Assembly (NCBI GenBank): GCA_024279275.1
Contig: JAJRRS010000019.1
Coordinates: 1-64,000 of the forward strand
Origin: Planctomycetota bacterium
Lineage (GTDB): Bacteria; Planctomycetota; Phycisphaerae; Phycisphaerales; Phycisphaeraceae
DNA: 64,000 bases
Reading direction: 5' to 3'
Positions within the stretch are counted from its first letter, which is position 1. The number at the start of each line of letters is the position of its first letter. Below, one piece after another: positions 1 through 64,000 of the stretch. Made by a program: the position numbers and the translations under genes. The notes beneath the pieces were generated by a model, which saw only the letters and a list, made by a program, of their open reading frames with translations, did not search any database and was not told where the DNA came from.

Positions 1-178
1 CGGTGACGACGAGGTCGAACTGGCCGTGCTTAAGCTCGTCGGTGGCGGCGTCGAGGTTGTGGACGAGTGTGCAGACGTGGCCCATCCGGCGTAGGGCCTC
101 GGCCATGACCTCGGCGTGGTCGGGTTCGTCGTCCACAATCAAGACCTGTGCGGTCGGGGTTTTTTCATCGGTTGGCAT
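1..178 (-). CDS. Response regulator, receiver domain fragment (runs off window start)
   Basis: Reading leftward from the ATG at 178-176, the protein begins MPTDEKTPTAQVLIVDDEPD and continues through a receiver-domain alpha1/beta2 (HAEVMAEALRRMGH) to FDLVVT, where the window ends just before the expected phospho-accepting aspartate. The paired acidic residues in the LIVDDE strand are the usual magnesium-binding pair of CheY-like receivers. The output domain lies outside the window, so whether this is an NtrC-type activator, a DNA-binding regulator or a stand-alone receiver cannot be seen. No partner histidine kinase is visible here. Confidence 0.8.
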   Translation of the reverse strand, partial: MPTDEKTPTAQVLIVDDEPDHAEVMAEALRRMGHVCTLVHNLDAATDELKHGQFDLVVT

Positions 179-300
179 AGATGGCAATCTTGACGGTCAA
201 GGGGGCTGGGGTCAACCTTCGGGCCTTGGCCCATTCAATCAATGGGCAAGGGGTCATTGAGGTGGCGGCTCCAGGCTCGCGGAGTTCGGCTGTGGGGGCA

Positions 301-336
301 GCACGCGGATCTTCGATCCGCCGCTAAACGGCAAGC
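301..336. repeat. Dispersed intergenic hairpin repeat, copy 1
   Basis: A perfect 7-bp stem GCGGATC / GATCCGC with a 3-nt loop (TTC) at 305-321 is followed by the tail CGCTAAACGGCAAGC at 322-336. The same stem, tail and spacing recur at 1437-1468 with a different loop (TGC). The rest of 179-464 contains no convincing gene; near its right edge is the mqnA -10 box. Confidence 0.7.
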
Positions 337-451
337 TTGGGATTGACGGGATTTAGTGAATGGTTCAACGAGAGTGGGATTCACCGGTTAAAGCGTATTG
401 GAAGAATGTGGGACAAAAATGAGAGTCAGGGGACAGGCGGGATCAGGCCGA

Positions 452-457
452 TATAAT
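452..457 (+). promoter_or_regulatory. Candidate -10 box for mqnA (leaderless transcript?)
   Basis: A perfect TATAAT lies at 452-457, only 7 bases before the ATG at 465. A start point 6-8 bases downstream of the box would fall at or next to the initiation codon, implying a leaderless message. No good -35 hexamer is seen 16-18 bases upstream (the region is GGGGAC-like) and there is no Shine-Dalgarno sequence before the ATG, which fits the leaderless idea. Confidence 0.45.
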
Positions 458-464
458 CCATAAG

Positions 465-1325
465 ATGCCTGTACCGACAAAACAATCAGACATAACCTCG
501 GGGACCGCGCGGGGGGTCCAGCGGATCGGCTGTGTGGGGTATCTGAATGCCAAGCCTTTGATCGAGGGGTTGGAGGGGTTGTCTGATCCGGTGGTTCGGC
601 TGGATGTGCCGTCGGCGTTGGTGTCGGATCTGGAGCGTGGTGAGGTGGATATCGCGTTGTGCCCGGTGATCGATTACTACCGGTCGAAGCAGCCGTTGGT
701 GGTTGTGCCGGTGGGTTGTATTGCGTCGGATGGGGCGACGCAGACGGTTCGGTTGTTTAGTAAGACGCCGATCGATTCGATCGTGCGCGTGCATGCGGAT
801 AGGGATAGTCATACGAGTGTGGGGCTGTTGTGTGTGTTGTTGGATGAGTTGTATGGGCTACGGCCTGAGGTGGTGGGTTTTGATGCGCGGGGGCGGGCCG
901 GGGATGGGACACTTGATTCTCCTGAGACGATGCTGTTGATCGGGGACAAGGTGGTGAACGATGCGCCATCGGCGGAGGCGTACCCGTACCAACTGGATTT
1001 GGGCGAGGCGTGGAAGGGATTGACGGGGTTGCCTTTTGTGTTTGCGGTGTGGATGGCGAAGCGCGATACACTGTTGGGTGACTTGCCGGGGCGATTGGAT
1101 CGACAGAGAGAGAAGAACGCCCAGGAAATCGAGGCGATCGCGGATCGTCATGCGGCGGCGCATGGATGGGAGATCAGGCAGGCGCGTAATTATCTTGGGC
1201 GGGTGCTGAGTTACCGTGTCGGGGACGAACATCTTGAAGCGATCGAGCGTTTCGCTGGGTATACCGCGGGGCTTGGGTTGATTGAAGATGCGAAGCCGTT
1301 GGAGCTTTGGCGGGCGGGTTCGTGA
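465..1325 (+). CDS. mqnA: Chorismate dehydratase MqnA (futalosine menaquinone pathway)
   Basis: This 286-residue protein matches MqnA, a periplasmic-binding-protein-like enzyme that dehydrates chorismate to 3-[(1-carboxyvinyl)oxy]benzoate, the first step of the futalosine route to menaquinone. Visible family marks are the N-terminal IGCVGYLNAKPLIEGL block (residues about 21-36, with the NAKPL substrate-binding segment), DVPSALVSDLERGEVDIALCPVIDYY and the mid-protein SVGLLCVLL and LLIGDKVV blocks. About 20 extra residues precede the usual start, and the ATG is chosen because it is the only one close to the TATAAT box. No other mqn gene lies nearby. The enzyme is expected to be cytoplasmic. It is a stand-alone gene between two copies of a dispersed hairpin repeat. 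Confidence 0.88.
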   Translation: MPVPTKQSDITSGTARGVQRIGCVGYLNAKPLIEGLEGLSDPVVRLDVPSALVSDLERGEVDIALCPVIDYYRSKQPLVVVPVGCIASDGATQTVRLFSKTPIDSIVRVHADRDSHTSVGLLCVLLDELYGLRPEVVGFDARGRAGDGTLDSPETMLLIGDKVVNDAPSAEAYPYQLDLGEAWKGLTGLPFVFAVWMAKRDTLLGDLPGRLDRQREKNAQEIEAIADRHAAAHGWEIRQARNYLGRVLSYRVGDEHLEAIERFAGYTAGLGLIEDAKPLELWRAGS

Positions 1326-1436
1326 CGCCGGGATCGCGCGGGGAGACGAAGTGTGATACCCATCTCATTTCATCTTCGTGCGGTCAACCACAGCACACGG
1401 TCTACGGTTGGGAAACTTGGCCCGTTGGGCCAACAC

Positions 1437-1468
1437 GCGGATCTGCGATCCGCCGCTAAACGGCAAGC
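1437..1468. repeat. Dispersed intergenic hairpin repeat, copy 2
   Basis: Stem GCGGATC / GATCCGC with loop TGC at 1437-1453 is followed by the tail CGCTAAACGGCAAGC at 1454-1468. Stem and tail are identical to the copy at 305-336 and only the loop differs. The two copies bracket mqnA. The remaining bases of 1326-1543 show no other feature. Confidence 0.7.
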
Positions 1469-1543
1469 CAGCGTACGGCGGGTATCGATGACCTGTTCGA
1501 CGAACATGGCTTCGCAGACGCATGTGCATTAAGTGAAATTGGT

Positions 1544-3031
1544 ATGAGTCGGCGACTTAAACAAACCTTTAACTGCGAGCCGTTGGATGAGCTGACCCGG
1601 CAACTGGTTTTTTCTCCGCCTGATAAGCGAGCCCGGCAGGTCAGGCGGATCGAACGGTTGCACGACCAGCTTGACCCAGAGAAGAATTTTCCACTGGATT
1701 TTTTGTTCTATCGGATCACGAAGTATCGGCGTGAGGGTAAGGACGCGGTGCTGCTGGCTGGGGAGGCGGTGCTGCCGGACCTGCGTTTGATGATTGATAC
1801 GCTTAGCCGATCGATGCGGATGCCGATCGATGATGCGGGGGACCCGGTCGAGACGGTGCAACAACTCGCGGATCGGCTGGGGGTGAGTACGAAGACAATC
1901 GGGCGGTGGCGAGCGGCGGGGATGCGTTGGCGCTGGGTTGCGCCGACGAGCGGCGGGCGCAAGGTCGTGGCGGTTCCCAGGGCTGCGTCGCAACGGTACA
2001 TCGGGGATCATCCGGATCAGGTGCGGCGTGCGGCGGAGTTCACACAGATGGAGCCTGCGGCGCGCAAACGTCTGATCGAACGTGCTCGGCAGATCGCGCG
2101 TCGGCGTGAGGTGTCGTTGAATCAGGTCGCGGCGCACCTGGCGCAGAAGACCGGGCGAGCGTTGCAGACGATTCGACAGGTGCTTGCGAATTATGATCGG
2201 GACCATCCTGGGCGGGCTGTTTTTACGGATCACGCGGGGCCCTTGAGTGCGAAGCAGAAACGTGTGATTGTGCGTGCGTACCGGGTGGGTGTGCCGGTGG
2301 ATCGGATTGCTGAGCGATTTAAGCGGACGCGGTCAACGGTGTATCGTGTGGTGCATCAGCACCGCGCGGGGGGTGCGGGGCGTGTGACTTTAGATTACAT
2401 CCCTTCGCCGGTCTTTGATCGTGATGATGCGGATGAGGTAATCCTGGGGCGATCGCTGGAGGATCTGACTCGGTCTACGGGGATGGCGGGTGATGCTTTG
2501 GATGATCTGCCCGAACCGATGCGGGTGTTGTTTAATCAGCCGGTAATCCCTACCGACCGGGTGCGTGCGTTGTTTGTGCGATACAACTATGTGAAGTTTC
2601 GTGCTGGTCGTGCCAGGGAAAAGTTTGATCGGTACAGCCCGGGGGCGAAGCAGGTCGGTGTGTTTGATGATTTTGCGGAGCAGGCGCGGGTGCTGCGTGA
2701 ACTGTTGGTTCGGATTCATCTGCCGGTGGTGTTGTCGGTGGCACGTCGGCACCTGATCGGGGAAACAGGTTCGACGCGAACTCATCTGATCGAATTGCTT
2801 GAAAAGGGGCTGGGTGTCTTGATCCAGTCGGTTGAGTCATTCAATCACGTCAGGCAACGCCGGTTTGATTCGGCTCTGACTAATCGGCTGCTCACCCGAT
2901 TCGCGACCGAATCGCAGGCCGGACGGAGTTTGGGGGCCAAGCAGGCGCAACGAAAACTACAGGAGGGTGACGGACTTAAACGGCTGACTGATCTGGCGGG
3001 TGAGGCGGGGGTTAGGATCTGTGATGTGTGA
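1544..3031 (+). CDS. Sigma-70-like protein with N-terminal helix-turn-helix segments
   Basis: This 495-residue protein has three helix-turn-helix-like segments: about 104-126 (VQQLADRLGVSTKTIGRWRA), 191-213 (SLNQVAAHLAQKTGRALQTI) and 235-272 (LSAKQKRVIVRAY...DRIAERFKRTRSTVYRVV). They are followed by a block at about 386-455 that follows sigma-70 region 2: LLVRIHLPVVLSVARRH, then a LIELLEKGLGVLIQSVESFN stretch matching the region 2 helix that normally reads LIQEGNIGLMKAVEKFD. The conserved tryptophans of region 2.3 (normally ATWWIR) are replaced by SALTNRLLTRF, and no region 4 follows; the order is therefore reversed relative to normal sigma factors. It is probably a transcription factor, but true sigma activity is uncertain. 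It is monocistronic and converges with queD. The start follows a weak ribosome site. Confidence 0.6.
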   Translation: MSRRLKQTFNCEPLDELTRQLVFSPPDKRARQVRRIERLHDQLDPEKNFPLDFLFYRITKYRREGKDAVLLAGEAVLPDLRLMIDTLSRSMRMPIDDAGDPVETVQQLADRLGVSTKTIGRWRAAGMRWRWVAPTSGGRKVVAVPRAASQRYIGDHPDQVRRAAEFTQMEPAARKRLIERARQIARRREVSLNQVAAHLAQKTGRALQTIRQVLANYDRDHPGRAVFTDHAGPLSAKQKRVIVRAYRVGVPVDRIAERFKRTRSTVYRVVHQHRAGGAGRVTLDYIPSPVFDRDDADEVILGRSLEDLTRSTGMAGDALDDLPEPMRVLFNQPVIPTDRVRALFVRYNYVKFRAGRAREKFDRYSPGAKQVGVFDDFAEQARVLRELLVRIHLPVVLSVARRHLIGETGSTRTHLIELLEKGLGVLIQSVESFNHVRQRRFDSALTNRLLTRFATESQAGRSLGAKQAQRKLQEGDGLKRLTDLAGEAGVRICDV

Positions 3032-3078
3032 TTGATGATTGATGATGTGAAGAGGTTGAATCCGAAAGATCATCAATC
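3030..3078. terminator. Inverted repeat between convergent genes
   Basis: Two overlapping copies of GATTGATGAT (3030-3039 and 3037-3046) pair with ATCATCAATC at 3069-3078, giving a 10-bp stem with a loop of about 22 bases. It lies between the convergent sigma-like gene and queD. It is AT-rich and lacks a clear T-run, so a bidirectional terminator role is only a suggestion. Confidence 0.4.
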
Positions 3079-3089
3079 ATAAATGCCCA

Positions 3090-3449
3090 TCACCCTTTGT
3101 ATTCCGCGCTGCTGGTGCATGTTTCTTTGACGCGGATGGAGGCGAGTAGCGGGAGGTTGGGTTTGAGGCGGTCGTAGATCCACTTGGCGAGCATCTCGGC
3201 GGTCGGATTCTCTAAGCCTTCGATGTCGTTGAGGCAGTAGTGGTCGAGTTGTTTGCGGATGGGTTCGGTGGCTTGCTTGACTTCGCCGAAGTCCTGGAGG
3301 AAGCCCTTGGCGGGATCGACTTCGCCGGCGATGACGACGTCGATCTTGAATGAGTGGCCGTGCAGGCGTCGGCACTTGTGTCCCTCGGGGAAGGTTGGGA
3401 GCCAATGAGCGGCCTCGAAGTCGAATGTTTTGGTGAGTGAGATTTTCAT
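3090..3449 (-). CDS. queD: 6-carboxytetrahydropterin synthase QueD
   Basis: This 119-residue enzyme converts 7,8-dihydroneopterin triphosphate to 6-carboxy-5,6,7,8-tetrahydropterin in preQ0/queuosine synthesis. The N-terminal FDFEAAHWLP histidine, the HKCRRLHGHSF block (catalytic cysteine and the HGH zinc ligands at about 26-36) and the DHYCLND and ENPTAEMLAKWIYD blocks are all present, and the length is normal. The ATG at 3449 (MKISLTKTF) is used because the upstream 34 codons show no family similarity. The gene follows queE after about 150 bases on the same strand, so both pre-queuosine steps are together and probably cotranscribed with folK. Confidence 0.92.
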   Translation of the reverse strand: MKISLTKTFDFEAAHWLPTFPEGHKCRRLHGHSFKIDVVIAGEVDPAKGFLQDFGEVKQATEPIRKQLDHYCLNDIEGLENPTAEMLAKWIYDRLKPNLPLLASIRVKETCTSSAEYKG

Positions 3450-3596
3450 GGTTTTAGATGTATGAATTGAGATTGATGATTTATGATTTTTCGGCCACGG
3501 TTTATCAACGACGGTTGTGAGTTCGAGGATCGATTGTATCAACCTCATCAATCAGCAACCATAGGTCCGCGAAGCGAAATCACACATCATCAATGC

Positions 3597-4283
3597 CTAT
3601 ACGCCTCTGGCGTTTGGATCCCAGATGAGTTTATGGAGTTGGGTTTGGATTCGCACGGGGAGGTGGTCCTGGAGGACCCACTGGGTCAGGTCGTGGAGGG
3701 AGAGGCTGGTTGCTCCGGGGAGGTCCTTGCCGGGGGGCGTTTCGTGGACGGAGCTGAGGAGGACGGCGGCGACACGGTCGGCTAAATGGTGTTCGTTGAT
3801 GACACCACAGGCCCAGTCGTAGTCTTCTCTTGAGCATAGAACGAATTTTACTTCGTCGCGTTGGTTGAGGTGTTCGATATTGGGCCAGTGATTGCGATTG
3901 ACTTCGCCGCTGCCGGGGGATTTGAGGTCCATGATGCGGATGACGCGGGGGTCGCAGGGGCTGATGTCGCAGGCGCCGCTGGTCTCGATGAGGACGGTCT
4001 TGTTTAGGTCACACAAGCGTGTCATGAGTGGGTGGACGTTGGGTTGGAGCAGCGGTTCGCCGCCGGTGACTTCGTAGAGGTCGCAGTGGCTGGCGATTTT
4101 TTCAGCTTCGGCGATGATGTCGTCGATCGTTTTGCGTGTGCCTTCGTGGAAGGCGTACTCGGTGTCGCAGTAGCCGCAGCGCAGGTGGCAGCCGGTGAGT
4201 CGGATGAAGACACAGGGGAGGCCGGCGCGGGTGGACTCGCCCTGGATCGAATAGAAAATCTCGTTGACCATCAGGGTACTCAT
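3597..4283 (-). CDS. queE: 7-carboxy-7-deazaguanine synthase QueE (radical SAM)
   Basis: This 228-residue radical SAM enzyme performs the ring contraction of 6-carboxytetrahydropterin to 7-carboxy-7-deazaguanine, the step after QueD. The N-terminus reads MSTLMVNEIFYSIQGESTRAG and the iron-sulfur motif is CHLRCGYCDTEYAF, the CX3CX2C form with the Asp-Thr that follows it in the family. EVTGGEPLLQ is the SAM-binding GGEP strand. The ATG at 4283 overlaps the folK stop codon as ATGA (4280-4283), so the two are translationally coupled; longer in-frame starts would lie well inside folK and carry no similarity. Confidence 0.93.
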   Translation of the reverse strand: MSTLMVNEIFYSIQGESTRAGLPCVFIRLTGCHLRCGYCDTEYAFHEGTRKTIDDIIAEAEKIASHCDLYEVTGGEPLLQPNVHPLMTRLCDLNKTVLIETSGACDISPCDPRVIRIMDLKSPGSGEVNRNHWPNIEHLNQRDEVKFVLCSREDYDWACGVINEHHLADRVAAVLLSSVHETPPGKDLPGATSLSLHDLTQWVLQDHLPVRIQTQLHKLIWDPNARGV

Positions 4284-4813
4284 TTTGCGGGCGTCTCCAG
4301 TTCTATCAGCAGTTCGCGGATGGTGCGTTTGAGGATCGGGTGGACCACGTCTGGAGCGATGTGACACAACGGGCGGAGGACGAAGTCGCGGTGGTGCATT
4401 CTTGGGTGGGGGATGGTGAGGTTAGGGGTGAGGCTTGAAGGGTGAGGCTTGAGGGTGTCGCAAGAGGGTTCGGGGTGGTTGATGATTTGGTTGCCGAAGA
4501 GGAGGATGTCCAGGTCGAGTGTGCGTGGGGCGCAGCGTTGGGTTTCGGCTTTGCGGTCTCGGCCGTGGTCGGCTTCGATCTGATGAAGCGATTCTAAGAG
4601 CTGCTTGGGTGAAAGATCGGTGTTGACAGCGGCGACACTATTGAGGAACCTGCCCTGCCCAGCGGGTCCGCCGACGGGGTCGGTCTCGTAGGTGGGGCTT
4701 TGGCTGACCAGCGTGACGCCCGGGAGCGAGCCTAAATCGGCCAATGCACCCGCTAAATGGGCCTGGCGGTCGCCCTGGTTGGACCCCAACGCGATGTATG
4801 CCTGCGTAGCCAT
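4280..4813 (-). CDS. folK: 6-hydroxymethyl-7,8-dihydropterin pyrophosphokinase FolK
   Basis: This 177-residue cytoplasmic enzyme transfers pyrophosphate from ATP to 6-hydroxymethyl-dihydropterin in folate synthesis. Marks are YIALGSNQGDR at the N-terminus, SPTYETDPVGGPAGQGRFLNSVAAV (pterin-binding region), CAPRTLDLDILLFG (the RTLDLDIL signature) and LTIPHPRMHHRDFVLRPL near the C-terminus. It is the first gene of a folK-queE-queD run on the minus strand. The link makes sense because folate and queuosine both start from GTP cyclohydrolase I product. About 20 residues around 130-145 are an insertion (EPSCDTLKPHPSSLTPN) between the DLDIL and IPHP blocks. Confidence 0.92.
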   Translation of the reverse strand: MATQAYIALGSNQGDRQAHLAGALADLGSLPGVTLVSQSPTYETDPVGGPAGQGRFLNSVAAVNTDLSPKQLLESLHQIEADHGRDRKAETQRCAPRTLDLDILLFGNQIINHPEPSCDTLKPHPSSLTPNLTIPHPRMHHRDFVLRPLCHIAPDVVHPILKRTIRELLIELETPAK

Positions 4814-4906
4814 CTGTGGATTGTTGCCGGTTCATTAGCCTCAGGCAAACGCGCCACCGGACATGACCCGGTTGGTTGCCTATGATGTGGGCTGAAAACC
4901 AAATTA

Positions 4907-5053
4907 ACCACAGAGGCACAGAGACACAGAGAAGAAAATACAGAATTATGACATGACAGACAGGACGATCAGGATCAGTGAATATTGCGGGCCATCGGAT
5001 TCATCCGGGCCATCCTGTTAAAATGTTTTCTCTGTGCCTCTGTGTCTCTGTGT
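4907..5053. repeat. Inverted pair of CACAGAG-type repeats ahead of cysH
   Basis: ACCACAGAGGCACAGAGACA-type sequence at 4907-4934 is mirrored at 5028-5053 (TCTCTGTGCCTCTGTGTCTC...), giving two oppositely oriented copies of the same degenerate 7-base phrase about 95 bases apart. A third, shorter copy (ACCGCAGAGCACAGAGGAAG) is at 5887-5906, after cysH. This phrase is a widespread intergenic repeat in many bacterial genomes; its function is not known to me. Confidence 0.65.
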
Positions 5054-5071
5054 TTTACCCCTGACTTCAAC

Positions 5072-5815
5072 ATGACCACCACTACGAAACAACCCAATCT
5101 CGATCTGGTTAACCCCGAACTGCTGGAGGCGGACGCCACGGACATTGTGCGCTGGGCACACAAGACGTTTGGGGATGGGCTGGTGCTGTCGACCAGCTTC
5201 GGGATGCAGGCGGCGGTGATGTTGCACCTGGTGACGCGGGTTGTGCCGAACATCCCGGTGATCTTCATCGATACGGGGTTTCACTTTTTGGATACCTACA
5301 AGTTTGCGGACGAGCTGACCGATCGGCTTAAGCTGAACCTCAAGGTGTACCAGGCGAAGGAAAGCTCCGCGTGGACGTTGGCCCGCCACGGCAAGCTGTG
5401 GGAGAAGGATGTCGAGGGTTTGAATCAACTCGACCTGATCCACAAGGTTGAGCCGATGGGCCGGGCGTTAGAAGAACTCGGCGCGACGGCGACGCTGGCG
5501 GGGCTGCGTCGGGGCCAGACCGAAAACCGTAAGAACCTGCCGCCGGTCGTGTTGCAGAGAGAGCGTTATAAGGTCCACCCGATCCTGTTGTGGTCGACCA
5601 AGGATGTGCATGATTATCTTAAGAAGCACGATCTGCCGTACCATCCGCTGCGTGAACAGGGGTACAGCTCAATCGGGGACTGGCACTCGACGCTTCCTAT
5701 CACGGCTGAGCAGGGCGAGCGCGATGGCCGCTTCGGCGGGCTGAAGCAGGAATGTGGTTTGCATCTGCCGGAGACGAAGGAAGAGGATGACAGCCGGTTT
5801 TCGAGTGGGTTGTAG
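5072..5815 (+). CDS. cysH: Phosphoadenylyl-sulfate reductase CysH
   Basis: This 247-residue assimilatory sulfate reduction enzyme reduces PAPS to sulfite with thioredoxin. [17 protein letters not shown] is the PP-loop nucleotide-binding block, [11 protein letters not shown] follows, and [10 protein letters not shown] near the C-terminus carries the catalytic cysteine. The cysteine pairs that hold the [4Fe-4S] cluster of APS reductases are absent (the position reads [11 protein letters not shown]), so it should use PAPS rather than APS. The start is MTTTTKQPN at 5072; the in-frame sequence upstream to 4985 is translated repeat DNA. It stands alone, with no cysD/N/C neighbour in view. Confidence 0.92.
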
Positions 5816-6033
5816 GGCCAGCGAGCTGCTGCGTCCTCACGGCGGTCCGCGTCGGGGGCGACGCGGCTCCGTCAGGCAGGGGGTTCACCGCAGAGCACAG
5901 AGGAAGGCACGTTGGTCATCCCCCCGCCGTTTAGTCGGGACGGCTACGCCCGGTTGCGCCGCGTGGCCGCGGCGGCTAAACGACAGTCTTTGGCGTGTGA
6001 AGACGTGGTTTGTAAAATACAATTCTTTTTCCT

Positions 6034-6052
6034 CGCGACTCGTAGAGTCGCG
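6034..6052. repeat. Perfect hairpin CGCGACTC-GTA-GAGTCGCG
   Basis: An 8-bp perfect stem with a 3-base loop lies between cysH and the convergent envelope gene. The flanks are AATTCTTTTTCCT on the left and GGCTAGAAAAAAT on the right, so neither strand gives a stem followed directly by a T-run. It may be a bidirectional terminator or another dispersed palindrome. The rest of 5816-6070 holds only the CACAGAG repeat copy and a CGGCGGCTAAACG phrase like the tail of the repeats near 322 and 1454. Confidence 0.55.
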
Positions 6053-6070
6053 GCTAGAAAAAATGTGCTA

Positions 6071-9000
6071 TTAATGAGTGTCTTGTTCGCTTCTTCGTAT
6101 CGGTATCGTGCCGGACTTGATCTTGAATACTTCGATGCGTCCGGAGTCGCGGTGCCACTTGAAGGCGCTGGCTTTGGTTAGGTTTGGCTCGCCTTCTTTC
6201 TCAAAGGTGACTTGGCGGGGGTCGTCGGACCAGAGGATGATTTCGCGTTTGGATTCCTGGTAGAGCAGGTGGTCGCAGTGGACGGTGGTTGGGCCTTGGA
6301 GGATGCGTATGCCGCCGTCGGCCCAGACTCGCTGGAGTTCGGGCTTGGGCGCGTCTTTGGCAAGCCAACCGCCCCCGGAGTTGCCCCCGGCCCCGGAAGT
6401 TTTCGCTCCGCGTTTCTTTGACGGTCCTTTGAGTTCGGCGGCGAGGTCGTGGCAGTCGAGTTGGACACGGTCGCCATCTTCGGAGTCGTGGACCATGACG
6501 ACGGCACCTTTCATGGTCATGATCCCGTCGGTCATGTTGAGGATGAGGCCATCGGTCCACTGGAAGGCGGTGAGGCCTCGCCCGCCGAAGTCGATGGACT
6601 TGTTGTTGTCGGTCTTCGCGGAAGCGGTGGCGGGGTCTTCGGGCCGGTTTTCCGTGATTAGCATGCGCCCATAGCCGAAGACGTGAACCTGTTGGTTGGC
6701 CTGAGATGAATCCGCCGGCGTGCCCGTGCCGGGGTCGGTGAACACCATCTTCTGCGAGTCGGTGAGGAGGAGTTCGGTCATCAGGTTTTTGTGTTGAGCG
6801 GTGGCGTAGCTGCGTGCGCGGAAGCGGACGTTGCCTAGCATGGTGGCGGTGGCGAGTCGGCGGTCGCCGGTAGCTTCATCGACGACGAAGACGAGGGTGA
6901 GGTCGTTGCCCATGAGTTCGTTGATGTCGGTGCCATCGACGGAGAGGGTTTTGACGTTGCCCAGGAAGTGTGCGGTGCCTGCGGTGTCGTCGTAGTCCAT
7001 GCGGGTGGCCCAGGTGACACGGACGGTTTTTCCGGGGTCGTTGGGGTCTTGCATGACATCGAACCAGCCGGGGCCGATGACGCTGACGGTGCGGCCCTGC
7101 TGGTCCATGACGATGTGGTCGCCGGCGAGTGTGGCATCGGGGCGGATGACCAATGCGGGGGAACCGGGGGAATCTTGTGTACCGGGGGTGCCGGGGGAAC
7201 CGGGGGTGCCGAAGAGTTCGAGTTGGTCTTTGGCGGGTTCGGCGTGCAGGCGGTGTGCCTGGATCTTTACGTCCTGGTCTTTGATGTTGGCTTTGATGTT
7301 GCCTTGCGCATCAAGCGATCTGACGGCGAGTTTGTCGTCGCCTTGCGGGGTATCTTCAAAGAGAGCAAGTGTCAGGCTGTCGGCGGTCATGTCCAGGTCT
7401 ATGTAGTCCACCGCGACGTTGCCAAGGAACGTGGCGGTCTTGACGCCCTTGATCCGTGAACCGCCGGCGGGGTCGCCCCCAGATGTTTCGGAGGGTTGTT
7501 GGCTGGGTTTGTTCTTGAGGTAGAACTGCAAGTCCAGGCGGGTGTCGAAGGCGACGTGGATTGGGGATCGGGTATCGGGAGAGGGAATCGGGGTGTCGGT
7601 GGTGTCGGGTTTATTTTTGATTTGGCCGGTGAGTTGGCCGGGGCCTGTGACGTAGCCGGTGGCGTTGAGTTGGTCGATGGAGAGTTCTTGGCCGGTGAGT
7701 TGGCCCATATTGGGGGCGTTGATTTTGACGGGCGAGTTGGTTGATCCTTGGGCGAGTAGTCGTGCGTTGTGGGTGAAGTACGAGACGGTGGGTGCGAGGA
7801 TTGTTTCGCCCTGATCGGTGCGGATCTTTGCGGGCATCCCTGGTTTACCCTTGACGCTGACCCTGACATCGTCGGGGCTGGTCATTTCGTCGGGGGGATC
7901 GCTTAAGGGTGAGACGACCAGCCGACCGGCCCAGGTGATGACCACGTCCTGATCGGTAAAGGATGTGAGTGATCGACTATCGGCTTGCGGGACCTGGCCG
8001 ATGCTTGCGGCCAGGGCGTAAAGCAGTGCGCCGTGCAGCGGGTCTGATGATGCCAACTCGATGGAGTGATTGGAGGTGGTCAGGGGCGTGGTGGTAGTCG
8101 AAGTTTCAGGAGAATCCTCGGGGGAATCGTCGGGGGAATCGTCGGGGGAATCGGGGGGTGAAGTGTCGTCGCGGCCCCCCGCTGCTTTGGTACTGAAGAT
8201 TGTGGAAAGGTCGTCGCCTTGGATCACGTACTGGTCTTGGCCGACGCGGACATCCTTTAACTGCTCGAAGGTGGCGAGATAGAACTGGACCGGGCGGGCA
8301 ACGTCGTCGGGCTGCGTGCCGGGTTCATCAGGTGAGGAAGCGTCGGCGGTGGTAGCGGAAGATTTCGTGGGCTTGCTGCGTGGTTGAGATTGATCTTGTG
8401 ATGCGACGGCCGATGAATCGGCCTCCGCCGGTGCGGAGGTTGTTGTGGACGTGTCTGTGGTGGGTTTGGGGATGTAGTAAAGGGATTCGCCTTCTTCGAT
8501 GACGAGGCGTTCGATGCGGTGGCGGCGTTGGTTGTAGTTCAGGCTCAGGCCTCTGCCGCGGAACTGGACCTGTGGGCCGGTCATGAAGATCGCCCCTTCG
8601 CTTTCGAGTTGTTGAAGCTCCATGTCGAAGTGTAAGGGTTCGTCGAAGTAGGTGCGCATGACGACGTGTTTGTCGGACTTGAAATCGACCGGCGAGCCGT
8701 CGGGGGTTTCGTAGAGGGTGACGACGACGTTGCCGCGCATCTCGCCTTCGCGGGGGTGGTTGTCGGGGGCGACGATGGTGCCTTCGTCGGCGACGATGGT
8801 GATTTCTTTGCCGGGGCCAAGGTGGATCTGAGCGGTGGTGTTGATGACATCGACCACGCCTTGAGGCAGGGGGACGACGCGGTCGGCGTAGAAGAGGATG
8901 CCGCTTTCGCTGATCTCGTAGAGGATGCCGGTGGCCTCGCCGATCAGCGATTCGCCGTCAGCGGTGCCCTTGGGGACGTAGATATCCGGCGGGGCATCTG

Positions 9001-9118
9001 AGGTGTAGGGTGTCTGGTCCTTCGCCCCGGAGCGCGGGCCACCGACGAACACGGTCAGCAGCAGCACCAGTGCGGCGACGGCCACAGCGGCCCCGATCGT
9101 AAGAATCTTGTTCGGCAT
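6071..9118 (-). CDS. Very large LptC/OstA-like envelope protein
   Basis: This 1015-residue protein has one N-terminal membrane anchor (about 5-26, ILTIGAAVAVAALVLLLTVFVG) and a long periplasmic part. The first 200 residues follow the LptC pattern: a beta-jellyroll with ADEGTIVAPDNHPREGEMRGNVVVTLYETPDG, FKSDKHVVMRTYFDEPLHF and ESEGAIFMTGPQVQFRGRGLSLNYN. OstA/LptA-like strand repeats recur later (DNLALVFV-like, HFLGNVKTLSVDGTDINELMGNDLTLVF, WTDGLILNMTDGIMTMKGAVVMVHD). Such folds carry lipopolysaccharide across the periplasm with LptB/F/G and LptD. Two low-complexity linkers stand out: DSPDDSPDDSPEDSPE (DNA about 8100-8165) and GSPGTPGTQDSPGSP (about 7145-7210). At five times normal LptC length it may bridge the periplasm by itself; that is inference. 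Confidence 0.65.
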   Translation of the reverse strand: MPNKILTIGAAVAVAALVLLLTVFVGGPRSGAKDQTPYTSDAPPDIYVPKGTADGESLIGEATGILYEISESGILFYADRVVPLPQGVVDVINTTAQIHLGPGKEITIVADEGTIVAPDNHPREGEMRGNVVVTLYETPDGSPVDFKSDKHVVMRTYFDEPLHFDMELQQLESEGAIFMTGPQVQFRGRGLSLNYNQRRHRIERLVIEEGESLYYIPKPTTDTSTTTSAPAEADSSAVASQDQSQPRSKPTKSSATTADASSPDEPGTQPDDVARPVQFYLATFEQLKDVRVGQDQYVIQGDDLSTIFSTKAAGGRDDTSPPDSPDDSPDDSPEDSPETSTTTTPLTTSNHSIELASSDPLHGALLYALAASIGQVPQADSRSLTSFTDQDVVITWAGRLVVSPLSDPPDEMTSPDDVRVSVKGKPGMPAKIRTDQGETILAPTVSYFTHNARLLAQGSTNSPVKINAPNMGQLTGQELSIDQLNATGYVTGPGQLTGQIKNKPDTTDTPIPSPDTRSPIHVAFDTRLDLQFYLKNKPSQQPSETSGGDPAGGSRIKGVKTATFLGNVAVDYIDLDMTADSLTLALFEDTPQGDDKLAVRSLDAQGNIKANIKDQDVKIQAHRLHAEPAKDQLELFGTPGSPGTPGTQDSPGSPALVIRPDATLAGDHIVMDQQGRTVSVIGPGWFDVMQDPNDPGKTVRVTWATRMDYDDTAGTAHFLGNVKTLSVDGTDINELMGNDLTLVFVVDEATGDRRLATATMLGNVRFRARSYATAQHKNLMTELLLTDSQKMVFTDPGTGTPADSSQANQQVHVFGYGRMLITENRPEDPATASAKTDNNKSIDFGGRGLTAFQWTDGLILNMTDGIMTMKGAVVMVHDSEDGDRVQLDCHDLAAELKGPSKKRGAKTSGAGGNSGGGWLAKDAPKPELQRVWADGGIRILQGPTTVHCDHLLYQESKREIILWSDDPRQVTFEKEGEPNLTKASAFKWHRDSGRIEVFKIKSGTIPIRRSEQDTH

Positions 9119-9278
9119 GCGTGTATTTTCAAGGCCAGCCGGTCAACATGCAAATGTACGGACGGGGCGGGCCGAGGATGGGCGTGTGTGGCGGTCGCCG
9201 GGGTCGGCCCGGTGCGTGATCATCGGCGGTAGTTACGGGGCGAAAGCCTGTTAGCCAAGCACCAGGAGCGATAGAAGC

Positions 9279-10700
9279 ATGATCGGCAAGATATTCAAGG
9301 CCTACGACGTCCGTGCGATTTACCCGGAACCCTTAAACGAAGATGCCGGCTGGAAAGTCGGGTACGCGGTCGGGGAGTTCTTCAAGAAAGCCCCCGGTAC
9401 CAACGGTGCCCCCGGTGCCCCCGGTGCCCCCGGCGAAGACAAGACCGGGACGATCGTGGTCAGTCGGGACCATCGCCCAAGCGCGCCGTCGATGGCGAAG
9501 GCGCTGATTGCGGGGCTTCGTGCGGCGGGGATGGATGTGGTTGACCTTGGGCAGGCGGACACGTCATTCATGTACTTTGCGATCCCGCATATCAAGGGCG
9601 CGCTGGGCGGGGTGCAGACCACCGCGAGCCACAACCCGATCAACTACATCGGGTTTAAGATTTCGGGTGAGGGTGCCCGGCCTATCGGGGCTGACTCGGG
9701 GTTATTGGAGATTGAAAAGATCGCGGCGTCGATCGAGTCGACCGACAAGCCGGCGGTGGGGAAGCTTGAGGAGCGCGACTTGTGGGCTGAGTATCGTAAG
9801 CATGTGTTGGGTTTTCTTACGCCGTTGAAGAGGCCGATGAAGGTTTATATTGATGCGTGTAACGGGATGGCGACGAAGCTGGTGCCGGAGGTTTTTAACG
9901 GTGTGGATAATCTGACCATCCTGAAGGAGAATTTTGAGTTCACGGACAACTGGGCGCACGAGCCGAACCCGCTGGTGGCGGAGAACATGGTGCCGACGCA
10001 GGCGGGTGTGAGGCGAGAGGGCGCGGACCTGGGGGCGTGCTTTGATGGGGATGCTGATCGGTGCATGATTACCGATGAGAAGGGTGAGATCATCGGCTGC
10101 GACCACCTGACGGCGTTCCTGTGTGACCATTTTCTTAAGCAGCAGCCCGGGTCGTCGGTGGTGTATGACCTGCGCGCCAGTAAGGTCGTCGAGCAGACGA
10201 TCAAGCAACTCGGCGGCAAGCCCGCGCGCAGCAAGGTCGGGCATGTGAATATGAAGGCGTTACTGCGCGAGACTGATGGCATCTTCGGCGGGGAACTGAG
10301 CGGGCACTTCTACTTCAAGCACAACAGCTTTGCCGACTCGGGCGCGATCGCATTTGCGGCGGTGCTCACGGTGTTGAGCGAGAGCGACAAGCCGTTGAGC
10401 GAGTTGATTGCGCCGTACAAGCAATACCCGCAGTCTGGGGAGATTAATTTCGAGGTCGAGGACAAGGCGGGGGTGATGGCGGGTTTGAAGAAAACCTACG
10501 CGGCCGACGCCCAGATGATCGACGATCTGGACGGGGTGACGATCGACTGCTTCGAGAGCAAGGGCTTCTGGTTCAATGTCAGGGCGAGCAACACCGAGCC
10601 GTTGTTGCGGTTGAATGCGGAGGCGAAGGATGCGGCGACGCTGGATACGCTACTTAAGGAACTGACGCCGAAGCTGGGGACGGTGGCGGCGGGGCATTGA
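9279..10700 (+). CDS. manB: Phosphomannomutase/phosphoglucomutase
   Basis: This 473-residue alpha-D-phosphohexomutase interconverts hexose 1- and 6-phosphates and supplies sugar nucleotides for envelope polysaccharide. The N-terminal FKAYDVRAIYPEPLNED, the phosphoserine loop TTASHNPINYIGFKISG, the metal loop CFDGDADRCMITDEKGEII, the sugar-binding GGELSGHFYFK and the C-terminal phosphate loop VRASNTEPLLRLNAEAK are all present. An unusual insert near residues 39-54 reads APGTNGAPGAPGAPGED, encoded by a tandem GGTGCCCCC-like 9-base repeat. An AGGAG site about ten bases upstream supports the ATG. It is divergent from the LptC-like gene, in keeping with an envelope role. Confidence 0.92.
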   Translation: MIGKIFKAYDVRAIYPEPLNEDAGWKVGYAVGEFFKKAPGTNGAPGAPGAPGEDKTGTIVVSRDHRPSAPSMAKALIAGLRAAGMDVVDLGQADTSFMYFAIPHIKGALGGVQTTASHNPINYIGFKISGEGARPIGADSGLLEIEKIAASIESTDKPAVGKLEERDLWAEYRKHVLGFLTPLKRPMKVYIDACNGMATKLVPEVFNGVDNLTILKENFEFTDNWAHEPNPLVAENMVPTQAGVRREGADLGACFDGDADRCMITDEKGEIIGCDHLTAFLCDHFLKQQPGSSVVYDLRASKVVEQTIKQLGGKPARSKVGHVNMKALLRETDGIFGGELSGHFYFKHNSFADSGAIAFAAVLTVLSESDKPLSELIAPYKQYPQSGEINFEVEDKAGVMAGLKKTYAADAQMIDDLDGVTIDCFESKGFWFNVRASNTEPLLRLNAEAKDAATLDTLLKELTPKLGTVAAGH

Positions 10701-10717
10701 ATGACTAGGCACCACGA

Positions 10718-11542
10718 TCAGAATTGCAGCCGTAGACTTACCACGGCGGTATAATCGGTTTCCAATCGTGGCGAGGCCAAGTCCTGGAGGATAGGCAGTT
10801 GCAGGCCTGCTTCGAGGATGCCGCGTGGTGTGATAAGTTGAAAGCCCGGGGATCCGAAGACCTGTGTGCTGCCGTCGGTGATGTACTTGGCGTTGATTTC
10901 GCCGACGGCGTAGAGGGCCCAGTCACCGATCCTGTCGCTGTTGCCGTGTGCCAGGCGGTAGGAGAATGCGACGTCGGCGCGCAGCTCGTCGTCGCCGGGC
11001 AGGCCGCCAGCGGTGTTGAGTTTGTAGAGCACGTCCCAGTCGATCCACCAGTTTAAGCGTTGATGTGTCCAGACGGTGCCGAAGATGGGGTCGATGCTGT
11101 CGCTGGAGAAGGTGTCGTCGTATGAGGGTATTTCCGCGCCTGCGATGAAGGCCCAGCGCGTGGTGACGGCGTGTTGGTCCAGTTGATAGAAGCGGTACTT
11201 GGCCAGTAGCGGGATGTCGCCGACGCCGGTGTCGTTGCGGGATGTGCCGGAGCCGAAGTCGATCCGCCGATCGATGATGGGGACGGTGCCAAGCAGGCTG
11301 AGGTTTTCGGTCAGGCCGTGGACGAGGGTGATCGGGGTGACGCTGAGTTTGACCTCGCGGTTCAGGGCGGTGGGGTCGTTGGACAATTCGGTGTAGCGCC
11401 ACTGGGCGCGGACGATGGTGCCGCCTTTGGGTGGTGTGAGCGCGACGTCGGTGTTCAGGCCTGCGGCGTGGGCGTGGCTGTCAAGAATCAGAATCAAGGC
11501 CAAAGTTAAGGCTGCAGGCAACAGACAATGTCGTCGTTCCAT
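10718..11542 (-). CDS. Outer-membrane beta-barrel, Phenol_MetA_deg/transporter-like
   Basis: This 274-residue protein has a signal peptide (LLPAALTLALILILDSHAHA|AG) followed by alternating hydrophobic/polar strands and a C-terminal phenylalanine (VVSLRLQF) typical of outer-membrane barrels. Blocks such as GLTENLSLLGTVPIIDRR, GVGDIPLLAKYRFYQ, WAFIAGAEIPSYDD and GSPGFQLITPRGILEAGLQLPI resemble the MetA-pathway-of-phenol-degradation family of putative outer-membrane transporters. The ATG at 11542 has an AGGAAG site and begins MERRHC; ten extra in-frame codons upstream are unlikely to be used. It is the last gene of the merR operon, 62 bases after the HMA lipoprotein, which suggests a role in moving metal or a metal ligand across the outer membrane. 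That role is inference. Confidence 0.65.
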   Translation of the reverse strand: MERRHCLLPAALTLALILILDSHAHAAGLNTDVALTPPKGGTIVRAQWRYTELSNDPTALNREVKLSVTPITLVHGLTENLSLLGTVPIIDRRIDFGSGTSRNDTGVGDIPLLAKYRFYQLDQHAVTTRWAFIAGAEIPSYDDTFSSDSIDPIFGTVWTHQRLNWWIDWDVLYKLNTAGGLPGDDELRADVAFSYRLAHGNSDRIGDWALYAVGEINAKYITDGSTQVFGSPGFQLITPRGILEAGLQLPILQDLASPRLETDYTAVVSLRLQF

Positions 11543-11604
11543 GTCGTTGCTTCCTACCGGCCCTCGGCCCACCCAATCAAGCGGTCAACTGAGCCGCTCC
11601 ATCA

Positions 11605-11994
11605 TCAGGGCATCTGTACCTCACCAGGCGTAAACCCCGCCGACTCGACGGCCCCGCGTAGCTGCTGAGCAGTCGGTGCGTCTTGTTCAGATAATATCAC
11701 ACTCGCCTCGCCCTTCTCAAGTGAAACGTCTACTTGCTCTACGCCATCGAGTGCCTGGATCTGCCGTTGGATGTTGTAGGTGCAGAACGGGCAGGCCATA
11801 CCGTTGATCGGTATCGTTGCTTGCGGCCCGGACACGGTGGAGGCCTGTGTGGCTGGGGCCTCGGTGTTGTGCGTGGGTTGTGTGGTCGTCGGGAGTTCAG
11901 CGGTCACGATGTCCTTGGTGCCGGTACATCCAGCGGCAATCAAGATGAACAGCGTTACGATCCATGCCGGTGTATGTCGGGTGGTCCTTTTCAT
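11605..11994 (-). CDS. HMA-domain lipoprotein (MerP-like)
   Basis: This 129-residue protein has a lipoprotein signal (IVTLFILIAAGC, modified Cys about 23), a Thr/Pro-rich linker (about 30-57) and a heavy-metal-associated domain (about 58-127). The metal motif is GMACPFC (Cys68 and Cys71), the position and spacing of the GMTCxxC motif of MerP, CopZ and Atx1. IPINGMACPFCTYNIQRQIQALDGVEQVDVSLEKGEASVIL covers the first helix and second strand. It should bind soft metal (Hg(II), Cu(I) or similar) at a membrane surface. It is the fourth gene of the merR operon, 31 bases after the thioredoxin-like gene. Confidence 0.8.
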   Translation of the reverse strand: MKRTTRHTPAWIVTLFILIAAGCTGTKDIVTAELPTTTQPTHNTEAPATQASTVSGPQATIPINGMACPFCTYNIQRQIQALDGVEQVDVSLEKGEASVILSEQDAPTAQQLRGAVESAGFTPGEVQMP

Positions 11995-12025
11995 GCGGGT
12001 GGTTCCATTCTAAGGTTGAGGTCGA

Positions 12026-12292
12026 TCACGAGGCTTGGCCCAGCCCCGCTGCGCGTAACGCGGCTTCATTGGGGCCTTGGTTCGTGCAGCAGGTTGCCAG
12101 TTGGCCGTCGATCACCACGGCGGGGACGGTGTGGATGCTCAACGCTTCTGCTCGTTTGGCGGTGTCGGGGTTGCGCATGTCCATAATCTGGACCTCGCAA
12201 CTTGGGCAGGCGACACGGTGGACCAACTCGATCGTTTGTTCACATGCTGGGCAGCCGGCAGAGAAGACTTCGATTTTGCGTTTGTTGTTCAT
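12026..12292 (-). CDS. Small thioredoxin/glutaredoxin-like thiol protein
   Basis: This 88-residue single-domain protein begins KIEVFSAGCPACEQTIELV with a CPAC pair (14-17), has a second pair CPSC (29-32), a cis-proline strand TVPAVVIDG and an extra CC pair (68-69) near the end. The arrangement is that of short thioredoxin-like proteins, with more cysteines than the redox function needs, so metal binding is likely. Its start overlaps the end of the fusion gene by ATGA (12289-12292), so it is translationally coupled to it. Possible jobs are to reduce or relay metal from the fusion protein's thiol sites. No signal peptide is seen, so it should be cytoplasmic. Confidence 0.75.
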   Translation of the reverse strand: MNNKRKIEVFSAGCPACEQTIELVHRVACPSCEVQIMDMRNPDTAKRAEALSIHTVPAVVIDGQLATCCTNQGPNEAALRAAGLGQAS

Positions 12293-13512
12293 GGTGATTG
12301 CCTCACTTTCCCTTGGTAGCCGAAGTCAGAGATAGCGGTTAAAACCGCGTCGACATCGGAGGGGTTGCGGAGTTGGACGTTAGCGGATTGGGTGTCGTAA
12401 TCGACGTGGGCCTGCTGGACGCCCGGGAGCGTGTTGATTTGGGCCGAGAGTCCGGTGGCGCAAGCGGCGCAGGTCATGCCGGCGATGTCCAGTTGGACGG
12501 TGCGTGTGGGTATGGGGGCGGCGGTCGAGTCGGCACCGGCCGTTTGATCGGGCTGCGTCACGGCGGGCGGGGAAGTGGTGGAGGCTGCGTTGGTGTTATT
12601 CAGGAAGTAGCCGAGGTAGTTGGGGAACAGCGCGAAGGCCAACACCCAGATGGTGGCGAAGACAAGCATGGCGGCGTTGAGTTTTCGCAGTTTGGGATTG
12701 GGTGTGGCGCACGCAGAGCCTGGGGCGCAGCGGGGTTTCTTGAAGACGAGGTAGAAGCCGGTGGCGAGCAGCGCAACGGTCACGCCCAGGAAGATGGGTC
12801 GGTAAGCTTCGAAGAACCCGCCGATACCGGCTGCGGAGACGCCCATTGAGATCAGCAGTAGTGGAAGCCAGCAGCACGCGGAAGCGATCGCGGCGGTGAG
12901 GACCGCGCCGGCAGACGCCCAGAGTCCCGTGCGGGGCGGGGATGCTGCGTGCATTTGGGTTGTTGTTTGGGAGGCTGTTTGGGAGGCCGTTTGGGGCGAC
13001 GGATTACAGGATGTCGAGCAGCAGTCCGGCTGCGGCGTATCTTTAGCGGTATCGGTGATACCCAGATCTGTCTGGGCTTTTTTGATCGCTGCGCGGACGT
13101 TCGCCAGGCAGCAGGAGCCTTGGGGGTTGGTCTGTGCGCAGCGGTCCAGGCCTTGCTTGCACTTGGCGCTTATTTCGTCGAATACCACGCATTTTCCGGT
13201 CTTCGCCAGTTCATCGTGGATGCTCTGGGCGGTGTGGTTAAAACAGTAGCAGACGGGCTGGGGCGGGTCGGTTTCTTTCTGGTCGATGCGGACGGTGACG
13301 TCGGCCTTGCTGATGGTTTCGCCGGTGTCGGGGTTGAAGTAGGCCACCTCGCAATCGGGGCCGGGGCAGAAGCGGAATCCCTCGAGCGTGGTGAGTTTGT
13401 TACGCGCAGCGGGATCAACCAGCGACTTGATCGTGATGGGTTTGACAGCCTTGCCCATTGAACCGCAGGCGGGGCAGTGTGTGCTGACAGGCTTGTCGGG
13501 ATTAGTAGTCAT
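12289..13512 (-). CDS. CopZ-like Fe-S/zinc domain + MerT-like membrane domain + HMA domain fusion
   Basis: This 407-residue protein has three parts. Residues 1-150 carry cysteines at CPAC 13-16, 49, 54, CYC 88-90, 108, 118, 125 and CC 134-135, in the pattern of the N-terminal zinc and [2Fe-2S] domain of Archaeoglobus CopZ. Residues about 194-303 are MerT-like: ACCWLPLLL in the first helix (Cys213-214), CAPGSAC between helices two and three (Cys262 and 268, the six-residue spacing of the MerT loop cysteines) and a third helix. Residues 338-403 are an HMA domain with GMTCAAC (348, 351). A Thr/Ser/Gln linker (172-188) and an acidic/Pro linker separate the parts. It would bind soft metal on both sides of the membrane and move it. 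It is the second gene of the operon, 16 bases after merR. Confidence 0.82.
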   Translation of the reverse strand: MTTNPDKPVSTHCPACGSMGKAVKPITIKSLVDPAARNKLTTLEGFRFCPGPDCEVAYFNPDTGETISKADVTVRIDQKETDPPQPVCYCFNHTAQSIHDELAKTGKCVVFDEISAKCKQGLDRCAQTNPQGSCCLANVRAAIKKAQTDLGITDTAKDTPQPDCCSTSCNPSPQTASQTASQTTTQMHAASPPRTGLWASAGAVLTAAIASACCWLPLLLISMGVSAAGIGGFFEAYRPIFLGVTVALLATGFYLVFKKPRCAPGSACATPNPKLRKLNAAMLVFATIWVLAFALFPNYLGYFLNNTNAASTTSPPAVTQPDQTAGADSTAAPIPTRTVQLDIAGMTCAACATGLSAQINTLPGVQQAHVDYDTQSANVQLRNPSDVDAVLTAISDFGYQGKVRQSP

Positions 13513-13528
13513 GGATGGTTTCGTTCAG

Positions 13529-13993
13529 TCATCTTGATTTCCGCTTGGGCGCAGCGGGTGTCGGATTGATATCGCGTTGTGTTTCACCGCTGTGCCCCTC
13601 TTCGAGGCTGTTTAGGATGGGGCATCGCCCGGTGTCTTGCCCGACGTCGCAGGTATCGACCAGGTTGGATAATGTCTGCCTCATCGCGGTGAGCAGTTGG
13701 AGTTTGTCGTCGATGTCTTCGATCTTCGCCTGGGCGCGGGTCTTGACGTCGGTGCAGGTGGTTTCGGGGTCGGCCCGGAGGGTCAGCAAGTCGTGTATCT
13801 CTTTTAACGTGAACCCAAGGCTCTGGGCACGCTTGATGAACCGGACCTGCCGGGCGGCCTCTGGGTTGAATCGGCGATACCCGGCGCGGGTCCGCTGAGG
13901 TGGCGCAAGCAGGCCACGGCGTTCGTAATAGCGCACCGTCTCCACGTTCACGCCGGTGTCTTTGGCAAGTTCGCCGATGCTCATGTCTGACAT
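13529..13993 (-). CDS. merR: MerR-family regulator with mercury-type cysteine triad
   Basis: This 154-residue regulator has an N-terminal winged helix (SIGELAKDTGVNVETVRYYERRGLL), a dimer helix, and cysteines at 80, 115 and 124. TC followed later by CDVGQDTGRCP matches the three Hg(II) ligands of classical MerR (Cys82, 117 and 126 in Tn501, with eight residues between the last two). That spacing is not the one seen in CueR or ZntR, so mercury sensing is the best guess. A GGAG ribosome site seven bases upstream supports the ATG at 13993. It is the first gene of its own operon, so it should activate its own transcription and that of the transport genes when metal binds. Confidence 0.88.
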   Translation of the reverse strand: MSDMSIGELAKDTGVNVETVRYYERRGLLAPPQRTRAGYRRFNPEAARQVRFIKRAQSLGFTLKEIHDLLTLRADPETTCTDVKTRAQAKIEDIDDKLQLLTAMRQTLSNLVDTCDVGQDTGRCPILNSLEEGHSGETQRDINPTPAAPKRKSR

Positions 13994-14012
13994 ATCCGTA
14001 CTCCAGTATTAG

Positions 14013-14044
14013 AGTATACGGCCCGTACCTAGGTACAGGGTCAA
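14013..14044 (-). promoter_or_regulatory. MerR-type promoter/operator with 20-bp spacer
   Basis: On the minus strand TTGACC (14044-14039) and TATACT (14018-14013) are separated by exactly 20 bases. The spacer holds a perfect 12-bp palindrome GTACCTAGGTAC (14025-14036), extended by CC/GG on each side with one mismatch. An overlong 19-20 bp spacer with a GTAC...GTAC dyad is the standard layout of MerR-activated promoters, where the regulator untwists the DNA. The box drives merR and the four genes after it. Confidence 0.88.
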
Positions 14045-14111
14045 GGGGAAATCGGCTAAAACTGAAGTTTTTTTCACCCCCGATACCCAACCCCCAGCTA
14101 TTCACCCGAAA

Positions 14112-14130
14112 GCGAAGCCGTAAGCGGCTT
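14112..14130. repeat. Dispersed GAAGCCG-TA-AGCGGC palindrome
   Basis: GCGAAGCCGTAAGCGGCTT folds into a short hairpin and matches GCGAAGCCGCAAGCGGCA at 16783-16800 and the reverse complement at 22846-22862. All three copies are intergenic. Confidence 0.5.
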
Positions 14131-14181
14131 ATTGATGAAGGAACTTCATTTCCAGAGGTGTCATCAATCTAATGAGGCGGG

Positions 14182-15132
14182 CTACTGAGGCGAGTCGCCG
14201 GTCGATGATACGTCATCCGACTCGGCGTTGTCTGCTGGCTCGTCCTGTGCCGAATCCTCAGCATCAACTTGTGTGTCGTCGAGGCCCGGCACTTCGCCGG
14301 GGGCCAACTCCTTGATGAGTTCCATGGATTCCGCGTCGATCAGGAAATTGCGAATGACGTCGGTCTTGTTGGTCTGCGTCTTGCCGTCCTTGTCGATGGT
14401 GGTCTTGATTGTTTCGATGCTCAGCAGGTGAAGGTCATTGCAGACGGAGCAGTGGGACAGGTCGTAGCTGGTGTAATCGGGTTCGGAGTACGGGACGCCG
14501 GCGAGTGAGCCGAGGATGGCGAATTCGCCGCGTTCGAGTTGGGCTTTGAAGTCGGCGGGGTCGTGGATCAACTCGAAGGGGAGGATGGATTTGTGGTCGG
14601 TGATCCAGCGTTGGCAGTTTTCACAGTAGGCTTTGGGCTTGAGCAGTGCATAGGGAAGCATCACGGCGCAGCCGAGGATGATTATCAATTCGACGGCCCA
14701 TGCGAAGTAGAGAAGAGCACCCTTGAATGTGATACCGACGATTTCCCATGCCCCATCAACCGCGACATAAACCAGGACTTCTTGCATGTCCTGAGGCAGA
14801 TAGATGATGGCGGTCCACTCGCTTAACGCGAAGATCCAAGCCATAAAAGATATGTACTCAAGCAGCAGCCCGAACAGCAGGCCGGAGGCGATGATCATGG
14901 CGGCGTTGCGTATATGGGTCCACTTGGCGACGAGGTAGATCATCCCGCCGACGGCCAGGCCCGCGCCGAACGGCAGGAAGACGCTGAGGAAGACACTGGG
15001 GCAGTAGTACAGGCCGATGCCGTAGGCCACGCCCAGGATGATCGTACACAGGCCCACGCCCACGAGCAGGACGATCGGTGCGTGAATCTTGAATTTGCCT
15101 GAGTTGCTGTAGTAGAGGTCGGATGTTGCCAT
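14182..15132 (-). CDS. Membrane protein with C-terminal CxxC pairs, unknown function
   Basis: I do not recognise the family. The 316-residue protein has four or five hydrophobic segments (about 18-40, 46-68, 76-98, 97-112 and 135-162) followed by a soluble tail. The tail has two cysteine pairs, CENC (170-173) and CSVC (228-231), which could form one zinc-ribbon-like site on the cytoplasmic side, and ends in a highly acidic Asp/Glu/Ser stretch after about residue 283. It is divergent from glnA and lies apart from the merR operon by the repeat near 14120. Nothing in the neighbourhood fixes its job. Confidence 0.6.
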   Translation of the reverse strand: MATSDLYYSNSGKFKIHAPIVLLVGVGLCTIILGVAYGIGLYYCPSVFLSVFLPFGAGLAVGGMIYLVAKWTHIRNAAMIIASGLLFGLLLEYISFMAWIFALSEWTAIIYLPQDMQEVLVYVAVDGAWEIVGITFKGALLYFAWAVELIIILGCAVMLPYALLKPKAYCENCQRWITDHKSILPFELIHDPADFKAQLERGEFAILGSLAGVPYSEPDYTSYDLSHCSVCNDLHLLSIETIKTTIDKDGKTQTNKTDVIRNFLIDAESMELIKELAPGEVPGLDDTQVDAEDSAQDEPADNAESDDVSSTGDSPQ

Positions 15133-15308
15133 GTGCTTACCCCGTGGTGAGATGAGTGATGGGAAGATGTTGAGTGGTAATATACTTGCTGGGCGGCGGA
15201 TACGCCAGAGAAATAATGCCTGGCGTTGACGGATAGGATGGCTCCCGGGGCCGGGGGCGGCTATGCTGGTTTGGCTTGTGAACCCCCACGGAACGAAGGA
15301 TTAAATCG

Positions 15309-16721
15309 ATGACGCCCAAGCAGATTCTGCAACTGGTCAAGACAAAGAAAATCGAGTTCGTGGATTGCCGGTTCATGGACTTCCCGGGGATGTGGCAGCA
15401 CATCACATTCCCGGTGAGTGAATTGAGCGAAAAGTCATTTAAGGACGGGTTTGGGTTTGACGGGTCGTGCATCCGTGGTTGGCAGGCGATCAATGAGACG
15501 GACATGCTGATCGTGCCGGTGGCGGACACGGCGCACGTCGATCCGTTTCGACAGCACCCGACGCTGGCGTTGATCTGTGATGTGAAAGACCCGGTGACCA
15601 AGAAGCAATACTCGCGAGATCCGCGCTCGATCGGGCGTAAGGCGGCGGAGTATATAAAGAAGTCGGGGATCGCGGATCGGGCGGTGTTTGGGCCGGAGAT
15701 GGAGTTTTTTGTTTTTGATAATGTGAGTTACGGGCAGGACGTGAATAGCGCATCGTACCGGGTGGACTCGGTGGAGGGGTGTTGGAACAGCGTGAAGCCT
15801 GGGCCGACGAATCTTGGGTATCAGGTTCGGCAGAACGATGGTTACTTCCCGGGTCCGCCGATGGATTCGTTGAGCGATCTGCGTTCGCAGATGTGCCGGG
15901 TGCTGTCTGAGGTAGGCATATCTGTTGAGGGGCATCACCACGAAGTCGCGACCGGCGGGCAGTGCGAGATCGACCTGGAACACACGGACCTCTTGCGTAT
16001 GGCGGACATCTGCATGATGTTCAAGTACATCATCAAGAACGTCGCGGCGCAGCACGGGAAGGTGGCGACGTTTATGCCTAAGCCGTTATTTATGGATAAC
16101 GGGTCGGGGATGCACACGCATTTTTCCCTTTGGAAAGCGGGCAAGCCGTTGTTTGCGGGGAATCATTACGCCGGGCTGTCGAAGATCGGGCTGTACGCCA
16201 TCGGGGGGTTGCTCAGGCACGCCAAGAGTCTGCTTGCGTTTACCAACCCGACAACCAACAGCTATAAGCGGCTGGTCCCGGGCTATGAAGCACCGGTGAA
16301 CATGGTCTATTCGTCAAGGAACCGCGCGGCGGCGATCCGCATCCCGGGGTATTCATCGGACCCCAAGACCAAACGTATCGAGTTTCGCTGCCCGGACTCG
16401 TCGTGCAACCCGTACCTGGCTTTTGCGGCGATGACGATGGCGGCTGCGGATGGGATCAAGAACAAGATCGACCCGGGCAACCCGGTTGACAAGAACCTAA
16501 GCGACCTGGAACCGCACGAGTTGGAACTGATCGATGCGGCCCCGGTGGATCTGGAGCACGCGCTGGCGGAACTGGAACGCGACCACGATTACCTGCTGAC
16601 GGGCAAGGTCTTCACCGAGGAGGTCATCCGCTACTGGATCAAGTACAAACGCGAGAGCGAGATCGATGCGCTTAGGCATCGGCCGCATCCGCATGAGTTT
16701 AGTATGTATTTTGATATCTGA
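15309..16721 (+). CDS. glnA: Type I glutamine synthetase without the adenylylation tyrosine
   Basis: This 470-residue enzyme joins ammonium to glutamate using ATP. The beta-grasp start (FVDCRFMDFPGMWQHITFPV), the FGFDGSCIRGW latch, FGPEMEFFVFD, HHEVATGGQCEIDLEH, the NGSGMHTHFSLWKAGKPLF block, TNSYKRLVPGYEAPV and IEFRCPDSSCNPYLAFAAMTMA are present. At the loop where enteric GlnA has NLYDLPPEE with the modified Tyr397, this protein reads NLSDLEPHE, so AMP attachment at that residue cannot happen. Activity is therefore probably controlled by feedback, by PII or at transcription. The ATG follows AAGGA about 10 bases upstream. It is monocistronic and convergent with the radical SAM gene. Confidence 0.95.
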   Translation: MTPKQILQLVKTKKIEFVDCRFMDFPGMWQHITFPVSELSEKSFKDGFGFDGSCIRGWQAINETDMLIVPVADTAHVDPFRQHPTLALICDVKDPVTKKQYSRDPRSIGRKAAEYIKKSGIADRAVFGPEMEFFVFDNVSYGQDVNSASYRVDSVEGCWNSVKPGPTNLGYQVRQNDGYFPGPPMDSLSDLRSQMCRVLSEVGISVEGHHHEVATGGQCEIDLEHTDLLRMADICMMFKYIIKNVAAQHGKVATFMPKPLFMDNGSGMHTHFSLWKAGKPLFAGNHYAGLSKIGLYAIGGLLRHAKSLLAFTNPTTNSYKRLVPGYEAPVNMVYSSRNRAAAIRIPGYSSDPKTKRIEFRCPDSSCNPYLAFAAMTMAAADGIKNKIDPGNPVDKNLSDLEPHELELIDAAPVDLEHALAELERDHDYLLTGKVFTEEVIRYWIKYKRESEIDALRHRPHPHEFSMYFDI

Positions 16722-16780
16722 TCGTGGTCCGTGCCGCGTTCTACTTAAAGGCATTTCTGAACACACGCATTCGCAAGGCT

Positions 16781-16810
16781 ACGCGAAGCCGCAAGCGGCA
16801 TTTACGCGCG
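16781..16810. repeat. Dispersed GAAGCCGCAAGCGGC palindrome between convergent genes
   Basis: ACGCGAAGCCGCAAGCGGCA followed by TTTACGCGCG lies between glnA and the radical SAM gene. The same phrase occurs inverted at 22838-22864, with CGCGCG on the matching flank, and a variant is at 14112-14130. The GCCGC/GCGGC stem could stop transcription from both sides but has no T-run. Confidence 0.5.
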
Positions 16811-16839
16811 GCAGGTCTATTTCCAGATGTCGCCTTGCC

Positions 16840-18711
16840 TTACGTTGCCGCCGGCTGGGCCAGCGTGGGTAGCGGTGGGATCCATTGGCCGGCGGGGGAT
16901 TTGGATTGGATCGGGTCGTGTGTTTTGCGGGCCAATTCGTTGAGTTCGTAGAAGGTTGGGGGTTCGTATGTCCAGCCGGTTTTGAGGCGTGTGTCTTCTT
17001 GTTTGATTTTGCTGTAGAGGTATCGGCCGATCAGGGGTGCGAGTAGGCGTGACTTCAGGCCACAGACTTTGTAGAGGTCGTTGAGGACGCCGGCGAGGCG
17101 GTCGCGGACCTGGGGTTGGTCGGCAAACCAGCGTCGTGCGGCCCAGATGCCTCCGGCGTAGACGCTTGCGAGGTCCGCCGCCTCTTGCTGAAAACGCTTG
17201 CGTATGCGGAGGTCCGGGTGCTTTCGATATCGTTTGTAACCCGCGAGAGTCGTCCGGGCCACGCGTAGGACACTTGGGCCGTTAACATCGAAGTCTCGGG
17301 TGAATGCCCTGACCAGCATCTCCGTCTCGACGCCGTCTTTGAGGTTGGGGTGCGTGAAGTTGAAACGCAGTTGGCCGTGCGAGTCGCATGCCTCCCTGGA
17401 TTGCGGGTCGGTCAGTGCCCCTGAGTTGCGCATTTCTTCCCACAACGGCGTGCCGGGGATGGGGGTGTAGAGCATGAACTGGTGGAACTCGGTGTCGTGG
17501 CTGACGGCGTAGTCGATGGCGATATCGATGTTGTCGGGGGTGTGTTCTTCCATGCCGATGATGGTTGAGCCGAGGACACGGACGCCGTGGGACTGGAGCA
17601 TTTTGACCAGTTCGAGCGTGTCGGTGCCGCTGAGTTTGGCGTACTTGCTGGACTTGCCTTCCAGGCCCATCCAGACCCAGGAGATGCCCAACGCCACAAG
17701 CTGCTCGATGGAGTAGGACTTCAACACGTTCGCAGAACTGAAGACATACAAGGCCCAAGACTTGTTGTGTTCTTCCATCAGTTCCAAGAGACGGAGTGCG
17801 CGTTTGCGGTGCAGGAGGAAGTTTTCATCCATGACAAAGAATGAATTGATCTTCAGGGTGCGTTCCAGTTCGAGCATGACCTCGAAGAGTTCGTCGCCTG
17901 TCTCGTAGAAGTTGATGAACCGGCCTTTACCGCCGAACATCGCGCTGGTGGAGCAGAAGTTGCAACCGATGGGGCAGCCGACGGAGGGGATAAGGGTCGC
18001 CGCGACATCGCCGGGTTTTTCGCTGAGGGTGACGCCCATGGTGCGGGCACCGATGCCGGACATGATCATGGGGTGGCGGAACGGGCGGTCGTCGGGTTCG
18101 CCCAGGAATCGCTGGAACCAACGCACGCCTTCGCCACGGACGATGTGGTCGGCGTCTATGCGCTTGGGCAGCGTCGGCATGTTGGCGATGTGTCCGCCGA
18201 TGACGATGGTGGCGTTGGGCTGATGCAGGCGGATGAGTCGGCACATCTCCTGGACCTTGCCGACGTTGGGCATGATCGCGCCGATCCCGATCACGTCGTA
18301 CTTTTCCGTGCTGATCTCTTCGATGAATCGTTTGAGTACGGGGAAGTCAAGGAGGGTGCAGGAGGCGGACAGGTTCGCCTGGATGAGCATGAGTCCCCAG
18401 GAGCGGTGGAACATGCGCAGGGAGAATGGGCCGTGGGTGCGTGTGACCTGGTTGTGGTAAAGCTCCATGGGGTTGATCGATCGGCTGCCGTATTCGTCGT
18501 TCTGCGCATAGGGGCCGAACACGCTGCACAAGAGGACGCGGGCCTTGCTTCCCAAGGGGTGCGTGATGGGTTGGCCGGTGTTGGCGCTGTGGATCATTGG
18601 CCCGCCTGGCGTTGGGAATTCCGGGTCGCCGGGAAGGCGTTGGCTGGGTTGGGAAACCGGCAGGGTTACGGTGCGTGCGGGGGTGTCGTGTTGTTTTTTA
18701 TTTAAGACCAT
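16840..18711 (-). CDS. B12-binding-type radical SAM protein
   Basis: This 623-residue protein has a Rossmann-like N-terminal part (about 58-205: ARVLLCSVFGPY, YDVIGIGAIMPNVGKVQEM, IVIGGHIANMP, IVRGEGVRWFQRFLG) typical of cobalamin-binding radical SAM enzymes. A radical SAM barrel follows with CPIGCNFC (Cys246, 250, 253), then FVMDENFLLHRKRALRLLELM and WVWMGLEGKSSKYAK. A roughly 150-residue helical C-terminal region is family specific. Proteins of this class methylate or rearrange unactivated carbons, often in lipid or natural-product synthesis; the substrate cannot be read here. It has its own promoter (TTGACT, 17 bases, TATTAA) and no operon partner. The first 38 residues are poorly structured and Met39 is an alternative start. 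Confidence 0.78.
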   Translation of the reverse strand: MVLNKKQHDTPARTVTLPVSQPSQRLPGDPEFPTPGGPMIHSANTGQPITHPLGSKARVLLCSVFGPYAQNDEYGSRSINPMELYHNQVTRTHGPFSLRMFHRSWGLMLIQANLSASCTLLDFPVLKRFIEEISTEKYDVIGIGAIMPNVGKVQEMCRLIRLHQPNATIVIGGHIANMPTLPKRIDADHIVRGEGVRWFQRFLGEPDDRPFRHPMIMSGIGARTMGVTLSEKPGDVAATLIPSVGCPIGCNFCSTSAMFGGKGRFINFYETGDELFEVMLELERTLKINSFFVMDENFLLHRKRALRLLELMEEHNKSWALYVFSSANVLKSYSIEQLVALGISWVWMGLEGKSSKYAKLSGTDTLELVKMLQSHGVRVLGSTIIGMEEHTPDNIDIAIDYAVSHDTEFHQFMLYTPIPGTPLWEEMRNSGALTDPQSREACDSHGQLRFNFTHPNLKDGVETEMLVRAFTRDFDVNGPSVLRVARTTLAGYKRYRKHPDLRIRKRFQQEAADLASVYAGGIWAARRWFADQPQVRDRLAGVLNDLYKVCGLKSRLLAPLIGRYLYSKIKQEDTRLKTGWTYEPPTFYELNELARKTHDPIQSKSPAGQWIPPLPTLAQPAAT

Positions 18712-18765
18712 AGTGGTGTCTCATCTGTTCGGTTAGTGCATAGTGGTCGCGCCCAATACAAACGA

Positions 18766-18794
18766 TTAATATATCATTATATCTCTTTAGTCAA
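18766..18794 (-). promoter_or_regulatory. Promoter candidate for the radical SAM gene
   Basis: On the minus strand TTGACT (18794-18789) and TATTAA (18771-18766) are 17 bases apart, about 55 bases before the ATG. The stretch is strongly AT-rich against GC-rich surroundings. Confidence 0.55.
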
Positions 18795-18829
18795 CGCAGG
18801 CCAGCCGCCCCCCCACTTTCCCCACATAA

Positions 18830-19276
18830 TCAGCTACGCCTGACTGATAAGGCGTCACAGAGGGGCTTGGATCGTGACCGCTGGTTCAGCAGGTCTTTGA
18901 TGGTGGAGGAGCCGAAGCTGGCTTCGATTTTTGCCATGGCGTCGTCGATTTTTTTGTGCATCGGGCAGAGGCACGTGCCGTGGGATTTCAGGCCAAGCGG
19001 GCAGGTCAGGATGCGTTCTATGGGGTCGATGGCGTTGATGACTTCGAGCACGGTGAGCTTGGCGGGGTCGCGTTCGAGGGTGAATCCGCCTTTGCTGCCG
19101 CGTTGAGCTGAGAGGATGTCCGCCTTGGTGAGGGCCTGTAAAACCTTGACCAGGTAGCCTGGCGCGGCGTGGATGCCCTGGGCAAGCTCGCGGACCTTCT
19201 GGGGTTTCCCGGGCCTTTGCGCCATCCAGACGACCGCACGCAGGGCGTATTCTGAGGCATCCGAGAGCAGCTTCAT
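18830..19276 (-). CDS. Rrf2-family regulator, NsrR/IscR-like
   Basis: This 148-residue regulator has an N-terminal winged helix (MKLLSDASEYALRAVVWMAQ, VRELAQGIHAAPGYLVKVLQAL, LSAQRGSKGGFTL) and three cysteines at 92, 102 and 104 (TCPLGLKSHGTCLCPMH) where NsrR and IscR bind an iron-sulfur cluster. The spacing is a little different from both (C-9-C-1-C). It lies back to back with the iron-sulfur repair gene, separated by about 230 bases containing an 18-bp palindrome. This arrangement points to a sensor of nitric oxide or cluster damage that controls the repair genes. No other Rrf2-type target is in view. Confidence 0.85.
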   Translation of the reverse strand: MKLLSDASEYALRAVVWMAQRPGKPQKVRELAQGIHAAPGYLVKVLQALTKADILSAQRGSKGGFTLERDPAKLTVLEVINAIDPIERILTCPLGLKSHGTCLCPMHKKIDDAMAKIEASFGSSTIKDLLNQRSRSKPLCDALSVRRS

Positions 19277-19338
19277 AGGTGGTTCCTTGTGGTGAACATT
19301 GACAATAGCGTATCGGCCCGCTAGAACACGTCAAGTAG

Positions 19339-19356
19339 GCTTTAATGCCTTAAAGC
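19339..19356. promoter_or_regulatory. 18-bp palindrome, candidate Rrf2 operator
   Basis: GCTTTAATGCCTTAAAGC has 7-base arms (GCTTTAA / TTAAAGC) around TGCC. It is in the divergent space between the Rrf2 gene and the RIC/ScdA gene, the expected place for the operator, and its centre has the AATGCCTT-like look of known NsrR sites. Assignment rests on position and symmetry only. Confidence 0.5.
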
Positions 19357-19505
19357 GTTAATGGTGAGTTTGCCAGCCTTACCCACCGCCCCGCTCTCGT
19401 GAGCAGGCCGAACGTGTCTTAATGATGCCCCCCTACCGATGCCCGGGCACTGTGAAGCCCGGATGCGATACGAATACAACCCAAACCCCTTGCAAGGAAG
19501 AAACC

Positions 19506-20243
19506 ATGACCACCCTCAATGCAGAAACCACCGTCGGCGAACTGGTCAAGATCCGCCCGGCCCGTGCCCGCATCTTTGAGCAGCTCAAGATCGATTACTG
19601 CTGCGGCGGGAAGGTGCCGTTGGCTGAGGCTTGCGCCAAGCGTGGCTTGGATGCGGAGGCTGTGCTGGATCAGTTGCAGAAAGCCGATGCGGAGGCCGAG
19701 CAACGTGACAACACACTCGTCGATGCCGATGCGATGGGCCTGACTGAACTGGCGGACCACATCGAGCAGGTACACCACGCGTATCTTCGTGAAGAGCTGC
19801 CGCGATTGGATCAGATGACGGACCGTGTATTTCGGGTGCATGGCGAACACGAGCCGCGTCTGGCAGATGTCCGCCGTGCGTTTGTGGCGCTTAAAGACGA
19901 GTTGACCAGCCACATGATGAAAGAAGAACAGATCCTATTTCCGATGATCCGTCAGCTTGAATCGGCAACGAGCGTGCCCGAATCTCATTGCGGGTCTATC
20001 ACCAACCCGATCCGACAGATGGAAGCGGAGCACGATAACGCCGGCAATGCTTTGGAGATCATGAACAAGGCGACGGACGGCTATCAGCCGCCGGAGTGGG
20101 CGTGCAACACCTACCGGGCGATGCTCGATAGCTTAGATACGCTTGAAAAAGACATGCATCAGCACATCCATAAAGAGAACAACGTGCTGTTCCTCAAGGC
20201 CGCCAAGCTCGAAGCGGAGCTGGCGGCGAAGGGACGTGCGTGA
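19506..20243 (+). CDS. scdA: Iron-sulfur cluster repair protein RIC/ScdA (YtfE family)
   Basis: This 245-residue protein has the ScdA N-terminal domain (about 1-55: TTVGELVKIRPARARIFEQLKIDYCCGGKVPLAEAC, with the YCCGG signature) followed by a hemerythrin-like four-helix domain. The di-iron ligands lie in HIEQVHHAYL, SHMMKEEQILFPMI, MEAEHDNAGNAL and HQHIHKENNVLFLKA. The family repairs iron-sulfur clusters damaged by nitric oxide or oxidants. The ATG at 19506 is chosen because the AAGGAAG site sits just before it; 28 in-frame upstream codons lack similarity. It overlaps the next gene (TGATG), so both form an operon opposite the Rrf2 regulator. Confidence 0.92.
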   Translation: MTTLNAETTVGELVKIRPARARIFEQLKIDYCCGGKVPLAEACAKRGLDAEAVLDQLQKADAEAEQRDNTLVDADAMGLTELADHIEQVHHAYLREELPRLDQMTDRVFRVHGEHEPRLADVRRAFVALKDELTSHMMKEEQILFPMIRQLESATSVPESHCGSITNPIRQMEAEHDNAGNALEIMNKATDGYQPPEWACNTYRAMLDSLDTLEKDMHQHIHKENNVLFLKAAKLEAELAAKGRA

Positions 20244-20845
20244 TGCCGGTACCTATGGGCAGCAAGGGGCAGGCGGATTTCACGCAGCCCATCGATCTGT
20301 TGATGGACTGCCACCGCCGCATCGAGAACTTCCTGGGGGTGCTTAAAAGAGTTGTCGATGAATACGGCGACCGGGAGTTGGATCAACAGGCCCGGGACGC
20401 GCTGACTAGCTCACTGACCTACTTCCGCCAAGCGGCGCCTCGGCACACCGAAGATGAAGAGCAATCGCTTTTTCCGAGGATGCGTGAGGCCGACGATGCG
20501 CAGGTGCGTGACGTGATGGTGGTTGTGGATCGGCTAGAGAGTGACCATCGAAAAATGGAGGCGGCGCACGCGCGGGTCGACGAGATCGGCCTACGCTGGC
20601 TGGCTGACGGACGGCTGAACAGCGATACCCACACCGAGGTTGGGGCGCTGCTAACCGAGATGGCGGCGGGTTATGCGCAGCACATCCGTTTGGAAGATGA
20701 AGAGGTCTTTGTGCTGGCGTCGAAGGTGTTGGATGCCGAGGCGTTGGCGGCGGTGGGTGAAGAGATGAAGCAGAGACGTGTGGAAAACCCGGGCCGGCCA
20801 GGCAGCCGGTGTGCCGAACGACGCACCCGAGAACTCACGAAGTAA
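20243..20845 (+). CDS. Hemerythrin-domain protein
   Basis: This protein of about 200 residues folds as a hemerythrin-like helical bundle. Candidate di-iron ligands are in LMDCHRRIENFL, RHTEDEEQSLFPRM, LESDHRKMEAAH and YAQHIRLEDEEVF. It is a likely oxygen, nitric oxide or iron handling partner of the RIC protein upstream. The ATG at 20243 overlaps the RIC stop codon; an in-frame GTG three bases earlier is also possible. The last 25 residues are basic (QRRVENPGRPGSRCAERR) and probably disordered. Confidence 0.85.
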   Translation: MPVPMGSKGQADFTQPIDLLMDCHRRIENFLGVLKRVVDEYGDRELDQQARDALTSSLTYFRQAAPRHTEDEEQSLFPRMREADDAQVRDVMVVVDRLESDHRKMEAAHARVDEIGLRWLADGRLNSDTHTEVGALLTEMAAGYAQHIRLEDEEVFVLASKVLDAEALAAVGEEMKQRRVENPGRPGSRCAERRTRELTK

Positions 20846-20986
20846 CCCGGCACAAGTCCTGGGGATTGAATCGGTGGCCTGATCTGGGCTGTGTGGCCGA
20901 TCCGGCTTGACTGGACGGCCTCTCAAGGCGGGGGTAGAGCTAAGCTCGCGGACAGTGTGAGCGGGTTGCCGTTACAATCGCCGCCT

Positions 20987-21715
20987 ATGGGTAAAACACT
21001 AAGCATCGTGATCCCGGTGTATAACGAGAACAGGCTGCTGCCGGAGATATTGCGGCAGGTCGAGGGCGTGGCGTTGCCCGGCGATCTGGCGCGTCAGATT
21101 ATCCTGATCGACGACTGCTCGACCGACGGGACGACGGAGATACTCAAGAAGATAGCGGAGGATCGGCCTGATTACACGGTGGTGTTCCACGAGAAAAACC
21201 AGGGCAAGGGTGCGGCGCTGCGGACGGGGTTTAAGCACGCGACCGGGGATATTGTGTTGATTCAGGATGCGGATTTGGAATACGACCCGCGTGATTATCC
21301 TCGGCTGTTGCTGCCGATCATCGAAGGGCGGGCGGATGTGGTCTACGGCTCAAGGTTCGTCGGGGAAACACATCGGGTGCTGAACTACCACCACTACCTG
21401 GGCAACAAGATCCTCACCCGGCTGTCCAACCTGTGTACGGGGTTGTACCTCACGGACATGGAGTGCTGCTACAAAGTCTTCAAGCGGGAGGTGCTGGAAC
21501 GGTTCACGATCCAGGAGCCGAGGTTCGGGGTTGAGCCGGAGATCACCGCCAAACTGGCGCGGATGAAAGATATCCGGATCTACGAAACACCCGTTTGCTA
21601 CAACGGTCGATCGTATGACGAGGGAAAGAAGATTAACTGGAAAGATGGCGTGTCGGCGATCCGATGTATTGTGAAGTATCGTCTGTCGCCTGGGAAGCTG
21701 GCTCCCGAGAAATAG
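20987..21715 (+). CDS. GT2 glycosyltransferase, dolichyl-phosphate-mannose-synthase-like
   Basis: This 242-residue single-domain family 2 enzyme transfers a sugar from a nucleotide sugar to a polyprenyl phosphate or lipid. [19 protein letters not shown] is the nucleotide-binding start, [16 protein letters not shown] follows, and [15 protein letters not shown] is the DXD metal site. [10 protein letters not shown] and [17 protein letters not shown] are acceptor-side blocks of the DPM1/GtrB type. There are no C-terminal membrane helices, so it works at the cytoplasmic face. The ATG at 20987 is preferred over an earlier in-frame ATG at 20891 because the first 32 codons there lack similarity. No polysaccharide cluster surrounds it. 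Confidence 0.88.
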
Positions 21716-21844
21716 ACAAGGCACATGCCGCTCCGACGTTGTCGATGGGCTATTGGCTAGAGTTGATGCAATATGCTTCAAGGGCACGAGAAGCAAACGG
21801 CCTGCTGGTGAGACGTGCGCTGTGTATCGAGGCAGGTGTCGTGC

Positions 21845-22558
21845 TTATTCCGGTACGGGCAACAAATCATCCTGCGTGATCGGTGACTCGAAGCGATCAA
21901 TCGGGTGTGATTTTTCGATGGTGTAGTCCCCCACTGCTGTCCGGCGGAGTGACGCGAGGTGCCCGCCTGTACCCAGTTTTTTGCCGATGTCTCGGCCGAG
22001 GCTGCGGATGTAGGTGCCTCGTCCACACTTGATAGAAAGCGTCAGGGTAGGCCAGGTGTAATCCAACACATCGACCGCATCGATGCGCACGATTTTGGTT
22101 GGCATGTCGATGGTTTCGCCTTTGCGGGCGAGTTTGTAGGCGCGTTGGCCGTTGATGTGGATGGCGGAGTAGATGGGCGGGGTCTGCTGGATCGCGTCAC
22201 CGACAAACGTTTGGCAGGCTGCTTGGACCTGGGCAAGCGTCGGGGGCGTGGGGACTTCGACTTCCTGGCGTTCGCCTTCAAGATCGTCGGTCTGCGTGAA
22301 GGCGGAGAGGTCCACTTCGGTTTCATAAATTTTGGGCTGGCCCATCAGTTTTTCGACGCTCTTGGTGGCTTTGCCCAGGCAGCAGATGACGACGCCGGTC
22401 GCCAGGGGGTCGAGTGTGCCGGCGTGGCCGGTCTTCGCCTTGCCCGCCGCTCGACGGACACGACGGACCACATCCATCGAACTCATGCCCACCGGCTTGT
22501 CCACCACGATCAGCCCGCACAGGCTGGATAACACTTTCTGTCGACTCAACGTAACCAC
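21845..22558 (-). CDS. truB: tRNA pseudouridine(55) synthase TruB
   Basis: This protein of about 235 residues makes pseudouridine-55 in the T-loop of tRNAs. CGLIVVDKPVGMSSMDVV, KTGHAGTLDPLATGVVICCLG with the catalytic aspartate, YETEVDLSAFTQTDDLEGE, TPPIYSAIHINGQRAYKLAR and KCGRGTYIRSLGRDIGKKLG are conserved family blocks. The C-terminal PUA-like part is short. No ATG start fits: the GTG at 22558 touches the GGAAGG ribosome site, and a TTG at 22549 is at better spacing, so the true start may be nine bases inside. The usual rbfA/infB neighbours are absent; a tRNA gene is upstream on the other strand. Confidence 0.93.
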   Translation of the reverse strand: MVTLSRQKVLSSLCGLIVVDKPVGMSSMDVVRRVRRAAGKAKTGHAGTLDPLATGVVICCLGKATKSVEKLMGQPKIYETEVDLSAFTQTDDLEGERQEVEVPTPPTLAQVQAACQTFVGDAIQQTPPIYSAIHINGQRAYKLARKGETIDMPTKIVRIDAVDVLDYTWPTLTLSIKCGRGTYIRSLGRDIGKKLGTGGHLASLRRTAVGDYTIEKSHPIDRFESPITQDDLLPVPE

Positions 22559-22670
22559 CTTCCTTTACAAGCACTGTAAAAGCCATACGATAGCGGACTA
22601 AACTCGATCCGTCCCCGGCCCCCCGGACCCCCGGACCGGCCCCAAGCCGCCGATGGGCTGACAACCTTAT

Positions 22671-22757
22671 GGAGAGGTGACCGAGTGGCTGAAGGTGCAC
22701 GACTGGAAATCGTGTGTGCGGTTCGCCGTACCGAGGGTTCGAATCCCTCCCTCTCCG
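22671..22757 (+). tRNA. tRNA-Ser (anticodon GGA)
   Basis: An 87-base class II tRNA. The acceptor arms GGAGAGG (22671-22677) and CCTCTCC (22750-22756) pair fully, with G as discriminator. The anticodon stem CACGA / TCGTG (22698-22702 and 22710-22714) holds the loop CT-GGA-AA with GGA at 22705-22707. A long variable arm follows, then the T-arm GAGGG-TTCGAAT-CCCTC. CCA is not encoded. Confidence 0.95.
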
Positions 22758-23058
22758 CTTTGATGCAAGTATCTATATGACAGCGAATTGCAGTTATTTT
22801 AATCGCTCGGATTACCCGGGGGTATTGCACAATTTCGCGCGTTTCTGCCGCTTGCGGCTTCGGCTCATTTGCGCGGAGATACACCCCTAAATCGCAGATC
22901 GTCTCTTTCGCCTATTTCGGAGGTGTGGCGATGGGCTGTGAATCAGCCCGGGTGACTTGACCCGTCAAGATTCGGGTGTGTATTCCCTGAGCCTGCGACC
23001 GATACACGATTCCGTGTGAGGCGCAGAGGTTTCTTCCGGGGGCCCGTTCACAAGATCG
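22758..23058. other. Gene-free stretch after tRNA-Ser
   Basis: About 300 bases without a credible coding region. It contains one inverted copy (22838-22864) of the GAAGCCGCAAGCGGC palindrome with a CGCGCG flank, as near 14120 and 16790. No integrase, attachment repeat of the tRNA 3' end or T-run terminator was seen, although this tRNA marks the left border of the carbohydrate island. Confidence 0.5.
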
Positions 23059-24249
23059 TTAATGATGAATGTGCTGAAGAAGACCTTCGAGAAAAGGGTG
23101 CAGATAGACGGGCTTCACCGCTTTGTTCAAGGCCAAGCGTATGTGCGCCACATCACATGCTTCGGTGTGCCAACTCGGCCAGATAACGCCGGGTGTCACG
23201 GGTGGCTCTCCGTTGTACATGTTGCCGCTGGGGTGTTTGTAGAGGTCGACCCCAGCAACGGTCGTTTGCTTTTCCATCGCTATCGCGAGCATCACAGCGA
23301 AGGTGCCGGTGGTGGGATACGGCTGTTTGGGTTGGTGGGTGTACAGACCTGCACGGATCAGTAATGGCAGGATGGGGACGGGTCTGGGAAGCCCTTCGGA
23401 TGCGAAGTCGATCATTGGGTTACTGGGCAAGAACATGTGCATCAACAAGGGGCGGCGTTCGGGTGGGGTCGCGTTGAACCGCTTGGCTACCTGTTTTAAT
23501 TTATCGGGACGGTCTCCGATCAGTACGCCTAGTGGTTCACCATCAAAAACATCTCGGAGAGCGTAGGTCGGGTCCGCTACGATCACGGCATCGCGGGTCT
23601 GACCTTGTATCCAGTTGTCCGCAGCGCTTGGCCCACGTCCAAGCACGGTGAGATGGTCAATGTCAGCGAACCAATCGGAAATCACATGGCACGGATCGGT
23701 CGCTCCGCCCTGCTCAAGCAACGGTAACCTGGAGTTTGACTTCCACCTCTCAATATATCCTCGCTTCCAATCGGGACTCTTGCGGATATCGATGTCCAGG
23801 TTGAGGGATTGGTAAGGCTTGTCTCTTATCCGCATCTCCCACCAACACTGGCCGCAGTGATTGTGCTCGTGCGAGGCAACCTCTGCGCCGATCTTCTCTA
23901 AAGCCGGGCCGATCCAGCCCATGCAGTGGTCGCAGTAATCTTCGTCGGCGTTCAGGTCGTTGCCGAGCAGGAACCCTTTGCTTGGGCATTGCCGCATATC
24001 CATGCGCAGCACGTTCTTCTGCTCGTCCAGCGTGAAGGTCCAGTCGCACTGTTCTTCTTCGCCGGTCTTGACCCATGTGTCGTACAGGCCTCGCAGTCCG
24101 TTGTCCTGTCCCGCGGTCATGTAGTGTTGCTGAGAATCGAAGGCAATCGCCTGCGCCCAGAGTTTCTTGACCGCGTCTTGGCCGAAGCGTCTACGCATGT
24201 AGTGGAAAGTCCAGTCGTAGTATCCGCAGAAGTCCTGGCACCCGAGCAT
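23059..24249 (-). CDS. Cys-rich N-terminal domain fused to a sialyltransferase-like (GT42-type?) domain
   Basis: The 396-residue protein begins MLGCQDFCGYYDWTFHYMRR. Its first 170 residues are rich in Cys and Trp (DMRQCPSKGF, DEDYCDHCMGWIGPALEKIG, HEHNHCGQCWWEMRIR) and match the pattern of the gene upstream. The second half reads HLTVLGRGPSAADNWIQG, DAVIVADPTYALRDV, GVLIGDRPDKLKQV, PTTGTFAVMLAIAMEKQTTVAGVDLYKHPSGNMY and AHIRLALNKAVKPVYLHPF. That order (GxGPS, gap, SGTxAxxxAIAxGxxxxxxxGxDLY, distal His) is the layout of family 42 bacterial sialyltransferases. The ATG at 24249 overlaps the upstream stop codon (TGATG), so the two are coupled. The family call is inference from motif order. Confidence 0.5.
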   Translation of the reverse strand: MLGCQDFCGYYDWTFHYMRRRFGQDAVKKLWAQAIAFDSQQHYMTAGQDNGLRGLYDTWVKTGEEEQCDWTFTLDEQKNVLRMDMRQCPSKGFLLGNDLNADEDYCDHCMGWIGPALEKIGAEVASHEHNHCGQCWWEMRIRDKPYQSLNLDIDIRKSPDWKRGYIERWKSNSRLPLLEQGGATDPCHVISDWFADIDHLTVLGRGPSAADNWIQGQTRDAVIVADPTYALRDVFDGEPLGVLIGDRPDKLKQVAKRFNATPPERRPLLMHMFLPSNPMIDFASEGLPRPVPILPLLIRAGLYTHQPKQPYPTTGTFAVMLAIAMEKQTTVAGVDLYKHPSGNMYNGEPPVTPGVIWPSWHTEACDVAHIRLALNKAVKPVYLHPFLEGLLQHIHH

Positions 24250-24686
24250 CAGTTGGCCTCGCTGTTGGTATGGGTGATGGGAATAAAACGTTGAGTACAA
24301 GCCCCCATCCCCCCGGTCCGCTCGAATCGATACCCTGCCGCCTGGGCCATCGCGCCGCAGGTGTGGTCGCAGTGTTCGCAGAAGCAGGGGAGGATGTCTC
24401 GGCCGCTGTCACGCAGATGCTTGATCGCGGGGCACGTTTTTATGTCCAGATCAACGGTGCCGCCCTCCACGGAGACTCGCACCTCGGCTTGAGGCTCATC
24501 CAGAAAGTAGCTACGCCAATCCTCGGCCAACACCTCAGCGCCCCCCGCCCGCCAACGCTCGGCCCGCGGGCCGTAGTACTCCCGACCGAGGCTTTGCCAG
24601 TAGTCGATCAGCACATCTTTGCCGTACTCATCGAGGATGTGTCGGGCCATCGCGTTGACAGCGAAATAAAAATCAGGAGCAGACAT
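24249..24686 (-). CDS. Cys-rich protein, ATC-hydrolase-like
   Basis: The 145-residue protein has an N-terminal helical half (MARHILDEYGKDVLIDYWQSLGREYYG) and a Cys/His-rich C-terminal half: LDIKTCPAIKHLRDSG, PCFCEHCDHTCGAMAQAAGYRFERTGGMGACTQRF. CP...C-HC-C together with the terminal C-x-RF recalls the L-2-amino-thiazoline-4-carboxylic-acid-hydrolase-like family, though I cannot confirm it. The same half-domain begins the downstream protein, so the two are probably a duplicated pair working as a complex. The region upstream (24687-24830) holds no gene. Confidence 0.5.
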   Translation of the reverse strand: MSAPDFYFAVNAMARHILDEYGKDVLIDYWQSLGREYYGPRAERWRAGGAEVLAEDWRSYFLDEPQAEVRVSVEGGTVDLDIKTCPAIKHLRDSGRDILPCFCEHCDHTCGAMAQAAGYRFERTGGMGACTQRFIPITHTNSEAN

Positions 24687-24830
24687 TTTTCTGGGTTCGT
24701 TTCTGGTTAAGACTAATCCGAATCAATCTGATTGAATCGCAGGGTAAAAAGGAGAAATCACGAAACGGATGTCCTCGATTGTTTGTAACTTTACCTTGTA
24801 CTCGCCGTCTGCGGGGTCTTTTACGACCCC

Positions 24831-26372
24831 TCACCTAAGTCGCCGTTCTTGATCCCGGGAAGCTTCATCACGAGGCGCATCCAATGGCCACAGTTCCCAT
24901 CGGCGGAAGAATATCTCAGCCAGCTCGGTCTGCAATTGCAGCTTCCCTCTGTGGGGCGTCACATCGAATGCTTCGTTCACCATGATGCCGTTTACAAACA
25001 CTTGGATATGATCGCCGTCACACAGCACCTCCAGCCGGGTCCATTCGCCCGGCGGACTTTCTACATCGTACTCACCACGGAAACCCAACACGTCATTCCA
25101 GTCCGGGTCGCGGCCGGACCAGTTGACTCGGTGGTAGTTACCCGGGCCGAAGGCCTCCTTCTGGGCACCTTGTTTCCAGATTCGTTCGCCGTCTCGGTCA
25201 CGATCGGCCTCACAGACTAGTGAAATCGGAACAGGTTGGCTGTCTTCGTCCAACCCGCCGACCATAATCAGATCACCCACGCCGCCTTCGATGATCTGCA
25301 CTTCGATCGCGGGCATCCAGATGCCACCATAACCGCCGTCCGCGCCGGTGCTGTGCAGGAGCAGGCCGGAGTCCCGGGCACGGTCGGCACGATCTCCCCA
25401 CGTCCGCTCGCCCCACTTGAACTCGAGCACCATGCGGTAGTTTTCGTATCGCTGCTTGGTAAGGATGCCCCCCATAGCATCACCAGTGATGTGTAGCATG
25501 CCGTCCGTCACGCGAAATACTTGCTTGGGGTCGTCGTACCCTTCTCCCTGGATCCATGTGTACAGCCCGTCGAGGCTTTGGCCGTCAAACAATTCGATGA
25601 CACCCTGGGTCGGTGAAATCGTTGCGTCGGGTTCGGATGCGTTGGAAGTGATCTGGTCATCCAACTCACGGATAAAGATGTTCCGGAACTGAAGCTCGTC
25701 TCCGTGATTCTGCAACTCGATCGGGCCGGACGACGGGATCGGCTGATCGCGGTCCCAATAGTTTTCTAAAACCACATCATCTACGACAAGCTCGCCGTTA
25801 AGCCTGACCGTTACGCGCTCCCCAACCATGCGGATGTAAAACGTGTTCCACTCCCCCACGGGGCGGTCGGCTTTCGTCAGCGGCATCCGAGCATGACGCT
25901 GGTTGTTCCACAGCCCGCCGGATCCCGCCTCGGAGCCGTGCCTGAATAACGGCTCGTGCGTCGTATCCCAGATCTGTACCTGGGGGACACCGCGCAGATA
26001 AATCCCGCTGTCGCCCGCAGGCCCAATCTTCCAGTCCACATACAACTCGTAGTCGCTGTAGTCCTTGGTGGTACAGAGGCTGTCGCCTCCACCATCGAAT
26101 GTAAGCACGCCGTCGGCGGCGGTCCAGTGCGCCCGCATTTTTTCGTCAGCCGCTTGCTGTGCCGATTGGCGATCTTGCGGTGACATCTGTGCGGACTCGT
26201 CGGGGCTGCCGATCCTGCCTCGCCAGCCGGTAAGGTCTTCGCCGTTGAATAGAGGGGTGAATCCATCAGGCGCGATGGCCTCTCCCGTCCCAGCAGGAAC
26301 CAGCGTCGACATACTGGCGATCGCCATCACGACGGCTATGGTTCTGATTATAAAAAAACGGAAATGATTCAT
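24831..26372 (-). CDS. Secreted tandem DUF1080 (3-keto-disaccharide hydrolase-like) protein
   Basis: This 513-residue protein with an N-terminal signal segment (FFIIRTIAVVMAIASMSTLVPAG) carries two DUF1080 concanavalin-like domains. The first (about 36-235) has FTPLFNGEDLTGWRG, WTAADGVLTFDGGG, DYELYVDWKIGPAGDSGIYLRG and WNTFYIRMVGERVTVRLNGELV. The second (about 258-500) has IELFDGQSLDGLYTWI, YRMVLEFKWGERTW, SGLLLHSTGADG and GEWTRLEVLCDGDHIQVFVNG. The family is tied to hydrolysis of keto-sugar glycosides or to carbohydrate binding and is greatly expanded in Planctomycetes. Its ATG overlaps the NHL gene stop (26369-26372), so it is the third gene of an operon with the two NHL genes. Confidence 0.85.
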   Translation of the reverse strand: MNHFRFFIIRTIAVVMAIASMSTLVPAGTGEAIAPDGFTPLFNGEDLTGWRGRIGSPDESAQMSPQDRQSAQQAADEKMRAHWTAADGVLTFDGGGDSLCTTKDYSDYELYVDWKIGPAGDSGIYLRGVPQVQIWDTTHEPLFRHGSEAGSGGLWNNQRHARMPLTKADRPVGEWNTFYIRMVGERVTVRLNGELVVDDVVLENYWDRDQPIPSSGPIELQNHGDELQFRNIFIRELDDQITSNASEPDATISPTQGVIELFDGQSLDGLYTWIQGEGYDDPKQVFRVTDGMLHITGDAMGGILTKQRYENYRMVLEFKWGERTWGDRADRARDSGLLLHSTGADGGYGGIWMPAIEVQIIEGGVGDLIMVGGLDEDSQPVPISLVCEADRDRDGERIWKQGAQKEAFGPGNYHRVNWSGRDPDWNDVLGFRGEYDVESPPGEWTRLEVLCDGDHIQVFVNGIMVNEAFDVTPHRGKLQLQTELAEIFFRRWELWPLDAPRDEASRDQERRLR

Positions 26373-27451
26373 TGTGGCACCGCTTGGGGTTGCTGTTCCG
26401 AGATCGGACGGGTTGTGATCGGCACAAACTTCTGCGCCCGTTGGCCGTAGATATCGCCGACGTATAGATTGCCTTCTGAGTCTTGAATGATGCAGTGTAC
26501 GCCGACGGTCTCGCCGTGTTTCAGGTGTGAGGTGTCAGGGTGGTCTTTGTCGGGGCCGACATCGCCAAGTGGGAGAGACCAGACCTGCTGGATCGCCCCA
26601 CTGCTGTCAAACCGCATGAGTATCTGGTCCTTGTACTCGGGCGCATAGCCATCACGGACCCACCAGTGCGGCGACGAGCCGCAGACCCAAATCTGGTTGT
26701 TTTCCGTAATCGACAAACCCCATGGCATGATCAGGTTGGCCCAGGTATCGCGGTGTGTGCCGTCCTGATCGAAGACTTGGATACGTCCACTGTTGCGGTC
26801 GGCCACATAGAGCAGCCCATCAGAATCCACCACGATCGCATGAGGCAACACAAACTGCCCTGGGCCGGACCCGTATCCGCCCCAGGCTTTGACAAACTTC
26901 CCGTCCTTGTCGAAGTGGACGACACGCCGATTGCCGTAGCCGTCCGTGACGAAGATATCGCCCGCGTCGGTGATCGCCATATCCGTGGGCATGTTAAAAT
27001 GCGTTTCGTCGCTGCCTTTTTCGCCTCGCACACCGAGCGTCATCAGCAGTTCACCCTCGGGTGTGTATTTCTGGATGATGTGCAGGCCGAAGTCTGCCAC
27101 CCAGATATTCCCGTCGGGCCCGATCCGGATGTGGTGAGGATCGCTGAAGTCTCCCTTGCCCCAGGTCCGAACGAAATCGCCGTCGGTGGTGTAGACCTGG
27201 ACCGGGTCTTCCCCGCGGTTGAATATCCAGACCTGGCCTCGTCCGTCGATCGCCATGCCCGAGACCCAACCGAATGGCGCAACTGTATCGGGACGGTTCG
27301 GCCAGCCGGGGTCGACGTCGTATTCGACAATCACCGGATCGATGGCATGGCTGGGAAACCCATCCCCCATCGATGCCGCCGGGTATAGGGCCGCCGTCAG
27401 CAGACAAATCAGGCAGCGCCAAACCCACGTGTGTGAAGATTCCATTTTCAT
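26369..27451 (-). CDS. Secreted NHL-repeat beta-propeller
   Basis: A 360-residue protein with a signal peptide (RCLICLLTAALYPAASMG) and about six NHL blades. Clear blades are FGWVSGMAIDGRGQVWIFNRGEDPVQVYT, DPHHIRIGPDGNIWVADFGLHIIQKYT, MPTDMAITDAGDIFVTDGYGNRRVVHFD, LPHAIVVDSDGLLYVADRNSGRIQVFD and VHCIIQDSEGNLYVGDIYGQRAQKF. Propellers of this type bind ligands or, in the PAL lyase branch, cleave peptidylglycine derivatives; neither use can be chosen here. An AGAGG site precedes the ATG. It is the middle gene of a three-gene unit with the NHL-GHL10 gene upstream. Confidence 0.85.
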   Translation of the reverse strand: MKMESSHTWVWRCLICLLTAALYPAASMGDGFPSHAIDPVIVEYDVDPGWPNRPDTVAPFGWVSGMAIDGRGQVWIFNRGEDPVQVYTTDGDFVRTWGKGDFSDPHHIRIGPDGNIWVADFGLHIIQKYTPEGELLMTLGVRGEKGSDETHFNMPTDMAITDAGDIFVTDGYGNRRVVHFDKDGKFVKAWGGYGSGPGQFVLPHAIVVDSDGLLYVADRNSGRIQVFDQDGTHRDTWANLIMPWGLSITENNQIWVCGSSPHWWVRDGYAPEYKDQILMRFDSSGAIQQVWSLPLGDVGPDKDHPDTSHLKHGETVGVHCIIQDSEGNLYVGDIYGQRAQKFVPITTRPISEQQPQAVPQ

Positions 27452-27460
27452 AACAGCCTC

Positions 27461-29404
27461 TTATCTTTCAACGCCTACTGTGTCCGTAGCCTTGATATCA
27501 CGGGTAATTTCGCCGATCGCATCCCACAAGTCCAACGCCCAGATCACGTCACTGCGGTAGATCGTCACCTGATCCGCGCCGCCCGCGATCGAGACTTCAA
27601 ATCCTTTACGCAGAAGCTCTGGAGTATTGAGGTTGCCGCCGTAGCAGGCGATGAAGCTGTTGACTTTAACACGATCGTGGACCGCTTCACGGACACGGCG
27701 GACAGCGGTGTATATCTGATCCATGTCTCGGGTGTACTGTGCGACATGAACGGTGTCCACGATCCCCATCGACGCCCAGGTGCGCCAGTCCTGCATGGAT
27801 TGCTTGAGATAGAACGCCGGATCCGGGTCGTCTCCGGATAGGTAGACGGAGAGTTCGACGTCGCGGTCCGGGATGGCGATAGCGAGTTTGTGTCGCAGTT
27901 CAACAATGAAATCAGTCACGAAGTCCGCGCGGTACTGCATCCATCTCGGGTCGTCCTGTGGCAGGTTCAGCGGGTTGAGGCCAAACTCCTTGAAGAACCC
28001 GTCGATGATCACGGGGTCGTAACCGTAGTCCGTGCCGAGATACCGGATGTAGTCCAGCATGATGCCCTGGAGACGGTTGGCCTTGGCTTGTTTGACGAAG
28101 TGGTCGGCGCGGAAGCTTCGCGCCCCGGGCGGTGCCCAGGAGAGGATGGTTCCCATGGGTTCGGCTGCGCCTTTTTTCCAGAGACACCACTGGGGGTATT
28201 CCTCGAAGATGGCGCTATTGTCTGGCTGGCCCTGCCCAAAGGGAAGGCATGCGATCGAGGGGTGGACCTCGATGCCCATCGAACGCGCCTTGGCGACTTG
28301 GTCGGCGATATTCAAGTCACGGAACTGGTTGTTCAAAGACGTGTAAATGATGTCGATACCGGCACGCTGCGCGGCTTCAAGGGTCGCGTCGTCGATGCCT
28401 GCATAGATCGCGACCCTGATCGGCCCACGGCTGGGCCGGGCGATTTTTTGGGGAGGCTGGTAGGCGAGGATGTCTGCCTGTGATCGGCCCCAAGTTTTCA
28501 GGAACTCGCCTTTGTTGCTCAGCTTCAAGACGCGGTCGTTTTTCCAATCGGACACGATCAGGTCGCCGGTAGAAGTCCGGGCGATATCAACCGGGTGGTT
28601 GAAGTGCGAGCCGCTGTTACCTTCACCGGGGTCCCACACCTCGATGAACTCACCGTCGAGTGAGAAAACCTGAATACGGCTCTCGAAGGTGTCTGCGCAG
28701 AATATTTTTCCATCGATGACGGACAAGCCGTAGCCCTCGTCAAGCTCACCCTGACCGGTGCCACGCTTGCTGAAGGTTGCGATATATTCGCCGTCTTCGG
28801 TGTATTTTTGTATCCGCCCGCCATCGAACTCACGGACGTAGACAAAGCCCAGGTTATCGACATCGATGCTTGCCAGGTAGCCGTGCTGCAGGTACTCGCC
28901 TGGCTGGCCCCCGACCCGACCCCAGGCGTTTATGAACTTTCCATCGGGGCTGAACTTCTGGATACGTGCGTTGAACGTGTCGGCGATAAATATCTCACCG
29001 ACCTGATTCACCGCCACGAAGTGCGGCTCGGCGAACTGGCCGGGTTTGGCGCCCTTGGTCTCCGTGCCAAGCACGAACTGGATCTTCTCCTCGGCGTCGA
29101 GCACCAGGACCCGATGCCCAAACGTATCGGTGATGTAGATCCAATCGTCAGGTCCGATGCACACATCGAACGGGCCGGCCAAATTGCCGTAACCCTCGAC
29201 TGATTCAATTACACCAATCCATTCTCCGTCCACGGTAAACTTTGAGACCCGTTTGTTACCGATCTCGGCGACGTACACAACGTCCTTGCTGTTGACCGCC
29301 ACACCGAAAGGCGACTTGAAGTCCCATTCGGCTGCAATCAACTGTACGGGCGACAGCAGAAGGAACAATGCCATCATCACGCCGGAGATTACATTACACA
29401 TCAT
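27461..29404 (-). CDS. NHL propeller fused to a GHL10-like TIM barrel, secreted
   Basis: About 647 residues from the ATG at 29404, which follows AAAAGG and starts a signal peptide (MMCNVISGVMMALFLLLSPVQLIAA). The first 320 residues are an NHL propeller (SPFGVAVNSKDVVYVAEIGNKRVSKF and repeats). After KIARPSRGPIRVAIYAGIDD comes a barrel with IDIIYTSLNNQF, IEVHPSIACLPFGQ, LQGIMLDYIRYLGTDYGYDP, VELSVYLSGDD and VHVAQYTRDMDQIYTAVRRV. LDYIRY is the strand-4 signature of GHL10 (COG1649) glycoside hydrolase-like proteins. In-frame TTG and ATG codons upstream are possible starts. A motif shared with the GHL10 gene at 45.4 kb lies 260 bases upstream. Confidence 0.8.
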   Translation of the reverse strand: MMCNVISGVMMALFLLLSPVQLIAAEWDFKSPFGVAVNSKDVVYVAEIGNKRVSKFTVDGEWIGVIESVEGYGNLAGPFDVCIGPDDWIYITDTFGHRVLVLDAEEKIQFVLGTETKGAKPGQFAEPHFVAVNQVGEIFIADTFNARIQKFSPDGKFINAWGRVGGQPGEYLQHGYLASIDVDNLGFVYVREFDGGRIQKYTEDGEYIATFSKRGTGQGELDEGYGLSVIDGKIFCADTFESRIQVFSLDGEFIEVWDPGEGNSGSHFNHPVDIARTSTGDLIVSDWKNDRVLKLSNKGEFLKTWGRSQADILAYQPPQKIARPSRGPIRVAIYAGIDDATLEAAQRAGIDIIYTSLNNQFRDLNIADQVAKARSMGIEVHPSIACLPFGQGQPDNSAIFEEYPQWCLWKKGAAEPMGTILSWAPPGARSFRADHFVKQAKANRLQGIMLDYIRYLGTDYGYDPVIIDGFFKEFGLNPLNLPQDDPRWMQYRADFVTDFIVELRHKLAIAIPDRDVELSVYLSGDDPDPAFYLKQSMQDWRTWASMGIVDTVHVAQYTRDMDQIYTAVRRVREAVHDRVKVNSFIACYGGNLNTPELLRKGFEVSIAGGADQVTIYRSDVIWALDLWDAIGEITRDIKATDTVGVER

Positions 29405-29478
29405 GTACCTTTTGTGTGTGCTGGCCATCAGTTGGATGCAGGCGATGGTTAAACAAATCAAACTGCGATAGTTACTTC

Positions 29479-29601
29479 TTATGAGTCTTCTGGAAACTCA
29501 GTTCCGTATACGGCCACGCCCTGATGCTGTCTCTGCGACCAGATCTCAGGCCCGGTGAACTCGATCGTGACCGGCTTGGCGATGATGTCTTCGATCCGCA
29601 T
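29479..29601 (-). CDS. Small uncharacterised open frame upstream of the NHL-GHL10 gene
   Basis: From the ATG at 29601 the frame encodes 40 residues beginning MRIEDIIAKPVTIEFTGPEI. An in-frame start at 29673 would give 64, but that codon lies inside the shared regulatory motif. It ends 75 bases before the next start. It may be a leader peptide, the surviving end of a lost gene, or chance. No family recognised. Confidence 0.25.
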   Translation of the reverse strand: MRIEDIIAKPVTIEFTGPEIWSQRQHQGVAVYGTEFPEDS

Positions 29602-29663
29602 GGCGCTTTCCCGGTACATCAATAGCAGCCGCATTCCGCAGGCGATGACCATTGACATAGTTA

Positions 29664-29682
29664 TATTTAACACATAAACTAA
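29664..29682 (-). promoter_or_regulatory. 19-bp motif shared with the 47.3-kb promoter
   Basis: TATTTAACACATAAACTAA here and TATTAAACACATAAACTAA at 47340-47358 differ at one base. Both lie in AT-rich gaps and both face minus-strand GHL10-type genes. At the 47-kb copy the motif covers the -10 box and most of the spacer of a consensus promoter. The copy here lacks a good -35 box. A repressor or activator site is the likely reading. Confidence 0.55.
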
Positions 29683-29745
29683 CCTGTCGTCGCGGTTATT
29701 GCAACCCCAAATCAGCTACCCGGACGATACTCCCGAGATAACCCC

Positions 29746-30515
29746 GTGAAGCCCACCGAAACCCACATCACCGACTACCGCAATACGTACATCCTCAATA
29801 CGTCTGCGATCGATGGCCGACCCAACAACACATGCAGGACGGCAGCGTTGGCCTGCTGTCGGCTGACCGATGACGATGGCACGACACAGACTTATACCTG
29901 GGCAAGGCCTGCATCGGCGAGCACATGTATCTGGAAGGCGGGATCGCACAGGTTCCGACCTCTGAGGTGTGCGTTATCTTCGGGGAACAGAGGTACAAGC
30001 TCCTGAAGAAGTTCGCCGACCATCAGGACGACGTCATTCAGATTGCCAAGCCGGACGAAGAAGCTCGCCTGTTCGACGGTCGAACTGCGCATTGGATAGA
30101 CCTGAGGTTCGAGGTTAAGCAAGCTCCGGCTACACGTCTGGATGATATCGGGGCGGTGATCCGTGCAACCGAGCAGCTCAAGCCTTTAGTAGCACAGACA
30201 GTGATCGAGGGCGCTGGCGGCGCGTCTCGGGCGGTGCTGGAATACCCAATTCCTTATATGAACTTCGCACCCGACGGCACGGCATTTCAGGTCGATGTCG
30301 GCCCGGTCCTGTTCGCAGGGATAGCTGGCAGGATCGCGCGCGGGATCGAGGAGATCGAGATGGCGTACATCATGTACCGTGACCCATCCCGTGCCGAGTT
30401 CGCGGTGCGCGTTGCAACTTCGATCGGAGACGGCGGCGGAGGTACCCAGACGCTGCATTACTCGAAAATCGTCCATACCGATGCCCGCTCGACTCTTTAT
30501 TGCCTCGAAGCCTGA
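29746..30515 (+). pseudogene. Frameshifted gene of unknown family
   Basis: A frame opening at GTG 29746 (MKPTETHITDYRNTYILNTSAIDG...LTDDDGTTQT) shifts near 29890-29895 into a second frame (YLGKACIGEHMYLEGGIAQVP...) that runs to 30515. The two join smoothly as one protein of about 255 residues; a single missing base within CAGACTTATACC explains the break. The C-terminal part (FEVKQAPATRLDDIGAV, EYPIPYMNFAPDGTAFQVDVGPVLF) looks like a normal globular protein and codon use is normal. I do not recognise the family. It is divergent from the NHL-GHL10 gene. A sequencing error is the alternative. Confidence 0.55.
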
Positions 30516-30668
30516 GTAGAGCTATCGATCCGACGCTTCATTGCGGATGAACGATCCGGAGGTCAAGCCCCTGATCCGTGACTCGTGCCCCCGGATAACC
30601 TCACCGTGCCGAATAGTACAACATGACGTTCACAAGACATGCTACTTGAATAAGAGAGGTCAAAGATC

Positions 30669-32186
30669 ATGAAAAGATCATTCGTTTGTTGTCTTGTATT
30701 GCTGAGCATCTATGGGTTTCCAGAATCGGCGGTGCTCCGGGCGGACGATTTGGCCGGTTTACAAGTGAGCGAGAACGGTCGTTACCTGGTACGGCACGAC
30801 GGGTCGGGCTTTTTTCCGGTCGCGGATACGGCTTGGGCGATAGGGTGGAGATTGACGCGTGGCGAGGTTGAGAGTTATCTGCTACGCCGTAAGGACCAGC
30901 ACTTCAATACGATTGCGATGATCGCCTTTCCCTCCTTTGAAGGCGATGTAGTCATCCCTAATGTGTATGGCGATCGTGCTTTTGAGATCACTGGCCGTGG
31001 AGCTTGGGACCCGCTACGCCCGGTTACAACACCGGGCGATAATCCGGGTGACTCGGTCGAGTACGATTACTGGGACCATCTGGAATATATCATCGACACG
31101 GCTGAATCGAAGGGGATGTATACGGTTTTACTGCCGGCATGGGGTGGTTGTGTAGCCGGGGACTGGGGCAATGGGAAGGTCACGCGGGATGTTATCTTTG
31201 ACGCGACCAACGCCTATCAATATGGCCGCTGGATTGGCTACCGGTTCAGGAGCAAGAAGAACATTATTTGGATGATCGGTGGAGACCGCAGTGCTGTCTA
31301 TGGTGATAAGGACTATCGAAATGTATTTCGAGCAATGGCCGAGGGGGTTGCCGACGGTGTCAACGGAATCGATCAACAGAACAACGAAGCCGACTACAGC
31401 ACAACACTCATGAGTTATCATCCGAGAAAGTGGAAGCCCAATTCTTCCGAATGGTTCCACAACGAGCCGTGGCTTGACTTCAACTCGATTCAGGATCAGC
31501 CGAGCGATCAGATCACCGCGACTGCATTGGATTACGGCCTGTCCCCTGTTAAACCGACATGGTTGTTCGAGGGTGGTTATGAATATCGCAATAATATATA
31601 CAAGGACTGGCAGATTCGCTTTCAAGCCTATCAAACAGTCTTCGCTGGTGGCTTTGGAATTACCTACGGCAGCATGAATATCTACCATTTCAACAGTGTT
31701 CTGGCAGACCCGGAGGAGCCAATCACAACAACCGCACCCAGAAAATGGGAGGTCAGCCTGGATGAGGCGGGCGCTATGGACATGCAGCACCTGCTTGGCC
31801 TGATGACATCAATAAGTAATGACCAATTCCTTGACCGAATTCCTGACCAGTCCCTCATTGAAGGCGACCCCGGTGGCATGGACGGGAATGAAGGGGTAAG
31901 GTCCAACCGGATTCAGGCGACACGTGGGGGGAGGGGTGATTATGCGATGATTTACAGCGCCAATGGCCGTAGTATTTCGTTGAGGATGAACCGGCTGTCA
32001 GCTCGCCGGATGAACGCATTCTGGTTCAACCCACGCAATGGCAAGTGGTGGGTCCAAGGGAGTGAGATCACCGATCAGAAACCGTTCATGAAAAATATCC
32101 CCAGCGGACCCGATGCACCTGTTCATGAGTTTGACCCGCCTGGTGCAGTAGGCGACGGCAATGACTGGGTGCTGCTGCTGAATTAG
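30669..32186 (+). CDS. GH140-like (DUF4038) glycoside hydrolase, secreted
   Basis: This 505-residue protein has a signal peptide (FVCCLVLLSIYGFPESAVLRA) and matches the DUF4038/apiosidase-like barrel: LQVSENGRYLVRHDGSGFFPVADTAWAIGWRLTRGEVESYLLRRKDQHFNTI, DYWDHLEYIIDTAESKGMYTVLLPAWGG, QYGRWIGYRFRSKKNIIWMIGGD and VKPTWLFEGGYE. The two acidic catalytic positions are expected in IWMIGGD and FEGGYE. The C-terminal 90 residues (GRGDYAMIYSANGRSISLRMNRL...) match the small beta domain that follows DUF4038 in this family. GH140 enzymes act on pectic rhamnogalacturonan II, but most relatives are uncharacterised. A GAGAGG site precedes the ATG. It is convergent with the next gene. Confidence 0.85.
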   Translation: MKRSFVCCLVLLSIYGFPESAVLRADDLAGLQVSENGRYLVRHDGSGFFPVADTAWAIGWRLTRGEVESYLLRRKDQHFNTIAMIAFPSFEGDVVIPNVYGDRAFEITGRGAWDPLRPVTTPGDNPGDSVEYDYWDHLEYIIDTAESKGMYTVLLPAWGGCVAGDWGNGKVTRDVIFDATNAYQYGRWIGYRFRSKKNIIWMIGGDRSAVYGDKDYRNVFRAMAEGVADGVNGIDQQNNEADYSTTLMSYHPRKWKPNSSEWFHNEPWLDFNSIQDQPSDQITATALDYGLSPVKPTWLFEGGYEYRNNIYKDWQIRFQAYQTVFAGGFGITYGSMNIYHFNSVLADPEEPITTTAPRKWEVSLDEAGAMDMQHLLGLMTSISNDQFLDRIPDQSLIEGDPGGMDGNEGVRSNRIQATRGGRGDYAMIYSANGRSISLRMNRLSARRMNAFWFNPRNGKWWVQGSEITDQKPFMKNIPSGPDAPVHEFDPPGAVGDGNDWVLLLN

Positions 32187-32365
32187 ATCATGCCGAACAA
32201 GGATGTGGAACGTAATTATCGCGAAGACAGGTGATACGGATTCCTGATAACTAAAATCACGCTGATGACCTCCTCCGAGAAATCTGATCCCGATATTGCG
32301 AGAACATCCATCCACCGTACGGAGAATGATTATTGTGCGCCGCATGTGCCTTCAACGTAGCCAGA

Positions 32366-33640
32366 CTAATTTGATTTGGCTTTGGTGGGTTTAATCGTGG
32401 AAAGATCACCTAACTCATGGAGCAATTCAAAAGGTGGTTGTCTGCCGCGCTCTCGGCCGGTGAAGAAGTTAAATAGTAAAATTCCATCCGCTCCATCCTC
32501 CCACAGTTTGCGAGCGATGTTACGGTAGTTATCACTTCTTGGTTCCACTTCAATCGAACCATACAGTGGCATGTTATGCGGCATATTTTTACGATACTCG
32601 GCAATCGGCAGCGAGAAATCATTTCGCAAATAGTGTGACACCACTAAAAAATCAACCAGCCCCTCATTTGCCCATGCAACGGGATCGAGGCCAATAGCTA
32701 GATTTTGTTCTGGTTTAGCAAGAATACGGGCCGAGACTATCAGCGGACGGCCCCGTTGCTTGGCGACTTCGCGAGTCATTTCTCGTACTTCACGCACCCA
32801 GTTGGTCATCGTGGCGGTGAGTTCCGGGCCTTTGTTTTGAGGAAAGTAAATCGGAAATCGTTGAAAATCCAATTCAATCCCGTCGATCGCATATCGCTCA
32901 CAACCCTCACGAAGTTCGGCCAATCGTACGGCCCGCACTTCGGGGATCGCAAAGTTCAGTGCTCCAGGAAACCACGATGCAACTATTGGATTAACTTGGT
33001 AATCGGGGCGTCCGCCAATAATTTCTTTGAATTTGGGGTGAATTTCGTCACCCATTTTGCCGACATGCCATTCAGGATGTTCTCTCCAGAACTTGGAAAC
33101 AAGCAGACTATTGCGATTCTGCACGTCATGAATTTCGTTGAGCCGAAAGGTGATGAATACTTCCATTCCCTTTTCGCGTGCGCGATCTACTACTAGACCG
33201 ATTGGGTCGTGTCCGGCGTTCACCAGGCCGCGCAGGTTTGCCAAAGCACGCTCCTGAGTTCCCTTGCTCTCGGACTCGGACCCGACGCGCATGATATCCT
33301 CCCATTGCTCGTCGGTCATTAGTGAACCGATCATTTCGGTTACTTTGCTGGGATACAACATTGGCATGCCGTAACTTGGGCAGATAAAGAATGTCGTCAC
33401 CTGTGTGTCGGCAACTTCGTCTACATAGGCGTAGACATCCTCCGGCGACATCGGCGGTTTCTTGTCGATAAAAATATTGACGCCGTCGCTGTTATAGATA
33501 AAACGTCGTGGGCGTTCACTCTCCGCAGCAGATAGAACGCTACCAAGCGTAGAAGTGAGTACCATCACTGCTAATACGGCGCAGAATATCTTTGAATTAC
33601 TAGAGATGCCGCATTGATCGATTAAATATTTATATGTCAT
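32366..33640 (-). CDS. GHL10/COG1649-like TIM-barrel protein, secreted
   Basis: This 424-residue protein has a signal peptide (FCAVLAVMVLTSTLGSVLSA|AES) and a single barrel. Marks are RRFIYNSDGVNIFIDKKPPM, TTFFICPSYGMPMLYPS, KGMEVFITFRLNEIHD, YAIDGIELDFQRFPIYFPQN (GIELDF in the position of the acidic catalytic strand), RPLIVSARILAKPEQN, DFLVVSHYLRND and GADGILLFNFF. It belongs to the large set of glycoside-hydrolase-like proteins common in Planctomycetes; the substrate is unknown. Its ATG overlaps the TGA of a truncated frame upstream (33637-33640), so it once followed a longer gene. Confidence 0.7.
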   Translation of the reverse strand: MTYKYLIDQCGISSNSKIFCAVLAVMVLTSTLGSVLSAAESERPRRFIYNSDGVNIFIDKKPPMSPEDVYAYVDEVADTQVTTFFICPSYGMPMLYPSKVTEMIGSLMTDEQWEDIMRVGSESESKGTQERALANLRGLVNAGHDPIGLVVDRAREKGMEVFITFRLNEIHDVQNRNSLLVSKFWREHPEWHVGKMGDEIHPKFKEIIGGRPDYQVNPIVASWFPGALNFAIPEVRAVRLAELREGCERYAIDGIELDFQRFPIYFPQNKGPELTATMTNWVREVREMTREVAKQRGRPLIVSARILAKPEQNLAIGLDPVAWANEGLVDFLVVSHYLRNDFSLPIAEYRKNMPHNMPLYGSIEVEPRSDNYRNIARKLWEDGADGILLFNFFTGRERGRQPPFELLHELGDLSTIKPTKAKSN

Positions 33641-33846
33641 TGAGATCGCTCCAAGTAGTTGGGATCCGATATTTCCATCTGGCCTTCTCCCGGCAAAGCC
33701 GTCGGAACATCTGGGGCCTGTGTAACGCCCGCCTGTCCATACAATATGCCGTAGGCAAACAGCCGTACGGATTGGTCTTGATCCCGGACGACGGCATCAA
33801 GATTTGGGTGCGGGGCCAATTCGGCGTCCGCAAGTGAGTCATACCC
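33637..33846 (-). pseudogene. C-terminal remnant of a lost gene
   Basis: Downstream of a TAG at 33849-33847 an open frame reads YDSLADAELAPHPNLDAVVRDQDQSVRLFAYGILYGQAG and ends LERSQ*, with its TGA overlapping the start of the barrel gene (ATGA). There is no ATG in frame. The protein-like composition and the coupling suggest the 3' end of a gene deleted when the symporter was brought next to it. The other forward frames here carry no recognisable protein. Confidence 0.4.
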
Positions 33847-33849
33847 CTA

Positions 33850-35424
33850 TTATTGGTTCGTTACTTTTCGGTGGTTGAGCGACTTGAAAGTCAGGCCGCG
33901 TAACCGCGATTCAGGCAGAGGCGGGTGCCTTATTGACATCGCCCAGCCAATGCCAATCGCGAGCACGGGGCCCGGAATCCCCACGATCATAAAACTGATT
34001 CCGCCGTCTGGATGACTTTGAGATGTCAGGTACCAGACAAGCATAGAGGCGGTCACAACCCACCCCACTGCAAGTAGAACAAGCGCATCACCGGAAGTAG
34101 CCCGTTGGCTAAGCATCCCAAGAAGAAATACGGGCGGCAGTGCCACCGACAGCGACAGCCAGGCGGTAGCTGTTTCGAGCACGGTTGCGCCGATGCCATC
34201 GGACGTTAGATTCAATAACAAGCCTATGAGGATTGCCAGAACTCCGGTGACCAGAGTCATGACACGTGAGAAGGCGACCTGGTTAGATTCTGTGGCGTTT
34301 GGCCGGAAGAACCGGGTGTAGAAATCCTTTGTGGCCACGGTCGCCAGGCTGTTAATCCCGGAGTCCAAGGTGCTCATGATCGCCGCGAGCATGGCCGCAA
34401 TGATCAGGCCTGGGATCGGTGTCGGAAGTTGGGTTGCGATAAATCGAAACAAGGCCAAGTCGCCCTGCTCCGGTCGTTGGTCCACAGGCAGTTGCCCATA
34501 GAACCCGAAGATGGCTAATCCAAGAAACCACAGGACAAACACCAACGGGGTGACCAGCAGCACCGAGGTATACATCGCCCGCTTGGCCTGGCGGTACGAT
34601 GAGGTACTTAGAAGCCTCTGAAGTGCGATCTGATCTGAACTATTAAAGAACATTTTTTCGTTGAAGATCACAGCTGCTAAACCAAGGAACGTCACACGGG
34701 CGCTGTAGCTGAATCCATAGAACCAAGGCTCTGCGATGTCCGGCGCGCCACGGCCATTCTCAAACGCATGGGTAATCACCCCCACCGCCCCACCGGGGAC
34801 TTCGGCCACGGCATAAATTACGACCAAGCCGATACCACCGACCAAAACAATGAACTGGATAAAGTCAGACCATACGACAGCTTTAAACCCGCCGAGAAGT
34901 GTGTACAGCGTGCCGACACCGCCGACGGTGAGGATTGTGATCCAGACGGGCCAGTTGTTGGCACCTGTGAATACTTTCGCCGAAGCATAAAGCACCAGCC
35001 CAATGTAGATGACACGAGACAGCCAGAAGTACCCCGCCGCTAACGCACGTATCCCAGATCCAAAACGACGGCCCAGGTATTCAAAAGGTGTGAATACCCG
35101 GTTAACAAAATAGAACCGGACAAAGATATGGAACGCAAGTATGGTGAAGAGCGGGGACATGAACTCCCCAACAGCTAGAGTAACGCCGTTGGTATACGCC
35201 TCCCCGGGGACGCCGACCATCGTCAACGTACTCAAGAGCGACACAACATAGGATATCCCAATCAACCACCACGGCATGTTCCTGCCGCCGAGAAGATAAC
35301 TCTCGGTATCACAGTTCCCGCGACTAAACCAGACACCGATCCCCATGACGGCCAGCAGGTACAGCGCCATCACGCTGTAATCGCCCAAGGACATGTCAGC
35401 CAGGATGATCGGGTAAGTATGCAT
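33850..35424 (-). CDS. Sodium:solute symporter (SSS family)
   Basis: A permease of about 524 residues with 13 or so hydrophobic segments. The SSS signature region SYLLGGRNMPWWLIGISYVVSLLSTLTMVGVPGEAY occurs early, followed by FTPFEYLGRRFGSGIRALAAG, YTLLGGFKAVVWSDFIQF, FNEKMFFNSSDQIALQRLLS and AAMLAAIMSTLDSGINSLATVATKDFYTRFF. The last region contains the conserved sodium-site serines. It should take up a sugar, sugar acid or amino sugar with sodium. The ATG at 35424 is preferred over a GTG at 35436 because GTGAGA precedes it. It follows the TauE/SafE gene by 75 bases on the same strand. Confidence 0.88.
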   Translation of the reverse strand: MHTYPIILADMSLGDYSVMALYLLAVMGIGVWFSRGNCDTESYLLGGRNMPWWLIGISYVVSLLSTLTMVGVPGEAYTNGVTLAVGEFMSPLFTILAFHIFVRFYFVNRVFTPFEYLGRRFGSGIRALAAGYFWLSRVIYIGLVLYASAKVFTGANNWPVWITILTVGGVGTLYTLLGGFKAVVWSDFIQFIVLVGGIGLVVIYAVAEVPGGAVGVITHAFENGRGAPDIAEPWFYGFSYSARVTFLGLAAVIFNEKMFFNSSDQIALQRLLSTSSYRQAKRAMYTSVLLVTPLVFVLWFLGLAIFGFYGQLPVDQRPEQGDLALFRFIATQLPTPIPGLIIAAMLAAIMSTLDSGINSLATVATKDFYTRFFRPNATESNQVAFSRVMTLVTGVLAILIGLLLNLTSDGIGATVLETATAWLSLSVALPPVFLLGMLSQRATSGDALVLLAVGWVVTASMLVWYLTSQSHPDGGISFMIVGIPGPVLAIGIGWAMSIRHPPLPESRLRGLTFKSLNHRKVTNQ

Positions 35425-35498
35425 CGCGGTTCTCACTTATTTAATAACTCGCCCTACGGGATGAATTGTTTGCCCTAACCTCTACGGCAATACGGTTT

Positions 35499-36266
35499 TC
35501 AGGAGGCTATGCCGTATGTATTCAATAGACTCACAACGGCGAGTACTGTTAATAGCACCATGAGATACTGCCGGAACTGTTGCTCGGGTATTCGGTTTCG
35601 CAGTTTTGCGCCGATGTAAAAACCAACCCATACGACGGGCGTTAAACCCAAGCCCGTAAGAATGGTTGTTTGGTCATAAAGCCCGCAGAGCATTAGACCG
35701 ATGGCCGACGCCAAAGTGGTGGCAAGAAAGTAACGCGCGAACACGACATGCGTCACCATCTTCTCCCAATGCTGAATCAAGCCACAGATAACAACCGGGG
35801 GGCCACCGAGATTCGACGAACCGCACATGAAACCCCCCAGCACGCCTGAGAAGATTTGCACTATTGAGCGAGACCCACCGGTACGAAGTGTCACAAGACG
35901 AGACCGCCAGAACAGGATCAATAGCAGGGCTGAAGTTAGGATGGCGATGCTGAAATAGCGTTTTAGGAAGAGTGGGTCTGCATAATACAGCAGCATTACG
36001 CCCATTGGAACACCCACCACACCCGACAAAGCTACACGCAAAGCGACCCCTTGGGTCTCGATCCTCCGTGTTTCCATAACGCGTAATAGATAATTTACGA
36101 TACTAATGATGATGCCCAGGCCGACGATTTGCACAGGATCGACGAAGAATTGCAAAAACGAAACCAGAATGATCCCGAACCCAAAACCTACCGATGTCGA
36201 TACTGCGCTGGCCACAAGAGTAGCCAGGATAACTAAGCCGAATTGCATACTCCAAGGATCGGGCAT
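35499..36266 (-). CDS. TauE/SafE (TSUP) family permease
   Basis: This 255-residue integral membrane protein has seven or eight helices arranged as two repeats: FGLVILATLVASAVSTSVGFGFGIILVSFLQFFVDPVQIVGLG and, later, GVLGGFMCGSSNLGGPPVVICGLIQHW. The N-terminal G-x-GFG and the central GG-x-x-G-G-PP segments are hallmarks of the family, which moves sulfite, sulfonates and related organic anions. AGGATG four bases before the ATG is the ribosome site. It sits between a hypothetical paralog and the SSS symporter, so it may export or import an anionic product of the same pathway. Confidence 0.85.
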   Translation of the reverse strand: MPDPWSMQFGLVILATLVASAVSTSVGFGFGIILVSFLQFFVDPVQIVGLGIIISIVNYLLRVMETRRIETQGVALRVALSGVVGVPMGVMLLYYADPLFLKRYFSIAILTSALLLILFWRSRLVTLRTGGSRSIVQIFSGVLGGFMCGSSNLGGPPVVICGLIQHWEKMVTHVVFARYFLATTLASAIGLMLCGLYDQTTILTGLGLTPVVWVGFYIGAKLRNRIPEQQFRQYLMVLLTVLAVVSLLNTYGIAS

Positions 36267-36339
36267 GTTTCATCCTAAATAGGTGGGAACGAGAGTCGTA
36301 TTGGTTCGTACTGCCTACTCGGCATAATTACAGACCCGA

Positions 36340-37173
36340 TCACCGAGCGAACCAACGCAAAGAGTGGCGGGTCTGTGTGCAAAGCCATTCTAATGTGGAT
36401 GGATTAAGCGTCTGTCGTTCAACCCGGCCATCGGTTCGGACCAAGAGCCAACCAGGCTCGAAGGCTTCTCCGATGAATCTGAGCGGCACACATGGCCGGA
36501 CTAGAAGAGTCGGGATCGTCATTGCGCCAAAGAATCCGGCGTCGAGGTGTGCAAACTGAGTTCCACACTCGATGAACACCTCGTGCCCCAGCGTAGAATC
36601 TTCTTGACAGGAGAGGTGATTCCAAAGATTACGGACCCCCACTTTGAGGGCACGTCCCGAAGCCGCCGCACGACACACGTCATCCCAACAACCTTTAAGG
36701 GGCCTTCCTTCCGCATCATGCGAGAAAACTTCTTGCCAATCATCCCGAGCCCACCAGTGATAGTGCTTTGAAAGCCAGGGCGTGTCGTCCTTACTATCGA
36801 AAGGCCGCTCATCCACGCGGACCCAGGGGCCCGTGGAACCGTCCGCCGGTTGACCATCCAACGGCACAAATGCCGAACTAGACGGCGCGGTGACATTGAA
36901 TATCCAGTAGGCCATACTAGGCCGCTTGAAAAAGTGAAACCCACATTCGGCGGGGTGTCTTAATGTGGACAGACCCCCAACCTGTCCCTCATCAAATACC
37001 CAGGTTGTCTGCAGCGCCATCGTCTCCTCAACCAACCCGGTAGACGGTGGATCGTATGTTGAGTAGCGCCTAAGATCGGCGCCTCGACGAACCGCGTCCG
37101 CAACCGAATCTGAGTCGCCCTCGGTTGGGCGAAAGTCCTCGCCGACGCTGCATAATTTTGCCCATTCATTCAT
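36340..37173 (-). CDS. Uncharacterised protein, tandem paralog A
   Basis: I do not recognise this 277-residue family. It shares with the next gene RRGADLR near residue 33, MAYWIFNV, HDAEGRPLKGCWDD, a W-V/L-x-RTDG block and the ending RWFAR. It has no signal peptide and no membrane segment, so it should be cytoplasmic. The content (many Trp, Pro and short beta segments) suggests a beta-rich fold. Being a tandem pair between the transporter genes and the kinase/oxidoreductase genes, the two could form a heteromeric enzyme or sugar-binding complex. Confidence 0.55.
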   Translation of the reverse strand: MNEWAKLCSVGEDFRPTEGDSDSVADAVRRGADLRRYSTYDPPSTGLVEETMALQTTWVFDEGQVGGLSTLRHPAECGFHFFKRPSMAYWIFNVTAPSSSAFVPLDGQPADGSTGPWVRVDERPFDSKDDTPWLSKHYHWWARDDWQEVFSHDAEGRPLKGCWDDVCRAAASGRALKVGVRNLWNHLSCQEDSTLGHEVFIECGTQFAHLDAGFFGAMTIPTLLVRPCVPLRFIGEAFEPGWLLVRTDGRVERQTLNPSTLEWLCTQTRHSLRWFAR

Positions 37174-37233
37174 TTGGTTGAGTCTGGAATAATGTAAGTT
37201 TTATCCTGTTGCGGCAATCTGTTCCGCAGGTCA

Positions 37234-38157
37234 CTAACGAACAAACCACCGGCAAGGGAAGCGGCCCGTCCAATCACGGAACCGTCGGGTATAAGGATCG
37301 AGGCTGCGTACGGAGGCGCTGCCATCAGTTCTGGCGATTACCCAGGAAACGTCCCAGCGCCCCGAGCCGTAGCTCATTGGGACCGCTGGCGCCACACGCA
37401 CGACGGGGTGGGTCTGAGCTTCGTAGAGATGCTTGGTGGTATGAGTAAACCCCGAGCCCAGCGGTGTAAATACTTCGGCCACGGGTCCGTCACCGAGGTC
37501 ACTGCACAGACCCTTGATTGCGACCTTGATCTCCCGACCGCAGTGCTGCGCATCGGCCAAGTCTTTCCATGAACCGCTAAGAACGTCGCCATTCTCATCG
37601 TGGGCGAGCACCTCCGTCCAGGTGTCCTGCACCCAGAACCTGTAGACCTCCATGTGGTAGATAAAATTCCGTGACGGGCTTGTGCTGTCGAGATCATATG
37701 CGTGGGTCTCGCTCATCTTCGGCATGTTTGCTGGGGTTGGGACTAACTCATATACCCCAGATTCTTTCGCGGTGAGTTCGTGAGTATCTAGTGGCAGTGT
37801 TGCGCATGATTGGTGTCCTGTCATGTTGTACATGAACAGTGACATCCTTGGCTGTGGCCCGTTAAACCCCAGGATCGGGTTCAGCGGCTGTCGTGTTGAC
37901 GTGTTGCCGGCTATGTGTCGGTCATCGACAAGGAATGTCTGACGGAAGTCGATGACCTCCTGAATCAGGCCGTCATGTTCGGTGAGGTCTGCGTCGTCCA
38001 GAGGAGGTGCGATGTGTTCTTCGAAGTAGAACTCGGTGTAAACGCGCAGGTCTGCCCCCCGTCGGGTTGCATCACACAACATCGTCTCGCTTCCCGAGAC
38101 TACGTTTTCGCTGCGGTCTAATTCCAGAGCACATTGCCAATGATTATCATGCTTCAT
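37234..38157 (-). CDS. Uncharacterised protein, tandem paralog B
   Basis: This 307-residue protein is the upstream partner of the preceding paralog: ATRRGADLRVY, SLFMYNMTG, HDENGDVLSGSWKDL, WVIARTDGSASVRSLDP and RWFVR align with it in the same order. Overall identity looks modest, so the duplication is old. No family recognised and no secretion signal. The 60 bases between the two genes suggest one transcript. Confidence 0.55.
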   Translation of the reverse strand: MKHDNHWQCALELDRSENVVSGSETMLCDATRRGADLRVYTEFYFEEHIAPPLDDADLTEHDGLIQEVIDFRQTFLVDDRHIAGNTSTRQPLNPILGFNGPQPRMSLFMYNMTGHQSCATLPLDTHELTAKESGVYELVPTPANMPKMSETHAYDLDSTSPSRNFIYHMEVYRFWVQDTWTEVLAHDENGDVLSGSWKDLADAQHCGREIKVAIKGLCSDLGDGPVAEVFTPLGSGFTHTTKHLYEAQTHPVVRVAPAVPMSYGSGRWDVSWVIARTDGSASVRSLDPYTRRFRDWTGRFPCRWFVR

Positions 38158-38225
38158 AGATAGGTATCCGTTGTCACCCCGGTCACGTCGTTATTTCATG
38201 CCTCAAGAGGATCGGCATTTAACTC

Positions 38226-39341
38226 TTATCGTGTCATATCCAGCGTGGGATCCTGGCGTTGCCAACCGGTATCAATACGTTGCTGGACTTCCTGCCGAGT
38301 GGGGACGGCACTGACCGCGTCGGTCGCTTCGACACTACAGGCGCCCACCGCAACTGCCATCGTTGCGGCCTGTCGGGGTGTCCCGCCTTTTAACAACTCG
38401 GCGAGGAACCCGGCGATCGTACAGTCGCCGGCTCCGGTGGTCCCGACGCAATCCACTTGGAAACACGGGGCAAAGATCTCTTGTCCTGACCAGTTTTCGA
38501 TGTCGTGTGACAGGCACGGGCCGGCCAAGCGCAGCCTGTCAGTGTCGGGGGTGGTGCGCAGGTATGCGCCGCGGTCGCCCAGCTTGATCAAGACAACCGC
38601 AGCCCCCATCGCCAGCAGCTCTTCGCTGAGCAGTCTGAGTGTCTGCGCATCGATGTGGTTCGGCGGGGAATCCTTCTCTGCGCTTCGACCGAGCATGAAC
38701 AGGGTCTCGTCGATGCTGGGCGCGAAGATATCCACCTGCGGCAACACCCGATTCAACCAGGCACGCCAGTCGATTTTGCCGGCCTTGGAGTGTGGATCGA
38801 TAGTCGCCATATCCAGCGACGTGGTTGTGCCGTGCTTTTTTGCGAGAGAGAATATCCGGCCCATGGATTCACCGTCGTCCTTGTATAGATTTTCCATCAA
38901 CGGTGGGTACCCGAAGTGAAACACCTTTGCGCCGTCGAAGTGATCGGAATCGATGTCGCTCTCATCAAAGGTCGCGTTGGCGCCGGGGCAGTGCAGGAAC
39001 AAGCGATCGGCCTCGGGAGGGCTGACGACGATGGTGTAGCTGGTGGTCTCACCCGGCACGGTGTGCATCGCCTCGGCGCGCTCCGGGCCGTACCTACGCA
39101 GCAGTTCCAGCACGCGGCGGGCGAATGGGTCGTCTCCGAGCTTGCCAATAAGCGCCGTCTTGACACCCAGGCGGTGCAGTGCCAAGCCGGTGTTGGCGAC
39201 CGCACCTCCGGTAGCGAACCGTGCGGGGCCGACCTCGATGAGTTGGCCGGGCGACAGCGATTCGATCCGGTGCGTGATCTGGGGAATCACGTCCAGACAG
39301 ATGTGCCCGGCGACGATAGCTTCGGGTGTTCCGTCAGGCAT
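38226..39341 (-). CDS. PfkB/ribokinase-family sugar kinase
   Basis: This 371-residue kinase has the PfkB start (EAIVAGHICLDVIPQI, then GGAVANTGLALHRLGVKTALIGKLGDDPFARRVL) and the C-terminal ATP/catalytic signature VDCVGTTGAGDCTIAGFLAELLKGG with the base aspartate in GAGD. The lid region binds a sugar (PGETTSYTIVVSPPEADRLFLHCPGAN). Substrate is not obvious; in this operon an amino sugar or its deaminated keto sugar is the best guess. Its start overlaps the end of the upstream oxidoreductase by eight bases, so they are coupled. Confidence 0.85.
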   Translation of the reverse strand: MPDGTPEAIVAGHICLDVIPQITHRIESLSPGQLIEVGPARFATGGAVANTGLALHRLGVKTALIGKLGDDPFARRVLELLRRYGPERAEAMHTVPGETTSYTIVVSPPEADRLFLHCPGANATFDESDIDSDHFDGAKVFHFGYPPLMENLYKDDGESMGRIFSLAKKHGTTTSLDMATIDPHSKAGKIDWRAWLNRVLPQVDIFAPSIDETLFMLGRSAEKDSPPNHIDAQTLRLLSEELLAMGAAVVLIKLGDRGAYLRTTPDTDRLRLAGPCLSHDIENWSGQEIFAPCFQVDCVGTTGAGDCTIAGFLAELLKGGTPRQAATMAVAVGACSVEATDAVSAVPTRQEVQQRIDTGWQRQDPTLDMTR

Positions 39342-40506
39342 TGTCGCACCCGTCGTAATCGATGTTTACAACCTGAGTCTGCTTATGCGACTGGAGCGCT
39401 GCGGTGAAGATCGCGTGGGATTGTGCGGCCTCGGTGGGAGTGACGCAGGTGAACGGCTGGGTCATGTCTTTGCCGTGGCTAAGTTCGTCGCAGAAGGCGG
39501 CCCACATCTGAAGTATCGAATCGGAGAACCCGAACTCGAAGATGCCGCCGGTGATGGATGGGTAGGCGGATTTGTGCGGGGTATCGACGACGTGCCAGGC
39601 CTGGTTGCCGCCGGGTTCGTAGGGGAGGTAGCGGAGCGTGCTCGGTTCCTTGGTGCTGAAGTGTGCGGAGAAGTCGGTGCCGTTGATGCGGATGAACCAG
39701 GTGTTGGCGTTGCCCGGTGCGATGCGTTTGGTGGATAACAACATGGGGATCGATTCGCCATCATGGTCGAACTGGGTTGCGAGTATCGCGTTGTCCCAGG
39801 TCTCGCAAGGAACAGGTTTCCCGTCTGGGCCGGGGCGTGTGGGCATGATGTTCGACAGCAGGGCGCGGACGTTCTTAGGCTTCCAGCCGAAGCGTAACGG
39901 CAGGTGCAGGACGTGCATGCCCAGGTCGCCCATGCAGCCGTACTCGCCGTTGGTTTGGATCATGCGCTTCCAGTTGATCGCCTTGTGGGGGTCCATGTCG
40001 CTGCTGTGCCAGAAGCCTGCCTCGACGTCGATGATCTTTCCGAATCGCCCCTCGCGGACCCATTGCCCGATCTGATAAGCCCCCGGATAAAAAGGGATCT
40101 CTGAGGAGCAGCGTACTAGAACGTCCGGATGTTTGGCGATCGCGGCGCTGATCTTGCTGTTTGCTTCGCGGTCGATCCCGAATGGCTTCTCACCCAACAG
40201 GTGCTTGCCGGCCTTGATGATGTCGGTGTACAGGTCGGCGTGGAGGTTGTGCGGCACGGCGCAGTAGATAGCGTCGATTTCACTATCGCTTAACAACTCA
40301 CGGTAATCGGTCACAGACTTTGTGACACTGCCGACGTGCGACGTAAACCATGCCGTCGCAGCGGGGTTGGGGTCGCAGACCGCGGTGATCTTTGGCTCGA
40401 AGGCGACATCGCCGAGGTGGCACCACCGCCCGGCGGCGCTGGCGAACTCTTTGCCCATTAGGCCGCAGCCGATGATCCCGAAACGGATGACTTTCTTACT
40501 TGACAT
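39334..40506 (-). CDS. Gfo/Idh/MocA-family NAD(P)-dependent oxidoreductase
   Basis: This 390-residue protein has a Rossmann start (IRFGIIGCGLMGKEFASAAGRW), IDAIYCAVPHNLHADLYTDIIKAGKHLLGEKPFGID with the EKP catalytic lysine, and the C-terminal sugar-binding half (DVEAGFWHSSDMDPHKAINWKRM, GCMGDLGMHVLHLPLRFGW with the DLGxHxxD-type histidine). It oxidises or epimerises a sugar or inositol alcohol with a nicotinamide cofactor. It overlaps the kinase gene and follows the AGE epimerase gene by 44 bases. Confidence 0.88.
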   Translation of the reverse strand: MSSKKVIRFGIIGCGLMGKEFASAAGRWCHLGDVAFEPKITAVCDPNPAATAWFTSHVGSVTKSVTDYRELLSDSEIDAIYCAVPHNLHADLYTDIIKAGKHLLGEKPFGIDREANSKISAAIAKHPDVLVRCSSEIPFYPGAYQIGQWVREGRFGKIIDVEAGFWHSSDMDPHKAINWKRMIQTNGEYGCMGDLGMHVLHLPLRFGWKPKNVRALLSNIMPTRPGPDGKPVPCETWDNAILATQFDHDGESIPMLLSTKRIAPGNANTWFIRINGTDFSAHFSTKEPSTLRYLPYEPGGNQAWHVVDTPHKSAYPSITGGIFEFGFSDSILQMWAAFCDELSHGKDMTQPFTCVTPTEAAQSHAIFTAALQSHKQTQVVNIDYDGCDNA

Positions 40507-40550
40507 CGTGATACTTCACTTTCACTTCAGGTGTTTGATTGCGTCGATGG

Positions 40551-41744
40551 TTACATCTGTTCCAACAATTTCCAGCAGTTCAACTGCATGCGTGGCAGGT
40601 GGAACGGGCCTTTCCACATATTACCCTTGAGCGTAGACGAGACCGTCCCGTCGCGGTGCAGGTACCCGAACCATTCACCGTTGTTGCGGTCGGGGAAGTG
40701 GGCGTATGACCAGTCGTGCAGTTTCGTGTGCCAGTCCAGATACCGGCTGTGTCCCGTTAGGTGGTAGGCCAGCAGGGTGGCATAGATCGCCTCGTTGTGC
40801 GGCCACCACAGCTTCATGTCGTGTTCGTACTTGGGGTTTGGATACCCCTTGCAATCAAGGAAATAATACAGCCCGCCGAACTCGTCGTCCCACCCGCAAT
40901 CAAGCGACCAGTCGATGATCTGGCAGGCCGAATCGATCAGCGTCTTGTCGTTGCCACGAAGTCGGGCCTCTTCGAGGATAAACCATGCGGTCTCCAGGGC
41001 GTGCCCGGGGTTAACCTCTCGGCCGTCGGGCTGATCGATAAACGCGCCATCGACCCCGACGTTTTCCAAGAGCATCTTGAACTCGGGCTTCACGAAGTGA
41101 TCGAATACTTCGGCCATCGAATCGTCGATCACCTCCCGATAGAAAGCATCATCGTCCACCCCGCGTAGTATCTGGGTGGTGGCCAGGATGATCATGGGCA
41201 TGGCGTGAGACTTCATCGATCTCGTCTCGGGGATGCCCTTTGGCTCAAGCAGGCCCGGCGTGGTGTGGTGACGGATGATCAGGCGGTACAGATCGCGTGC
41301 CTCCTGTTTCGCCCGGCCGTCACCGGTAGCTTTGGCGTACTCTGCGAACGCGATCACGCCGAACGTTTCGGTGAACAGGTACCGACGCTTGCGCAGCGGT
41401 CGGCCGTCGCGTGTCACGGCGTAGAACATCCTGCCGTCGGAGTCGAACCCATACTTACGCAGAAAGTCGATGCCGTGCTTCGCCCACCGAAGCCACTCCT
41501 CGCGTTTCTCGACTTCGTTGTACAGTCGTGCGAACAGCCAGGTGATCCGACCGATGACCCACAAGGGTTTGTCGGTTGACACGACCGTACCGTCCGCATC
41601 AAGGAAGGTCATGAACCCGCCGTACTCGGTGTCGGGCGCGTGGGTCTGCCAGAACGGGATGGTGTCTTTGAGTAGCCCATCACGGTAGATCGAGATCAAC
41701 TCATTTCGTCTGGTGGGGTTCATTTCTTTGTTGCCTTTGGCCAT
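40551..41744 (-). CDS. AGE-family N-acylglucosamine 2-epimerase
   Basis: A 397-residue alpha/alpha-barrel of the AGE superfamily, which interconverts N-acylglucosamine and N-acylmannosamine (or glucose/mannose type pairs). Blocks are KPLWVIGRITWLFARLYNEVEKREEWL, LFTETFGVIAFAEYAKATGDGRAK, REVNPGHALETAWFILEEARLRG with the NPGH catalytic-type histidine, and KLWWPHNEAIYATLLAYHLTG. An epimerase fits between an N-acetylneuraminate-type lyase product (ManNAc) and deacetylation and deamination of GlcNAc. Met8 at 41723 is an alternative start. Spacing to its neighbours is 44 and 86 bases. Confidence 0.85.
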   Translation of the reverse strand: MAKGNKEMNPTRRNELISIYRDGLLKDTIPFWQTHAPDTEYGGFMTFLDADGTVVSTDKPLWVIGRITWLFARLYNEVEKREEWLRWAKHGIDFLRKYGFDSDGRMFYAVTRDGRPLRKRRYLFTETFGVIAFAEYAKATGDGRAKQEARDLYRLIIRHHTTPGLLEPKGIPETRSMKSHAMPMIILATTQILRGVDDDAFYREVIDDSMAEVFDHFVKPEFKMLLENVGVDGAFIDQPDGREVNPGHALETAWFILEEARLRGNDKTLIDSACQIIDWSLDCGWDDEFGGLYYFLDCKGYPNPKYEHDMKLWWPHNEAIYATLLAYHLTGHSRYLDWHTKLHDWSYAHFPDRNNGEWFGYLHRDGTVSSTLKGNMWKGPFHLPRMQLNCWKLLEQM

Positions 41745-41830
41745 TCAACCAAACAGGCCTGGCGCTGCGATCCCTAACCGAGTCTGCAGAACCAATTCAT
41801 TTCATATGCTTACTACGCATATGGCTTGCC

Positions 41831-42760
41831 TCAGTGCATCTCTGCCGCGACGGTGCCGACCCCGTTTCGGTAGTAGTTAAACGTCACGTTCGGGTGGTCG
41901 GCCAGCAGCGACATCGGCACGGACGAGTCGGGGATCTTCTTGGAGATCATCAACGCGGTGAGCCTGATCCCAAACGGGTTGTCATGGTGGCCGGGGTGCC
42001 AGATGCTGACGCGGTCGGTTTTCCATGTCTCGATCGGGCCGACGGTCGCGGCGGTGGTGGGGACCTGTGGGACGTAGCCGCCGCCGGACGTGCGTGCGTT
42101 CTGTATGACGGTCATCGGGTGCAGGTCGGTGATGCGCGTCCCCAGCTTGCGGTATTCCTGCGGTGGTGGCGGGTTGTCTTTCCATTCGCCTTCGCGTTTA
42201 GGTGGGTCGTTGAATGCCCAGTGTTTGACCTCGCCTTGGCCGCCCTGCATCACCAGGCAACGCGCCTCGTCATAGCTCTTGATGTACTCGGTCAGGTCGC
42301 CGGTGGGGAAGTGGATGTTGGATTCGGGCATCCGAAGCTCGGGTCGTATCTTGTCGAAGCACATCTGCATATCTGCGCGTGCGAACGATAGCGGATGATC
42401 GGTCGATACGACCTTGCCGTCTTCGACCCACTCATCCATGCCCCAGAAGTGGGCGTCGTGGAGCTTGATATCAAGTGCGTTGACGATCCGCGGGACCAGG
42501 GGCAGTTGCTCGGTTGGGCCGATCGGGCCACATATACCTGTGGGGTTGTCGGGGGTCGCCTGTCGCCAAGCTTCGACGTACTCCAACGCCTCGGCCAGGT
42601 AGAACTCTTCGAGCGTGTCGAAGAAGTGGACCTCGAAGCCTTCACGCGAAAGTTGTAACAGGCCGTCGATGTCCAGCTTCGCTGCGTCTTCCAGGATCTC
42701 ATTGTCGAGGGTTGTGTAGTCCCACCACTGGGGGGCGACTTTACTGATCGGGCGTGCCAT
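41831..42760 (-). CDS. NagB-like glucosamine-6-phosphate deaminase/isomerase family
   Basis: This 309-residue protein resembles Nag[64 protein letters not shown] (the NMDEY region), [14 protein letters not shown] and [40 protein letters not shown] (matching RTRIKTLT...YALTVGVGTLL). In the active-site loop GGVGNDGHIAFNEP of NagB the aspartate corresponds to Val here and the Glu to Asp, while His is kept. The reaction may therefore differ or the substrate may be unphosphorylated. A GGAG site precedes the ATG. It lies 26 bases after the PIG-L deacetylase. Confidence 0.78.
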
Positions 42761-42786
42761 GACTGACTCCGTGTGTGCTTAACAAT

Positions 42787-43536
42787 TTAACCGCTGATGT
42801 TTTGCAACAGTTCATTCAACAGGTCGTTACTTGGGAAGGCGTGTCCACGGTGCTGGACAAAAGCCTCGGCGTAGGTCGTATTGGCGGATTTGCCGCGCAG
42901 GGCGCTGTGCCGTTTCATCGACTCGATGTACTCATCCATCCCGTGATGCGCACGTAGCCATTCACGCTGGCTGGCATGGCAGGCAAGCATCTGTGTCTTG
43001 CGTTGCATCTGATCCGTGATATCGATCAGCGTCGTAGGCTCCACCACGTTCCCCGCGTGATCGATCGCATCGATGGGGTCGCAGTAGTACAGGTGCGGAA
43101 CGACCGAGCCATCTTTGAGTGGTAACTTTGAGGCGTTGGGGATCGAGTAGGCAAACGCCGCGCTCCGTGCCAGGAGGTGAGTCTGCTCATGATCGAGCAT
43201 GTAGTCCAAACGCGGATGAGTTAGTACCAGTGACGGGGCGATCTCTCTTAACAGGCCGATCGCTTTTCGGTTGCTGTCGTGATCGAAAATAATATCGGTA
43301 TCACGTTCGCCCAGGCAGTGGTAGGTCGCACCGATCAATTCCGCGGCGGCGGTCGCCTCTTTGTGGCGGGTGCGTGCGATCTCGTCCGGAGGTAGCGTTG
43401 CCGACCCGCAATCCCCCATCACCGACGTAGCAATATGCACGTCCCAGCCAAGTTCGGCCAGCCGGATCAGAGTCCCGGCGCACAGCATCTCTGCATCGTC
43501 GGGATGGGCTAAAAGCGTAAGAACAGTCTTGTTCAT
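42787..43536 (-). CDS. PIG-L family N-acetyl-sugar deacetylase
   Basis: This 249-residue zinc enzyme removes N-acetyl groups from N-acetylglucosamine-type sugars. The N-terminal TVLTLLAHPDDAEMLCAGTLIRLAELGW (HPDDAE zinc/catalytic motif), IARTRHKEATAAAELIGA and the second zinc region LVLTHPRLDYMLDHEQTHLLAR (HPxxDYxxDHxxTxxL) are present. The ATG overlaps the end of the 78-residue membrane protein (43533-43536), so it is coupled to the transporter genes. With the NagB-like gene next to it, the pair should deacetylate then deaminate an imported N-acetyl-amino sugar. Confidence 0.9.
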   Translation of the reverse strand: MNKTVLTLLAHPDDAEMLCAGTLIRLAELGWDVHIATSVMGDCGSATLPPDEIARTRHKEATAAAELIGATYHCLGERDTDIIFDHDSNRKAIGLLREIAPSLVLTHPRLDYMLDHEQTHLLARSAAFAYSIPNASKLPLKDGSVVPHLYYCDPIDAIDHAGNVVEPTTLIDITDQMQRKTQMLACHASQREWLRAHHGMDEYIESMKRHSALRGKSANTTYAEAFVQHRGHAFPSNDLLNELLQNISG

Positions 43537-43769
43537 CCGCCTGTTTTCCCTGTATCGCCCGGCTCCTGCGCGACCACCCGCCCATCGTCCGTCTCATCGA
43601 CGTCCTCTTCACTTAAGGCATTGAACAGGAACCTCAGATCAAACACGCCACCGACAATCACAACCAGCGTGAATAGCACGCACAGTATTGCACTGACCGT
43701 GACGAACCAATAAACAAATGGCGACCAGAAGCCAAGCTCGGGATCAAACTGGATAAACAGCTCGCTCAT
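43533..43769 (-). CDS. Small membrane protein, putative SSS companion subunit
   Basis: This 78-residue protein has one strong transmembrane helix (about 19-42, FVYWFVTVSAILCVLFTLVVIVGG) followed by an acidic tail (LSEEDVDETDDGRVVAQE). It overlaps both neighbours by four bases (ATGA at 43766-43769 and 43533-43536), so it is locked between the symporter and the deacetylase. Short helices of this kind accompany some SSS permeases as assembly or regulatory subunits. No family name can be given. Confidence 0.7.
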   Translation of the reverse strand: MSELFIQFDPELGFWSPFVYWFVTVSAILCVLFTLVVIVGGVFDLRFLFNALSEEDVDETDDGRVVAQEPGDTGKTGG

Positions 43770-45343
43770 GACGTTTGCCCCTTGTTCATTTCCTTGACGA
43801 TCTTACCCAGATCCCAGTATTTTGTTGGTTTGCTCGACATCAGGGAGAGGACGATCATCAGAACGATCGCTGTAATGAAGGTCGTAAACGCGCTGGTCTG
43901 GGGAAGCCAGAAGTATTCATTCGAGTCATGGCCCCGGGCCTGCCAGACCTGCCTCGCCGCCAGGTCGGTCAACGGAACGATCAGGCACGTCAACACGGAA
44001 GCGTATGCGCCGGCAATGGAAGCCCTCTTCCAGTACATCCCAAACAGCATCGCAATCCCCGTGCCACAGATCACGGTCGCGCAGCTCCAGAGAAACTCCC
44101 AGATCGGCATCGTCGGGGTATAGATCAAGCCGAACAGAAAGAACAGCACGCAGAGGATGATGATCGTCAAGCGGACCGCCATGATGTGGGCACGTGGAGA
44201 AAATGGTTTTTTCTTGAAGGGGCAGATGCAGTCGTTGACGATTGAGGTTGACCAGCTAAGGATGTACTGATCCGTGGTGGATATGTCTGCGAACAGCAGG
44301 CTCGCCAGCAGCAGCCCCATCAGGACGGGGCCGACGTGTTGTGCGAGGAAGTAAGGTGTGGCCATCGAACTCCAAACCGTATCGGAGACCTCAACCCCAG
44401 GTGGCTGTGTCGGGCCCATCATCGCAAGTGCGGCGACGCCGAATCCGATGATCACAAACGTCCTGCCGCTGCCGAAGAGCGACCCGACGAGGTAGGAAAG
44501 CGAGACGGTCTTGGGCCGATCCATGGCGGCGTATTTTTGCAGGTACGGGCCGTAGGAGAACTGCAGGAGGATGCTCATGAGGATCATCCAGGCGAACCAG
44601 ATCACGTTATACCCCCCCGCTTCGCCGGTAAACGGGTAGACCGCCGACAGGCCGTGATTCGTCTCGAGCGAGGACCAGAGTTCCTGCACACCGATCTTCC
44701 GGATCAACTCAAATCCGAGCCAGTACAGCGACACCATGATGATGATCATCTGGAAGAAGTTCGTGACGATGAGCGTGATGTATCCGCCGAGGAATGTAAA
44801 GATGCATGCGCAGGTCAGCAAGATGCCCATAATTACCCAGTCGCTCCTGACGGCGACGTCACCGAGCATAAACGCCACTTCTGGCGCACCGATCAGCACG
44901 CGGAGGAATCCCGCGCCGATGATCGGAAAGACACACATCTGCAACACCCCGGCGAACGAATTGAAGAAGCCGGACATGATGCGGAGTCGTTTGTCATACC
45001 GCATCTCGATGTACTGAGGCACGCTCATCGCCTTGGAGGCGCGGAAGCGTTCGATCCCGAACCCAAAGACGCCGAACAGTGGCACCATGATCATCATGCT
45101 CATAATCGCGATGAGGACGAATCCGAATCCTCGCATGTAGCCCTGCTCGCATGTGCCAACGATGGTGACCAGCCCGATCTCGCCAGCGATCCCGGCACCC
45201 ATCCCCAGCCATACCCGGACCTTCCGCCCGGAGACGAGGTAATCGGCGACGCTGCGGCACTTGCCGTTGATCCACACCGCCATCGCCAGCAGCGCTAGAA
45301 AGAGAACGCCAAGAATGGTCCAGTCTATCGAGGCTACATTCAT
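43766..45343 (-). CDS. Sodium:solute symporter (SSS family)
   Basis: A 525-residue permease with about 13 helices. NGKCRSVADYLVSGRKVRVWLGMGAGIAGEIGLVTIVGTCEQGY is the SSS start, SKAMSVPQYIEMRYDKRLRIMSGFFNSFAGVLQ follows, and LLASLLFADISTTDQYILSWSTSIVNDCI is the conserved sodium-site stretch. It is the first gene of the tightest operon in the window, driving uptake of the sugar handled by the PIG-L, NagB-like and AGE enzymes. SSS includes the SiaT sialic-acid transporters, but no residue pattern here proves that substrate. Confidence 0.88.
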   Translation of the reverse strand: MNVASIDWTILGVLFLALLAMAVWINGKCRSVADYLVSGRKVRVWLGMGAGIAGEIGLVTIVGTCEQGYMRGFGFVLIAIMSMMIMVPLFGVFGFGIERFRASKAMSVPQYIEMRYDKRLRIMSGFFNSFAGVLQMCVFPIIGAGFLRVLIGAPEVAFMLGDVAVRSDWVIMGILLTCACIFTFLGGYITLIVTNFFQMIIIMVSLYWLGFELIRKIGVQELWSSLETNHGLSAVYPFTGEAGGYNVIWFAWMILMSILLQFSYGPYLQKYAAMDRPKTVSLSYLVGSLFGSGRTFVIIGFGVAALAMMGPTQPPGVEVSDTVWSSMATPYFLAQHVGPVLMGLLLASLLFADISTTDQYILSWSTSIVNDCICPFKKKPFSPRAHIMAVRLTIIILCVLFFLFGLIYTPTMPIWEFLWSCATVICGTGIAMLFGMYWKRASIAGAYASVLTCLIVPLTDLAARQVWQARGHDSNEYFWLPQTSAFTTFITAIVLMIVLSLMSSKPTKYWDLGKIVKEMNKGQTS

Positions 45344-45454
45344 ACGTTCGTCTCGTTTGGAGTACTTAGGGCAAGGCTCAGTACGCCCCGTGTTGACCTG
45401 CTCGCACTATGTTTACTCGTAGGATTTGACACCGCAAGCGCGAAATCAATCGCC

Positions 45455-47269
45455 TTATTTCAAAGGCTCAGGGAAGGCGGCATCGTTATAGAACGGCCCC
45501 TTGCCGAAGAACGCCGCCACCGCCGTATCGAACTCGGCGATCCGGTAGATGATGATCCCGTCGGCGCCGGCCTGCCGCTGGATCGCGACGCGGTCGGCCC
45601 ACTGCGAGATCGTCCACTTGCGGTGCAACTCCGGCATCCCGCCGATCGCGGGGATGTACACAGCCTTGTTCGCCCGACAGACCTCGAGCTGGCTTGCGAG
45701 TATGTCGGTATCCGCTGAGACATCGTCGTAGTTCATCGGCGAGGCGTAATCGACCCACTTCGACGAGACCGCCCAGTTCTGTGCGTACTCGTCCCGGGCC
45801 ATATCCAGATCCGAGATCAGGCAGGCCATGATCGTCGTGTCGGGGTCAGCGGCCTTCACGGTGTCTCTGACCTGCTTGATGATCCGTCCCACGGTTTCGT
45901 AGCGGTACTCCTGAATCTTTGCCCAGGCCTCCGCGTCGCCGTAGAGGTTTTCGTGCTCAAGGATATCGATCCCATATTTTGCAAGGATGTTCTGACGATT
46001 AATTTCGTCGTAGTTCAGGGAGTTAGGCGTTGGGTAACGGATGTAATCCAGCCCGATGCCGTCCATGTTGTAGCCCGCCAGTTCCTTGTAGACCTCGAGG
46101 ATAAACGCGACAACTTCCGGGTTGGCGGGATCGGGGAAGGTCGGCATGTTGGCGTCGGGGCCTTTTGCGAACCATTCAGGATGCTTCTCGTAGATCGACC
46201 CGGGCAGGACTTTCGGGCTGCTTGTGCCGTAGAACGGGGCGTAGTAGCCGAACACCTTGATCCCGCGCTTGTGTGCGGCGTCGATGAAGTAGGTTAGTGC
46301 GTCGAAGTCTTCCCAACCCGGCTCGACCGGCAGCAGGTCGGAGTGGTAATTCACGGACATCCACGAACCGAAGGACAGGTAGACCGCGTTGCAGCCGGTC
46401 AGTTCGATCTTGTCGAGGTAGGCATCGCTGCCGGCTTTGGTCCGGCCCATGCCGTGGTAGATCATCTGGGCCTCGACCGTTTTGTCGGACATGGCCTGAG
46501 GGTACATCGCGGCCCAGGCCTCGTGGCTGAGCATCTTCGCAGCCGAATGCCAGTGGCTTGTCGCCGACCCGATATCCGGCGGGTCCTGCGCCAGCGCCGC
46601 GTCGGCCTTGTCCAGCCAGCCCAGGCAACGGTCGACCGAGTCATCCACCCGTCCGACCCGATCCAACTGCGTGCGCAGGTCGTCGATCTTATTCGCCAAC
46701 ACCGATTTGTCGGAGAGGGACAAGTCTGTGGTGAGGGAAACGTCATCGACGTAGACACGCCCACGGGAGAACTTCCCAAGGATTGATATCTGGATTTTTT
46801 CGATCTCATCGCTACTCAGTGCACCACCGTTGACCGAGACCCGTACCCAGTCGTCGGTGCCGGGTTTGATCCGTACAAAGAAGTGCGTCGTAGCGGAGTA
46901 CGGCTTGTCTTTGTAGATAATGTGGCCGTAGAGCGTGGCGTAGTCGCCCCTACCTAGAAACAGGTCGTCGGTCTTGATCATCGCGCTCAGCAGCCAAGGC
47001 CCCTTCCCCGGAGAAGTCACGTCCTGCCGCCACATCCTTTCGACACCGTCGCCGACCATCATCCCGCTAAGTTTGCCGGAGTAGTGGATCGGGGAGAACG
47101 CCAGGGGCTGGTACTGATGATGCGTCTGGGTCCAGGCATCAGGGAGGGCCCGGTTGTCGGACGACTCGTGTTCCAGCCCGCCGTTCTGGATGAGGTTGCC
47201 CCCTGCGAAGACCTGCGTCCCCCACAATGTGGAAAGTGCCAGAATGAACAGGACGGTGTAGTGCCGCAT
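45455..47269 (-). CDS. GHL10 glycoside-hydrolase-like protein with N-terminal jellyroll domain, secreted
   Basis: This 604-residue protein has a signal peptide (TVLFILALSTLWGTQVFA|GG), a carbohydrate-binding-like jellyroll (about 25-190: NLIQNGGLEHESSDNRALPDAW, VTSPGKGPWLLSAMIKTDDLF, FSRGRVYVDDVSL) and a helical spacer. The barrel has MTELTGCNAVYLSFGSW-like opening, RGIKVFGYYAPFYGTSSPKVLPGSIYEKHPEWFA, MDGIGLDYIRYPTPNSLNYD (GHL10 signature), TTIMACLISDLD and WVDYASPMNYDD. It resembles the GHL10 half of the NHL-GHL10 protein at 27.5-29.4 kb. A consensus promoter and shared 19-bp motif lie about 70 bases upstream. GGAG precedes the ATG. Confidence 0.85.
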   Translation of the reverse strand: MRHYTVLFILALSTLWGTQVFAGGNLIQNGGLEHESSDNRALPDAWTQTHHQYQPLAFSPIHYSGKLSGMMVGDGVERMWRQDVTSPGKGPWLLSAMIKTDDLFLGRGDYATLYGHIIYKDKPYSATTHFFVRIKPGTDDWVRVSVNGGALSSDEIEKIQISILGKFSRGRVYVDDVSLTTDLSLSDKSVLANKIDDLRTQLDRVGRVDDSVDRCLGWLDKADAALAQDPPDIGSATSHWHSAAKMLSHEAWAAMYPQAMSDKTVEAQMIYHGMGRTKAGSDAYLDKIELTGCNAVYLSFGSWMSVNYHSDLLPVEPGWEDFDALTYFIDAAHKRGIKVFGYYAPFYGTSSPKVLPGSIYEKHPEWFAKGPDANMPTFPDPANPEVVAFILEVYKELAGYNMDGIGLDYIRYPTPNSLNYDEINRQNILAKYGIDILEHENLYGDAEAWAKIQEYRYETVGRIIKQVRDTVKAADPDTTIMACLISDLDMARDEYAQNWAVSSKWVDYASPMNYDDVSADTDILASQLEVCRANKAVYIPAIGGMPELHRKWTISQWADRVAIQRQAGADGIIIYRIAEFDTAVAAFFGKGPFYNDAAFPEPLK

Positions 47270-47339
47270 AATGTTGCTCCAGTGGCCTGATCTGTGGCCG
47301 GTGACATTGTTTAGTCTATTTTCGTAGGTCAGACTGGTT

Positions 47340-47369
47340 TATTAAACACATAAACTAATGTATTGTCAA
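47340..47369 (-). promoter_or_regulatory. Consensus promoter carrying the shared 19-bp motif
   Basis: On the minus strand TTGACA (47369-47364) and TTTAAT (47346-47341) are exactly 17 bases apart. The motif TATTAAACACATAAACTAA (47340-47358 on the plus strand) covers the -10 box and most of the spacer, so a protein bound there would block or position polymerase. It reads into the GHL10 gene starting at 47269. GTTTAT and ATAAAC arms 7 bases apart lie inside it. Confidence 0.7.
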
Positions 47370-47416
47370 GCCCGTATAATGACATGCCCCACATGCGGGA
47401 AAAGTCCGCGGCAGGG

Positions 47417-48769
47417 TCAGGGGATTTCTTTGTAGAGGTGGACACGGATGTTGTTTTCACCCGGCTCGGCAGGAACGTCGTGGTGGTATTCGACCCAGAC
47501 CGGCTCGCCAGGACCCGGCGTGTCCAGCAGGTGGATCGTCCCGGACTCCGCATCGTACCCCCCGCCGTACTCGTAGTCCGCGACCGCCGGCGTGCCCGGG
47601 CGGTGCTCGGTGTTGCCGATATTGATCGACGTGGTCAGCCAATCTCCACCGAAGTATGCGTCGAGGTAGAGGTTGTACCGCACCCGCCGACCGAGATGCT
47701 TTGCGAGTAATTCATGATCGCGTTCATCGATCACCCCGTCGTTATTGAGGTCAAACGTGCTGTCGTAGCCACGGTAGCCCCTGTCGTCAGAATCCACCGC
47801 GTTTTCCAAGCCGTACCCCACCTGGCCCATTGCCTGTTTCGTTCCGAGGCGTTCTTCCAACAGGTCCATCTGGGTTTGGCCTACGACATCAAAATTCTGG
47901 GCAAGTATTTGGATGTCGGTTTCGTACACACGGCTTGGGGCCGTGCGCGTCGGGAAGCGCATCATCCCCAGTTTCGGTTCGTCGATTGGGATCAGCCAAT
48001 CTTCGCGTAGCCGATCGGTGTCGACGCATTCCCCGGACCCGTGATCGAACATGGATGAGTCTTTGGCCTCTAAAGGAGTCACCGCATACATCCCGTAGCA
48101 CTGCACGACCGGCGTGCGCGGGGCGATGGCATAGACGCCATTAAGCATCGTAATCTTCTGGATGATGCGTCGTGTGTAAAGGTTAGGCCCGGTCTTGTCG
48201 GCGTTGGCCCAGACACCACGAACGGCACTGTTTGGCAGTGGGTAGTGGACGTTGCCCTCGATCGTTTGACTGATCGGTGTGTGACAGACACGGACGGTCT
48301 TGCCGTCGGCGTTGTCTGTCGTCGCCTGTTCGAGTTGGATGTGTTTGTGGAAGTGTGTCTGAAGATGCCCATGTGTCATGTCCCATGTGTACTCATGGGT
48401 GTAGAGCCCGTGGTCGGCAACGGGGTAGCACAGCAGGGTGTGCGACACGGCCCAGCGTGGTTGGCCGACGGGGTACTCGACCCGTGGGTCGCATGGATAA
48501 AGCCCGCCGTCTGTAAACAGATCGTCCTTTTGGTGCAGATCATCCTGCCAGTCAACCCGCCCGGTGTTGGGATCGCACAGAGCGCCGGGGAAGAAGGTCG
48601 TATTACCGTCACCGCTGAGTGTGATGCTAAGACACTTAGCGTTCCCCCACCGCTTCTTGTGGACGCGCCAGCCTTGCGGCGTCCAGATCCCCATCCAAGT
48701 GGACGGGTTATGGATGATGTTCGGCTCGTAGAGACGCTCGGGGGTTGGGCGGGGCTGGGTGGCATTCAT
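47417..48769 (-). CDS. Uncharacterised protein with an EF-hand/dockerin-like segment
   Basis: This 450-residue protein is not recognised. It opens with NPSTWMGIWTPQGWRVHKKRWGNAKC and has a long beta-rich body with many His, Trp and Asp residues (THEYTWDMTHGHLQTHFHKHIQLEQ). Near residue 345 is STFDLNNDGVIDERDHELLAKHLG, an EF-hand-like calcium loop as in dockerins, followed by ADYEYGGGYDAESGTIHLLDTPGPG. No signal peptide is present, so it may be cytoplasmic in spite of the calcium loop, or secreted by another route. It lies 145 bases from the GHL10 gene on the same strand. Confidence 0.55.
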   Translation of the reverse strand: MNATQPRPTPERLYEPNIIHNPSTWMGIWTPQGWRVHKKRWGNAKCLSITLSGDGNTTFFPGALCDPNTGRVDWQDDLHQKDDLFTDGGLYPCDPRVEYPVGQPRWAVSHTLLCYPVADHGLYTHEYTWDMTHGHLQTHFHKHIQLEQATTDNADGKTVRVCHTPISQTIEGNVHYPLPNSAVRGVWANADKTGPNLYTRRIIQKITMLNGVYAIAPRTPVVQCYGMYAVTPLEAKDSSMFDHGSGECVDTDRLREDWLIPIDEPKLGMMRFPTRTAPSRVYETDIQILAQNFDVVGQTQMDLLEERLGTKQAMGQVGYGLENAVDSDDRGYRGYDSTFDLNNDGVIDERDHELLAKHLGRRVRYNLYLDAYFGGDWLTTSINIGNTEHRPGTPAVADYEYGGGYDAESGTIHLLDTPGPGEPVWVEYHHDVPAEPGENNIRVHLYKEIP

Positions 48770-48861
48770 CCATATGTCTCAGGAGCCGATAGCATCCGTT
48801 ACACCTGCAGTCATTGAGTTTAGAATCATAGATCCGATGGATGCGGTGCGGCGACAGAGGA

Positions 48862-50940
48862 CTACCGTTGGCGCCGACGGAGCGACAAGCCCCACGAAAC
48901 CGCGAGCAACGCCATCGTCCCAGGCTCGGGGATATTCGCCGAGGCTTCGCCCGGTGGGGTGCCGGCGTTCCAGTTGCCCAGCACGATATTCAGGTCTGCG
49001 ATGCCCACGAAGTTGTCACCACTGGGATCCGCCAGTGGATTGCCCGGCGGGACGTTCTGATTCCAGGCTCCAAGGACGATGTTCAGGTCGGAAATCCCAA
49101 CGAACCCGTCGCCATCGAGGTCTCCAACCAGTGGAGGCGCCAGCCCGGCGAAGCGAAGGAAGTCCACCTCGAAGATCCCGTTATCTGCGGCGACCCGGTC
49201 CCCAAAGATCAGCCCGTCGAACGCGCTGGCGGCGAGGGATTGTGTCAGTATCGGCGTGACCCAGTCACCATCGACGAACAATGAAGCGCGTATCTGTCCC
49301 CCCGCCGACGCATCGGGCTGGATGATTAGCCGATACAAGTGCCAGTCGAGTGTCGAGAACGCGCCGTCGGTATAGGTCAACGCACCGCCTGCACCGAATC
49401 CGCCTCCGAGGATGACCTCAGAAGAGCCGTTCAGACTCAGTGTGAGCGACCCGTTGGAACCATCGCCGATCACCAGGCTCGCTGCGCCGGCATCGGTCGA
49501 TGTATTGCCGACGCGAGCCCGGATATCCACCACGATACCGTCCTGAAAACTCAGCGGGTTCCACACCGAGTCGCTTCCCAGAAGCCGGTAGTTCAGGAGA
49601 TTGCTGGGCCCGCTGGTGCCGGTCTCAAAGCGCATATAGTCCTGCCCCAACTCGGCCCAGAGCCTGACGCTGGTCGAACCTATCGAGCCTGCCAGCCACG
49701 GCGTCGATGTTGCGTCCGGTGTCACGTCGCCGTGGTATTCAAGCGCCCAGGGGTAATCCTCGGTGACAGGGACGGACGTTATGTTCAAGGTTGCCGAGAT
49801 AAGGTTTGCCGATTGATCGTTGTCGTAGACATAACCGGACGGCACGGAGCCGTTCCAAGCCGGCGGGTAGAAGCCAGACTGATCGTAGATGTATGAATAA
49901 CGCCCATCACTTAGCCGACGCATCTCGGTGTGACCGCTGCCGGGGCCTTGATAGATGATGGTGGGTTCGCTCCACCGTGTGCCGGTCGGGTCGGCGAACA
50001 TCACTTTTGCGCCGTACCGGCCGTAGGTCATCGCAACGCCGCCGTCGTCGAGCTTCTTAATCAGCGGGAACGACCCGGAGACACCCAGCATCTTCGCCGT
50101 GGTCCAGGTCGATCCCTGGTCTGATGACTTGGCCCAGAAAATCGAGGGCGTCGTCAGATTGACGTTGGTGCTGGGGAAGGTTTGCCCGGTGCGGAATACG
50201 GCCAGCAGGTCGCCGTTGTCGAGTTTCAACAATGAAGTTTCGGTCGGACCCTCCGGTCCCATGTTCAGGTTCAGGCCAGACACGAACGGGGAGATGGTAC
50301 TCTTGCGTGTCCAGTTGATGCCCTGGTTGGTACTCTCGAAAAGGATATTCTCAAAAACGGACTCCCCCGCACGCTTGCCGTAGGCCGGCATCAGCCAAGT
50401 CCCGCCACCGGCATCGACGATATCTCCGAAGGCTCCGCTGACCACGGTATACGCCACGCCGTTCGTGTCATAACTGGTCAAGCCTGCAACCCAACTCACT
50501 CCGCCGTTGGTGCTGGTATAGCTGGAGTTAAGAAATGAGGTCATCCCCGCCGGGTCGGTGGTACTGGAGCCGACGGAGAAACCCCGGCTGAACTGTCCCG
50601 CCGGTTTGACGATCTGTATCTGCCCGCCATTGATCACGCTGGTTGATGTGGACCAGGTCTGTCCGTCGTCGGTACTGATCGCCTGCTTGCCGAACTGCAA
50701 GCCGCTCTGGGTCTGACCACCCGTGTAAGTCGCCATGAGCGCACCATCGGCACGCTGTTGCAGGTAGGGGAAGTTCAGGTGCGCCTTGAAGCCCGGGCCG
50801 GTGCTGTCGGCCATCGTGATCGTATCGGCGACGATCAGGCTGTCGATCGCAACGTTGTAGGTTGGTCCCTCGGCTGCGAGCGCGGCAACGGGCATTGCGA
50901 CGGAGGCTGAGATACACAATGCAAGGATGCGATGGGTCAT
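48862..50940 (-). CDS. Secreted sialidase-type BNR protein with dockerin and PEP-CTERM
   Basis: This 692-residue protein has a signal peptide (LALCISASVAMPVAALA|AEG). A six-bladed sialidase-like propeller (about 25-400) carries Asp-box turns STDDGQTW, STNGGVSW, STNQGINW and SSDQGSTW, with GPTETSLLKLDNGDLLAVFR and SLPRR-like strand blocks. A lectin-like jellyroll follows (about 400-610), then two calcium-loop dockerin-like repeats (GDLDGDGFVGISDLN, DPSGDNFVGIADLN) and a PEP-CTERM tail (NIPEPGTMALLAVSWGLSLRRRQR). Exosortase would cut the tail and fix the protein outside the cell. Substrate could be sialylated glycans or any acidic sugar; Asp boxes alone do not prove sialidase activity. Confidence 0.8.
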   Translation of the reverse strand: MTHRILALCISASVAMPVAALAAEGPTYNVAIDSLIVADTITMADSTGPGFKAHLNFPYLQQRADGALMATYTGGQTQSGLQFGKQAISTDDGQTWSTSTSVINGGQIQIVKPAGQFSRGFSVGSSTTDPAGMTSFLNSSYTSTNGGVSWVAGLTSYDTNGVAYTVVSGAFGDIVDAGGGTWLMPAYGKRAGESVFENILFESTNQGINWTRKSTISPFVSGLNLNMGPEGPTETSLLKLDNGDLLAVFRTGQTFPSTNVNLTTPSIFWAKSSDQGSTWTTAKMLGVSGSFPLIKKLDDGGVAMTYGRYGAKVMFADPTGTRWSEPTIIYQGPGSGHTEMRRLSDGRYSYIYDQSGFYPPAWNGSVPSGYVYDNDQSANLISATLNITSVPVTEDYPWALEYHGDVTPDATSTPWLAGSIGSTSVRLWAELGQDYMRFETGTSGPSNLLNYRLLGSDSVWNPLSFQDGIVVDIRARVGNTSTDAGAASLVIGDGSNGSLTLSLNGSSEVILGGGFGAGGALTYTDGAFSTLDWHLYRLIIQPDASAGGQIRASLFVDGDWVTPILTQSLAASAFDGLIFGDRVAADNGIFEVDFLRFAGLAPPLVGDLDGDGFVGISDLNIVLGAWNQNVPPGNPLADPSGDNFVGIADLNIVLGNWNAGTPPGEASANIPEPGTMALLAVSWGLSLRRRQR

Positions 50941-51029
50941 GGATAATACACCTGTACTGCTGTGTTGTGATGCCCGCGCCGTAACATTAAGGCCCGCCCG
51001 TGGAGCCGCGACGGGTCGTTCGGAAAAGG

Positions 51030-51057
51030 CCGGCGCCCGTCGCTAAACGGACGCCGG
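51030..51057 (-). terminator. Stem-loop downstream of the FG-GAP gene
   Basis: CCGGCGCCCGT (51030-51040) and ACGGACGCCGG (51047-51057) form an 11-bp stem with one mismatch around a CGCTAA loop. On the minus strand it is followed by CCTTTTCC, a short T-run. It lies 30 bases beyond the FG-GAP gene. The loop repeats the CGCTAAACGG phrase of the repeats near 322 and 1454. Confidence 0.55.
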
Positions 51058-51089
51058 TGGAATTCTATGCGTGTCATCGTCAACATTCT

Positions 51090-52523
51090 TTAGCGGCGTC
51101 GTCCGAGCATCGCTGCCCCACCAAGGGCGAGCAAGGCGAGTGTGGCTGGCTCGGGAACCGCGCCACCCGGTGGAGGCGGTGTCCCGGCGTTCCAGTTGCC
51201 CAGCACCGTGTTCAGGTCGGCGATACCGACGAATCCATCACCATCTGGGTCGCCCTGCAGTGGGTTGCCGGGGGTGACGTTCTGGTTCCAGTTGCCCAGC
51301 ACCAGGTTCAGGTCGGCGATGCCGACGAACCCGTCGCCATCCAGGTCACCGACCAGCACGGTCGGGATCGCGACGTCCCCGATCTTCAGGTCTACGACTG
51401 GAGAACCTAGATTGAAGTATGGATCGAGGGCAACGATGGAGGTGCCCTGTACCTCGAGCCAGGCGATCCCACCACCGATCCCGTTTTCGTCCAACCCGAC
51501 AACGATATCGAGATTCCCGTTCGCGTTGAGATCACCGACATCGATGGACGTGAGGGTCGCGCCGAACGGTATTAAAGGAACCAGATCCAAGGTGGCGATC
51601 TCGCTGAAGTTCTGACTGACGGGGTTAGCCTCCACCCACAGGACCGTCCCGTCGGGCCGGGCGATAAACACGTCGCCGCCTCCGCCGTTGCCCGCATCAC
51701 CCAGGGCCAGATCGACCACGCCGCCCGCGTTAAAGGTGTTGATCCCGGTGAGGTTGTTGCCGTTGCGCTCCACCCAACTGATCCACCCGTCGTTACGGCC
51801 GACGATGATGTCGCCATCAGCATCATTATCCATATTGCCGATCCGGATGGTGTTGGCCAGAGTCGTATTGGCACCCGTAAAGATGCCGGTCAGGCCGTCG
51901 CCGGCGCGCTCGGCCCAATGGATCAACCCATCTGGTCGGGCTACCACCACATCGCCGTTGCCGTCGCCATCCAGATCACCGATATCCAGAGACACCACCC
52001 CACCGACATTAAACGTTGCGTTTCCAGGGGGAACCGTCACGTTATTGCCGTTACGTTCAACCCATGTGATAAAGCCGTCGTTACGCCCGAGGATCATGTC
52101 GCCGTTGCCGTCGCCGTCCATGTCGCCCATCGCGATGCTGTTGGCGGGCGATACGTTAAACGAGACGGGCTGGCCGCCGAAGGTGGTGGCGTCAAAACGT
52201 TCAGTCCATGTGACTTCGCCCGTTGTGTCAAAGACGTTTCGTGCCGTGAGGATATCGCCGTTGCCGTCGAAGTCGATGTCGGCCAGGCCGATCTCCTTCG
52301 TGAACCCGGGGCCCTGGTTATTGCCGGACCAGATGCCGGTGATGATGGGGTTGCCCGTCATCACGCTGTTGCTGCCTTTTTCCCAGTGAATCAGCCCGCT
52401 CGCTACGATCGAGATGATGGACCCGAACTGTGTATCACCATCGACGGACACCGCCGACGATGCGCTGCCTGTCACCGAGAGCAAGACCCCGGACGCCAAC
52501 GCTGTAATCAACTGACTTTTCAT
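51090..52523 (-). CDS. Secreted FG-GAP/VCBS-type propeller with dockerin and PEP-CTERM
   Basis: This 477-residue protein has a signal peptide (ALASGVLLSVTGSASSA|VSV). About seven repeats of the form GDLDGDGNGDVVVARPDGLIHWAERAGDGLTG follow, typical calcium-binding FG-GAP blades. Then two dockerin-like loops (GDLDGDGFVGIADLN, DPDGDGFVGIADLN) and a PEP-CTERM tail (VPEPATLALLALGGAAMLGRRR). It is a surface adhesin or glycan-binding protein. It is a paralog of the gene at 54.6 kb; the two flank the ROK regulator. The dockerin part is nearly identical in sequence to that of the sialidase-type gene downstream. Confidence 0.82.
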   Translation of the reverse strand: MKSQLITALASGVLLSVTGSASSAVSVDGDTQFGSIISIVASGLIHWEKGSNSVMTGNPIITGIWSGNNQGPGFTKEIGLADIDFDGNGDILTARNVFDTTGEVTWTERFDATTFGGQPVSFNVSPANSIAMGDMDGDGNGDMILGRNDGFITWVERNGNNVTVPPGNATFNVGGVVSLDIGDLDGDGNGDVVVARPDGLIHWAERAGDGLTGIFTGANTTLANTIRIGNMDNDADGDIIVGRNDGWISWVERNGNNLTGINTFNAGGVVDLALGDAGNGGGGDVFIARPDGTVLWVEANPVSQNFSEIATLDLVPLIPFGATLTSIDVGDLNANGNLDIVVGLDENGIGGGIAWLEVQGTSIVALDPYFNLGSPVVDLKIGDVAIPTVLVGDLDGDGFVGIADLNLVLGNWNQNVTPGNPLQGDPDGDGFVGIADLNTVLGNWNAGTPPPPGGAVPEPATLALLALGGAAMLGRRR

Positions 52524-52658
52524 CGTAATCCTCTCCTTCTATTAGTTCTTTCTGCCGCTTCCGAGTAAGTCGGAAGTTCGGCGACACAGTTCTTTTCCAT
52601 TCCACCACGCAATCAATCAGATTCTCTCCAACCAAACTCCGGCGGCACCCGCCGGCTC

Positions 52659-53921
52659 CTAGATCATTGTTTCATGCACGTTCATTCCCGGGTAACGCAG
52701 CCTGGGCAATGCAAACAGGTCTCTTGCCACCAGCGCCGCCGCCCCCAGCAGCACCGACCGCTCCTTGGCCGCCGAGAGCCTGACACTGAGGTGTTCACGC
52801 ATCTTCGGCAGAGCGCTGCGGTCGATCTGCTTCTTGATGGCGTTGAGGATCAGCGTGTCGGCCGTGTCGATCGATCCGCACAGGATCAGGGAGTCCGGCG
52901 CGAGCAGGTTCACCATATTGGAGGCAGCGATCCCCAGGTACCGGCCGATTTCGGTGACGATCTCCGCGCTATCCGCATCGCCCTCGCTGGCAAGCCTGTA
53001 TATCAGTTCGGGCCTCAGTTGCTCGCCACGATCCATCGCTGCCTTGACCGCTTGGCAGCGTCCATCCTTTAGCATCGCCCGGACACGCCGGTTGATCGCC
53101 GTGGGACTCACGAATGTTTCCAGGCAGCCCCGGCTACCGCACTCGCACAACTCCCCGTCGATGTCCACAATGGTGTGCCCGATCTCACCATCGAATCCCC
53201 GCGAGCCGACGTACAACTCGCCGTGGCGCATGATGCTCATGCCGATCCCGGTACGCAGCGACAGGATCAGCTTGGTGGAGTTAGGTTCATCGGTTGCAAC
53301 CCAGTCCTCGTGGATCGCCGCAAGGTGAGTGGCCCGCTCGATGATGGGCTTGACGCCGATCGCCTTGGCGACCGCGGCGGCGATCGGGACATCACGCCAC
53401 TTGGGCATGTTCGTCGAACTCTGCAGGATGCCCTTCTCGCGATCGATCAGGCCGGGCAGGCCCATCGCGGCACCGTCGATGCCATCGGGCTGGGCTCGCT
53501 TGAGTACCTGCCGGGCGAGTTGGCAGATCCGGTCGATGACCCGGCCAGGCTCGTCCTGTCGATCAATCGCCTGCTCGCTGTACTCAAGCAGACTCATATT
53601 CAGGTCGACCAAGCCGACGCGGATCCAATCAGGCTCCAGGTCGATCGCCAGGATTTTTCGTGCACTGGCGTTAATCTGCAGCATCATCGGGGGCCGGCCG
53701 CCCAGCGTGCTCAGCGGCTGGATCTGCTGACCTGACACTTCTTGGAGCAAGCCCAGATCAATCAGGTCGCTGACGATTCCGGTCACGGTCGCGGGATTGA
53801 GATTGGTCCGCCGAGACACCTCCGCCCGGTAAGTTGGCTGGAGTGTCCGGACGGCCTGAAGGATCAGGCCCCGGTTCACACGGGTGATCAATGCACTGTT
53901 GCCGATGTTGGATTTCGCCAT
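52659..53921 (-). CDS. ROK-family transcription regulator (NagC/XylR type)
   Basis: This 420-residue protein has a winged helix (about 14-72: RVNRGLILQAVRTLQPTYRAEVSRRTNLNPATVTGIVSDLIDLGLLQEV) and a ROK ATPase-fold sugar-sensing part. Signature features are ILAIDLEPDWIRVGLVDLN, AAMGLPGLIDREKGIL, LSLRTGIGMSIMRHGELYVGSRGFDGEIGHT and the zinc motif CECGSRGCLE. NagC-like members bind amino sugar or GlcNAc-6-phosphate and repress uptake genes. It lies centrally in the carbohydrate island and divergent from a FG-GAP gene, so it is the obvious candidate regulator of the whole set. Confidence 0.88.
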   Translation of the reverse strand: MAKSNIGNSALITRVNRGLILQAVRTLQPTYRAEVSRRTNLNPATVTGIVSDLIDLGLLQEVSGQQIQPLSTLGGRPPMMLQINASARKILAIDLEPDWIRVGLVDLNMSLLEYSEQAIDRQDEPGRVIDRICQLARQVLKRAQPDGIDGAAMGLPGLIDREKGILQSSTNMPKWRDVPIAAAVAKAIGVKPIIERATHLAAIHEDWVATDEPNSTKLILSLRTGIGMSIMRHGELYVGSRGFDGEIGHTIVDIDGELCECGSRGCLETFVSPTAINRRVRAMLKDGRCQAVKAAMDRGEQLRPELIYRLASEGDADSAEIVTEIGRYLGIAASNMVNLLAPDSLILCGSIDTADTLILNAIKKQIDRSALPKMREHLSVRLSAAKERSVLLGAAALVARDLFALPRLRYPGMNVHETMI

Positions 53922-54002
53922 GTGTTCGCCGATCTTTCCATCAACACGCCGTGACTGAGTAGTGCCTTTAAAGAGTGGCCAGCATCAGCCTGACGCTGTT
54001 AA

Positions 54003-54030
54003 TTTATACCATGAATATACCTGAGATCAA
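54003..54030 (-). promoter_or_regulatory. Promoter candidate for the ROK gene
   Basis: On the minus strand TTGATC (54030-54025) and TATAAA (54008-54003) are 16 bases apart, about 80 bases before the ATG at 53921. The region is AT-rich. Confidence 0.5.
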
Positions 54031-54407
54031 CCCCTAATATCGAGATTGAGGTGCCGATCGCCGATTTTTTTCGGATATCGATACGGCCACATCCTAGTTT
54101 ACCACGCCGCAACCTGGGGCACATAGGTGGCTGATAAAAATGATTAAAAATATATATATCAAGCTTTAACGGATAATACACCCCCCCCCGCTCCCCCACG
54201 ACAGGTGCTCGTCATACAGGCCCGCCCGGCAATTCGTTGTAAGCGCTATTTTGACCGCCGCTTACTCAGGCCGAGGCTTCAACCTGCGAGAAAAGAGGTG
54301 AAAATATTGTCCACACAAGCGGGACCAATGCGTTAAGTAGTTCCAATAAAACATAATATGAGTACTTTACCTGTTTGATGAAGTCTCGAATAATTCACGT
54401 TAAATGA

Positions 54408-54436
54408 TTGACATCGTAGTATGTTGATGATATAAA
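54408..54436 (+). promoter_or_regulatory. Near-perfect sigma-70 promoter for the FG-GAP gene
   Basis: TTGACA (54408-54413) and TATAAA (54431-54436) are separated by exactly 17 bases. The transcript would start near 54443 and carry a 5' leader of about 150 bases. Confidence 0.75.
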
Positions 54437-54595
54437 CTATCTAGGTCGCCGGTGATTAGGGGCGGTTTCAGGGTCGCCTGTCTGCGGCCTTGGAAGGCAC
54501 AGATGTGTTCGGCAGTTCTTGTTGGCGACCGTTTGTTTTTCGTTTTAGCGTGATGTGTGACCTGTGAACGTTCACTACTATTGAGGAGAGAAAGA

Positions 54596-55786
54596 ATGGG
54601 AATGAGAAAAGGTAAAGGCATATTGATGACCATGGCACTGCCAGTTCTGGCTTGCTCGATCGGGGCCCCGGCATACGCCGTGGACGTGCCGTTCGACAAC
54701 GACCCGCTTAGTGGATCGATCCTGATCTCGCGGGCCGACGGGCAACTGGGATGGCTTAAGCAAACCGGCGGCACCAATTTGACCGGTGTGTTTTTTGGAA
54801 ACAATCAGGGTGCTGGCACGGTGCAAGAGATCGGCATCGGTGACATCGACGGCGATGGCAACGGCGACATCCTGACCGCACGCAACACCGGGTTTACCAC
54901 ATGGACCGAGCGCAACGCCAATGCCTTGGGTGGCGTCGCTTCTACTAATGTCACATCAGCAAACAGTATTGCCGTAGGCGATCTCGACGGCGATGGCAAC
55001 GGAGACATGATCATCGGCCGCGACGATGGGTTCCTGACCTGGCTTGAAGACAGCGGCGCCGGCGGTTTGGCGGGCATCGCGTCGTTCAATGTAGGCAGCA
55101 CCGTGGCGGTGGCGATCGGCGACCTGGATGGCGATGGCAACGGCGACGTGGTCTCGGCTCAAGCGGGTGGGCTTCTCGTCTGGGCCGAACGCAACGGCAA
55201 CAACCTTTCGGGCGTGTTCACCGGGTTTAATGTTTCACCCGCCGTCACGCTGGCGATCGGCGACCTGGACGGCGATGGCAACGGCGACATCGTCGTCGGC
55301 CGACAGGACGGGTTTGTGACCTATGTGGAGCGGGCGGGAAACAACCTGACCGCTGGTGTCGCGGTACCCAGTTTTAACCTCGGCAGCATCGCTGACCTTG
55401 CACTGGGTGACGTCGATGGAGACGGCCTGGATGAGATCATAGTGGCCCAGTCCGCCTTGGGTGGTTCTGTGTTTGTGCTCGACCAGAACGGTTCGAGTAT
55501 CAGCCTGATTTCCAACGCATTCCAAGCGGTCGGTGGCGGCGCCTCGATCACGTCGCTAGATGTCGGTGACCTCGACGGTGATGGCTTGCTAGACATCATC
55601 GTAGGCCGCAGCGATGGGTTCGTCACCTGGATGGAAGTATCCAACAACGGCGCTACCATCGGCGGCGTAGCCAGTTTTAATGTCGGCTCGTCGGTCGTGG
55701 ATGTCCGTATCGCGTCGATCGTGCCTGAACCGGCGTCCTTGGCACTGTTGGGCCTGGGTGGGTTGGCGATGATCCGCCGCCGTTGA
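54596..55786 (+). CDS. Secreted FG-GAP-type propeller with PEP-CTERM
   Basis: This 396-residue protein has a signal peptide (GILMTMALPVLACSIGAPAYA|VDV) and about seven calcium-binding repeats such as IGDIDGDGNGDILTARNTGFTTWTERN and IGDLDGDGNGDIVVGRQDGFVTYVERAG, ending directly in a PEP-CTERM tail (VPEPASLALLGLGGLAMIRRR) without dockerin loops. It is a paralog of the gene at 51.1 kb on the other side of the ROK gene. The ATG at 54596 follows GAGGAGAGAAAGA; 13 upstream in-frame codons are not needed. It is likely a surface protein exported and anchored by exosortase. Confidence 0.82.
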   Translation: MGMRKGKGILMTMALPVLACSIGAPAYAVDVPFDNDPLSGSILISRADGQLGWLKQTGGTNLTGVFFGNNQGAGTVQEIGIGDIDGDGNGDILTARNTGFTTWTERNANALGGVASTNVTSANSIAVGDLDGDGNGDMIIGRDDGFLTWLEDSGAGGLAGIASFNVGSTVAVAIGDLDGDGNGDVVSAQAGGLLVWAERNGNNLSGVFTGFNVSPAVTLAIGDLDGDGNGDIVVGRQDGFVTYVERAGNNLTAGVAVPSFNLGSIADLALGDVDGDGLDEIIVAQSALGGSVFVLDQNGSSISLISNAFQAVGGGASITSLDVGDLDGDGLLDIIVGRSDGFVTWMEVSNNGATIGGVASFNVGSSVVDVRIASIVPEPASLALLGLGGLAMIRRR

Positions 55787-55915
55787 TCGGCCGCGGGTAG
55801 ACAGCATTCCTCCGCGCCGGGTCGATTAACCTCGCCCCGGCGTCTTAGACGAGCAAGACAAGTGTCAACGATCAAGGGAACAGGCGTGGGGACTACTTCG
55901 ATGAAGGGACATCCG

Positions 55916-56644
55916 ATGCGGCAGAAGAACGGGTTTACGCTGATCGAACTGCTCGTGGTGATCTCCATCATCGCGTTGCTGGTTGGGATCCTGCTCCCGG
56001 CACTGGGTGCCGCACGGGAGACGGCCAAGTCGGCGGTCTGCAAAAGCAACCAGCGCCAGATCGGGATCGCATGGACCGTCTACGCCAATGACTTCGATGA
56101 GTTCTACCCCCCTTCCTACCACGGCGGGTTCTGGTCGGTCATCTATAAGAGCACCAAGGACTACATGGACGACACGGGCATCGGTGGCGACGCTTTTTTC
56201 TGCCCTACACACGACGAACGGATCACCGATTCCAATGGCGTCGATTTGGACTGGGTCAACCTGGGCAATCTGGGCCCCCTGCATGGCCCGTTTGTTCTAT
56301 CCAGCTACAACTACTGGACCAACTTCGTGCAGGCCCCGTACATCAACCGGTGGAAGTCACTGGTCGATGCCCCCATGGGGACCTGGCCGGAGACTTTGGT
56401 CAGTACGGGTGTCTCCTTGCCGTGGCTGATCCGAGCATCCGATGAGAGACTCTCTGAAAAACGGATCGCCTGGGACGAGGTTTATTTTAGACAAGGTTCC
56501 TTTGATCCCGTATCTACTCGGCACATGAGGGGATCGGACGGCAGCGGTGCCAATATCCTCTTCGGCGACGGTCACGCCGACTGGATCGGGATCGGCGAGA
56601 TGCATCCGGTCGAACAGGGCAACGGATTTACCAACTACTACTAG
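55916..56644 (+). CDS. Type II secretion/prepilin-like protein (DUF1559-type)
   Basis: This 242-residue protein begins [34 protein letters not shown], a class III prepilin signal cut before Phe with the conserved Glu five residues on, and ends with [13 protein letters not shown], the H-X9-DG-like tail of planctomycete prepilin-like proteins. The ATG at 55916 has an AAGGGA site six bases upstream; two earlier in-frame ATGs lack one. It would be processed by a prepilin peptidase and assembled into a pseudopilus or exposed at the surface. It follows the FG-GAP gene by 130 bases. Confidence 0.85.
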
Positions 56645-56771
56645 CCATACCACCGTGACCGAAGGCACCTTTATTGAGAACGGTGGAGCGGTTGAGGCTT
56701 CCATCGTCACGGTATTGTGCTATCAGAGATTGTGACTGTCGCCGCGCGGATAGCGGCTTGAAGATAGATAT

Positions 56772-57929
56772 ATGATGGACACGTCTTTGATGACATGCAG
56801 GCTTTCGATCGAAGACAGTGGCTTGATATACCGGAACCCCGCCCCGCATCTGCGTTCGGTCCATGCGTATTTCCCGTCACTGATTCACCTAGGCGGCGAG
56901 GAGTTCCTGGCGAGTTTTGTCTTGGGCACGGCCATGGAGAGCATGGACCTGCACGCCTGCCTCGCACGATCGGTTGATGGTGGAAGGACGTGGCATAGCG
57001 AAGGCCCGTTGCATACTAAATCCGATTGTCACACCGAGACCTGCCGAATCGCGAGGATGGGTGACGGACAGGTTGCCTTGCTGCTCAGTGAATCTGAGCG
57101 CACGGACCCGGATATGGGGGCGACGAACCCCAAGAACGCGGGGCATGTACCGACACGTTTGTCGATCCACCGATCTTCGGATGGGGGCCGGACGTGGGCA
57201 GAGCCAACGAGGATTGAGCCACCTCTGGTTGGGCCTACCTTTGAACTCTGCTCGCCCATCAACGAGATGCCGGACGGCACATGGTTGATCCCGACATCCA
57301 CATGGCGGGGCTGGGACGGCGACGCGCCCAACGGCATGAAGGCCGTCGCGTTCGTCTCGAAAGATCAGGGGGCTACCTGGCCGAGGCATGTTGACGTCAT
57401 GGACGGCACGAGCCGAGGTGTTATTTTCTGGGAGCAGAAGATCGTCCGGATCGATCGGGGGCGGTTGCTGTCGGTCGCCTGGGCGTATGACGAAAAGAGC
57501 AAGTCCGATCTGGCGAATCATTATTGTGTTGGCAGCCTGAGTTCATTGGAGTTCGGTGATCCAAAGGCGACTCCGCTGTGCGGGCAGACCGCAGAGATAA
57601 TGCATCTGGGTGACGGTGCCGTGCTTTGTGTGTACCGGCGTATGGACGAGGCTGGCCTCTGGGCGTGTCTGGTATCCATCGGTGACGACGATCAATGGAC
57701 GATGCTTGAGCACACCTGCTTATGGTCCCCCGCGACGCTCGCCAAACGATCATCAACCTCTGGCCTGACCGAAGAGTTCCGGGGTATGAAGTTCGGGGCT
57801 CCTTCGCTGGTGAAGCTTGACGACTCAACCGCACTGCTTGCGTTTTGGTGTATCGAAGATTGCGTATCCAATATCCGATGGATACGTCTGCGATGGGATA
57901 CCCCGAGGTCTGATCGGGTCAGATCATGA
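56772..57929 (+). CDS. Sialidase/BNR-repeat-like protein, no secretion signal (paralog A)
   Basis: This 385-residue propeller has Asp-box turns SVDGGRTW, SSDGGRTW and SKDQGATW, an opening SGLIYRNPAPHLRSVHAYFPSLIHL, and ends AFWCIEDCVSNIRWIRLRW. The opening, the box spacing and the ending all recur in the gene at 61.1 kb (GVIYRNPKPALVSRHAYFPSL ... AFWCVEHCVSNIRWYRIRI). It has no signal peptide, so the enzyme is probably cytoplasmic and acts on imported glycans, or exits by another route. Its stop overlaps the next ATG (57926-57929), so it leads an operon with the FAD oxidoreductase, membrane protein and aldolase. Confidence 0.78.
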   Translation: MMDTSLMTCRLSIEDSGLIYRNPAPHLRSVHAYFPSLIHLGGEEFLASFVLGTAMESMDLHACLARSVDGGRTWHSEGPLHTKSDCHTETCRIARMGDGQVALLLSESERTDPDMGATNPKNAGHVPTRLSIHRSSDGGRTWAEPTRIEPPLVGPTFELCSPINEMPDGTWLIPTSTWRGWDGDAPNGMKAVAFVSKDQGATWPRHVDVMDGTSRGVIFWEQKIVRIDRGRLLSVAWAYDEKSKSDLANHYCVGSLSSLEFGDPKATPLCGQTAEIMHLGDGAVLCVYRRMDEAGLWACLVSIGDDDQWTMLEHTCLWSPATLAKRSSTSGLTEEFRGMKFGAPSLVKLDDSTALLAFWCIEDCVSNIRWIRLRWDTPRSDRVRS

Positions 57930-59590
57930 CTGAGATCAAAACGGACGTGCTGATTGTTGGCGGCGGCATGGGTGGCTGCGCGGCCGCTATGGCCGTAACT
58001 TCCATGGGCTTGAATGCGGTCCTGACCGAACCGACGGATTGGCTTGGTGGCCAGCTCACATCACAAGCGGTTCCGCCGGATGAACACCCGTGGATCGAAA
58101 CCTGCGGGCGCACGGCACGGTATCAGCGTTTCCGCACGGGCATCCGAGACTACTATCGCCAACACTATCCGCTGAACCAGACCGCCCGCGCCGATCCGCT
58201 ATTGAACCCAGGCGGGGGTGCCGTGTCGGGTCTGTGCCACGAGCCACGGGTTGCATTAGCGGTAATTGATCAGATGCTCGGCTTTGCGCGGACGTCCGGG
58301 GCGTTGCGCGTTTTACTTCGGCACGAGCCTGTCGGGGTTGATACCGATCGCGATTCTGTGCGGGCCGTCACACTCTGTGACCTCGATACTGGCAAAGATG
58401 TCACCGTCCATGCGTCTTGCGTGCTCGATGCGACGGAGTTGGGCGACCTTCTGCCGCTGGCAGGCGTGGAATATGTGACGGGTGCTGAATCGCGAGAGGT
58501 GACCGGTGAGTTACACGCCCTTGATGGCCCAGCCAGACCGGATCATGTCCAGGCATTGACCTGGTGCTTCCCGATGGGTTTTGATCCGGCACCTAAAGCG
58601 GATCATGTCATCGAGCGCCCGCGTGATTACGACATATGGCGAGACTATACGCCCCAGATGGCCCCGCCTTGGAGCGGCCCGCTATTGAGTTGGGACGCGA
58701 TCCATGCGGTCACGCTGAAAAAGCGAACCTTCACACTGTTTGGCGACGAGTCTCTTAACGACTTCAGTTCGCTGTGGCACTACCGCAGGGTGATCTCAAG
58801 TGGCCTGTATGACCATCCGGTACGCCCGAACGAAGTCACGCTCGTCAACTGGCCCCAGAATGATTATCTCGAAGGAAGCCTTATCGATCGGCCACCGCAA
58901 GAGGTCCAACGCCACCTCGACAACGCCAAGCAGTTATCACTAAGCCTGATGTACTGGATGCAGACCGGGGCGCCACGTCCCGACGGGGGGCAGGGGTATC
59001 CGGGGCTGTACCTGTGCCCCGAGATGGTCGGCACGAGTGATGGCCTCGCGAAAGCCCCCTACATACGGGAAAGCCGACGGATCGAATCGGTTTTCACGGT
59101 CACAGAACAACACGTCGGCCGTGAGGCCCGGCAGGGAACTCCCGCTGAAACTTTTAAGGATACGGTGGGCGTGGGTTACTATCGGATCGATCTTCACCCC
59201 AACACGGGGGGGAGGAATTACGTCGATATCGATTCGATGCCTTACCAGATACCCCTGGGTGCTTTACTCCCGGTGCGGGTTGATGGGCTGATCCCGGCTT
59301 GCAAAAACATCGGCACCACACACATCACCAATGGTTGTTTTCGGTTGCACCCCACGGAGTGGAACATCGGCGAATCGGCTGGGATCCTTGCAGCGTACTG
59401 CGTCCGCAAGCGGCTGCCGCCCCGAGCCGTACGGGCGGATGCGCAACGGCTTGCTGAGTACCAGTCACTGCTTACCAACCAGGGTGTGGAACTGGGCTGG
59501 CCTGAACAAGTCATTCATGAGAAGAGCCTACTGGCTATCAACACACGGGCGAAAGTCCTGACACCTAACCAACCCGGATGTAATGCATGA
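57926..59590 (+). CDS. FAD-dependent oxidoreductase
   Basis: This 554-residue protein belongs to the FAD-dependent oxidoreductase family (PF12831-like) common in planctomycete sugar clusters. The N-terminal DVLIVGGGMGGCAAAMAVTSMGLNAVLTEPTDWLGGQLTSQAV is the FAD dinucleotide-binding fold; CVLDATELGDLLPLAGVEYV is the second FAD strand, and QIPLGALLPVRVDGLIPACKNIGTTHITNGCFRLHPTEWNIGESAG is the C-terminal cofactor block. Substrate unknown; it may oxidise a sugar or sugar derivative so that a later step can cleave it. It overlaps both neighbours (ATGA at 57926-57929 and 59587-59590). Confidence 0.85.
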   Translation: MTEIKTDVLIVGGGMGGCAAAMAVTSMGLNAVLTEPTDWLGGQLTSQAVPPDEHPWIETCGRTARYQRFRTGIRDYYRQHYPLNQTARADPLLNPGGGAVSGLCHEPRVALAVIDQMLGFARTSGALRVLLRHEPVGVDTDRDSVRAVTLCDLDTGKDVTVHASCVLDATELGDLLPLAGVEYVTGAESREVTGELHALDGPARPDHVQALTWCFPMGFDPAPKADHVIERPRDYDIWRDYTPQMAPPWSGPLLSWDAIHAVTLKKRTFTLFGDESLNDFSSLWHYRRVISSGLYDHPVRPNEVTLVNWPQNDYLEGSLIDRPPQEVQRHLDNAKQLSLSLMYWMQTGAPRPDGGQGYPGLYLCPEMVGTSDGLAKAPYIRESRRIESVFTVTEQHVGREARQGTPAETFKDTVGVGYYRIDLHPNTGGRNYVDIDSMPYQIPLGALLPVRVDGLIPACKNIGTTHITNGCFRLHPTEWNIGESAGILAAYCVRKRLPPRAVRADAQRLAEYQSLLTNQGVELGWPEQVIHEKSLLAINTRAKVLTPNQPGCNA

Positions 59591-60129
59591 TGTTAGACCG
59601 AAAGAAAATATTACTAGTGGTGATATCTCTGATCCTGACCCTGGCTGCGATCCTCCTGGTAGCCAACCCGTTAGGTAAGGACAGGCCGCTCCCGGGGACA
59701 GCCCGCAACGTGTATTACTATGACCTGAACACCGGGGAATTGTTCGTCGCCGACGCGGGGTTGATCTCACCGATTGATGCGCCATCCGGCGTGCTACAGG
59801 GAACAACCCGTGGCAAGGCGGGGGTCAAGGCGTATGTCTTCACCTGCGGGACGTGTTCGCCGGAAGACCGGTACGTCGCCTGGATCGAGATGTATACGCC
59901 AGAAGCTCAACAGACGCTATCCGAACAGACCTCCGAAACAAAACACCCGCTGGCAAATCGCATGGGTGCCTCGCCGGCGTCCCCACTTGTCGCCCAGGTC
60001 AACCCTGCAGACCCCAAAAACGTGACGTGGGTGGGATTGAACTCACAGAAGGGCTCGTCGATTGTCCGGCAGTCCGCGAAACGCTGCCCCGACGGGTCAG
60101 CCGCGATACCCTGTATGCCAGATAATTAA
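59587..60129 (+). CDS. Single-anchor membrane protein of unknown function
   Basis: This 180-residue protein has an N-terminal membrane segment (about 7-27, ILLVVISLILTLAAILLVANP) followed by an extracytoplasmic part. That part reads RNVYYYDLNTGELFVADAGLISPI, KAYVFTCGTCSPEDRYVAWIEMYTPEAQQ and QVNPADPKNVTWVGLNSQKGSSIV. FTCGTC is a possible disulfide or metal site. The style is common in planctomycete genomes but I have no family name. It overlaps the oxidoreductase stop codon, so it is coupled to it. Confidence 0.6.
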   Translation: MMLDRKKILLVVISLILTLAAILLVANPLGKDRPLPGTARNVYYYDLNTGELFVADAGLISPIDAPSGVLQGTTRGKAGVKAYVFTCGTCSPEDRYVAWIEMYTPEAQQTLSEQTSETKHPLANRMGASPASPLVAQVNPADPKNVTWVGLNSQKGSSIVRQSAKRCPDGSAAIPCMPDN

Positions 60130-60147
60130 TCTTAGTAAAGGAAGCAT

Positions 60148-61059
60148 GTGAACAGCACACATTTAATCACCGCGATCGGCACACCGCTGGGTGAAGACGA
60201 CACGCTGCACATCGAAGGCCTCACTGCGCAATTCGATCTGCAGTGGACCCACGGCATCAACGGCGTCCTCGTGGGCGGGAGCATGGGCACGATGCAACTG
60301 CTTTCCGACAATACCTACGCGGACCTGATCAAGCATGCAGTTAAGCTCGTAACCGGGCGGGGCGAGTTGTTGGTTGGGGCTGGGGACACATCCTTCAACC
60401 GAACCCGCGACCGTATCCATCTGATCAATCAATACAAAGTCGATGGCGTCGCTATCCTGACACCATACCTGTTGAATTTTTCACAGGCAGAGCTGGTCGA
60501 TTACTTCCACGCATTAGCAGACGAGTCCCGTGCGCCGATCTATCTGTACGACCTCCCACAAGTCACGGGGCTTAAGGTCGAGCTTGAAACAGTGCTAGCG
60601 GTGTGCGATCACAAGAATATCCACGGCATCAAGTGCTCGGATGCCATGCATGATACGCAGATACTGATCGAAGCATTGAAATCACGCGGTTCCGACTTCA
60701 GGGTAATCGTTGCCCAGCCGATCCTGCTGGATGCCTTGGTCAGGCACGGGATACGCGACCACCTCGACGGCATCTTCGCTGTCGCACCGGATTGGGCGTC
60801 GGCGATCGCACGTCACACGGAGGCGGGCGAGCACGACAAGGCCTCGGCCTATCAGCATGATCTGATTGAGCTGTTGACCTTTATGCGGCGGATCAATGTG
60901 CGAGGGGCTTTCACCGAACTGATGAACGCCCGCGGCGTGCCGGGGAAATTCGCGCCCAGACCGTTTCACATGCTGACACCGGAACAAACGAAGGCTTTAC
61001 ACGAAAACTCCTCCGTAAAGAAACTGCTTTCCCGGTCAAACGTGCCAGCATCATCGTAG
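60148..61059 (+). CDS. Dihydrodipicolinate synthase/N-acetylneuraminate lyase family aldolase
   Basis: This 303-residue TIM barrel belongs to the DHDPS/NAL family. The Schiff-base lysine is in HGIKCSDAMHD and the partner tyrosine in IYLYDLPQVTG; GVLVGGSMGTMQLLS is the ligand loop, where classical members have GTTGE or GSTGE, and here the Thr and Glu are Met and Thr. That change makes the substrate uncertain. It could release pyruvate and ManNAc-like sugar from a sialic acid, or use another keto acid. GTG is the start (an ATG two bases earlier is followed by a stop) with an AAAGGAAG site. It closes the operon that begins with the sialidase-like gene. Confidence 0.85.
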   Translation: MNSTHLITAIGTPLGEDDTLHIEGLTAQFDLQWTHGINGVLVGGSMGTMQLLSDNTYADLIKHAVKLVTGRGELLVGAGDTSFNRTRDRIHLINQYKVDGVAILTPYLLNFSQAELVDYFHALADESRAPIYLYDLPQVTGLKVELETVLAVCDHKNIHGIKCSDAMHDTQILIEALKSRGSDFRVIVAQPILLDALVRHGIRDHLDGIFAVAPDWASAIARHTEAGEHDKASAYQHDLIELLTFMRRINVRGAFTELMNARGVPGKFAPRPFHMLTPEQTKALHENSSVKKLLSRSNVPASS

Positions 61060-61117
61060 CAGGTCCGTGATAGGTGGATACGCAGAATCCGAGATCACCC
61101 GCTGTCTCCCGAACGAG

Positions 61118-62233
61118 TTATCCGATCCTGATTCGGTACCACCGGATGTTGCTTACGCAGTGTTCGACACACCAGAACGCCGCTAACACGTCACCTCCAA
61201 GGAGGCGAGTCAGCGTGGGCAACCCCATCTGTAGATCGCTCATATTTTCGAACGCTCCGCCGGAATCCTCGCGACCACCTGCATAACCCGGACCACCCCA
61301 AACAAGTTGATCGGTTAACGCTGTCCACGAATCATTGCCGACCTGCGCAAGCTGCGCCCACATGCCCGGCTCGTCGAACCGTCGGTACACGCACAACACA
61401 TGGTTATCATCTAACCCGATCGGGGTGCATGTTTCACCGTGGATGCCCGTGTCTCTGGAGACCCCAAACATAGCTCCGTCGTCAGATGAAACAGCCCACC
61501 GGTTATCAATTGTTTTTTTTGATCCTGGATCGTACGACCAGCAAACCGCCAGCACCCGCCCGTCGCTGAGCGTGGTCAGCTTCAATTCCCACGCCGAAGG
61601 GTCCGCCTGGCCGCCGGTAAAGAGAATGCTCATCTGCGGCCAGGTCTCACCCCCATCAAGCGACGTAAAAGCAACACCTGAAGGGATATCCGGATACTCG
61701 CCGCTCGTACTCTTCAACGGTGAACTTGGAACGAGAATCCGCTCTCCCGTTGTCACCGGCGGCGAGCAGGTCTCGAAGTATTCCCAGTCCACCGGCAGCT
61801 TGATGGGACGTGGTTGCGACCAGTTTGCTCCACCATCGTCTGACCGTGTCACCGCGAATTCGGTACGGACAAAACCGTCGGTCTTGGGATCGGCCAGGCC
61901 CATATCCGTGCGCGTCCGGTCAAACAGGCACACCCACCCGATCAAAGAACCATCGGGCAGCGAGTTGATTCGACATGTGGTAGAAACCGGGTGCTTGGAT
62001 TCGTCTGGCTCGAACATCAACGCAGGCTCGGACCATGTCTTCCCCTGATCTGAAGACCTGCACACAAACGACCTGACATCAACCGCTTCAAACGCGGAGC
62101 CGATGTCCATCGCAGCAATAAGATCACCGTTTGGCATCGTCACCAACGACGGGAAGTACGCGTGCCGGCTTACGAGGGCCGGCTTTGGATTACGATAAAT
62201 TACACCTGTATCAACGATATCAATCGATGGCAT
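61118..62233 (-). CDS. Sialidase/BNR-repeat-like protein, no secretion signal (paralog B)
   Basis: This 371-residue propeller is a paralog of the gene at 56.8 kb, with Asp-box turns SSDQGKTW, SDDGGANW and SLDGGETW and the same opening and ending blocks. MPSIDIVDTGVIYRN at 62233 follows GGGAACGGAAAG and is the likely start; 33 extra in-frame codons upstream have no similarity. No signal peptide. It is convergent with the aldolase gene and follows the Gfo/Idh/MocA gene on the minus strand by about 50 bases, so the two paralogs belong to different transcripts that face each other. Confidence 0.76.
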   Translation of the reverse strand: MPSIDIVDTGVIYRNPKPALVSRHAYFPSLVTMPNGDLIAAMDIGSAFEAVDVRSFVCRSSDQGKTWSEPALMFEPDESKHPVSTTCRINSLPDGSLIGWVCLFDRTRTDMGLADPKTDGFVRTEFAVTRSDDGGANWSQPRPIKLPVDWEYFETCSPPVTTGERILVPSSPLKSTSGEYPDIPSGVAFTSLDGGETWPQMSILFTGGQADPSAWELKLTTLSDGRVLAVCWSYDPGSKKTIDNRWAVSSDDGAMFGVSRDTGIHGETCTPIGLDDNHVLCVYRRFDEPGMWAQLAQVGNDSWTALTDQLVWGGPGYAGGREDSGGAFENMSDLQMGLPTLTRLLGGDVLAAFWCVEHCVSNIRWYRIRIG

Positions 62234-62280
62234 CTTTCCGTTCCCTTGACTGTGCATGAGTTTGCTGTGTGTTGAATTTA

Positions 62281-63321
62281 CTAAATTGCACCTGGTTCCA
62301 CGGCACGCCCCGTCTTCGCCGATTGGTAACACGCTTGAAGAACTTGTTGACTCCAGAGTCCGTCTTCACCAGACACCGGTGGTTCAACCCCCTCAATGAC
62401 CGCTCGCGAAAACGCCTCGACCTGTGCGCGGTAGACATTGATCTCTTTGGGACAGATCGCGACGCCATTAGCGCCTTCTCGCAGTTGTTTGGATTCATAC
62501 CCGGCCGCCGACCCGCCAGAACGCAGCGTCATCGTGCCGGGGTCTCCCTGGCCTATGGTCCCTTCCGCTAAGATACTCCCCCCCGAGCCGTACAACTCAA
62601 GCCGGTTCAGTGAGCTTTCGTCCGGGACGTTAAACAGGCAATCAACAACGCCTTTCGCTCCGCCCTCGAACTCGAGCAGTACGGTCGCGGTGTCTTCGCT
62701 GTCGTAGGGGTGTACGACCTGGCCAGTCATCGCCATGACCCGACGGGTCCGACCAAAGAACATCTCAAGCAGGTCGATACAGTGCACACCCAGGTCGGCC
62801 AGGCACCCCCCGCCACCGCGCTTAGGGTCTTGGCGCCAGGCACCTTCGATCGGCGGGTACCAACAAGAAAGCTGGGCACGGCCGAACACAGGTTTGCCAA
62901 TCACCCCTTCATCGATCAGCCTCTTCGCCTCCTGATGGCAGGCGTGAAACCGCATCATCAACCCAATCCCAAGTTTCACACCCGCCTTCTCACAAGCATC
63001 GATCATCTCCTGCGCATCATGTATATCTACAGAAAGAGGCTTCTCGCACAGCGCGTGTTTACCGGCATCCGCCGCCTGAATCACCTGGTCGTGGTGCAGG
63101 AATGTCGGAGTTGCGATGTAGACCGCATCAATATTCTGCTCAAGCAACTGCTCGTAAGACTCACAATGGATCACACCAAACTCACCGGCGACCTCCGCCC
63201 CACACAAGGGGTCACAGACAGCGACAAGCGCCGCGTTATCTGCGGGGATGATCCCTTCGGGGATAGTCCGCCGACGCGCAATCCCACCGGCTCCTAACAC
63301 TGCCCACCTCACCTGTTCCAT
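62281..63321 (-). CDS. Gfo/Idh/MocA-family NAD(P)-dependent oxidoreductase
   Basis: This 346-residue enzyme opens with VRWAVLGAGGIARRRTIPEGI, has NIDAVYIATPTFLHHDQVIQAADAGKHALCEKPLSVD (the EKP lysine) and MRFHACHQEAKRLIDEGVIGKPVFGRAQLSCWYPPIEGAWRQDPKRGGGGCLADLGVHCIDLLEMFFG (the DLGVHxxD sugar-site histidine). It should act on a sugar or amino-sugar alcohol with NAD(P). Its ATG overlaps the end of the acetamidase-like gene upstream by 13 bases, and it precedes the sialidase-like paralog B, so the three form an operon. Confidence 0.88.
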   Translation of the reverse strand: MEQVRWAVLGAGGIARRRTIPEGIIPADNAALVAVCDPLCGAEVAGEFGVIHCESYEQLLEQNIDAVYIATPTFLHHDQVIQAADAGKHALCEKPLSVDIHDAQEMIDACEKAGVKLGIGLMMRFHACHQEAKRLIDEGVIGKPVFGRAQLSCWYPPIEGAWRQDPKRGGGGCLADLGVHCIDLLEMFFGRTRRVMAMTGQVVHPYDSEDTATVLLEFEGGAKGVVDCLFNVPDESSLNRLELYGSGGSILAEGTIGQGDPGTMTLRSGGSAAGYESKQLREGANGVAICPKEINVYRAQVEAFSRAVIEGVEPPVSGEDGLWSQQVLQACYQSAKTGRAVEPGAI

Positions 63322-64000
63322 CGGTAAATCCCCTCCTGAATTGTCGTCGGCAGTTGGTTGATCTGTACACTTGCAGCAGTCGGGTAAGGCTTCTCATTGA
63401 GGTTGCCAACGGTAATCGTCACCATCTGGCTAATCAGGTTGTACAGGTCAAAGCGATCCAAATTACCGGTTCGCGCGAGCCAGTCCACCAGACCGGCGCA
63501 TGCTTGCTGGATCGATCTGCGGAGTTCATCGTGTGTGCTGATGGCGGAGATAACTTGGCCGTCACACACGCCACACCCCGCAAGAGGGAATTGTTTAATC
63601 ACCTTGATCGTGCATCCGATTTTGCCCGAAGTTTCGATGCCGCCACCGATGATCTCGCCGTGCCCCTGTGCGGCGTGGATGTCGCCCATCATTAATAAAG
63701 CCCCGTCACGACAAACCGGCAGGAACACGGTTGCCCCCGACCGGATCATTGGCAGGTCCATGTTGCCCCCAAACGACCCGCTATAGAGCGAGCTCACGGA
63801 TTGGCCATCCGCAGGACACACCCCGATGCTGCCTACAAACGGATTGAGCGGGACACTCGCCGGATGGCCGCCCAGCGGATTGGTCATCGTCGCAGTGCCG
63901 GCTTGGGTGTCGATGTGCCAACGGTACATGTGCCGTGGAACGACGGCTGGGGAGTCTTGTGAGTCGCCGTCACGCTTTGGGATCAACAACTCATCTGGCA
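63309..64000 (-). CDS. Acetamidase/formamidase family protein (5' end beyond window)
   Basis: The frame stays open past 64000, and the visible 230 residues match the C-terminal two-thirds of FmdA/AmdA proteins. Blocks are LNPFVGSIGVCPADGQ, SGSFGGNMDLPMIRSGATVFLPVCRDGALLMMGDIHAAQGHGEIIGGGIETSG (GGNMD and GDxHAAQGDGE-type metal residues) and TAASVQINQLPTTIQEGIYRW. The family hydrolyses small amides with zinc. In this operon it could release formamide- or acetamide-type side groups of amino sugars. The visible TTG at 63989 is an internal codon rather than the start. Confidence 0.82.
   Translation of the reverse strand, partial: PDELLIPKRDGDSQDSPAVVPRHMYRWHIDTQAGTATMTNPLGGHPASVPLNPFVGSIGVCPADGQSVSSLYSGSFGGNMDLPMIRSGATVFLPVCRDGALLMMGDIHAAQGHGEIIGGGIETSGKIGCTIKVIKQFPLAGCGVCDGQVISAISTHDELRRSIQQACAGLVDWLARTGNLDRFDLYNLISQMVTITVGNLNEKPYPTAASVQINQLPTTIQEGIYRWNR

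Follow-up and report, generated by a model that had tools for sequence, protein, structure and literature searches.

The stretch of DNA analysed here (the window; 64,000 nucleotides from a member of the Phycisphaeraceae) belongs to a 3.76-Mb genome assembled in 200 contigs. Five genes follow one another on its minus strand: merR, encoding an Hg-type MerR regulator (13529-13993); a gene for a fusion protein made of a CopZ N-terminal domain, MerT and a MerP-like HMA domain (12289-13512); a gene for a small thioredoxin-like protein with CPAC, CPSC and CC motifs (12026-12292); a gene for an HMA-domain lipoprotein with a CPFC metal site and a plausible lipobox, IAAGC (11605-11994); and a gene for a putative outer-membrane barrel of the COG4313/PF13557 type (10718-11542). 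The genes are separated by 16, -4, 31 and 62 bases, and these gaps, like the five genes and their coordinates, are all as reported in a first-pass annotation of this DNA. Change by codon position follows the order 2 < 1 < 3 in all genes and all core genes are under purifying selection. The five-gene operon is real and well conserved. None of its genes encodes an RND protein, an adaptor or an ATPase. The source genome contains one MerT and, elsewhere, three P1B ATPases.

Regulation and protein domains

The regulator belongs to the Pfam MerR family and carries cysteines 80, 115 and 124 at Hg-type spacing, with eight residues between the last two. Among proteins of solved structure, it is closest to 4ua1 and Tn501 MerR, and the cysteines align with those of both. 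The score against TIGR02051 (138.9) lies below the cut-off of 150.85, but MerR is still the best regulator family for this protein. Upstream of the gene, at 14013-14044 on the minus strand, we observed a mer-type operator/promoter with an overlong spacer, TTGACC-N20-TATACT with GTACctagGTAC, GTAC-N4-GTAC (dyad GTAC-ctag-GTAC), as a single exact match in the window, where 0 were expected (100 shuffles), and as the sole copy in the whole genome. Six further loci (L037, L038, L049, L067, L071 and L075) have this element in front of MerR or the fusion gene; they comprise fusion and barrel operons of relatives, among them the barrel operon of G220, a genome of the same order as the source (locus L038). 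The first-pass annotation had proposed one MerR-type promoter for all five genes, in keeping with the Hg-type sensor and mer-type operator found here, which on sequence evidence drive a single five-gene unit. With merR in first position, autoregulation of the operon is likely.

In the fusion protein, the Pfam domains zf_CopZ, MerT and HMA mark a CopZ N-terminal [2Fe-2S]/Zn domain (~13096-13488), a MerT domain (12604-12939) and a MerP-like HMA domain (12313-12492). The MerT domain reaches 48.6 bits against PF02411 (cut-off 32.9) and has both cysteine pairs, CC at 213-214 in helix 1 and C262/C268 (C-x5-C) in the loop. The CopZ domain is 0.6 bits above the cut-off of NF047645 (100.6 versus 100), and all its zinc and [2Fe-2S] cysteines align with those of Archaeoglobus fulgidus CopZ (2hu9), from which it differs in being joined to a membrane MerT rather than forming a free copper chaperone. 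The MerT cysteine pairs, the MerP-like CxxC and all CopZ [2Fe-2S]/Zn ligands are retained in an alignment of relatives. The order of MerT followed by an HMA domain is shared with the MerTP fusions NF033556 and NF045683 (the latter a MerT/CopZ fusion-like selenoprotein), to which the window protein adds the N-terminal CopZ domain; it belongs to neither family by score (83.1 for a cut-off of 180, and 80 for a cut-off of 375). The structure model of the fusion was poor, with a pTM of 0.29. The thioredoxin-like protein is a member of Thioredoxin_3 (PF13192, 34.4 bits with a cut-off of 24.8), with CPAC as the CxxC motif.

The locus shares with the classical mer operon (merR-T-P-A) the Hg-type MerR, the mer operator, a MerT with both cysteine pairs and a MerP-like HMA domain. 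It differs in having no MerA or MerB, in the fusion of MerT and MerP to a CopZ [2Fe-2S]/Zn domain, and in the addition of a thioredoxin-like protein, an HMA lipoprotein and an outer-membrane barrel. We would therefore class the operon as mer-type in transport and not as a strict mer operon, because MerA was not found. As in the first-pass annotation, we could match this composition to no described mer type.

Relatives of the fusion protein and the distribution of MerA

A profile scan of genome contigs with the single fusion protein as query returned no relatives, and a scan with the fusion alignment returned 388, from Planctomycetota, Verrucomicrobiota, Deltaproteobacteria, Nitrospirae, Acidobacteria and others. 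Among the best 80 of these 388, a set that is partly non-independent as some contigs occur twice and some MAGs are related, we found, at up to 5 kb from the fusion, MerR in 61 loci, the barrel in 13, a thioredoxin in 6, a Cys-type HMA protein in 6 and MerA in 4, versus none in 40 random regions from planctomycete genomes for any of the five. In locus L040, CopZ, MerT, two HMA domains and thioredoxin form one chain (6047-7996) that adjoins a barrel. Separately, a small YnfA-like membrane protein lies at most 5 kb from the fusion in 9 of the same 80 loci and in 0 of 40 controls (near the fusion in L038, L057, L067, L075, L163, L166, L169 and L171). In locus L039, thioredoxin-MerTP-HMA-barrel genes are preceded by a CsoR-type repressor (PF02583; 6295-6654) instead of MerR, and on the planctomycete plasmid pK2D_1 (CP036351.1; L108, 9998-11233) a CopZ-MerT-HMA fusion is misnamed merA, ‘Mercuric reductase’.

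The first-pass annotation had noted that merA is missing from the operon, and the search extended this to the assembled genome (94.87% complete), where six MerA profile matches all fell below the curated cut-off; MerB was likewise not found in the genome, in a search run without a positive control. The candidates on contigs C197 (with its end on C50) and C46 are dihydrolipoamide dehydrogenases (Lpd), C197/C50 representing one split gene beside sucB, and the remaining matches are SthA/transhydrogenase-like, CoA-disulfide-reductase-like or an unrelated oxidoreductase. The C-terminal CC present in clear MerA proteins of relatives is absent from the two Lpd proteins of this genome that were checked, one of which ends at a contig edge. 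The ~5% of the genome that is missing might still contain a merA gene.

Of 392 planctomycete genomes sampled, 44 encode MerT. Four of these 44 have MerA over the cut-off, in every case directly beside MerT, and the other 40 have none; neither does the related genome OFTM355 nor any of twelve further genomes with the fusion. MerT without merA is thus the common state in Planctomycetota. MerA-like oxidoreductases near the fusion (L037, L121, L128, L142 and others) were rejected as MerA, with CxxxxC and the C-terminal CC both missing. Such MerA-like flavin oxidoreductases (L037, L096, L097, L121, L128 and L142), several of them near the fusion or MerT, are easily misread as MerA.

Mercury detoxification is normally understood via MerA. 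With a form of MerT that spans the phylum, in most cases without MerA, and an Hg-type sensor kept in the window, Hg(II) handling without MerA becomes directly testable. The fate of imported Hg(II) in such genomes has a parallel in the puzzle of genomes with MerB and no MerA: about half of MerB-encoding genomes are without MerA, and other ways of dealing with cytoplasmic Hg(II) have been proposed (PMC8261052).

The barrel and its metal-binding partner

The barrel gene probably starts with the ATG at 11542, because this codon begins a good signal peptide and the gap of 62 bases implies the same start; an upstream GTG would give 11572. The mature part of the protein is cysteine-free. Searches with the window barrel gave no match in Pfam or NCBIfam, chance matches only among PDB sequences and, with the barrel alone, nothing on plasmids; homologues in L039, L041, L105 and L106 pass PF13557 (Phenol_MetA_deg). 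The AlphaFold2 model (pLDDT 76) is beta-rich and barrel-like, with modest TM-scores of ~0.56-0.62 to FapF (5o65) and the COG4313 channel 4rl8 (E 1.3e-6 for the latter), so that a 12-stranded barrel fold is a tentative assignment. We base the likely membership of the COG4313/PF13557 type on the fold, these homologues, a phylum search and cysteine content. Length, signal peptide and perhaps the fold are shared with described channels of this type (4rl8, TcpY, SphA); these go with a hydrophobic-compound pathway, and the window barrel instead with an HMA metal-binding protein.

This pairing, in the window with the Pfam HMA lipoprotein, is widespread. When TGA was read through, 25 of 28 barrel loci had a separate HMA gene beside the barrel, and in the remaining 3 the HMA domain occurs only inside the neighbouring MerT protein. 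For 40 more distant barrels chosen from the phylum search, an HMA partner was found beside 19, versus 0 of 40 random regions, even though the random regions were larger than the barrel loci. All 11 further barrel loci retrieved from the order and family of the window (L094, L105-L107 and L249-L255) have the partner. We rejected a chance link, as 0 of 40 random regions had either component. The first-pass annotation had allowed for a barrel unrelated to metal; the dedicated HMA partner that accompanies the barrel ties it to metal. In L105 (6118-7945) and L106 (5636-8370), an HMA lipoprotein and barrel in window order lie beside a CusC-like gene, in L105 together with a multicopper oxidase. These copper-type clusters indicate that the role of the pair goes beyond mercury, and it seems to serve copper as well. 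The pair also occurs beside a true merA, in L038 and L041.

In many barrel partners the metal ligands are in-frame TGA codons (UPIU, UPFU, CPFU, CNLU and others). When all three stop codons were read as cysteine, the stops inside HMA matches were TGA in 72 of 72 cases and never TAA or TAG; overlapping windows inflate this number but not the ratio. Frameshifts or pseudogenes were rejected as an explanation, all stops being TGA. SelB over the cut-off was found in every tested genome with TGA motifs and was not found in the genomes of the window, G220, OFTM355 and OFTM12, which use cysteine. We read the in-frame TGA at the HMA ligands as selenocysteine, with selenium serving as a metal ligand and not as a redox catalyst, a choice that would fit a very soft metal. 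None of the NCBIfam selenoprotein models reaches its cut-off on the barrel partners, the UxxU model NF041115 (cut-off 95) giving at most 43.5 for these and 45.2 for the window lipoprotein. The proteins of this model share with the barrel partners the HMA fold and Sec or Cys metal ligands, and differ in that the barrel partners are exported and adjoin a barrel. The partners with TGA ligands probably form an uncurated group of exported metal-binding selenoproteins. We recorded such partners, with UxxU, CxxU or UxU ligands, in L040, L053, L071, L088-L094, L131, L136, L149, L168, L233, L240, L241, L247, L256, L257, L259, L266 and L272. Reviews (PMC13188914, PMC9312934) already cover selenocysteine both for MerT and for UxxU metal-binding proteins; we found in them no link between Sec HMA proteins and a barrel.

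Comparison with OFTM355 (Phycisphaeraceae; locus L109) allowed us to assess how the pair relates to the rest of the operon. Synteny was settled by protein comparison and gene order, a global DNA alignment being misleading. OFTM355 has merR, the fusion (65% identical) and the thioredoxin (71%), followed by the downstream neighbours of the window operon, a phosphomannomutase (91% identical) and a 1015-aa protein. This syntenic locus has neither the HMA lipoprotein nor the barrel, and a search of the rest of that genome gave no such barrel. The three core genes therefore form a complete set without that pair, and the operon is best seen as merR-fusion-thioredoxin plus an optional HMA lipoprotein-barrel pair, which would represent either an optional insertion or a loss. 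The five-gene set of the first-pass annotation stands in the window, but not as one fixed unit, given that OFTM355 has the core three only. In other relatives the order is MerR, small membrane protein, barrel, HMA, fusion, thioredoxin (L118) or MerR, fusion, HMA, NHL propeller, barrel (L185); in a member of the Verrucomicrobia (L127), MerR-HMA-barrel is convergent to MerR/fusion, and G220 has a barrel 64% identical to that of the window, the fusion and merA in one cluster. The varied arrangements in L118, L185, L127 and L040 support a shared function.

A possible route for the metal

We propose, with roughly even confidence, that the locus is an Hg(II)-induced soft-metal handling operon of mer transport type without MerA, to which an envelope capture pair has been recruited. 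Hg(II), or a thiophilic metal of similar chemistry, would be caught in the periplasm by the HMA lipoprotein, which would hand it to the MerP-like domain; the MerT cysteines would come next, and in the cytoplasm the CopZ domain and the thioredoxin-like protein would receive it. The topology of the fusion is presumably that of classical MerT, and we infer the order of hand-over. Instead of reaching MerA, the metal would be held on cytoplasmic thiols and Fe-S, binding of this kind being the probable end point; the Fe-S/thiol partners might also reduce it, or one of the three P1B ATPases might pump it out again. The AfCopZ N-domain can reduce Cu(II). At the outer membrane, the barrel would supply the lipoprotein with metal complexes or vent them. 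We rank inward flow and capture above outward flow, as described COG4313 members act in uptake and the same barrels lie beside true merA. Several points weigh against such a relay: the pair is also found in copper-type clusters, the barrel matches known folds modestly and the structure model of the fusion is of low quality. Furthermore, Hg(II) import without MerA should sensitise cells, as with merTP without merA.

The first-pass annotation had reasoned that, with no merA, the set may move metal outward, hold it on thiols or serve another soft metal, and the absence of merA from the genome can be taken to favour a fusion that moves metal from cytoplasm to periplasm and a lipoprotein that feeds the barrel for exit. 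Efflux or detoxification settings are likewise suggested by the CusC-like and multicopper oxidase genes beside HMA-barrel pairs in L105 and L106, and FapF, the closest structural match of the barrel, is a secretion pore. MerT, however, is no energised pump and the operon provides none, described COG4313 members are uptake channels (PMC4493636), inward flow is expected where the same pair accompanies a true merA (L038, L041), and OFTM355 retains the core without having the pair. With 40 of 44 MerT genomes having no MerA over the cut-off, an outward direction does not follow from its absence, and we consider this route unlikely.

We find it slightly less likely still that the locus is a remnant of an ordinary mer operon whose merA was lost or was not captured in the assembly. 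The incomplete assembly and the G220 cluster, in which barrel, fusion and merA occur together, would agree with a remnant, but this locus has the genome's sole operator copy, all its genes are intact and under purifying selection, and MerA over the cut-off is missing from OFTM355, the twelve other fusion genomes and most MerT genomes alike. We attach a similarly low probability to an operon for another thiophilic metal, Cu(I), Ag(I), Cd(II) or Pb(II). In favour of this, the CopZ domain takes its name from a copper chaperone, copper-type clusters contain related HMA-barrel pairs and the regulator misses the TIGR02051 cut-off; against this, MerR is its best family, its cysteines align with those of Hg-MerR at the Hg-type eight-residue spacing, and the operator is of mer type.

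Alongside the relay that we favour, we suggest more tentatively, with confidence slightly short of even, that HMA (seleno)proteins and COG4313-like barrels make up an undescribed outer-membrane soft-metal system with a dedicated exported Cys/Sec partner, widespread in Planctomycetota and present in Verrucomicrobiota, and plugged in here into a merA-less, Hg-induced relay in which the CopZ [2Fe-2S] domain replaces MerA as end point. We found no description of an HMA-COG4313 pair in the open literature, subscription papers lying outside the scope of the search, and the pair may be undescribed. The barrel and its HMA partner would add a dedicated outer-membrane part, a layer absent from the mer literature surveyed. 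We also observed an NHL beta-propeller protein in the HMA-barrel operons of two Phycisphaeria (L038, 2353-3417; L185, 8133-9113).
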